IMG/VR virus record: IMGVR_UViG_3300011013_000073
Location: 1 to 25,923 of that record
From: a virus
Length of the DNA stretch: 25,923 nt
Reading direction: 5' to 3' (one strand)
A program made the position numbers and the translations under genes. The notes beneath the pieces are model-generated. The model saw nothing but the letters and a program-made list of their open reading frames with translations, was not told the origin of the DNA and ran no database searches. This document shows positions 1 through 25,923 of the stretch, piece after piece (the stretch's first letter is position 1; each line of letters opens with the position of its first letter).

Positions 1-1
1 A

Positions 2-274
2 CTAACAATCATGTTGGGTCTTGATATTCCTGTTGAAATACTCACCTTTAGAGTCTGCACCTTCAAATGCATCATATTTTCTCTCAGGCACACCACAAAA
101 ATCATACTCTTGACCGTTTAATATGACTGACATTTCTTGTAATTCTTGGTCATATCTTACGTTACCTACAAATGATGATGAGTGTGTAAATGCTTTGTAT
201 CTTTGTTCTTTAACTACCTCTGTCCATTCACAGGCACATTCTTTAAAGCTAAATTCTAGTTGTTTTTTTTTAAC
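2..274 (-). CDS. KTSC-domain reading frame without its own start codon, -1 to the prohead protease
   Basis: The frame is open from a TGA at 277-275 to a TAG at 4-2 and has no ATG, GTG or TTG before an internal methionine deep in the domain. The translated product matches the KTSC domain pattern: a Ser-rich start (HSSSF), a YD pair, a GQEYDFCGVP stretch, then ADSKGEYFNRNIK near the end. KTSC is a small domain named for its C-terminal Lys-Thr-Ser-Cys-type motif, with a proposed nucleic-acid or enzyme-accessory role; its function here is unknown. The frame lies directly behind and overlaps the end of the prohead protease, in the -1 frame, across a run of nine A (minus strand). It is best read as the C-terminal extension of that protease made by frameshifting, or as one gene broken by an indel in the homopolymer. 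Confidence 0.7.
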   Translation of the reverse strand, partial: VKKKQLEFSFKECACEWTEVVKEQRYKAFTHSSSFVGNVRYDQELQEMSVILNGQEYDFCGVPERKYDAFEGADSKGEYFNRNIKTQHDC

Positions 275-966
275 TCATTGCAACACTTGCAAAGGTATCT
301 TTCTTTCATATCATCAACTAATGTTGTTAGTTTCTCGGTATCTTCATTAATGATTGATTCGAGTAATTCTATTTGGTCGTATATCATTGGTTCTGGATGA
401 TCATCAGATATTTTTCTGAATATAGATAATACTTCTTGTTTCTTCTCTAATGTGGTATGTGTAAAGTCTAGTTTTGTTTCTTTACCGTCTCTAGTAATTG
501 TCTTGTGCATTTCTGGGTCATTACATTCTTTGATATAATTCTCAATAATTGATACTGATGTCTCTGGTACTCCCGGTGTCTCAGTTAGTGCTAATCCTTC
601 TGGTATTAGACCATAAGGCATTGAAAAACAATCTGTCTGACCGTTACAAACATGTTTAACTGATGTAGGAGTTGCTTCTATACTAGTATACAATAATCTG
701 TTCTTTGCTAGGATTGATGCTGATGGGTCTGTGATTTCACCTTCATAAAATACTGTCTCTGTGTCTGGGTTGTAGTGGAATGTTGCTTTTCCGATAACTT
801 TGTCTGGGTTGTGTTCCCAGTTTAATGGAACTGTTTTTCCGTCAAATCTTTTTAATTCTTCTTTAGTGTATAGATTCTGATTTCTAGAGATTCTTGGTAT
901 TAGTGCTACACCTGAGATTTTTGCGTTCTCATCAATTTTAGTGTATGACTCTAGATTGATATTCAT
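256..966 (-). CDS. HK97-type prohead (capsid maturation) protease
   Basis: The 236-residue product is likely the serine protease that cleaves scaffold and capsid protein during procapsid maturation. It shows the family layout: an N-terminal beta-rich part, LNWEH at residues 48-52 (catalytic His region, like the L..H of peptidase family S78), a G-rich strand (VFYEGEITD), and YTSIEA at 93-98 holding the likely nucleophile Ser95. The C-terminal third (about 160-236) is helical and charged and ends in CKCC, a possible metal site or scaffold-like delta domain. The portal gene is upstream and the capsid gene is expected downstream, the usual order in this module. A TTCTCT/TATA promoter sits about 22 bases before the ATG. 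The 3' end carries a candidate frameshift site. Confidence 0.75.
   Translation of the reverse strand: MNINLESYTKIDENAKISGVALIPRISRNQNLYTKEELKRFDGKTVPLNWEHNPDKVIGKATFHYNPDTETVFYEGEITDPSASILAKNRLLYTSIEATPTSVKHVCNGQTDCFSMPYGLIPEGLALTETPGVPETSVSIIENYIKECNDPEMHKTITRDGKETKLDFTHTTLEKKQEVLSIFRKISDDHPEPMIYDQIELLESIINEDTEKLTTLVDDMKERYLCKCCNELKKNN
262..268 (-). other. Candidate -1 ribosomal frameshift site (A AAA AAC)
   Basis: On the minus strand the last codons of the protease are TTA AAA AAA AAC AAC TAG. The heptamer A AAA AAC is in the X XXY YYZ phase used for -1 slippage. A slip here skips the TAG at 258-256 and adds 86 residues (QLEFSFKEC...QHDC) that form a KTSC domain. The alternative is a sequencing or assembly error in the nine-base homopolymer at 263-271. 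Confidence 0.5.
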
Positions 967-983
967 ACTAGATTAATTAATTG

Positions 984-1002
984 ATTAATAAAGAGAATTA
1001 AT
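984..1002 (-). promoter_or_regulatory. Late-type promoter (TTCTCT + TATA) for the prohead protease
   Basis: Minus strand reads ATTAATTCTCTTTATTAAT. The AT box (TTTATTAA) is centred about 22 bases before the ATG at 966, the spacing expected for an archaeal leaderless transcript. The same TTCTCT-AT-box arrangement occurs before 4142, 4365 and 23236. Confidence 0.55.
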
Positions 1003-1141
1003 CATCTGCTATTGTACCTGTAATTTCATCTTCTACGTCTATAGCCTTCATTTCCTTACAATTCTCACATTTGGCTAATTTTGATGAAATAGGTATGAAT
1101 GTATCATTATTACACCATGAACAGTACAGTATTTTATCCAT
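998..1141 (-). CDS. 47-residue zinc-ribbon micro-protein
   Basis: Starts at ATG 1141 and ends at TAA 998. Two CxxC knuckles are visible: CSWC (residues 7-10) and CENC (25-28), separated by 14 residues, enough to bind one zinc ion. The C-terminal tail is acidic. It lies between the matrixin gene and the prohead protease, seven bases from the former. The role is unknown; such ribbons often bind nucleic acid or adapt proteins. The stop codon overlaps the promoter of the next gene. Confidence 0.65.
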   Translation of the reverse strand: MDKILYCSWCNNDTFIPISSKLAKCENCKEMKAIDVEDEITGTIADD

Positions 1142-1147
1142 GCATGA

Positions 1148-1951
1148 TTATGTTATCCAATCTCTTAAAAGGTCTGATATTTCAAAATACCTTGGTTGAA
1201 AGCCTTGATGTCCACCAAATCCGTCAAAACTATACATCTGTACTAGAAGAATCTTGTCTATTAGTTCTATCTTTGCGTTCTTATTATCTGGTGAAAATGC
1301 TGACATGAATGGAAACATAAGACTGTCTTGGTTGTTGGTTTTGTCCTTATCCTCTACATAATGACCTAATCCTAGAGCATGACCAAATTCATGTAGTAGT
1401 ATTTTCTTTACTGAATAATCTTCTAGATATTCATGGTTTTTTGTTGTTTTAAACTGTGCTTCTGCTATGTCATTATTATTACAACCTATGCATATTGATG
1501 CTTTTGATGTTAATTTCTCAGCAGTTACATACACCTTAATGTATGCATAATGATGTCTTGAATTGCTAAAGTCATACGCTGTATAACCTAGTGCAGTAGA
1601 GTTAACTACATCTCCTGTATTATGCATATCAAACTCTATGAATACATTACATTGTGGAAACTCTCTAACATGTCTATCAAAATGATTTTCATACTCTACT
1701 AATATCATTGGCATGTACCAATCGCCTTGTGAAAATTCTGTCATTTCTGTCTGCCATTCCATAACAGTGTTATATGCTTCATGCAATAGATAGTGATAGA
1801 ATCTAATCTGTAGTTCTTCATCAGGTTCCATTATACAGACTGTTGGATTATCTATGTGTTCATGTCTCATGGTCTCAAATCTATCTTCTGCTGATGCTAT
1901 TGGCATACTAGTACATACTAACAATACTAACAATACTGTTAATATTTTCAA
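1148..1951 (-). CDS. Secreted matrixin-like (metzincin) zinc metalloprotease
   Basis: Residues 1-21 form a signal peptide: a basic start (MK), a hydrophobic core, and an AxA-type cleavage site (ASA). HEFGHALGLGH at 187-197 is the full metzincin zinc-binding motif HExxHxxGxxH with catalytic Glu188, and SLMFP around Met212 is a good Met-turn. Together these place it in the matrixin (peptidase M10A) group. The length of 267 residues leaves room for a catalytic domain plus a variable N-terminal part. No Cys-switch propeptide is seen. The gene starts two bases after the stop of a small coiled-coil/membrane protein gene, so the two are probably translated together. Export implies action on the cell surface, plausibly on the host S-layer during egress; that target is inference. 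Confidence 0.85.
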   Translation of the reverse strand: MKILTVLLVLLVCTSMPIASAEDRFETMRHEHIDNPTVCIMEPDEELQIRFYHYLLHEAYNTVMEWQTEMTEFSQGDWYMPMILVEYENHFDRHVREFPQCNVFIEFDMHNTGDVVNSTALGYTAYDFSNSRHHYAYIKVYVTAEKLTSKASICIGCNNNDIAEAQFKTTKNHEYLEDYSVKKILLHEFGHALGLGHYVEDKDKTNNQDSLMFPFMSAFSPDNKNAKIELIDKILLVQMYSFDGFGGHQGFQPRYFEISDLLRDWIT

Positions 1952-1953
1952 TG

Positions 1954-2184
1954 TTAACCTAACACGCCTTGAAATATCTCGAACCCTGCAAATATTGTAG
2001 CCATTGCACCAATTATAATGTAAAACTTTCTGTCTTTGCCTGACTGTTTTCTTTCTATATCGTCGAAATGTGAGTTAAGTGCTATCTCCATTTTCATCAT
2101 TCTGCCACATAGATCATCAATTTTGCTATCTTGACCATCTAGCTTGTCTAGTATTCTTTTAGTCATATCATCGAACTCTGTCAT
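1954..2184 (-). CDS. Small coiled-coil protein with C-terminal membrane anchor (holin-associated type)
   Basis: The 76-residue product has a charged, heptad-like helix at about 1-50 (TKRILDKLDGQDSKIDD...) and one hydrophobic segment at about 54-73 (FYIIIGAMATIFAGFEIF). This resembles small XhlA-type proteins found beside phage lysis genes, but the sequence is too short to be sure. It overlaps the portal gene by four bases (ATGA) and is followed after two bases by the secreted matrixin. The pairing with an exported protease suggests a membrane role in lysis or entry. Confidence 0.6.
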   Translation of the reverse strand: MTEFDDMTKRILDKLDGQDSKIDDLCGRMMKMEIALNSHFDDIERKQSGKDRKFYIIIGAMATIFAGFEIFQGVLG

Positions 2185-3575
2185 GTTCGGCTACACTTTC
2201 CTTGGGTTCTACATTGACAACCTCTCTTAGTACATAATGCATGTTGGTGTTCTTTACACATCTTACACATCCTTAGTTTCTTAGGTTTGACTGATTCTAA
2301 TTCTTTCTTATCTATTGGTTTATCATCTTGTTCTGGGTTGTCTGCTTTAATTTTCTGTGCAGATATTGCCATTTGTTTCTTCATATCTTCATCTGCTAAT
2401 ATTTCCTTATCATCTGTTAGTTCAATACCGATGTTGGATTTTATCCATTCTCTCATCTCATTTAATGTAATATCGCCTTTCTCTTTCATGTCTATAACCT
2501 GTTCTACTTCCAACTCTTTTACATTCTGTGTAGTGAATTGAATATGACAATCTTCATTGTCTGGGTCATATCCTAGATTGATTAGTATAGGGTCAAACAA
2601 CTCATGCTTTAGTTTGTTGGCTAGGTATCTTTGGTATCCTCTGACTCTCTTTTGCACGATGGTCTCTGTGGTGTCTGATGATGCCCTACTGGTAAAGTCA
2701 CCTGTTAGTATATCGTGTGGGAATTGTGTACCTAGTTCGAAGGTCTTTTGTATATGTGCAACAAAGTCTGTATATTTACTGTTACCTGCACTCTCAAAGA
2801 ACTCTATTTCTGGTTTAACTTTCTGTACTCTTTTATCTCCCGGTTTGTACTCCTGCCATCTTCTTGCTTCTTGTCTTAGATAATCATCATTTGCTCCATT
2901 ATAGGTGATTGTTGTAATTGGGTATGCGTTGTTTAGGACAATAGATACCATTGCATCTTCAAGACCCCACATAGCTTCTACTAGTGGTGGCATTGTTCTG
3001 TTACCTATTGTTCTTGGTACTGCAAGAGAGTAGTATAATGATTTACCCCATGGTTGTCTAGAGTAAGATGTTAAGTTAAATTCAATAAATTTGCCTAATT
3101 TTCCTTCACCTAGTTTGTTTAATCCACCATTCTGTGTTCTTTGTTCATACCATTCTAACTCACCATATTCATCTCTTTTCTTTGATAGTATGGTTGACAT
3201 GTCTACTTCTAGTACATCTTGTACGTCTTTCTCATCTAGTTTCTCTAATATGCCGTTGCCTGTGATAAGTATTGTAGTAACTAAGTTTTCAAATTTATCA
3301 TAAAAGTTTGTACGTCTAATCCATCCATCTAGTTCTCTCTGTGCATCTTCTGAATTACATGTAATATTCATGTCTGTACCTGTGATCATTTCTGAATAAG
3401 ATGCTACTGCTATTCTAATCTGTGGTGTTCTGTCATGATAATCAATTAGTCTATCAAATGTAATATTCTCTGGTCTTTCTCTTGTCCAATCCCTCTTTAG
3501 TATTTTAGCTACTGGTGTCTTTCCAGAAACGTTTGATGTTTCCTCTACTCGTCTAAATCTGTCTAGAATACTCAT
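2181..3575 (-). CDS. Portal protein with a cysteine-rich C-terminal tail
   Basis: The 464-residue product fits a head-tail virus portal, the dodecameric channel through which DNA is packaged. Supporting features are the size, the position after the terminase genes, an N-terminal segment rich in charged residues, a central mixed part (PWGKSLYYSL, RTMPPLVEAMWGLEDAMVSI), and a typical late helical region with an FPHDILTGDFTSRASSDTTETI stretch like the SPP1/HK97 portal pattern. The last roughly 30 residues are unusual: CKMCKEHQHALC, then CQC and a final C, a likely zinc-binding tail not expected in a portal. The gene overlaps its neighbours on both sides by four bases (3572-3575 and 2181-2184), so it is part of one operon. 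Confidence 0.8.
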   Translation of the reverse strand: MSILDRFRRVEETSNVSGKTPVAKILKRDWTRERPENITFDRLIDYHDRTPQIRIAVASYSEMITGTDMNITCNSEDAQRELDGWIRRTNFYDKFENLVTTILITGNGILEKLDEKDVQDVLEVDMSTILSKKRDEYGELEWYEQRTQNGGLNKLGEGKLGKFIEFNLTSYSRQPWGKSLYYSLAVPRTIGNRTMPPLVEAMWGLEDAMVSIVLNNAYPITTITYNGANDDYLRQEARRWQEYKPGDKRVQKVKPEIEFFESAGNSKYTDFVAHIQKTFELGTQFPHDILTGDFTSRASSDTTETIVQKRVRGYQRYLANKLKHELFDPILINLGYDPDNEDCHIQFTTQNVKELEVEQVIDMKEKGDITLNEMREWIKSNIGIELTDDKEILADEDMKKQMAISAQKIKADNPEQDDKPIDKKELESVKPKKLRMCKMCKEHQHALCTKRGCQCRTQGKCSRT

Positions 3576-3928
3576 CCTGATGCACCTTGTAATACTAATA
3601 GTTCTGTATAATTTAATGTGCTTTCTTTAGCATCTGCTTTTGATATTTCTGCTTTAACTTCATATAAACCAAAGATAGGCATTTCACCATCTTGTACTGC
3701 ATAAGACCATGTACCATTAGATGCTGATACTATTGTTGCTGTCTTGTTAAATCTATCTCCCACTCTTCTAATCTTGTATATTCTAATCTTAACTGTATAA
3801 CCTGATAAATTCTTTGCTTGTGTTTTGTTCTTGTCTGTGTAGATTGTACCTGTTAGTTTATTATCTGCTGAATAGTCTCCACGATACCATGTTTTTTGAT
3901 CTAATTCTAGATAAAGACCGTATGCCAA
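3572..3928 (-). CDS. Small beta-sandwich structural protein (BppU/Ig-like)
   Basis: The 118-residue product starts with TTG at 3928, as no ATG fits the frame. It has alternating strands and a pattern (WYRGDY...GTIYTD...YTVKIRIYKI...GTWSYAVQD...GLYEVKAEI) like the N-terminal domain of baseplate upper proteins or other Ig-like virion domains. The 114-residue protein at 24152-24496 has the same plan (T..G..I.G......V.I.L......G.W......F..G.WQVQA). It sits directly before the portal gene with an ATGA overlap. It may decorate the head or form part of the neck; I cannot tell which. Confidence 0.5.
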   Translation of the reverse strand: MAYGLYLELDQKTWYRGDYSADNKLTGTIYTDKNKTQAKNLSGYTVKIRIYKIRRVGDRFNKTATIVSASNGTWSYAVQDGEMPIFGLYEVKAEISKADAKESTLNYTELLVLQGASG

Positions 3929-3929
3929 T

Positions 3930-4142
3930 TTATAGATTTACACCGAATTGTTTGAAGTCTTTTTCTGATAAGCCGTAGATACCCCATCTTCTATTATCTT
4001 TAAGTTTATTTAATTCAAAAGCAATTTTATCTTCTGGTGCATGTTCAGTTAGACCTAGTCTTACTCTTATATCTGAAAAATCAATTTTAGATTTTGACTT
4101 TGTGGAACTAATTTTTTTGTCCTTGTTTTCTTTACCGAACAT
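3930..4142 (-). CDS. 70-residue basic protein of unknown function
   Basis: I do not recognise the family. The first 20 residues are Lys/Ser-rich (KENKDKKISSTKSKSK) and probably disordered. The rest is predicted helical and ends in GIYGLSEKDFKQFGVNL. It has its own late-type promoter about 23 bases upstream and begins a transcription unit running into the portal gene. Position suggests a minor head or packaging factor, by inference only. Confidence 0.5.
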   Translation of the reverse strand: MFGKENKDKKISSTKSKSKIDFSDIRVRLGLTEHAPEDKIAFELNKLKDNRRWGIYGLSEKDFKQFGVNL

Positions 4143-4160
4143 GTGATAGTTTGATTTAAT

Positions 4161-4180
4161 ACTATAAAGAGAATTAATAA
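4161..4180 (-). promoter_or_regulatory. Late-type promoter (TTCTCT + TATA) before 4142
   Basis: Minus strand reads TTATTAATTCTCTTTATAGT. The AT box TTTATAGT is centred about 23 bases before the ATG at 4142. The core AATTCTCTTTAT is identical to that at 984-1002. Confidence 0.6.
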
Positions 4181-4365
4181 CCTAATCCACCAGATTTATT
4201 GAACCACTCTCTAATCTTTCTATCGACCATATGAGCTGTTGTTCTTTGTGGGTCTGGGTCGTTCTTTTGTATTCTATCTATCTCTGCAATAATATCATCA
4301 ATTAATTCATTGACTGATTGACTAAAGTTTTCCATTATTTTCTCGTAGTTTAATGGCACTAGCAT
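4174..4365 (-). CDS. 63-residue helical protein of unknown function
   Basis: No family recognised. Residues 8-35 form an acidic amphipathic helix (NFSQSVNELIDDIIAEIDRI). The C-terminal part is polar with a WF pair and ends in GGLGY. A late-type promoter lies about 24 bases upstream and its stop codon overlaps the promoter of the next gene. It belongs to the head-side block by position. Confidence 0.5.
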   Translation of the reverse strand: MLVPLNYEKIMENFSQSVNELIDDIIAEIDRIQKNDPDPQRTTAHMVDRKIREWFNKSGGLGY

Positions 4366-4381
4366 AATTTGTTAATTCGTA

Positions 4382-4400
4382 AATAATAATAGAGAAGTAA
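4382..4400 (-). promoter_or_regulatory. Late-type promoter (TTCTCT + TATA) before 4365
   Basis: Minus strand reads TTACTTCTCTATTATTATT. The AT box CTATTATT is centred about 24 bases before the ATG at 4365. It shares TTCTCT followed by an AT box with three other sites in the window. Confidence 0.5.
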
Positions 4401-4410
4401 TAAAAAATGG

Positions 4411-4767
4411 TTATTGAGGGTTAGTTGCTAATAACCTCTCACCTAACATGTCAAAACTCTCTGCATCGTAGTCTGTCCAGACACCTGCAACATATTGCTC
4501 ATTCATTTGTTTGTGTGTTTCAAGTAACTCTTGTCTGGTCATTGTTGGGATTCTCTCTTTCAAGCCTACTCTTTTTGGGTCTGCCATGTATTTGGACTCA
4601 TTGTAAACTTCGTGTGCTACGGCAAGAATTGTTTTAATTGGTATTCTTGCTTGAAATGCTGGGTATTCTACTAACTCAATAAATTCATCAATAGTTTTGT
4701 GAGGGAATGTAGAGATTAATTCTCTGCAAATTTTTTCTGCTTTTTGTTTTTTGGTTGTTTGTTTCAT
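4411..4767 (-). CDS. 118-residue predicted helical protein, unknown function
   Basis: I do not recognise this protein. It is mostly alpha-helical: a lysine-rich start (KQTTKKQKAEKICRELI), a middle part with FPHKTIDEFIELVEYPAF, and an acidic C-terminal part (WTDYDAESFDMLGERLL). There is no membrane segment and no Cys pair. A TATA-like box (TAATATAAT) about 24 bases before the ATG suggests its own leaderless promoter, inside the end of the upstream C2H2 gene. It is flanked by terminase-side small genes and structural genes. Confidence 0.55.
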   Translation of the reverse strand: MKQTTKKQKAEKICRELISTFPHKTIDEFIELVEYPAFQARIPIKTILAVAHEVYNESKYMADPKRVGLKERIPTMTRQELLETHKQMNEQYVAGVWTDYDAESFDMLGERLLATNPQ

Positions 4768-4780
4768 GTATAGTGTATGG

Positions 4781-4799
4781 TATATGGATTATATTAACC
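4781..4799 (-). promoter_or_regulatory. TATA-type promoter before 4767
   Basis: Minus strand contains GGTTAATATAATCCATATA. The AT box TAATATAAT is centred about 24 bases before the ATG at 4767. It lacks the TTCTCT element of the late-type sites. Confidence 0.4.
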
Positions 4800-4883
4800 T
4801 TGTGAAATGTGAGATTTCTCTATATGCTCAATAAGTTTTGACTTGTTTTCAAACTCTTGTAGGCACCACGAACACTTAATCAT
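4794..4883 (-). CDS. 29-residue C2H2 zinc-finger micro-protein
   Basis: The frame ATG 4883 to TAA 4794 encodes one complete classical finger: CSWC (residues 4-7), a Phe and a Leu at core positions, then H-x4-H (HIEKSH at 20-25). The spacing C-x2-C-x12-H-x4-H fits the C2H2 type. The start overlaps the end of the upstream zinc protein by eight bases, the usual coupling in this genome. A single finger this short probably works as a protein or nucleic-acid adaptor; the target is unknown. Confidence 0.6.
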   Translation of the reverse strand: MIKCSWCLQEFENKSKLIEHIEKSHISQG

Positions 4884-5205
4884 GTCTCATGCTCAATATG
4901 GCTAACCGTTTCTTTTGCTTCTCAATCATTACTTCCTTTCTAGCAATGGATTCTAACATTTTCTCTTTAATTCTAGCTCGTCTAACACATTCTGATGAGC
5001 ATGTCTTATGTCTATATGTCATTTTACCACACACAAAGCATGGTTTTAAAGTGATTCTACCTGTGCGTATAAGATGTTCTCTCTGTGCTTTTTTCTTTGA
5101 TAATTTAGCACATTCTTTACAATACTTTCTACTGTATGTTTGGTCAATGTATGGTATCTCTTTTTTGCACTCAAGACAATGAGTAAGTATCTCTCTGAAC
5201 CTCAT
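4876..5205 (-). CDS. 109-residue double zinc-ribbon protein
   Basis: Two metal sites are visible. The first is CLEC (residues 10-13) with CKEC (29-32). The second is CFVC (about 56-59) with CSSEC (69-73). The C-terminal third is a basic helix or coiled coil (RRARIKEKMLESIARKEVMIEK). This suggests nucleic-acid binding, perhaps a viral transcription or packaging regulator; the exact role is unknown. It lies just downstream of the terminase genes in the same direction. Confidence 0.6.
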   Translation of the reverse strand: MRFREILTHCLECKKEIPYIDQTYSRKYCKECAKLSKKKAQREHLIRTGRITLKPCFVCGKMTYRHKTCSSECVRRARIKEKMLESIARKEVMIEKQKKRLAILSMRHD

Positions 5206-5238
5206 GATAATACATCACATGCATCATTAATAAACTCA

Positions 5239-5310
5239 TTACTCATTGTCCTCGCTTGGTGTATCCTCGTCGTCAGGTTGTAACCAATCCCACTCTGGTC
5301 GTTCACTCAT
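5239..5310 (-). CDS. 23-residue acidic micro-ORF
   Basis: ATG 5310 to TAA 5239 encodes a Trp-rich, very acidic peptide (MSERPEWDWLQPDDEDTPSE...). It overlaps the end of the upstream gene by eight bases (ATGAGTGA), which is how real genes are joined here. It is too short to be certain. Confidence 0.35.
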   Translation of the reverse strand: MSERPEWDWLQPDDEDTPSEDNE

Positions 5311-5512
5311 CTTCATCTCCTAGTATAGTCTTGAGGTTATGATAAATTGTACTCATTTTGATGTATTGGTCTGGTTCATCTGCCATGACTTCAACAAATG
5401 CTCTAAGGTGTGTCTCTAGGAAACAGTGTTTGCATAGTTTGCTACCATTGGATATATCCTTCATAAATTTTTGAAATATCTCCTTTTCCTCTGGTGTAAT
5501 ATCATCATTCAA
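5303..5512 (-). CDS. 69-residue protein with CxxC and His, unknown function
   Basis: Starts with TTG at 5512 and overlaps the end of the large terminase by eight bases. An acidic helix at the start (DDITPEEKEIFQKFMKDI) is followed by CKHCFLETH, which could hold a metal ion together with other residues. The last residues are acidic (GDEDE). No family recognised. Coupling to the terminase hints at a packaging or early head role, by position only. Confidence 0.5.
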   Translation of the reverse strand: MNDDITPEEKEIFQKFMKDISNGSKLCKHCFLETHLRAFVEVMADEPDQYIKMSTIYHNLKTILGDEDE

Positions 5513-6923
5513 CTTTCTCTACCTCTAGGAATACACTCTTTTTACTGTCCTTCTTACCACCTATCTCACCTTGAATAATATCTGTATGTGAATAGTCAAA
5601 CTCCTTCAAATCCCAACATGCCATGATAAAACAGTCTAGTACATCAGCATTAAGTTCTTCTTTATCTATTCCACCTTTCTTGTCAAACTGTGCTGAACGC
5701 ATCTGTGATAGTAGTTTAGTATGTGATGGATGTATTCTTACCTTGCCGTTCTTTACCATCTGTGCAGAATTGATTGTCATTTTTGAACGTAGTGATTGTA
5801 TGTTTGCTGATTCATGATCTCTTATTTGTAGACCGAAGTTAACTGGTAATGCTGGTATACCTCTCTCTTCTAGGTCTCTTATGAATCCGGGATGTGCACT
5901 ATCTATCTTACAGTTGTCATTAAATCTATGTGCCATATCTTCCATTACGTCTAACATTGCACTAGGGCTTGGTCTTGGAAATTCATTAGCTTCAATAACG
6001 TACAAAATACCATCTCTTATCTCAGCACCCAGAACGCCAAAGTTACTAGACCCGAAAGCAGGGTCGCCGTAACAACCACTTCGCCCACCAATAATTGATA
6101 AATCATATTTCTCTGTAACATCATCAATACCCTCGAATATATCTCCTAATCCATAGCCGTACTTAAGGTTATATTCTCGTTCAAATGATGGGTTTTGTTC
6201 CTTCTCTACCTTGATAATCTCTGGGTCATATACTACTCCAACTCCATGTGTATAGTCATATTGTTTCATTACATAGCCATTGTCCTCTTCTTCTTCCATG
6301 GTCTCAAATAAGCCACCGGGCATGTTTGGTGTACTGACCATTGTGATATATGCATCTCCTTTTCCTCTGTATCTCTCTGCAACAGTTCGTGCTTCTTGTT
6401 GATATCTCAATGGAAAGAAATCTCCCTCATCTAAGAATACTAGTCTAGGGTTAAGACCTCTAGCTGGTTCTAAGTGATTTGTAGGAAATGCTTCTATCTT
6501 ACAACCATTCAATACTACTAGTGATTCTTTAGTCTTAAACTCTTTACCTGTGAATAGACCTTTAATTCTACCAACTACTTTGTTTGTTAATTGTTGGTTT
6601 GCTCCTGTAATGATTACTACTGATATATCTACTTGAGAGTTTCTCCATTCATCGTCTTTTACACAATTCCATGCTATCCATCTAGTCATGAACTCTGTAA
6701 TGCCTAACCCAGTTGCTTTCTTTACCCATAGTTTTTTGTTCTTTTCTAGTATATCTGCTAATTCTTTCTCATATTCTGTATAGGTAAGTTTCTTTGGTAA
6801 TTCCTTCCAAAACTCCTCAAATGTCATACCTCTATACTTTTCAAACTCTACTATAGGCTCAACGTCATTCTTAACGATGCTTAATGCGTTATGTATATCA
6901 GCTTCAAATATGGTCATGTTCAT
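5505..6923 (-). CDS. terL: Terminase large subunit (packaging ATPase and nuclease)
   Basis: The 472-residue product is the motor that cuts concatemeric DNA and pumps it into the procapsid. The ATPase part has a divergent Walker A (KKATGLGITE, residues 68-77), Walker B LVFLDEGD (161-168) with catalytic Glu, and the coupling motif STPN (197-200). The C-terminal RNase H-like nuclease shows the three acidic positions expected: GDPAFG with Asp287, DSAHPG with Asp341, and NADVLD near 426-430. The length is normal for the family. It overlaps the small gene before it by 20 bases and the one after it by eight. Identification is firm from motif order and neighbours. Confidence 0.9.
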   Translation of the reverse strand: MNMTIFEADIHNALSIVKNDVEPIVEFEKYRGMTFEEFWKELPKKLTYTEYEKELADILEKNKKLWVKKATGLGITEFMTRWIAWNCVKDDEWRNSQVDISVVIITGANQQLTNKVVGRIKGLFTGKEFKTKESLVVLNGCKIEAFPTNHLEPARGLNPRLVFLDEGDFFPLRYQQEARTVAERYRGKGDAYITMVSTPNMPGGLFETMEEEEDNGYVMKQYDYTHGVGVVYDPEIIKVEKEQNPSFEREYNLKYGYGLGDIFEGIDDVTEKYDLSIIGGRSGCYGDPAFGSSNFGVLGAEIRDGILYVIEANEFPRPSPSAMLDVMEDMAHRFNDNCKIDSAHPGFIRDLEERGIPALPVNFGLQIRDHESANIQSLRSKMTINSAQMVKNGKVRIHPSHTKLLSQMRSAQFDKKGGIDKEELNADVLDCFIMACWDLKEFDYSHTDIIQGEIGGKKDSKKSVFLEVEKVE

Positions 6924-7230
6924 TCAACTCTGGATATTTCTTATTATGTAATGATATAATCTTACGCAGTCCTGTTACCTCTTGAACGTATGGTTGTATA
7001 AGTTTCTCTATGACAGACATACGCCTGAAATATGCCTCAGCTAGTTCATTATTGCCATCATTTGTAGCCTTCCAGAACTGTTTTTCCATTTGTTTGAATA
7101 TTGCTTCCCATCTCCTGCCTCTTCTATCCATATCCCACCATGCAGTTCTGCCCATAATTCTTCTCGTTTTTTGTGCGTAGTCATGCCTAATTAGAAGAAA
7201 TTTTGGTGTTAGCGATGAAACCCCATACAA
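6904..7230 (-). CDS. Candidate terminase small subunit
   Basis: The protein of up to 108 residues lies directly before and overlaps the large terminase, the classic place for the DNA-recognition subunit. The sequence is basic and helical (RRIMGRTAWWDMDRRGRRWEAIFKQMEKQF), then a coiled region to the C-terminus. The only usual start in the first part is TTG at 7230. The ATG at 7155 (MGRTAWWD) would give 83 residues and leave a longer leader containing an 11-bp inverted repeat. I see no clear HTH, so the call rests on position and charge. Confidence 0.5.
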   Translation of the reverse strand: MYGVSSLTPKFLLIRHDYAQKTRRIMGRTAWWDMDRRGRRWEAIFKQMEKQFWKATNDGNNELAEAYFRRMSVIEKLIQPYVQEVTGLRKIISLHNKKYPELNEHDHI

Positions 7231-7272
7231 TTTTTACGATTAACAACAACATAAAAAACTACGCTAACACCA
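7204..7272. repeat. 11-bp inverted repeat around the terminase-small start
   Basis: TGGTGTTAGCG at 7204-7214 is matched by its exact reverse complement CGCTAACACCA at 7262-7272, with 47 bases between. It spans the TTG start of the gene before the large terminase. It could be an RNA stem that hides the start, an operator, or part of the packaging recognition site usually found near this gene. Confidence 0.5.
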
Positions 7273-7328
7273 TGTTTTTCATGTCTAATAGTGGTTAGTG
7301 TTGGTTATTATTATATTTATTGCGTTGT

Positions 7329-7358
7329 ACCAGCTAGCTTGTTAGCTTGTTAACAGGT
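7329..7358 (+). repeat. 30-bp boundary element, copy 1
   Basis: ACCAGCTAGCTTGTTAGCTT plus ten further bases. Its reverse complement matches 17559-17588 at 25 of 30 positions, including the last 16 (TAACAAGCTAGCTGGT) and the first six. It lies between the end of the replication module (stop at 7398) and the packaging genes. Confidence 0.7.
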
Positions 7359-7397
7359 CATTAGGTATATCACTTAGTACACCTCTTCCTCTATGTG

Positions 7398-7646
7398 CTA
7401 TTTGTTTTTCGTTTTCCATCTTGCTATTATTGTTAATGTTATGCCTATAATAGGTATCATTTCTAATGTGTCTATGCCATATAGGAGAAAGTCTATTACT
7501 ATACCATGTCCATGTAAGAATCCTTGACCGAATACACACTCTAATGCCCACCATGAATGTGGTATCTGTAAGTATAATATTACTGCTGATATGCCTAGGC
7601 TCTCTGCCATTCTTCTGTCATACCATGCTAAAAATCGTTCTAACAT
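7398..7646 (-). CDS. 82-residue protein with two membrane segments
   Basis: Hydrophobic segments are visible at about 18-33 (LGISAVILYLQIPHSWWALE region) and 46-74 (GIVIDFLLYGIDTLEMIPIIGITLTIIA), with basic ends (RR near the start, RWKTKNK at the C-terminus). The shape is that of a small holin or membrane modulator; no family recognised. It overlaps the next upstream gene by seven bases and is the last gene of the replication/accessory block. Confidence 0.6.
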   Translation of the reverse strand: MLERFLAWYDRRMAESLGISAVILYLQIPHSWWALECVFGQGFLHGHGIVIDFLLYGIDTLEMIPIIGITLTIIARWKTKNK

Positions 7647-7771
7647 ACTCTTGTCGATGCTGTAGGTAGTTGCCTACACTCCTCAAATGTGTTCGGTTCT
7701 GGTTGATAGTTGATTAAAAATGGTATTGTAAATACTATAATTGCTCCTATTACTAATATTACTGCTGACAT
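7640..7771 (-). CDS. 43-residue single-membrane-segment peptide
   Basis: ATG 7771 to TAG 7640. An N-terminal hydrophobic helix (residues 2-20, SAVILVIGAIIVFTIPFLI) is followed by a short polar tail with two Cys residues. The tail would lie outside the membrane if it is inserted like a signal anchor. It sits between a zinc ribbon and the two-segment membrane protein, overlapping the latter. Confidence 0.5.
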   Translation of the reverse strand: MSAVILVIGAIIVFTIPFLINYQPEPNTFEECRQLPTASTRVC

Positions 7772-7779
7772 ACTAATCT

Positions 7780-7899
7780 TCAAAACTTTGCTCCACATCC
7801 TTTACATGTACTATATCCTTTACTATGACCATCGTTTTTACCCCATGTCCATGTGTATCCTTGTGTTTTCTTGCATTTTGGACATGGTTGTATGCTCAT
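7780..7899 (-). CDS. 39-residue zinc-ribbon micro-protein
   Basis: ATG 7899 to TGA 7780. CPKC (residues 6-9) and CKGC (32-35) form a zinc ribbon with a Trp/Gly-rich loop (GYTWTWGKNDGHSKGYSTC) like that of transcription factor S or ribbon-type nucleic-acid binders. It overlaps the upstream stop by four bases. Function unknown. Confidence 0.6.
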   Translation of the reverse strand: MSIQPCPKCKKTQGYTWTWGKNDGHSKGYSTCKGCGAKF

Positions 7900-8138
7900 T
7901 TATCTTCAACCCATACCCACTTTCCTTTATTGTTTAATCTGATTGGTTTCTTCTTGCGTTTCTTGTTTAATATCTGATTCAAAAACATAAGTTGATTAGC
8001 TAACATATATGTTAATTTAGTCTTTTCTGCACCTTTTGCGGTCTTTAATTTCTCTCGTATTTCTTCTACAAATGCCACCTGTGTCTTTTCCTCTGGTAGT
8101 ACAAACTTTTCTTTTTTAAACCAATCCCAAAATGTCAT
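7896..8138 (-). CDS. 80-residue basic helical protein, unknown function
   Basis: No family recognised. It begins with MTFWDWFKKEKF, an amphipathic Trp/Lys start that could touch the membrane. A long helix follows (QVAFVEEIREKLKTAKG...MLANQLMFLNQIL), then a strongly basic stretch (KKRKKKP) and a Trp-containing tail. It overlaps neighbours by four bases on both sides. Confidence 0.5.
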   Translation of the reverse strand: MTFWDWFKKEKFVLPEEKTQVAFVEEIREKLKTAKGAEKTKLTYMLANQLMFLNQILNKKRKKKPIRLNNKGKWVWVEDK

Positions 8139-8338
8139 TCTTTTTCATCCTCTTTTGGCTCATATTTTTCTAGTTTTTTAGACATATCTCCAATCTTTTG
8201 TATTGCTTTGTATAGATTAAATTCGGTTGCATAATGGCACCTCATAAGGTTCTTTTTAGAGTGATCATTTATTATTTCACCACAATGCCAACATGTTTTA
8301 GACTGTATTTGTTTAATTATTGATTTATCTGTCGTCAA
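8135..8338 (-). CDS. 67-residue CWHC zinc protein
   Basis: Starts with TTG at 8338, inside the end of the upstream gene. CWHC at 16-19 with a later C and H (MRCHYA, 32-37) could make one zinc site. The C-terminal half is a charged helix ending in an acidic tail (EPKEDEKE). Role unknown. Confidence 0.5.
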   Translation of the reverse strand: MTTDKSIIKQIQSKTCWHCGEIINDHSKKNLMRCHYATEFNLYKAIQKIGDMSKKLEKYEPKEDEKE

Positions 8339-8432
8339 GATTTACCATACCCTTGCCTTCACAGACAAAACACTCAAAATTCATAAATACTTTATTGCCT
8401 TTACATTGTGGACATCTTATTTGCACACTCAT
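8325..8432 (-). CDS. 35-residue DnaJ-type zinc micro-protein
   Basis: ATG 8432 to TAA 8325. CPQCKG (7-12) and CFVCEGKG (21-28) repeat the CxxCxG pattern of DnaJ-like zinc centres. It overlaps the end of the matrixin gene by four bases (ATGA) and the next zinc gene by 14. It is probably a protein- or metal-binding adaptor; no partner is evident. Confidence 0.6.
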   Translation of the reverse strand: MSVQIRCPQCKGNKVFMNFECFVCEGKGMVNLDDR

Positions 8433-9118
8433 CTAAAATCTCCACCTCTGATTCTTCTACGCATAAAATAGTCTAATATTCTTTGACTTAAATTTCTTTT
8501 GCCGTACCTTTCTTGTATCCTCTCTATGTCATATTGATGTAATACATTTTTGGTTTTGCCTAGGTTCATTGATGGATACATAATACAATCCTTTGAACGG
8601 TTGTCATGTCGTAACCCTAGGGCATGTCCTATTTCATGCATCAATACTGTTACAAGTGGTGGTCTAGCTAGGTCTTGCCAATTAGAATGTGGTACCCAAT
8701 CCCAATTATCATTGATGCAAATATCACCAGATACCTCACCTTGACCCGGAAAATATGCGTGTGCTAGTACACCTTTTCTGTTGTCAAAATGTTCTAACTC
8801 TCTAAATTCTATCTTAAAGTCTGCCTTTGCATTACCATATACTCGTTTAAATTTTATATCTTTGACCCTTAAACCCCATGCCCTGAACGCTACTGTTACA
8901 GCTCTTTCTTGATCATGTCTGGATTTCCAATCATTTGTGTATGATAATAATTTGTATGTTAATTTACCTTTGTGCCAACTGTGCTCCCATTCATCTATCA
9001 ATGGTTCTGCTACTTTGTTGTCAACAACTGAGCCAATGATTAAACCACCATAGCCATGTACACCAATCTCACACATTACTTCTGTGTCTTTTTTCTTTGA
9101 AAAACGTCTACCTCGCAT
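8429..9118 (-). CDS. Second matrixin-type zinc metalloprotease, no signal peptide
   Basis: The 229-residue product is a near-canonical matrixin (M10A) catalytic domain. LTYKLLSYTNDW (53-64) is the first strand. AWGLRVKDIKF with ADFKIEF follows. GVLAHAYFPGQGEVSGDICIND (116-137) is the loop that holds the structural zinc and calcium. HEIGHALGLRH (161-171) binds the catalytic zinc and CIMYP (178-182) is the Met-turn. No signal peptide, Cys switch or C-terminal hemopexin domain is seen; the ends are basic (RGRRFSKKK, RRRIRGG). It lies 44 bases after a small two-segment membrane gene. It may be carried in the virion or released on lysis; the substrate is unknown. Confidence 0.88.
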   Translation of the reverse strand: MRGRRFSKKKDTEVMCEIGVHGYGGLIIGSVVDNKVAEPLIDEWEHSWHKGKLTYKLLSYTNDWKSRHDQERAVTVAFRAWGLRVKDIKFKRVYGNAKADFKIEFRELEHFDNRKGVLAHAYFPGQGEVSGDICINDNWDWVPHSNWQDLARPPLVTVLMHEIGHALGLRHDNRSKDCIMYPSMNLGKTKNVLHQYDIERIQERYGKRNLSQRILDYFMRRRIRGGDFR

Positions 9119-9162
9119 AAAAAAATAAGGATATAAGCACTTAAGAATATTATTCCTTGTGC

Positions 9163-9327
9163 CTAAATGTCGTTTTTGTGCTTTAGATAGTCTGCTCCGA
9201 TAACAATAGCAATTGGTGCTAATAAAGCCACAGTTGTGGTTTCGTTTAGATCAATCTGTTCGGTTGCAGTCCATAATGCAATTAGACCTGTGTAGGCTCC
9301 AAGTGCATAATATCTTAGATTTTGCAT
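9163..9327 (-). CDS. 54-residue membrane protein, holin-like
   Basis: ATG 9327 to TAG 9163. Two hydrophobic stretches (about 7-20, YALGAYTGLIALW, and 33-45, VALLAPIAIVIGA) are joined by a polar turn with acidic residues and end in a basic tail (DYLKHKN). The size and shape fit a small holin, but no family is recognised. It stands directly before the second matrixin, as the coiled-coil/membrane gene stands before the first. Confidence 0.55.
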   Translation of the reverse strand: MQNLRYYALGAYTGLIALWTATEQIDLNETTTVALLAPIAIVIGADYLKHKNDI

Positions 9328-9349
9328 AATTGAACCTCAGATAAGTGGT

Positions 9350-10408
9350 TTATAAAGATATATCGGTATTTTTTAGTATGAGTGGTTTGAATGGTATGTT
9401 TAACTTACCCCTCTCAATCTGCTCGTCAAAGTATGCCTTTGCATCAAAGATGAACTCATCACCGTTAGGAGATACCACCTTGATAGCCTTAAACCAGTCT
9501 ATGTAGTCATGATGCATATTCTTACTATTTGTGACTGGATTCTGTGTTGGTCTTACATTATTTGTTAGATGTTTCTTGTTTACCCCTAGCTTTTTTGCCA
9601 CAGCAGACACACCTAATGATATGTTTGCCACTATAGCGTTCCATTTCTCTAGGAATGTTATCTTATTTCTTTCGTCTAACTGTTTTGATATGAATCTCTG
9701 TTCTGCTAATGTCTCTTTTAATTCGGTTGTTTTGTCTATTGTACCACCTATTCCAGATTCAATGTCTATGATAATTTGTTTACATTGATGATAATATTCT
9801 AAGCATTGACCTAAATCTTTCTTCTTTTTACCTATACTCTCTGTTATTTCAATCTCTAATAATCTTAAATCTGTAAATTGTTTTTCAAACTGTTCAACGT
9901 AAAAGTATGATTTGCCTAGTTTTGATAATAATGATTCTGCTTGTTTAATTGTCTGGTGTGATACTTCTAATATTGTTTTGAGATATGTTGTATATTCATA
10001 ATCATGTGGTTCTTTAACCTCTGCTCTTGCAAACTGTTTTAGTTTGTCAATAACTGCATCTCCTGTTTGTTTATCTAAAGGAAGGGAACTAATTTTATGT
10101 CGCCTTTTAAGAGACAGTGGGTTCTTTTCGTGGTGTTTCTCAGCATCGTCAAAAAGTGCATAAAATGCATCATTTCTAGATATTGAGATACCTTGTTTTC
10201 TTAAGAGTTCATCGTATATAAAAGAACATAAATCGTTTAATCTTACGTGCTCATAATATCCATTCTCTATTAATGGTCTTGTTACCTCTTTTAAACGTAG
10301 GATGTACTCTTTCTTGGTCTCAAATGATTTGTTTTCTAGGCTAGATAGTTGGTTTAAAATTTCCTTTTGAGCAGAAAGATATTCTTCTGCATTTACTATC
10401 TCTGACAC
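9350..10408 (-). CDS. 352-residue coiled-coil protein with possible C-terminal HTH
   Basis: Starts with GTG at 10408, since a stop lies two codons upstream. The N-terminal half is helical and charged. Residues about 150-250 look like an extended coiled coil (QTIKQAESLLSKLGKS...LRLLEIEITESIGKKKKDL). SLGVSAVAKKLGVNKKHLTNN near 266-286 resembles a helix-turn-helix. A short C-terminal domain follows. I do not recognise the family. A divergent promoter region separates it from a plus-strand zinc ribbon, so it may be an early regulator or a DNA-bound scaffold. Confidence 0.55.
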   Translation of the reverse strand: MSEIVNAEEYLSAQKEILNQLSSLENKSFETKKEYILRLKEVTRPLIENGYYEHVRLNDLCSFIYDELLRKQGISISRNDAFYALFDDAEKHHEKNPLSLKRRHKISSLPLDKQTGDAVIDKLKQFARAEVKEPHDYEYTTYLKTILEVSHQTIKQAESLLSKLGKSYFYVEQFEKQFTDLRLLEIEITESIGKKKKDLGQCLEYYHQCKQIIIDIESGIGGTIDKTTELKETLAEQRFISKQLDERNKITFLEKWNAIVANISLGVSAVAKKLGVNKKHLTNNVRPTQNPVTNSKNMHHDYIDWFKAIKVVSPNGDEFIFDAKAYFDEQIERGKLNIPFKPLILKNTDISL

Positions 10409-10502
10409 ATATTAACTGTTATATACTGTATTAATAAACATTACTAATTTACGCCTAATAATGTAGTATATATTATGTTAAGAACTATATATAATATAGG
10501 AA
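10409..10502. promoter_or_regulatory. Divergent promoter region with a palindrome
   Basis: The only divergent gene pair with an open intergenic space in the replication block. For the minus gene, GTTTATTAATAC lies about 25 bases before GTG 10408. For the plus gene, TATATATT (10467-10474) lies about 32 bases before ATG 10503. CTATATATAATATAG at 10485-10499 is a perfect palindrome (six-base arms) sitting between the TATA box and the start, a good candidate operator. Confidence 0.45.
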
Positions 10503-10631
10503 ATGTCTCAAATAATTACATTACCTGTATCTCATACCTGTGATTTTTGCAACAATGAAATGGTTAAGATAGAGGCAGGTAGAAATACATACAAGTGTTT
10601 GTCTTGTGGTGCCAAAGAAGATAATTATTAA
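10503..10631 (+). CDS. 42-residue zinc-ribbon protein on the plus strand
   Basis: ATG 10503 to TAA 10631. CDFC (13-16) and CLSC (32-35) with an intervening beta-hairpin (MVKIEAGRNTYK) form a clear zinc ribbon. It is one of only two plus-strand genes in the window and has its own promoter with a palindrome over it. It converges on the 88-residue gene, nine bases away. Independent control suggests a regulator or early gene, by inference. Confidence 0.65.
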   Translation: MSQIITLPVSHTCDFCNNEMVKIEAGRNTYKCLSCGAKEDNY

Positions 10632-10640
10632 AAAAAGGAA

Positions 10641-10907
10641 TTAAGCATCGTCAGTTCTGACGACACCAAGATATGTAGAGTTAAGATCACGTTCTATTAC
10701 GGTCTTTAGTTTATCTATGGCGATAACAATTACTCCTGAATCATCATCAATGGTATCAACACCAAATGCATCAGTATTGAAGGTAAACTCTATGTAATGA
10801 CCTTGTTCTTTCTGTGTTCTATGTGCTTTTACACTGAATTTGTAAGGTTCGTATAATCTAGTTACGACTTCTTTTTTCTCAGTGAAAACATCTTTCTCAT
10901 CTGCCAT
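10641..10907 (-). CDS. 88-residue protein of unknown function with its own promoter
   Basis: No family recognised. The middle is beta-rich (YKFSVKAHRTQKEQGHYIEF) and rather acidic (DTIDDDSGVIVIAIDKLKTVIERDL). There are no cysteines and no membrane segment. A TATA box about 25 bases before the ATG indicates a single-gene leaderless transcript. It may be a small DNA-binding or anti-host protein; there is no direct evidence. Confidence 0.55.
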   Translation of the reverse strand: MADEKDVFTEKKEVVTRLYEPYKFSVKAHRTQKEQGHYIEFTFNTDAFGVDTIDDDSGVIVIAIDKLKTVIERDLNSTYLGVVRTDDA

Positions 10908-10927
10908 AATAGATAATAGAAGTTGAT

Positions 10928-10937
10928 GTATATAAAC
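10928..10937 (-). promoter_or_regulatory. TATA promoter before 10907
   Basis: Minus strand GTTTATATAC, centred about 25 bases before ATG 10907, flanked by AT-rich DNA and lacking the late TTCTCT element. Confidence 0.5.
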
Positions 10938-10948
10938 ATCGTACTTAG

Positions 10949-11140
10949 TTATAGTTTTATTGTTATATATCTACTAATATTATTAGTTATTCTTCTGTCT
11001 TTATCATAAGATGCTTTTCTAGTTTTAGCTGTTCTTTTTCTACTAATTCTACATAATATTGATGGACAAATTTTACTTCTTAAATTAACATCACATCTAA
11101 ACTGTTTGCCACACTCTGGGCATATTCTATTCTCTTTCAT
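10949..11140 (-). CDS. 63-residue basic zinc-ribbon protein
   Basis: CPEC (7-10) with a second cluster, C16 and CPSILC (25-30), gives a likely zinc site. The rest is strongly basic (RISRKRTAKTRKASYDKDRR) and probably binds nucleic acid. It follows the 54-residue acidic gene by four bases. Function unknown. Confidence 0.55.
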   Translation of the reverse strand: MKENRICPECGKQFRCDVNLRSKICPSILCRISRKRTAKTRKASYDKDRRITNNISRYITIKL

Positions 11141-11144
11141 TAGT

Positions 11145-11309
11145 CTAACATGATGGGTCTGTTTCTATTGACATTTGAATACGTTCATAATCTCTTTCTC
11201 TTTGTAACTCTATTTCTGCATCTATGTCTATATCTTCTGGTTCCTTATCCTTGTTTTTCTCATACTGTTCCCAGCATTTTTTTGCTATGGTGTAAAAATC
11301 ATCCATCAT
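11145..11309 (-). CDS. 54-residue acidic helical protein
   Basis: Two adjacent ATGs (11309 and 11306) can start it, and TAG is at 11145. After MMDDFYTIAKKCWEQYEKN it is a charged helix rich in Glu and Asp (EDIDIDAEIELQRERDYERI). No motif recognised. It belongs to a run of small genes read in one direction. Confidence 0.5.
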   Translation of the reverse strand: MMDDFYTIAKKCWEQYEKNKDKEPEDIDIDAEIELQRERDYERIQMSIETDPSC

Positions 11310-11389
11310 ACATCAATCCAATAGCAAGTCTTTTTGTATCATACTCTTATTACTAAAGTGATTAAGTTTTTTCTTTTTCTTTGATTTGT

Positions 11390-11494
11390 TCAATTTCTTG
11401 CTCCTATTGCTAAGTGATTAATACCTGCTATTTCTGCTTCCTCTCGTTGTGCTAGTCTGGTTGTAAATTTATTACAACATAGTATTTTTGTCAT
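11390..11494 (-). CDS. 34-residue micro-ORF
   Basis: ATG 11494 to TGA 11390. It starts with MTKILCCNKF and continues as a helix (RLAQREEAEIAGINHLAI). A TATA box about 26 bases upstream supports its use. The 80 bases after it hold no convincing gene. Confidence 0.4.
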   Translation of the reverse strand: MTKILCCNKFTTRLAQREEAEIAGINHLAIGARN

Positions 11495-11514
11495 GCTTAG
11501 AATATGGTAATACT

Positions 11515-11526
11515 AGTATATATTAG
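11515..11526 (-). promoter_or_regulatory. TATA promoter before 11494
   Basis: Minus strand CTAATATATACT, centred about 26 bases before ATG 11494. It lies in the short gap after the mini-zincin gene. Confidence 0.45.
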
Positions 11527-11527
11527 T

Positions 11528-11758
11528 TTAGATTAACCATTCATGAGCCCATTGTAAACGAAATATGAGCCTTTCTTCCTCGCTAGAGTCTACTGTTTCA
11601 TCTGCTTTATCTATTGCTAGATGTATTGTTTCATGTACTATTGTGCTAATAATATCTTCAACATTCTCATGCTGAAATGGAAATATTTCGATCTTTTCTG
11701 TCTCTGTATGATATAATCCACGGTTTTCACCTATCTCTAGTAGAAAGTTAATCTTCAT
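11528..11758 (-). CDS. 76-residue mini zincin (HExxH) protein
   Basis: HETIH at about 43-47 inside a hydrophobic helix (DIISTIVHETIHLAIDK) is the zincin zinc-binding motif. Acidic residues downstream (EEERL) could give a third ligand, as in gluzincins. The N-terminal part is beta-like (KINFLLEIGENRGLYH). It is far shorter than any typical protease and may be an ImmA/IrrE- or SprT-like minimal form, or only metal-binding. It overlaps the upstream gene by 11 bases. Confidence 0.5.
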   Translation of the reverse strand: MKINFLLEIGENRGLYHTETEKIEIFPFQHENVEDIISTIVHETIHLAIDKADETVDSSEEERLIFRLQWAHEWLI

Positions 11759-11921
11759 GCTTCTCTTTCTCCTCTTCCATTTTTACTATGCACATTACTG
11801 ATAGTTTCTTGAAGGTGTTATTATCACTCTCATGTTGTTTTTTACTCTTGGCAAATGCCAACTCGAACCAGTTAAGGATATTCCTATAGTCACTTAGGCT
11901 TAAATCCACCTCTACACTCAT
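11748..11921 (-). CDS. 57-residue charged helical protein
   Basis: ATG 11921 to TAA 11748. It overlaps the exonuclease gene by four bases (ATGA) and the zincin gene by 11, which supports its being real. The helix LSDYRNILNWFELAFAKSKK is followed by a lysine/glutamate tail (KMEEEKEKHED). No family recognised. Confidence 0.55.
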   Translation of the reverse strand: MSVEVDLSLSDYRNILNWFELAFAKSKKQHESDNNTFKKLSVMCIVKMEEEKEKHED

Positions 11922-12697
11922 ACTTTTACACGACTCACTGGGTTAAAGAGTTCTACTTTCTTAAGACCTTTATGAGTCATTCTGACATCCTTACGGCAAT
12001 GATCTAGGATATAGCCCATCGCTTTTGACCACTCTATATGATCTTTAAAGTGTGTGATATACCAATATCTAAGATCAACGAAGGTTTTCTCATCTTTACC
12101 ACCTGTCAATCTAATGAAGTTTTTCAGTGTATTTCTAGGTGCTTTCATTGAACGTTTCATCATTCTCCATGTATCCTGATGGTAGAGGTAGCCGTATGGT
12201 AATATTAGTTCTTCTTGGTCTGTTAGTAAACATCTTGTGGTAAAATATGGATAATCAAATTTACTTGAATAATGTCCTACTATCTGATGAGCCAACACAA
12301 AGTTATTTGATAGTGTTTTCAATAGTCTTTTATCAAAGTCAAATGTCTGATTATCTACTGCTTCTTTAATATCCTTTTTTGTAATAGCATCTTCTACTTT
12401 TTCTACCTTGCCTGTTAGAATGTCTCTATGCTCACCAACATAACAAATGATAAAATTTTCTTCTGGTTTAAAGTCTGATGTTTCTATATCAAAGATGAAT
12501 TGGTGCCTGACACCTACCTCTAGATACCTATACTGCATCTCTGTAAGACCTCTTCTTGGTATTTCGTCTGCAAATAATCTGTCAATTTCATCATGTCTTA
12601 ATTTTTGATGTTTGTTAAATCGTTCTTGTAGCCCAGCTATATTTAATTGTCTAGCACTATTAACATATTGTTTAGAGTCTTTTATTTTTTTAGCCAT
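11918..12697 (-). CDS. Stand-alone DEDD-type 3'-5' exonuclease (DnaQ-like/PolB exonuclease fold)
   Basis: The 259-residue protein carries the three exonuclease motifs in order: FIFDIETSDF (67-76, Asp70 and Glu72), VGHYSSKFDYPYF (140-152, Asp148), and DHCRKDV (232-238, Asp237). The residue four before Asp237 is His where DEDDy enzymes usually have Tyr, so it is intermediate in type. The role is trimming 3' ends in replication, repair or recombination. No polymerase domain is attached and no polymerase gene is in the window, so it may assist host polymerase. It lies downstream of the PD-(D/E)XK-like and MCM genes in the same block. Confidence 0.75.
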   Translation of the reverse strand: MAKKIKDSKQYVNSARQLNIAGLQERFNKHQKLRHDEIDRLFADEIPRRGLTEMQYRYLEVGVRHQFIFDIETSDFKPEENFIICYVGEHRDILTGKVEKVEDAITKKDIKEAVDNQTFDFDKRLLKTLSNNFVLAHQIVGHYSSKFDYPYFTTRCLLTDQEELILPYGYLYHQDTWRMMKRSMKAPRNTLKNFIRLTGGKDEKTFVDLRYWYITHFKDHIEWSKAMGYILDHCRKDVRMTHKGLKKVELFNPVSRVKV

Positions 12698-12893
12698 TTC
12701 TTAACCTCTCTTTACTTTTTTTATTATGTGGATTCTTTCTAAGAAGTGTTCCACAGCAAGAACATTTGTTTTCTTTCGTAATAAAATAAACTGAACATAT
12801 AGCACAGTATGATATATTCTCTTTATCCCAGATACCCTCTCGTCTGTTTGGTATATGTTGGGATTCTTCACAGTATCCTTTACAGGTCTGCAT
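12690..12893 (-). CDS. 67-residue multi-cysteine zinc protein
   Basis: From ATG 12893: C4 and C8, CAIC (about 30-33) and CSCC (about 44-47), enough for one or two zinc ions. A basic tail follows (RKNPHNKKSKERLRNG). An earlier in-frame ATG at 12941 would add 16 residues, but it lies inside another coupled ORF, so the shorter form is preferred. The end overlaps the exonuclease start by eight bases. Confidence 0.55.
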   Translation of the reverse strand: MQTCKGYCEESQHIPNRREGIWDKENISYCAICSVYFITKENKCSCCGTLLRKNPHNKKSKERLRNG

Positions 12894-12993
12894 TTTGCAC
12901 CCCCAGACAAAAGTCAAACTCCCGGATGAATTTCTTATCATCCCAATTTTGTTCTAAATACTTGTTTGCCTGTTGGATAAAACTCAAATTCAT
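12880..12993 (-). CDS. 37-residue micro-ORF
   Basis: ATG 12993 to TAA 12880. The start overlaps the stop of the nuclease gene as ATGA and the end overlaps the next zinc gene by 14 bases, the same coupling as neighbouring real genes. Aromatic, helical sequence (NLSFIQQANKYLEQNWDDKK). No motif. Confidence 0.45.
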   Translation of the reverse strand: MNLSFIQQANKYLEQNWDDKKFIREFDFCLGVQNADL

Positions 12994-13478
12994 ATCAACC
13001 TCGTTATTTGTTTATCTATGTACTTAAAAATATCTAGTCTAAGTTCTTTCATCTCTGATATATTAACTACAATTAGTTTAATATGATTTCTTATGAATAA
13101 TTCATTCCTTTCTTCTGTTTTTATGCCATGATAATCATGTACTTTACCATCTACCTCTATTACCCATAATCCATACTTATCTGCCCACATTAAATCTGGG
13201 TTTCTTGCAAAGTTTGTTACCTTGTATTCCTCATATCCATCCTCATTTATGTAATATTCGCCTAAATCATCCTTGTTAACATAGCCTACTATCTTCTGTA
13301 ATTCCTCGTTTTCCTTGTCAAATATGAGATACCATTCACGCCATACCTTATTACCGTACTTTCTGATTAGATAGTTCTGTATCTCTATTAGTTGTTCCAA
13401 GTCTGATTGCCCTGTCTGTTTCTTCTTACCGAAGTTAATACCTGACTGTTTACCCCTAGGCAAATTCGTGTTCCTCAC
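12990..13478 (-). CDS. PD-(D/E)XK-like endonuclease (DUF559/Vsr-like core)
   Basis: Starts with GTG at 13478; a stop precedes it in frame. The core NPDLMWADKYGLWVIEVDGK, then HD, at 93-115 gives the acidic trio Asp95, Glu108 and Asp110. It is followed by TEERNELFIRNHIKLIVVN (121-139), matching the strand-helix-strand of DUF559/Vsr-type nucleases, where an Arg-containing helix precedes the last strand. This would act on DNA, perhaps as a resolvase or nicking enzyme in recombination-driven replication. The usual Lys after E-x is replaced by D-G-K, so activity is likely but unproven. It sits between zinc genes and the exonuclease. Confidence 0.55.
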   Translation of the reverse strand: MRNTNLPRGKQSGINFGKKKQTGQSDLEQLIEIQNYLIRKYGNKVWREWYLIFDKENEELQKIVGYVNKDDLGEYYINEDGYEEYKVTNFARNPDLMWADKYGLWVIEVDGKVHDYHGIKTEERNELFIRNHIKLIVVNISEMKELRLDIFKYIDKQITRLI

Positions 13479-13551
13479 ATAATTCTATACTTCTTTGATG
13501 TCTAGTACCTAGTTCTTTCTTGCACACTTGGCAGAATTTTTTGTCTCTCAA
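13456..13551 (-). CDS. 31-residue zinc micro-protein (TTG start)
   Basis: TTG 13551 overlaps the stop of the zinc gene before it (TTGA). CQVC (7-10) with a later C and H (LCEEH, about 24-28) gives a possible zinc site. It overlaps the nuclease start by 23 bases. Third in a row of three tiny zinc ORFs. Confidence 0.4.
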   Translation of the reverse strand: MRDKKFCQVCKKELGTRHQRSIELCEEHEFA

Positions 13552-13655
13552 TCAAACACCCCATCTGAACAGTCTACTACAGCACCACAGTTCTCACATA
13601 TTTGGTGACATACTGTCATTTTTCTCATTTCTTCTCCACACTTATCGCATTTCAT
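13548..13655 (-). CDS. 35-residue zinc-ribbon micro-protein
   Basis: ATG 13655 to TGA 13548. CDKC (3-6), C16, C20 and CENC region (20-23), with C29, give a Cys-dense ribbon. Overlaps both neighbours by four bases. Likely an adaptor; no known family. Confidence 0.55.
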   Translation of the reverse strand: MKCDKCGEEMRKMTVCHQICENCGAVVDCSDGVFD

Positions 13656-13831
13656 TGTTCATCACCTACTGGTATGTGGTCAAATATTTCAGATTTTGTT
13701 CCGTCTGGATTTCTAAATCTTCCCATAGCATCTTGAAATATTATGATGTTATTATGTCCTGTTTCTCTAATATGTTTAGACTTGTCATAGAATATATCGC
13801 CACAATCTCTACAATCATACGACGTTCTCAT
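13652..13831 (-). CDS. 59-residue zinc-finger-like protein
   Basis: ATG 13831 to TGA 13652. CRDC (7-10) followed by HIRETGH (20-26) gives C-x2-C-x9-H-x5-H, close to a C2H2 finger. The rest (IIIFQDAMGRFRNPDGTKSEIF) is a beta-like tail. It overlaps the helicase stop by four bases (ATGA), so it is translationally coupled to the helicase. Confidence 0.6.
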   Translation of the reverse strand: MRTSYDCRDCGDIFYDKSKHIRETGHNNIIIFQDAMGRFRNPDGTKSEIFDHIPVGDEQ

Positions 13832-15876
13832 TGTCTCTTAAACACCCCGGGTTTTGGTTCAAACAACCAACCACTCTTGACACGTTTCTCTATGTAAGCT
13901 TCTACTACATGTGTAGTACCAAATTTATCTGACTCCATTAATGCTTCACCAAGTTCATGTAATAATACATATCCATCATCACTTTCTAATGCAAGGTCTT
14001 TAAATGTATCTTCAAAAAATTTGTCCTTATTTACTGCCTTTCCTGATAAGTCAAACTGTGCTACACCTTTTGATACGTTCATACCTAATGATGCTAGGCA
14101 TTTCTGGTAGAACTCTATTACTTCCTCTACTATGTCACAGTCGACTTCTGGTCTAAACATTAGCTTTGCATATGCTTCGCATAGTCTTTGTATTCCTTCC
14201 ATCTGTCTTGTCTGTATTGGTAGTGCATCATCACTCTGTTCTATCTGTGTAAACTCTACGAATTTATTGATAAGTAATTCTTCTGCCTCTGATGTGATTA
14301 ATGGTTTTTGTCTCCTTAGATAGTTAAGTAAGCCTTTGATGTATTTTGGGTCTGCTACCTGTTCTAGTTCTCCTCTCTTACCCTTCATAATATGTTTCAT
14401 CTTTGCCCTAATTTCATTCTCATGTGTCTCCTTTTGGGTTCTAATTATTAGGTCAAATCTAGTAATTGTTGATGGGTCAAATGGCATATTATCAACAATG
14501 TCACCTGCTACCCATCTCTCATTCTTTGGGTTACATGCTGTTATTACTGTTGTCTTACACTCTGCATTGCCTATATGACCACCTTTATTGTATGTGGCTC
14601 GTTGCTGTTCCATTGCTTGATTAAACTTTTTTTGTTCTTGTTTAGGCATTTTATCGTACTCATCTACTATGATATGACCACCGTTGTTTAGTATCATGGC
14701 ACCACTTCTTAGTATTTTTGAACCATCATAGTCGTCTAATGCAAACAAAATACCTACCCCTGTGGCATTACTTCCGTCTACTATCGATGAAACATCTGCA
14801 ACATTATCTGCAAACTTTACTAATTCAGACTTACCACTGTCAGCTTCCCCTATGAGCATAATATGAGATTCCTTTCGGTAGTTCTCTATATCTGACCCAC
14901 CTAACAATGATAAGTATAATGCTTGTTTCTCTAGATTTCTTCCGTATATCTTAGGGCAGAATGAATCTAATAGTTGGTTAAGATACTGTTCTGGTTCTGC
15001 CTTTGCCATCTCTCTAGCTACGTCAATCTCTTTTTTTGATAATACAAATGACTGTGATTTCTCCATGTCTCTAGCAAATACTACATCCATCAATAACTTC
15101 TTTTCTGGTATGTCTGCCTTACCGTTTGTTGGTTCCTCTAGTGAATATATTCCTATGATTCTTTTCTTCTGACCTGTTGCCACACATTCTGTATCTGTGC
15201 CATGAAATACTGACTTTAATACCATAGGATTATTTTGTTTTGATTGCTCTTCTGGTTCCTGTAATAGTACCTTCTGGATGTATCTGTTTGTTATTATATC
15301 TAGTTTCTTTGGTTCTGAACCTATGATGGTTGCATCAAACTGTACCACTTTACCCAAGTCCTGCTCTACCAAATCTGATAAAGTTTTTACAGGAAGAGAA
15401 TCACATGAAAAAGTTATGTTTATTTTATCTAAGTATTTATAAAATTTTGTAGCACCGTCATGCATAGCATAATAAACCTCAGCTTGTTTTTCATCGATAC
15501 CTCTAAGCTTAGACCATTTACGAATCCAGTTTTGGTAAATTGCGTTCTTTACTGCATTTCTAATCCTGTCATATAGTTCGTGTTTTGCCGTCTGAATAAA
15601 CTCCTTATAGTCACCGTCTAAGTTAACATGGTAAAAGCCATCTCTTATTACGCTAGATAAATCAGTATCCATTATTCTAGCCTGTAGTTCGTCTTGGTAT
15701 CTTGATGCTGTTTTACTATCATCTTTCTCCATTCCTTTGGCTTCGTCTATCTTTCTCCTAACAAATTGGTTAAATTCTGTTTCTATTGCCTTGCCTTTTT
15801 TCTTTAACTCTGATGTAAAAAAATTCCATTCCTCTTCTGTACCCTTAAATCTAAATGCCTTTGTATCACTCATCAT
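13828..15876 (-). CDS. mcm: MCM-family replicative helicase
   Basis: The 682-residue protein should be the hexameric 3'-5' helicase of viral replication. The AAA+ core has Walker A GEADSGKSE (343-351), Walker B HIIVDEYD (401-408), sensor 1 ACNP (447-450, Asn449), an arginine finger in STITRFD (469-475) and a sensor 2 region TRQMEGIQRLCEAYAK (556-571). CPKIYGRNLEKQALYLSLLGG (307-327) is the MCM signature before the core. An OB-like part lies at about 160-275, but the usual zinc-ribbon cysteines are missing. The first 50 residues (strand FRFKG then two helices) resemble a ribbon-helix-helix domain. The C-terminal 70 residues fit a winged helix. Two ATGs (15876 and 15873) are possible starts. 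Confidence 0.85.
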   Translation of the reverse strand: MMSDTKAFRFKGTEEEWNFFTSELKKKGKAIETEFNQFVRRKIDEAKGMEKDDSKTASRYQDELQARIMDTDLSSVIRDGFYHVNLDGDYKEFIQTAKHELYDRIRNAVKNAIYQNWIRKWSKLRGIDEKQAEVYYAMHDGATKFYKYLDKINITFSCDSLPVKTLSDLVEQDLGKVVQFDATIIGSEPKKLDIITNRYIQKVLLQEPEEQSKQNNPMVLKSVFHGTDTECVATGQKKRIIGIYSLEEPTNGKADIPEKKLLMDVVFARDMEKSQSFVLSKKEIDVAREMAKAEPEQYLNQLLDSFCPKIYGRNLEKQALYLSLLGGSDIENYRKESHIMLIGEADSGKSELVKFADNVADVSSIVDGSNATGVGILFALDDYDGSKILRSGAMILNNGGHIIVDEYDKMPKQEQKKFNQAMEQQRATYNKGGHIGNAECKTTVITACNPKNERWVAGDIVDNMPFDPSTITRFDLIIRTQKETHENEIRAKMKHIMKGKRGELEQVADPKYIKGLLNYLRRQKPLITSEAEELLINKFVEFTQIEQSDDALPIQTRQMEGIQRLCEAYAKLMFRPEVDCDIVEEVIEFYQKCLASLGMNVSKGVAQFDLSGKAVNKDKFFEDTFKDLALESDDGYVLLHELGEALMESDKFGTTHVVEAYIEKRVKSGWLFEPKPGVFKRQ

Positions 15877-16015
15877 TCATTCGTTCCTTCAAGTCTTTAA
15901 AATATGCTAATTGATTATTCATTTCATCAAGTGTTTCAGAATCTTCCTTCATTCTCTGTGTTAGATAGTCTATCTTTTCCTGTCTTTCTTTTATTACTTG
16001 GTCTATTTTTTCCAT
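15866..16015 (-). CDS. 49-residue coiled-coil protein
   Basis: ATG 16015 to TGA 15866. Heptad pattern over nearly the whole length (EKIDQVIKERQEKIDYLTQR), no cysteine. Overlaps the HNH-like gene by 13 bases and the helicase start by 11, so it is probably co-translated with the helicase. A possible helicase partner, by position. Confidence 0.55.
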   Translation of the reverse strand: MEKIDQVIKERQEKIDYLTQRMKEDSETLDEMNNQLAYFKDLKERMNDE

Positions 16016-16437
16016 GATGAATTAAAACCTTTTTTATATTTATCTTTTGTGCGTTTTTGTGTCATTAAAACTAGCCATACTAACCTTAGAAAGTTTTCTC
16101 TTTTCATTCTGGTAAGTCCTCTCCGTACATGATCTAACCGGGTATGTATGCCATTCTTGATTAGTACAAATCTTTCTGGTTCCTTCTCAACTAACGGTAA
16201 TAGGTCTTTAAGATATTGGTATCTACCACTTTCACCTGCTGGGTAGTTCTTTCTCTCAACATCATTTAGTATGTAACTAAGATGGTGTATTACAAATCCT
16301 CTGGGCTTGAATTTTTCATGGGTACAAAAACATCTGTTATCAAAATACTTCTCTGCTAGATATTTCATTATAGCAGTTGAAGAATCTAACGTAGGTGTTT
16401 TCGCCACTTTGTTGTTCGCCACATCTTTTTTAGGCAT
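16003..16437 (-). CDS. HNH-like endonuclease
   Basis: The 144-residue protein has CFCTHEKF (36-43), then FVIHHLSYI (48-56), and after about 40 residues RFVLIKNGIHTRLDH (89-103). The His51/52...Asn95...His98 arrangement matches an HNH (beta-beta-alpha metal) nuclease, and the C/H cluster may add a structural zinc. It may nick or cut DNA in packaging or replication, or be a homing-type element. The start ATG 16437 overlaps the previous gene by 52 bases; ATG at 16368 (MKYLAEKYF) would avoid this. Confidence 0.55.
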   Translation of the reverse strand: MPKKDVANNKVAKTPTLDSSTAIMKYLAEKYFDNRCFCTHEKFKPRGFVIHHLSYILNDVERKNYPAGESGRYQYLKDLLPLVEKEPERFVLIKNGIHTRLDHVRRGLTRMKRENFLRLVWLVLMTQKRTKDKYKKGFNSSWKK

Positions 16438-16610
16438 TTTTTACCCTCTATTCTAAAGTCTTTTAGTAGTAGTTCTTCCCACTGTGCCATAGTATCATCA
16501 TCTAAATCATCAGCATCTAAGTAAGTATGCCATCTTCTCATTAACCCGATAAAATTATCATTTAATAGATAGTCTGGATTAGAAAAAAAAGGTAGGGAGC
16601 TAGTCTCCAT
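16386..16610 (-). CDS. 74-residue protein, unknown function
   Basis: No family recognised. Aromatic start (SSLPFFSNPDYLL), an acidic middle (LDADDLDDDTMAQWEE) and a basic end (KKCLKKMWRTTKWRKHLR). It overlaps the upstream gene by 11 bases. The long 52-base overlap with the following gene may mean that one start is misplaced. Confidence 0.45.
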   Translation of the reverse strand: METSSLPFFSNPDYLLNDNFIGLMRRWHTYLDADDLDDDTMAQWEELLLKDFRIEGKKCLKKMWRTTKWRKHLR

Positions 16611-17106
16611 TTCTCTGGTGCTCCTTTATATTTGCCATTATCGAAAAAGCAATGTTTTTTATTTGCCCTTTTGATGCTGGGTTTGTTATCTCAGGATATT
16701 CATCCAAAGATATATCTGCCAAAATAGAGTATTCTGCAACTTTTCTAACAATATCTGTCCATTGCACCTTATCTGTTTCAGAAACATATTCTGGTGTAAA
16801 ATTGTCTAGATTTGATTTTTGTGTGGTTGCCTCAGTCATTTTAACCCCACCTGCCGTAGGTGGAGCTGGTGCTTTTGCTACTGCATCTTCAATGTATGGT
16901 AATGAACATTTATGAAAATTGTCTTTCACTAATGCATCTACTGCACCTGATAATACGTTTGATTCTTTACCGTATTTACCATTAGGCATTTGCCCATCAG
17001 CAGTATAGATATTACCTGCATCGTCTGTGATTTTACCGTAGTATATTTTGGCATTACACTTTTTACACGTATACTCTTTTTTGGTATAAACGTCTAAGAC
17101 CTTCAT
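16600..17106 (-). CDS. 168-residue zinc-ribbon protein, possible ssDNA-binding or replication factor
   Basis: CKKC (14-17) with FHKC (about 64-67) makes a zinc site around a beta-rich loop (KIYYGKITDDAGNIYTADGQ). A low-complexity Ala/Pro linker (about 75-90, AVAKAPAPPTAGG) leads to a helical C-terminal domain (TDIVRKVAEYSILADISLDEYP...GQIKNIAFSIMANIKEH). Being close upstream of the helicase suggests a replication accessory protein, but no known family is recognised. Confidence 0.5.
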   Translation of the reverse strand: MKVLDVYTKKEYTCKKCNAKIYYGKITDDAGNIYTADGQMPNGKYGKESNVLSGAVDALVKDNFHKCSLPYIEDAVAKAPAPPTAGGVKMTEATTQKSNLDNFTPEYVSETDKVQWTDIVRKVAEYSILADISLDEYPEITNPASKGQIKNIAFSIMANIKEHQRNGD

Positions 17107-17303
17107 TAACTTATCATCACTTCATTACTATATAACTTATTGGCGTATTCATTTGGATCAATATATTCTGTTAAATGATAACCATTATAATTAAAATGCT
17201 CTAATACATAGTTGTCACAATCCCTACATACAGGGTCGTGGTTCCATCTTATCCTACATGCTTTAGTACCAGTCATGAACTTCTGGTTGCATATCCTACA
17301 CAT
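17106..17303 (-). CDS. 65-residue zinc-finger protein (HNH-like cysteine pairs)
   Basis: From ATG 17303: CRIC (2-5) and CRDC (about 26-29), with WNH between, is a zinc pair like those of RRN7/HNH-type fingers. The rest (YVLEHFNYNGYHLTEYIDP) has many aromatics. A TTG at 17315 would add four residues (MAKR). The stop overlaps the start of the next gene by one base (TAATG). Confidence 0.6.
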   Translation of the reverse strand: MCRICNQKFMTGTKACRIRWNHDPVCRDCDNYVLEHFNYNGYHLTEYIDPNEYANKLYSNEVMIS

Positions 17304-17403
17304 TCGTTTTGCCAAGTTCCATCAACCTCTGATGTTTTCTAAACTTTTTCAGTTTCTTTTTTTGTCTTTTTTCCAGTTTATGAAACGCCTTATTGGACAT
17401 CAT
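17296..17403 (-). CDS. 35-residue highly basic micro-protein
   Basis: ATG 17403 (or 17400) to TAG 17296. About half Lys/Arg/His (KLEKRQKKKLKKFRKHQR), a likely nucleic-acid binder. Its end overlaps the start of the zinc protein that follows. Confidence 0.5.
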   Translation of the reverse strand: MMSNKAFHKLEKRQKKKLKKFRKHQRLMELGKTNV

Positions 17404-17408
17404 GTAAG

Positions 17409-17525
17409 TTATTTACTAGACTTACTTTTATTACTTCTGCGTAATTCTTCTATTATTTGGTCTCTTTTTGCTATTTCCTGTCTTAGGAGAATAATATATT
17501 CAACTAAATCATTAATTGTTGACAT
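17409..17525 (-). CDS. 38-residue helical leader gene of the replication block
   Basis: ATG 17525 to TAA 17409. One amphipathic helix (STINDLVEYIILLRQEIAKR) and a Ser/Lys tail. It is the first gene after the boundary element, with a TATA box about 24 bases upstream. Function unknown. Confidence 0.5.
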   Translation of the reverse strand: MSTINDLVEYIILLRQEIAKRDQIIEELRRSNKSKSSK

Positions 17526-17543
17526 GATATTATTTTTAAATTA

Positions 17544-17555
17544 TGATATATAACT
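17544..17555 (-). promoter_or_regulatory. TATA promoter of the replication block
   Basis: Minus strand AGTTATATATCA, centred about 24 bases before ATG 17525, and only a few bases downstream (in transcription) of the 30-bp boundary element. It probably drives the whole 17525-to-7398 gene run. Confidence 0.5.
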
Positions 17556-17558
17556 GAT

Positions 17559-17588
17559 ACCTGTAAGCTTGTTAACAAGCTAGCTGGT
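17559..17588 (-). repeat. 30-bp boundary element, copy 2
   Basis: Contains the perfect 16-bp palindrome AGCTTGTTAACAAGCT and is an inverted copy (25 of 30 matches) of 7329-7358. It sits between the stop of the tail fibre gene (17604) and the TATA box of the replication block. It could be a terminator, an operator or a recombination site. Confidence 0.7.
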
Positions 17589-17603
17589 TACAAATCAATT
17601 AAT

Positions 17604-18623
17604 TTATGTTTGTTGTGTTAAGAAAGAGTAATACCAATTACCATCTGAACCTCTAATATAGAATCTTGATCCGGCTGTTGTATCTGTATCTCTAAATATT
17701 CCACTTGAGCCTTGAAATGCTCCAAAGTTAGTGTCAAGTGTACCGTTCGTTGGTGCTGTAGTTGCTGTATATTCTGGCAGTTGTACAGTTCCTAACGTTC
17801 CTATTGTGCCTGTTTCATTTCTTACAAATATACCTATTTCTGTTGCACTAGATGATGCTAATCTTTTACCACCTGTTAATTCTGTATCTTCTTTTAATGA
17901 TATTTTTGATTGTTCAACTTCAAATCTTGATACTGCTGATACTAGAAAATCATGAGTGTCTGGATTAGTTGCTTGATATAATAGACCTGCTGTTGATGTT
18001 GTTATTACCTGTCCTGTATTTGTGAAATTGATATTACCTGAACTGTTGATATTATTAGTATGCATATCTAACGGTGCACCTAATGAAATATTGGCAGTAT
18101 CTATTGTTACTAATGCTGTTAACCCAGAATAAAACTTATGGTGGTCATTTGAATGTGCGTTATATACAATTCCTGATGTTGATGATTTTATAAAATTATT
18201 ATTATGGTCGTCTTTAAATGTAATCATATTTACATTTTCTATGTCTTTTTCATTGACATCTATATTTTGTGCCATCTGTAATTCGGTAGCACCTATTCTG
18301 AATACTTCTGCTGATGAACCTGAATTACTACACATAAATAATACAGTAGCACCTACAACATTAAATTTAGTATCACCATCTGAACTTAATATTATATCAT
18401 TACCAGCTAAGTTTAGGTCTTGTGTAGCAGTATGATTACCTAGATTATCACCAGTACTTGTTATTGTTGGATTACCTGATACAGTGTTAACACCTAATGG
18501 GCTTGATCTAAATGATGAACCTACACCTGAAAGGTTTTGTCTTGCTTGACCATACAACTGTGATATATTACGTTCATTGTCAACGTCATTAGAATATGAA
18601 TCGAAACGTCTAGCCTTACCCAT
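17604..18623 (-). CDS. Tail fibre or receptor-binding protein
   Basis: The 339-residue protein is rich in Asn, Ser, Thr and Gly with short repeating strands (TSTGDNLGNHTATQDLNLAGNDIIL, NINFTNTGQVITTSTAGLLYQA), the signature of trimeric beta-helical fibre shafts. The N-terminal 45 residues are polar and may attach to the tail. The C-terminal end (SRFYIRGSDGNWYYSF) is the kind of compact tip found in fibres of this sort. It follows the tail hub gene with a one-base overlap (TAATG), so it is part of the tail operon. It likely binds a host surface glycan or S-layer; the target is inferred. Confidence 0.65.
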   Translation of the reverse strand: MGKARRFDSYSNDVDNERNISQLYGQARQNLSGVGSSFRSSPLGVNTVSGNPTITSTGDNLGNHTATQDLNLAGNDIILSSDGDTKFNVVGATVLFMCSNSGSSAEVFRIGATELQMAQNIDVNEKDIENVNMITFKDDHNNNFIKSSTSGIVYNAHSNDHHKFYSGLTALVTIDTANISLGAPLDMHTNNINSSGNINFTNTGQVITTSTAGLLYQATNPDTHDFLVSAVSRFEVEQSKISLKEDTELTGGKRLASSSATEIGIFVRNETGTIGTLGTVQLPEYTATTAPTNGTLDTNFGAFQGSSGIFRDTDTTAGSRFYIRGSDGNWYYSFLTQQT

Positions 18624-21550
18624 TATGTAAACACCTTCACACCTTTCATTTTTCTTCTAAGTCCACCTTTTCCTGTAGATGGTTTTGTTACACTATATTC
18701 TATTCTTTTTGCAACTAATTTAATTTGACCAGTTACACTACCATCACTTTCTGATATAATATCATCATTGTTTAAATAAAATGACTCACCGAAATTAACA
18801 TCAAATATTTCATCACCTGTTGATTCTACATTAAACTCTTTGTGCTTAAACTTTTCAATCTCTAAATGGGATTTTGCAACATTAAGTAATTGATCATATA
18901 CAGTAATGTTAGGGAATTGTTGGAATGTAGGTTGTAAGTTTCTTGATGTATTGTTATCACTTGTAGCCAATAATGGTTTAATGAATCTAAATCCATCCAT
19001 TTCTAAGGTTCTATTTGATACCCCTAATGAAATAAATGTACCTAAATCATTGCCTGATATTGCTTGTCCAGAAGGATTAAATCTTCCGTAAGTATCATAA
19101 GATGTATTTTCCTGTACTCCAAATATCTTTACGTTTCTCCACTCAAATATATTTAGTACCTCAAGTTCTTTTGGTGGTATAATATTTGATGTCAATGCTT
19201 CATACCAGTATAATGGTTTTCTACCTCTGTATACACTAAATCCTGATATGGGTAGTCTTATCTCTTCCCAGTTACCACCAAATTTTATAACAAAATCTTG
19301 GTATACAACGTTGTCTTTTGTATCTATAAAGAAGGCTCTGAATCTACGTTCATCGTCTAAGCCACCTAAAATGTCACCTGACATGGTAAACTTGAGCCAA
19401 AATGATACAGCATTAATCTGACCGAAATCCTCTGCACTATTAGACACAGCATTGAAACCTTCTTGACCATCATGTGTAAAATTAGAGTTTTGAATGTCAA
19501 GTGTTGCTGGTTCTTCGCCTACTATTGGGTTCCATTTTTTATTATTATAGTCAGTAGAAAATGTACCACTTGTATGGTCTACCGTACAAATATATGCTGT
19601 GTTTGAACTGTAAGCAATATCACCTTCTTTGTATGCAGTTGACGTAACCCAATTTGGTGAAACATTTCCACCTGCTTTATTTGCTCCTGTAGCACCACCA
19701 CCATATAATTGACCTACACCTTCTGTAATTGAGTTTGATGTGTTTACTGGGAATGGAAATCTAATATTAAAACCAACAGCATGTGAATACCATGGGTCTA
19801 GTGGTGCATTTGTATCATTATCTGTACTAATTGCACTTGCATCTGATGTAAATGTTATTGCAGAATCATTGTTTGTTTGAAAACTATTACCAGATTTACT
19901 AATATCTGGTCTGTTAGTGTTATCTATTATTTCTGATCTTGGTAGCCAAGTATTTGTTGATTTTTGGTAAACTAAATCTATACCGTTGCTGTTGTCTGGT
20001 AATGCAGAATAAGAATGAAAACAATCATTACCATATTTATTAGTTGCAATAGACTGCCATTTTGTCGAAGTCGAATTTGTGTGTGTATAGCCATATACTT
20101 TACCTTCACCCAACACAGCAACCTGTGCACCTGTTTGCCCAGAGTCAAATCTATATAATTCACGCCATTCTTTGCCACCTATGGAGTTAATACCTTGATA
20201 CTCAACAACCATATTATCAAAATTATTTAAATCACCACCACCTGCACCATTGACTAACACTCTAAATCCTCTAGGTAGTGTTGCTCTTGTACCATTGTAA
20301 GAATATGAACCTGCTAATGTGTTAAGATTAGCATCGCTTGTAGCAGTACCATCTACCCACGTTCTGAAAAACTCATTATCATTTACTACTACATTTATGT
20401 CAAACCATCCACCATTTGTGTATGTTGTTCTACTAGGGTCACAACCAGAATTAGACCATAATGTATCTTTATCATCTGTCCATGGTGAATATTGTATGTT
20501 ATCACCAAATTCATCTGCCATATCAATCTGTGACCATTTTGATAAATCACTAACAAATGTGCTTGACGATGTATGTGCTGTAGTACATTTGTAATGTTTT
20601 CTAATTTTTGTTGATGAGTCAATTACCTGTACTTTAGCATCTACTGCATATTCAACACTACTAGACCATGCAGGTCTAAAAATAAACTGCAATAATTTTG
20701 ATTCATAACGTTCCATACCAATCGGTAACGTGCCATGCTCATTACTACCCCATGCTAGTAAATTAGTACCTGTTGGATTGGCTAACATACCTTCTTGTTC
20801 GCCTACCTTAACCCCTGTTGCTACAGCATTTTTTACCTGTACTATTGTACTGTTATTACCAGATGGTCGTAACTTCATTCTTATATCATTAATTGCTGTT
20901 GTATCGAAGCTTAGTTCAAAGAATGTTAATGCACCACCAGCAGATACAGCAGAACCACCATTATCTACTAAGTCCATCCATCTGTTATAGCATGTATCTT
21001 CACTTATACCAAACTCCCAATTATTAGCGTTGTAGTATGGTAAACCATTACCATGATCACCTATTGAATTATAAACTATATTATGACTGCTTAATTTAGG
21101 TTGTTTTGTTCCACGATTATTATTATAAATGTCACCTATTGAATAACCAACAGTATAAGAGTTTTCAAAGTAGTAAGGTTTTGTCATAAAAACATGTTGT
21201 GTATGATACTCTATTCCTAAACATTCAAGTGTCAATAATGTACCTTCATTTTTAGTTTGTGATGGTATTATGCTCATTATTTCAAAATATCTATCATAAG
21301 TATTATTTGCTAAATCAGTACACTGTATTCTAATCCTATCAAACTCTGCAAATCTCACACCACCTGAATCTGTGTTATATAATCCATCTAATGATCTTAA
21401 GATTATGGTTGCTTGATTAACTTCACCACTTCCAGAATCAGTAAATAATGGTATTGATTTTACATCATTTGTAATGTTTGATGATGTGGCATAGTCGTTA
21501 GTCTCATCATACCATGTAACAGTAAGATTAGTAAAATTAGATGGCAGAGT
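18623..21550 (-). CDS. Tail hub/baseplate protein with carbohydrate-binding-like inserts (no canonical start)
   Basis: The open frame of about 975 residues runs from just after a TAA at 21553-21551. The first usual start is GTG at 21358, giving 911 residues. Upstream codons still encode sensible protein (NLTVTWYDET, SIPLFTDSGSGEVNQATIIL), which joins smoothly to VRFAEFDRIRIQCTD. The N- and C-terminal parts are beta-rich and look like a gp27-type hub (last part: FDVNFGESFYLNNDDI). Between them lie two segments like CBM5/12 modules (residues 230-277 and 569-611 of the GTG form), each with W..Y..G/D..V..Y.C..HTS..F....W. A jelly-roll-like part is at about 632-790. It should form the tail tip and bind cell-surface sugar. 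Confidence 0.65.
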   Translation of the reverse strand, partial: TLPSNFTNLTVTWYDETNDYATSSNITNDVKSIPLFTDSGSGEVNQATIILRSLDGLYNTDSGGVRFAEFDRIRIQCTDLANNTYDRYFEIMSIIPSQTKNEGTLLTLECLGIEYHTQHVFMTKPYYFENSYTVGYSIGDIYNNNRGTKQPKLSSHNIVYNSIGDHGNGLPYYNANNWEFGISEDTCYNRWMDLVDNGGSAVSAGGALTFFELSFDTTAINDIRMKLRPSGNNSTIVQVKNAVATGVKVGEQEGMLANPTGTNLLAWGSNEHGTLPIGMERYESKLLQFIFRPAWSSSVEYAVDAKVQVIDSSTKIRKHYKCTTAHTSSSTFVSDLSKWSQIDMADEFGDNIQYSPWTDDKDTLWSNSGCDPSRTTYTNGGWFDINVVVNDNEFFRTWVDGTATSDANLNTLAGSYSYNGTRATLPRGFRVLVNGAGGGDLNNFDNMVVEYQGINSIGGKEWRELYRFDSGQTGAQVAVLGEGKVYGYTHTNSTSTKWQSIATNKYGNDCFHSYSALPDNSNGIDLVYQKSTNTWLPRSEIIDNTNRPDISKSGNSFQTNNDSAITFTSDASAISTDNDTNAPLDPWYSHAVGFNIRFPFPVNTSNSITEGVGQLYGGGATGANKAGGNVSPNWVTSTAYKEGDIAYSSNTAYICTVDHTSGTFSTDYNNKKWNPIVGEEPATLDIQNSNFTHDGQEGFNAVSNSAEDFGQINAVSFWLKFTMSGDILGGLDDERRFRAFFIDTKDNVVYQDFVIKFGGNWEEIRLPISGFSVYRGRKPLYWYEALTSNIIPPKELEVLNIFEWRNVKIFGVQENTSYDTYGRFNPSGQAISGNDLGTFISLGVSNRTLEMDGFRFIKPLLATSDNNTSRNLQPTFQQFPNITVYDQLLNVAKSHLEIEKFKHKEFNVESTGDEIFDVNFGESFYLNNDDIISESDGSVTGQIKLVAKRIEYSVTKPSTGKGGLRRKMKGVKVFT

Positions 21551-22049
21551 TTATGTCACCACCTAATGATAGTCTAATTGTGAATTTTACCAAGTCTTTA
21601 TTCTCACCTATATATTGAAATTTAGCATCTTTAAGATGATAGCCGTATGTTGGTGTAGGTGTTACATTCCATTGTGGTGCATTTGTTAGTTCAATTCCAT
21701 ATCTGCCTTTTGTATAACCTGTAGTGGTATTTCCATCTTGTAACCATTTTGATACCTTGTTTACTAGATTAGATGCTATGTCATTATCTGCATCACCTGA
21801 TACACCTGTTATAACAATATCAAATCCTTCAACTCCCATATCTTGAAGTTCGTTATTGTTTGCATTTACAGCTTCATTCTCTGGAACTGCTCTTCTAAAA
21901 TCAACATCAATATCAGAAATATATGCACCGTCACTAGGCATTTTGTCTGTGTTGTTAAAGGCTTGTGTATTAGTTGTTGTTGCAGTTGTTCTTGACCCGT
22001 TTACTGCACTTGTTTGAACTTGCCATATCCATACATTTTCTCCTGCCAT
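21537..22049 (-). CDS. Tail tube- or distal-tail-like protein
   Basis: The 170-residue protein is beta-rich and Thr/Asn-rich (WIWQVQTSAVNGSRTTATTT, DIVITGVSGDADNDIASNLV), with a long helix at about 90-105 (LVNKVSKWLQDG) and a last strand pair (KFTIRLSLGGDINSAI). The fold impression is that of tail tube or adaptor proteins, but there is no clear family motif. It starts on TAATG overlapping the preceding gene. The tail hub frame begins inside its last codons in the +1 frame. Confidence 0.5.
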   Translation of the reverse strand: MAGENVWIWQVQTSAVNGSRTTATTTNTQAFNNTDKMPSDGAYISDIDVDFRRAVPENEAVNANNNELQDMGVEGFDIVITGVSGDADNDIASNLVNKVSKWLQDGNTTTGYTKGRYGIELTNAPQWNVTPTPTYGYHLKDAKFQYIGENKDLVKFTIRLSLGGDINSAI

Positions 22050-22771
22050 TACTTACCTCTCCTAGCTGATTGTGACTTATTAAGTGATACGCCACTGGCA
22101 GAAGTCATTAAAACATCATTTGAACGAAAATTATCAGGAACACTTACTCTACCTGCTGGTATATCTAATGTGTTGTATGTTTGTGCATAACCACCTCTAA
22201 GTCTAGGTGATGTTGTTATTATGATACTAGAAAATCCCTGTTTAATCTTTTGTTGTTCCTCTCTACGTCTAAATGCAATAATTTCATTTCTTATATCACG
22301 TTTGAATCTCCTATCTAATAGTCTACCGGGTTTTAATAATTCGGTAATAATCCATTGTACTGCTTCCCAGATAAGTAATGCTAGTGTTACTATACCAACA
22401 CCCTTTGCAAATTTTCTAAAGAATGTTTGCATAATAAATCCTGATGGATTTTGTGCTAACGATCTTACATTATCAAATTGTGTTGATGTAAAATTTTGAA
22501 CCTCACCGATGTTTCCTTTTTTAAATATATCAATGGTTTCTTCAACGTTATGAAGTTGTTTTGCTTGTTTTTTATCTTCTATTACTTGTTCAGATGTTGA
22601 TGCTTTTGATGGGTCTTTAATTAATTTTTTAATTTCTGCTTCAAAGTCTGGGCTATCCTGTTCATTAATCTGTATGAGTGTGTTAACATGTGTTGGATTA
22701 GCAGATGTAAATTCGGCAGACTCTAAGCTTCTGCCAATCATCTGATTGATTAGGTCTGATAGTTTACCCAA
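22049..22771 (-). CDS. Tail protein with a hydrophobic segment (possible short tape measure)
   Basis: The 240-residue protein occupies the place of the tape measure between tube-like and hub genes. The first 110 residues are helical and charged. A hydrophobic helix lies at about 125-147 (GVGIVTLALLIWEAVQWIITELL), as many tape measures have. A strongly basic helix follows (RRFKRDIRNEIIAFRRREEQQKIK), then a Ser/Gly-rich tail. At about 0.15 nm per residue it would span a tail of only about 36 nm if it is the ruler. It could instead be a membrane-inserting tail component. Confidence 0.45.
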   Translation of the reverse strand: MGKLSDLINQMIGRSLESAEFTSANPTHVNTLIQINEQDSPDFEAEIKKLIKDPSKASTSEQVIEDKKQAKQLHNVEETIDIFKKGNIGEVQNFTSTQFDNVRSLAQNPSGFIMQTFFRKFAKGVGIVTLALLIWEAVQWIITELLKPGRLLDRRFKRDIRNEIIAFRRREEQQKIKQGFSSIIITTSPRLRGGYAQTYNTLDIPAGRVSVPDNFRSNDVLMTSASGVSLNKSQSARRGK

Positions 22772-22780
22772 CTATTACAC

Positions 22781-23236
22781 CTATGCGTTTGTGTCTGAAA
22801 TTGTTATTGTGTCGCCTGTTATTCTTACAAAAATATCTATTGTGACTTTACCTTCTGATGGTTTGGTAACATCGTACTCTCTTAATATTCCTGTACATGA
22901 TAAATATTTATAATCACCGTCTACATTTTGTGCTCTAATCATCCATGCTTGTGTTGGCATATCACCATCAGAAGTGATTTGTGATAATGTGTTAAGTGAT
23001 GATAACTCTGGTGTGGAAACTAATAATGTTGCTGTGAAATAATTATCATTTTTACCGTATGTGAAAAGTGCTTGACCGTCAGTTGTTGCTACTCTATCTT
23101 CTGGTCTGCCAACATGAAGTGATAAATTTGTTAATAGTATATAATTATCAAAAGCACTTGCTCCTGCACCTGTGTCAACACCTAGGTGTAATTCAGATGC
23201 ATTTACAATCTCTGTAATTCCGCCTAGATTAGCCAT
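22781..23236 (-). CDS. Probable tail tube protein
   Basis: The 151-residue protein is almost all beta: ASELHLGVDTGAGASAFDNY, ILLTNLSLHVG, YFTATLLVSTPEL, a helix (LNTLSQITS), then WMIRAQNVDGDYKYLSCTGIL and KVTIDIFVRITG. The size and plan match small tube proteins of long-tailed viruses that stack as hexameric rings. It begins a late transcription unit with its own TTCTCT/TATA promoter, which fits the high amounts needed. No sequence-family signature is certain. Confidence 0.55.
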   Translation of the reverse strand: MANLGGITEIVNASELHLGVDTGAGASAFDNYILLTNLSLHVGRPEDRVATTDGQALFTYGKNDNYFTATLLVSTPELSSLNTLSQITSDGDMPTQAWMIRAQNVDGDYKYLSCTGILREYDVTKPSEGKVTIDIFVRITGDTITISDTNA

Positions 23237-23258
23237 ATAGTGTTATTGATATGAATGT

Positions 23259-23278
23259 CTAAAAGAGAAATAATAAGG
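23259..23278 (-). promoter_or_regulatory. Late-type promoter (TTCTCT + AT box) before the tube gene
   Basis: Minus strand CCTTATTATTTCTCTTTTAG. The AT box is centred about 26 bases before ATG 23236. It shares TTCTCTTT with the sites before 966 and 4142. Confidence 0.5.
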
Positions 23279-23282
23279 CAAA

Positions 23283-23346
23283 GTGAGGAAAACTCTTTCT
23301 TGGAACACCCCTGAGAGAAAAGCTCAAGGAAAACCTCACGAGTTTT
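23283..23346 (+). other. Potential RNA pseudoknot/structured element
   Basis: GTGAGG (23283-23288) can pair with CCTCAC (23334-23339), and the next block AAAACTC (23289-23295) with the block that follows, GAGTTTT (23340-23346). The order A-B-A'-B' is that of a pseudoknot. A 7-bp hairpin with one G-U pair (23296-23302 with 23325-23331) lies inside. No coding frame explains it. It could be a small RNA, a terminator or a control site between the opposing genes. Confidence 0.4.
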
Positions 23347-23418
23347 TAGTATGAAAACCCCACTTATACTATACATTATAGCTACTCCTTAATATACTAT
23401 AAGCGTATTGAATAGATT

Positions 23419-23430
23419 GATTAATATACT
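23419..23430 (+). promoter_or_regulatory. TATA promoter for the plus-strand gene at 23450
   Basis: GATTAATATACT, with TTAATATACT centred about 25 bases before ATG 23450, as for a leaderless archaeal transcript. Confidence 0.5.
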
Positions 23431-23449
23431 TCTACTACTATAGTATATT

Positions 23450-23638
23450 ATGAATACAAAACAAATAGTCTATTACGAAGTGAAAATGAAAGACCCAGAA
23501 ACAAACAATATTCACTATGTAGATAGAAAGTTCAAGAACATTGAAGAAATCAAAAAAATATTCAATTTCGAGGACTCATATTCAAAATTCACTGTTACAA
23601 GAGTCGTAACAGAAAAAACAGAAATAATCACACAATAA
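23450..23638 (+). CDS. 62-residue plus-strand protein within the tail module
   Basis: The product has a strand-rich start (TKQIVYYEVKMKD), a lysine-rich middle (YVDRKFKNIEEIKKIFNFED) and a C-terminal strand (KFTVTRVVTEKTEIITQ), with no cysteine or membrane segment. I do not recognise it. It reads against all neighbours, has its own TATA box and is followed by a T-rich terminator, so it is an independent unit, like the moron genes of phages. It could act on the host or be a regulator. Confidence 0.6.
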   Translation: MNTKQIVYYEVKMKDPETNNIHYVDRKFKNIEEIKKIFNFEDSYSKFTVTRVVTEKTEIITQ

Positions 23639-23641
23639 GTG

Positions 23642-23662
23642 ATTTTCTTTTCTTTTTATTTT
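23642..23662 (+). terminator. T-rich terminator after the plus-strand gene
   Basis: ATTTTCTTTTCTTTTTATTTT directly follows the TAA at 23638. Runs of T without a strong stem are the usual archaeal termination signal. Confidence 0.5.
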
Positions 23663-24155
23663 ATGCTCTTACAATAACACTAAATATTATTGCCCTACCT
23701 TTCACTCTATCGCCTTTGAGAAATGATGGTAGTTCTCTAATTGCTAATACTTCTGATGATTCTGCCACTCTTGTGCTCTCTGCACCATTTCTTAAATCAT
23801 AGTTGGTTTCTAATGTGTTGATAATTGTCTTTGTAAAGTCGTCAATATTCTCCTCTGTCTTTGAACCGTCTTTTGCTTCTGTAGCAAATATGATTCTAAT
23901 TCTCAAATCATACTCCTCTCCTTGTGATATGTTGTTAGCAATGACACCTAATGGTTTTACTATTGCTACTGTATCGTCTGATGTTACCCAGCATCTAGGA
24001 AGTGGTGGTTCTTGTATAGCTTTAGGACTTGGTGAACCTGCTTCTATCTTTCTGAACTTTGTCTTGTCTGATGGTCGTGTTGTGTATAAACTAGAATTAG
24101 CCTTTAGTAATGTTACGATTCTTTCTTTAATTGCAAATATATCTACTGTGGTCAT
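23661..24155 (-). CDS. Tail terminator/neck-like protein
   Basis: The 164-residue protein has an N-terminal helix (DIFAIKERIVTLLKANSSLY), a Pro-rich middle (EPPLPRCWVTSDD), a strand (EEYDLRIRIIFATEA), a long helix (NIDDFTKTIINTLETNY) and a final strand (GRAIIFSVIVRA). This alpha-beta-alpha-beta order fits the tail terminator/completion family that caps the tube at the neck. It overlaps the preceding gene as ATGA and is next to the tube gene, a common order in tail operons. Confidence 0.55.
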   Translation of the reverse strand: MTTVDIFAIKERIVTLLKANSSLYTTRPSDKTKFRKIEAGSPSPKAIQEPPLPRCWVTSDDTVAIVKPLGVIANNISQGEEYDLRIRIIFATEAKDGSKTEENIDDFTKTIINTLETNYDLRNGAESTRVAESSEVLAIRELPSFLKGDRVKGRAIIFSVIVRA

Positions 24156-24496
24156 ACAACTACTTCACCAATGTTTATCGTTTTTATGTTAGAGTAGAAA
24201 ATGTTTCCTGTTGCAAAACTATACTTTGCCTGTACTTGCCAAAAGCCTGAATTGTTTGCAAAGATAGCAGAAGCTGTTGTAATTTTCCAGATACCGTCTG
24301 TACCACCATCTGCATTTACTGCTGATGCTGTGTGTGTTGTTGCATTTCCATCTGGGTCTCTAAGTGTGATAATAACTGAGGAACAATCATTGAGGTCAAT
24401 GACTGTATCTGTACCATTAGTTCGTGTCTTTGCAGTACCTTTGATTATAGTACCTACATCTCCACTGTGAATTGTTATCTGTGAACCGTTTGCCAT
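24152..24496 (-). CDS. 114-residue beta-sandwich structural protein (BppU/Ig-like)
   Basis: Strands such as SQITIHSGDVGTIIKGTAKT, SVIITLRDPDG and GIWKITTASAIFANN, then GFWQVQAKYSF, resemble the N-terminal domain of baseplate upper proteins. The protein at 3572-3928 has the same plan with low identity, so the two may be ancient paralogues. It overlaps both neighbours (TAATG upstream, ATGA downstream). It may decorate the tail or link the fibre; this is inferred from position. Confidence 0.5.
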   Translation of the reverse strand: MANGSQITIHSGDVGTIIKGTAKTRTNGTDTVIDLNDCSSVIITLRDPDGNATTHTASAVNADGGTDGIWKITTASAIFANNSGFWQVQAKYSFATGNIFYSNIKTINIGEVVV

Positions 24497-25689
24497 TAGT
24501 TATCGTCAATAATAATAAAGTCGCCAAGATTATGAGAATTAACTGCTGTCATATCACCTATATTGTCTGAATCTGTAGATGTGAATGTGTTAACATTAAC
24601 TGCATCTGTTGATGTGAATATTCCTATAAAGTGACTAATGAACACAAATCGTATTCTTTGAGATACTTCTACTAATCCTACTGTGTCTAATGCTGGTATT
24701 TTTACTATTCCCTCTATGAATTGCATTAATTCGTTGAGACCAACAACCTCACTAAAGTTTCTTACTATTGCTCTAACTCTATTCTTTACTTCTGTTATAC
24801 CAACTGTATCTGCCTTGTTTCTAAACATAATTCTTGCTCTATTAACATTTTCAGTTGGTTCTAGCATTTCTACTATAGTCTGTATGTTTCTTACAATATC
24901 TCTGCTTCTTACAACAGTTTCAACTATACCCGGTATCTCAGTAAATGTTCTTACAATATCTCTTAATCTATTGAATACTTCTGTTAATCCTACTGTTTCA
25001 GCAATATTATGTACTGTACCATGTATCATATTCTTAGAATCAGTGAAGCCTATTGTATCTGTTATTGCGTTCTTAATAATCTGTAAGTTATCAATAGCAT
25101 AATAACCAGCACCACTTTCTAGTATGTAGCTTCCAAGACCATTTTCTAATGTATAATAGTTCAAATCACTAATCTTTTTAGCTAATGCCTCTTCAAACGA
25201 TACAAGTGTCTGTGTTACTACTACAACAAATCCTTCTATCTTTTCTCTTATTTCAGAAAGTCCTACTGTATCTGATATTGTCTTTCTAAGTCCTCTAATA
25301 TGATTAGGTGTTTCGTTAAATCCTACTATCTCATTAAACTGCTTAACAGGTATATCTTGCCTGTATAAACCACTACCATCTTCTAATAGATAACTGCCTG
25401 TGCCATCTTCTAATGTGAATACATCATTAGTTACTTTCTTATTAAATGCATCTTCTACAGATACAATAAATTGTGTTACTGTCTTTGTTAATCCCTTAAA
25501 GTAGTTCTTTGTTTCTGTTAAGTCTAATGTATCTGCTATTGCTCTAATGATAGTCTTTTTCTGATTAGATGCTTCTGTTATTTGTATTGTGGAGTTATCT
25601 ACTTTAGTTGGTATATCCTGTATTGCTGTATTGCCATCTTCCCAGAGATAATTACCACTACCATCTTCTAGAAGGTATGTTTGAGACAC
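24496..25689 (-). CDS. 397-residue repeat protein of the tail module
   Basis: Starts with GTG at 25689. Two kinds of repeat are visible. LEDGSGNYLWEDG (7-19), LEDGTGSYLLEDGSG (about 92-106) and LENGLGSYILESGAGYY (about 179-195) are three copies of a Gly/acidic motif. Between and after them runs an approximately 20-residue repeat with consensus ..I..TVGLTE..NR.R.IVR, at least ten copies to about residue 350. The C-terminal end has FTSTDAVNVNTFTSTDSDNIG. Such regular spacing suggests an elongated virion fibre or solenoid. No catalytic motif is seen. It follows the end of another fibre gene by one base. Confidence 0.6.
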   Translation of the reverse strand: MSQTYLLEDGSGNYLWEDGNTAIQDIPTKVDNSTIQITEASNQKKTIIRAIADTLDLTETKNYFKGLTKTVTQFIVSVEDAFNKKVTNDVFTLEDGTGSYLLEDGSGLYRQDIPVKQFNEIVGFNETPNHIRGLRKTISDTVGLSEIREKIEGFVVVVTQTLVSFEEALAKKISDLNYYTLENGLGSYILESGAGYYAIDNLQIIKNAITDTIGFTDSKNMIHGTVHNIAETVGLTEVFNRLRDIVRTFTEIPGIVETVVRSRDIVRNIQTIVEMLEPTENVNRARIMFRNKADTVGITEVKNRVRAIVRNFSEVVGLNELMQFIEGIVKIPALDTVGLVEVSQRIRFVFISHFIGIFTSTDAVNVNTFTSTDSDNIGDMTAVNSHNLGDFIIIDDN

Positions 25690-25690
25690 T

Positions 25691-25923
25691 TCATGCTACC
25701 TCTGTCCATGCTGAACCTGACCAAATGTAATGTTTACCAGTATCAGTTTCTTCTGCAACTGAACCATTAGGAACTGTAACTGCATTATCTGTTGCTGAAG
25801 CTGATGTTATACCATTGTAAAATTTAACATCATCAATTTCTGCTGTTGATGTTGCATTACAATCAGTCCAACCTGCAAATTTAATATATCGTAATGTTTG
25901 TGTTGTTGATGCACACGTACCAC
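25691..25923 (-). CDS. C-terminal end of a tail fibre/LamG-like protein (partial)
   Basis: The frame enters from beyond the right edge and ends at TGA 25691. The visible 77 residues include TLRYIKFAGWTDCNATST, then a short IDDVKFYNG strand typical of LamG/concanavalin-like domains, and a final ETDTGKHYIWSGSAWTEVA that resembles the tip of many viral fibre and adhesin proteins. It is part of the tail operon; the full length is unknown. Confidence 0.55.
   Translation of the reverse strand, partial: GTCASTTQTLRYIKFAGWTDCNATSTAEIDDVKFYNGITSASATDNAVTVPNGSVAEETDTGKHYIWSGSAWTEVA

Follow-up and report, generated by a model that had tools for sequence, protein, structure and literature searches.

The prohead protease gene of a virus that probably infects ammonia-oxidizing archaea ends on a run of nine A's, from which the −1 frame leads into a KTSC domain lacking a start codon of its own. 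Across the viral family, run, frame, and coding extension have all been conserved under selection, and this, from comparison of the sequences, makes programmed recoding almost certain. A slip at the run yielding a minor protease–extension fusion is, taken as a whole, a rather likely explanation. The window, i.e., the whole stretch of DNA that we analyzed, is the complete 25,923-base IMG/VR record IMGVR_UViG_3300011013_000073, and it ends at the KTSC stop codon.

Gene Neighborhood and Identity of the Protease

The features of the window are collected in Table 1. In a near-identical, longer record of the same virus, the major capsid gene comes directly after KTSC, giving the order portal, protease, KTSC, and major capsid protein, the latter being homologous to the capsid protein of Nvie-Pro1. 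In PHROG, the protease hits family 7015, head maturation protease (E 8.9e-5), and it shares 37% identity with the protease/major capsid protein of Nvie-Pro1; this homology to a named protease, combined with its place between the portal and major capsid genes, identifies it at the sequence level as a caudoviral prohead protease. Residues H52 and S95 are invariant. The structure model has a pLDDT of 63, and its top solved-fold neighbors are herpesvirus assemblin proteases, with an E value just above 0.001, which is not significant.

Two other observations were made in these neighborhoods. The minus strand of the window carries two matrixin-type (M10) metallopeptidase genes, one with a strong M10 match and the other, located between the portal and protease genes, with a signal-like N-terminus. 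A short cysteine motif, CPxGQ...GKC, is shared by the N-terminus of a major capsid protein (L168, 7662–9116) and the C-terminus of a related protease (L109, 3477–4160).

Table 1. Position of the protease, slip site, extension, and neighboring genes in the window.
Feature	Position	Strand	Evidence and remarks
Portal protein	2181..3575	−	Portal_Mu 4.2e-7; PHROG 9232 portal 1.4e-15; transcribed before the protease
Matrixin-type (M10) metallopeptidase	8429..9118	−	4.6e-32
Matrixin-like metallopeptidase, between portal and protease	1148..1951	−	PF00413 2.8e-6
Prohead (head maturation) protease, 236 aa, ATG start	256..966	−	TAG stop at 256–258; PHROG 7015 and Nvie-Pro1 homology
Slip site, run of nine A's	263..271	−	T's on the + strand; C comes next after the run
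In-frame heptamer A_AAA_AAC	262..268	−	read directly
−1 frame extension, 86 aa, without own start codon	2..262	−	TAG stop at 2–4
KTSC domain (PF13619)	17..181	−	E 3.2e-16; 59.2 bits vs. cut-off 25

On the minus strand, the 3′ end of the protease gene reads ...GAG TTA AAA AAA AAC AAC TAG AAT TTA.... An earlier sequence-only reading had described the gene as ending in TTA AAA AAA AAC AAC TAG with A_AAA_AAC in phase, followed in the −1 frame by 86 residues holding a KTSC domain and lacking a start. All three points are borne out, the first by direct reading and the second by the PF13619 match; as to the third, no ATG, GTG, or TTG stands between the upstream stop and KTSC in the window, and the same is true of most relatives with a short extension.

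Conservation across the Viral Family

We searched viral contigs with the protease, with protease profiles, and with KTSC, and obtained about 40 protease-bearing contigs (the loci and records cited below carry L numbers). The junction is readable in 33 loci, window included, which form 16 clusters at 85% nucleotide identity, or 17 with a relocated copy in L039. The count leaves out L006, in which the site contains ambiguous bases, and L014, L029, L034, and L040, where the contig ends before it.

In 33/33 readable loci, with protease identity as low as 48%, a run of nine or ten A's ends the protease and the −1 frame then forms a long ORF, usually with KTSC at its end; the +1 frame is closed at most 21 codons past the run. 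Being kept in all of these loci, the arrangement is confirmed, by this comparison, to exceed chance. Runs of ten occur only in L030, L035, and L038, three loci with GAA as the upstream codon and Asn as the residue that follows, and there too the −1 relation is kept. A frame fusing protease and extension was found in 0 of the 33. With dN/dS between 0.05 and 0.21 in every pair with measurable dS, the extension is, on these substitution patterns, under purifying selection and evolves as a protein. Each of the ten records that we read further (315 kb) has one junction run.

The central claim of the sequence-only reading, that a −1 frame change extends the protease into KTSC, thus gains the support of 33 loci in which run, frame, and extension are kept. 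Its emphasis on the heptamer fared less well in the alignment of homologs: the −1 frame is conserved, but the exact A_AAA_AAC varies while the run of nine stays.

Composition of the Extensions

In the window's group, the extension consists of a short linker and KTSC, and it has no match among named phages. In other relatives, the slip site is followed by a cassette and only then by a lysine-rich linker and KTSC; the KTSC profile also matches above the cut-off in the extensions of L010, L017, L020, L024, L031, and L038. Solved relatives of KTSC are 4rgi, 7x8c, and the C-terminus of 8wiv. PADLOC returned nothing on the extensions.

Cassettes with an HExxH motif are present in L020 and L038, as well as in L008, where the cassette is cut by the contig end. 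At the point of truncation (about 5360–5422), the end of that contig encodes VSYTHLTLPTILRV, apparently an artifact of assembly or of an adapter. L030 and L035 have an HExxH cassette as their whole extension, with KTSC in a separate next gene that probably has its own ATG. The motif is conserved in five divergent cassettes. Weak metallopeptidase matches come from Pfam and PHROG; a model of the HExxH cassette (pLDDT 83) gives weak solved-fold matches, Wss1/selecase-like zincins among them, none of which is significant. Other cassettes occupy the same place in L017, L024, and L027, and an extra segment is present in L010, L031, and L033. The cassettes of L024 and of L017/L027 look ADP-ribosyltransferase-like by eye only, and no profile supports this resemblance. 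Since the sequence directly 3′ of the run differs between extension groups, modules were apparently swapped at this point with the run retained, and the slip site, in this comparison of groups, appears to be a docking point for exchangeable modules.

The position of the device itself also varies. In L039 (IMGVR_UViG_3300026543_000029), the protease has no run, and a run of nine A's with a −1 shift and KTSC is carried by a separate small downstream gene; this gene, at 6079–6606 with the run at 6526, is coiled-coil-like, has a CPDCG motif, and uses a third codon phase. The more distant relative L109 has neither run nor KTSC. Exactly one KTSC was found per record in 13 of the 14 records checked, and the repeated linkage of KTSC to head genes suggests that the domain would have a role in the virion.

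Relatives in which protease and KTSC share one frame, or are separate genes with normal starts, were regarded in the sequence-only reading as counter-evidence to a frameshift. Both situations exist in part. In L054, L056, L069, and L142, KTSC lies near the N-terminus of a single-frame protein of 430–720 residues, but these belong to a different and more distant virus group, the domain order is reversed, and the protease domain is only possible: their C-terminus, compared with the window protease, gives an hhalign probability of 65% (E 6e-5, a single comparison) and may be a protease. KTSC is a separate gene in L030 and L035, as said above, but the slip site is kept there and leads into the HExxH cassette. 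Elsewhere, in L143 (IMGVR_UViG_3300032106_000109, 1464–3680), a portal-like protein of 738 residues, encoded in a single frame, carries KTSC at its C-terminal end; its ORF contains nine consecutive A's at 3253, and the frame does not change there.

Polymerase or Ribosome

It is on the step that slips that our account departs from the sequence-only reading, which had invoked ribosomal −1 slippage on A_AAA_AAC. Such slippage is possible; it is not the best-supported detail, as codon phases vary, the run of nine is constant, and no downstream structure is seen. Three different codon phases, all with at least nine A's, are in use: xxA AAA AAA AAC/G, GAA AAA AAA ACG, and AAA AAA AAA GCA (L039). The heptamer is A_AAA_AAG in L011, L013, and L016, and only A_AAA_AAA is in phase in L031, L032, and L036 (GAA AAA AAA ACG). 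In these alignments, it is the stretch of nine A's, and not the heptamer, whose conservation is decisive.

Two properties by which transcriptional slippage is recognized are found here: a run of at least nine A/T whose length is conserved in homologs, and avoidance of such runs elsewhere in coding sequence. Outside the junction, 0 runs of nine or more A's were observed in non-redundant ORFs vs. 9.8 expected from codon shuffling; inside the ORFs of the ten records, there are only 2 non-junction runs in 271 kb of ORFs. Both are in one record, IMGVR_UViG_3300031688_000052 (L155:2407 and L156:9178), and neither opens a long shifted frame. According to Baranov et al. (2005), avoidance of A/T runs in coding regions often starts at nine, and a 9A run of a length conserved in all homologs is very likely a case of purposeful transcriptional slippage (PMC1088944); the Atkins review gives nine as efficient in vivo for slippage by the bacterial polymerase and describes Thermus dnaX (PMC5009743). 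Slippage of an archaeal RNA polymerase at nine A's was not found documented in the papers searched. These sequence patterns fit slippage by RNA polymerase at least as well as a ribosomal heptamer, and both could act; we consider that the archaeal RNA polymerase is probably what slips.

Classical −1 programmed ribosomal frameshifting on A_AAA_AAC, or on its A_AAA_AAG and A_AAA_AAA forms, is the one serious competitor, to which we give a minority chance. A conserved in-frame slippery heptamer, the hallmark of this process, is present in all readable loci in its AAC, AAG, or AAA form. In the common phase, the run is followed by C or G and never by T, as a preference for AAC/AAG over AAT would have it, although stops in the −1 frame account for some of the absence of T. 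Precedents exist in archaea: conserved A_AAA_AAR shift sites in magnesium chelatase genes (PMC5009743) and −1 frameshifting proposed in haloviruses (PMC8211752). However, six A's are enough for the ribosome, yet there are at least nine everywhere, the free third codon position included: the codon preceding the two lysines ends in A whichever of seven amino acids it encodes, despite alternative codons, the product of the seven codon frequencies for this A being about 0.016 (one draw per amino acid). Within other genes, these heptamers are tolerated (18 in-frame A_AAA_AAC/G in ORFs vs. 26 expected from codon shuffling). Folding of the downstream RNA, a check proposed in the sequence-only reading, revealed no stimulatory stem shared in the 75 nt past the run (mean z −0.54 over 17 clusters, nested structures only), nor is there any conserved downstream sequence past the run; it is true that not all ribosomal sites need a stimulator. 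One has to keep in mind that the codon-shuffle null overpredicts shorter runs too (runs of six or more A's are observed at 0.8 of expectation), which makes the contrast between long runs and heptamers only one of degree, and that DNA replication slippage can also select against runs of nine or more. For these two reasons, our preference for the polymerase is a lean and not a proof.

Other Explanations of the Junction

The extension could be an independent gene, translated through coupling or from an unusual start after the protease stop. The two do overlap closely, and the separate KTSC genes of L030 and L035 go in this direction, but ATG, GTG, and TTG are all lacking ahead of KTSC in the window, as in most relatives whose extension is short, and this, together with the conserved run and constant −1 phase that the proposal leaves unexplained, makes it highly improbable. 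We find phase variation at the DNA level, in which run length would switch the fusion on and off in the population, just as hard to credit: long homopolymers are hypermutable through replication slippage (PMC1088944), but the fused (on) length is seen in 0 of 33 loci, and nine (or ten) always keeps the −1 relation. A sequencing or assembly indel in the homopolymer, raised as the competing view in the sequence-only reading, or the decay of a fused gene, can be dismissed: homopolymers are error-prone in some sequencing methods, but the same frame relation recurs in contigs of many separate metagenomes and in 16 divergent clusters, with the extension under selection and no fused-frame contig, and only a systematic error common to all assemblies could rescue this idea. 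Conservation at the 33 loci, purifying selection, and the lack of a fused frame together lead us to reject indel, gene decay, and phase variation alike.

Proposed Mechanism and Role

In the mechanism that we propose, most products would end within about 8 codons past the run and give the plain protease, whereas a fraction would shift to the −1 frame and give the protease with a C-terminal extension. With slippage by RNA polymerase, the enzyme would add one A and produce an mRNA with ten A's; alternatively, the ribosome would slip at A_AAA_AAN. The fusion product would comprise the linker and KTSC in the window's virus and, in relatives, an optional HExxH or other cassette, the lysine-rich linker, and KTSC.

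The protease part might then carry the extension into the forming head, so that a limited dose of the KTSC or effector module would be present in, or delivered by, the virion. We infer this loading of the head: the protease would be incorporated in the prohead, and a module joined to a fraction of it would enter with it, much as in retroviruses the Gag-Pol fusion made by frameshifting loads enzymes into particles (PMC5009743). The full picture, in which tailed viruses of ammonia-oxidizing archaea would use polymerase slippage on nine A's to make a limited dose of cassette/KTSC protease as a DNA-virus counterpart of Gag-Pol that loads head cargo, is put forward tentatively.

Host and Comparison with Known Systems

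The only named phage record matched by TerL and protease is Nvie-Pro1, a provirus of Nitrososphaera viennensis (FR725450), with 45% identity for TerL, the value given above for the protease, and 34% for the major capsid protein; the MCM helicase matches only archaeal viruses. These matches indicate that the host probably belongs to Nitrososphaeria, i.e., to the ammonia-oxidizing archaea. Cellular genome contigs scanned with the protease and TerL alignments gave no match. Nvie-Pro1 has the three homologous genes, but there, according to the annotation and to PMC6563490, protease and major capsid protein form a single-frame fusion, with no KTSC extension between them.

Frameshift-extended virion proteins and slippage at nine A's are each already known. 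The capsid extensions of T7, T3, and Lactobacillus phage A2 and the tail chaperones gpG/gpGT rely on −1 recoding to give a minor, C-terminally extended product of a virion-morphogenesis gene (PMC5009743), as proposed here; unlike them, the window's carrier is a prohead protease, the host is probably archaeal, the nine A's come without a visible stimulator, and the family's extension brings in KTSC and cassettes that can be exchanged. Thermus thermophilus dnaX and bacterial IS elements likewise have a conserved nine-base homopolymer before the frame change, avoided elsewhere (PMC5009743, PMC1088944), but these are bacterial, and slippage in the window's family is deduced from sequence. Effector domains are known to be fused to head proteins, such as MuF, portal, and capsid-processing peptidase, or to occur in polyvalent proteins (PMC9503650); an effector-like domain is joined there to a head protein, capsid peptidase included, as may be the case here. 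Those fusions are direct, whereas the join in the window's family would be made by slippage, so that only a fraction of the protease would carry the module. In archaea, Saccharolobus solfataricus fucA1 has a −1 shift at a slippery heptamer (PMC8211752); it is a single cellular enzyme, in contrast to the conserved viral family described here. For archaea as a whole, a recoding review counts a single −1 frameshift established by experiment, besides predictions in haloviruses (PMC8211752).

In the open-license papers searched, we found no case of a recoded prohead protease, and an earlier report elsewhere is possible; nor were a protease carrier, an archaeal viral family, a stimulator-less slip site, and exchangeable cassettes found together in them. 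Most of the extensions have no start codon, and ordinary gene callers are for this reason likely to overlook them. Through these findings, the KTSC domain is linked with the gene cluster of the virion head. The slip site, kept throughout a viral family that probably infects ammonia-oxidizing archaea, would add to the scarce archaeal cases of −1 frame change and, if slippage by the polymerase proves true, it would be, according to the papers searched, the first case of programmed transcriptional slippage known from an archaeal virus.
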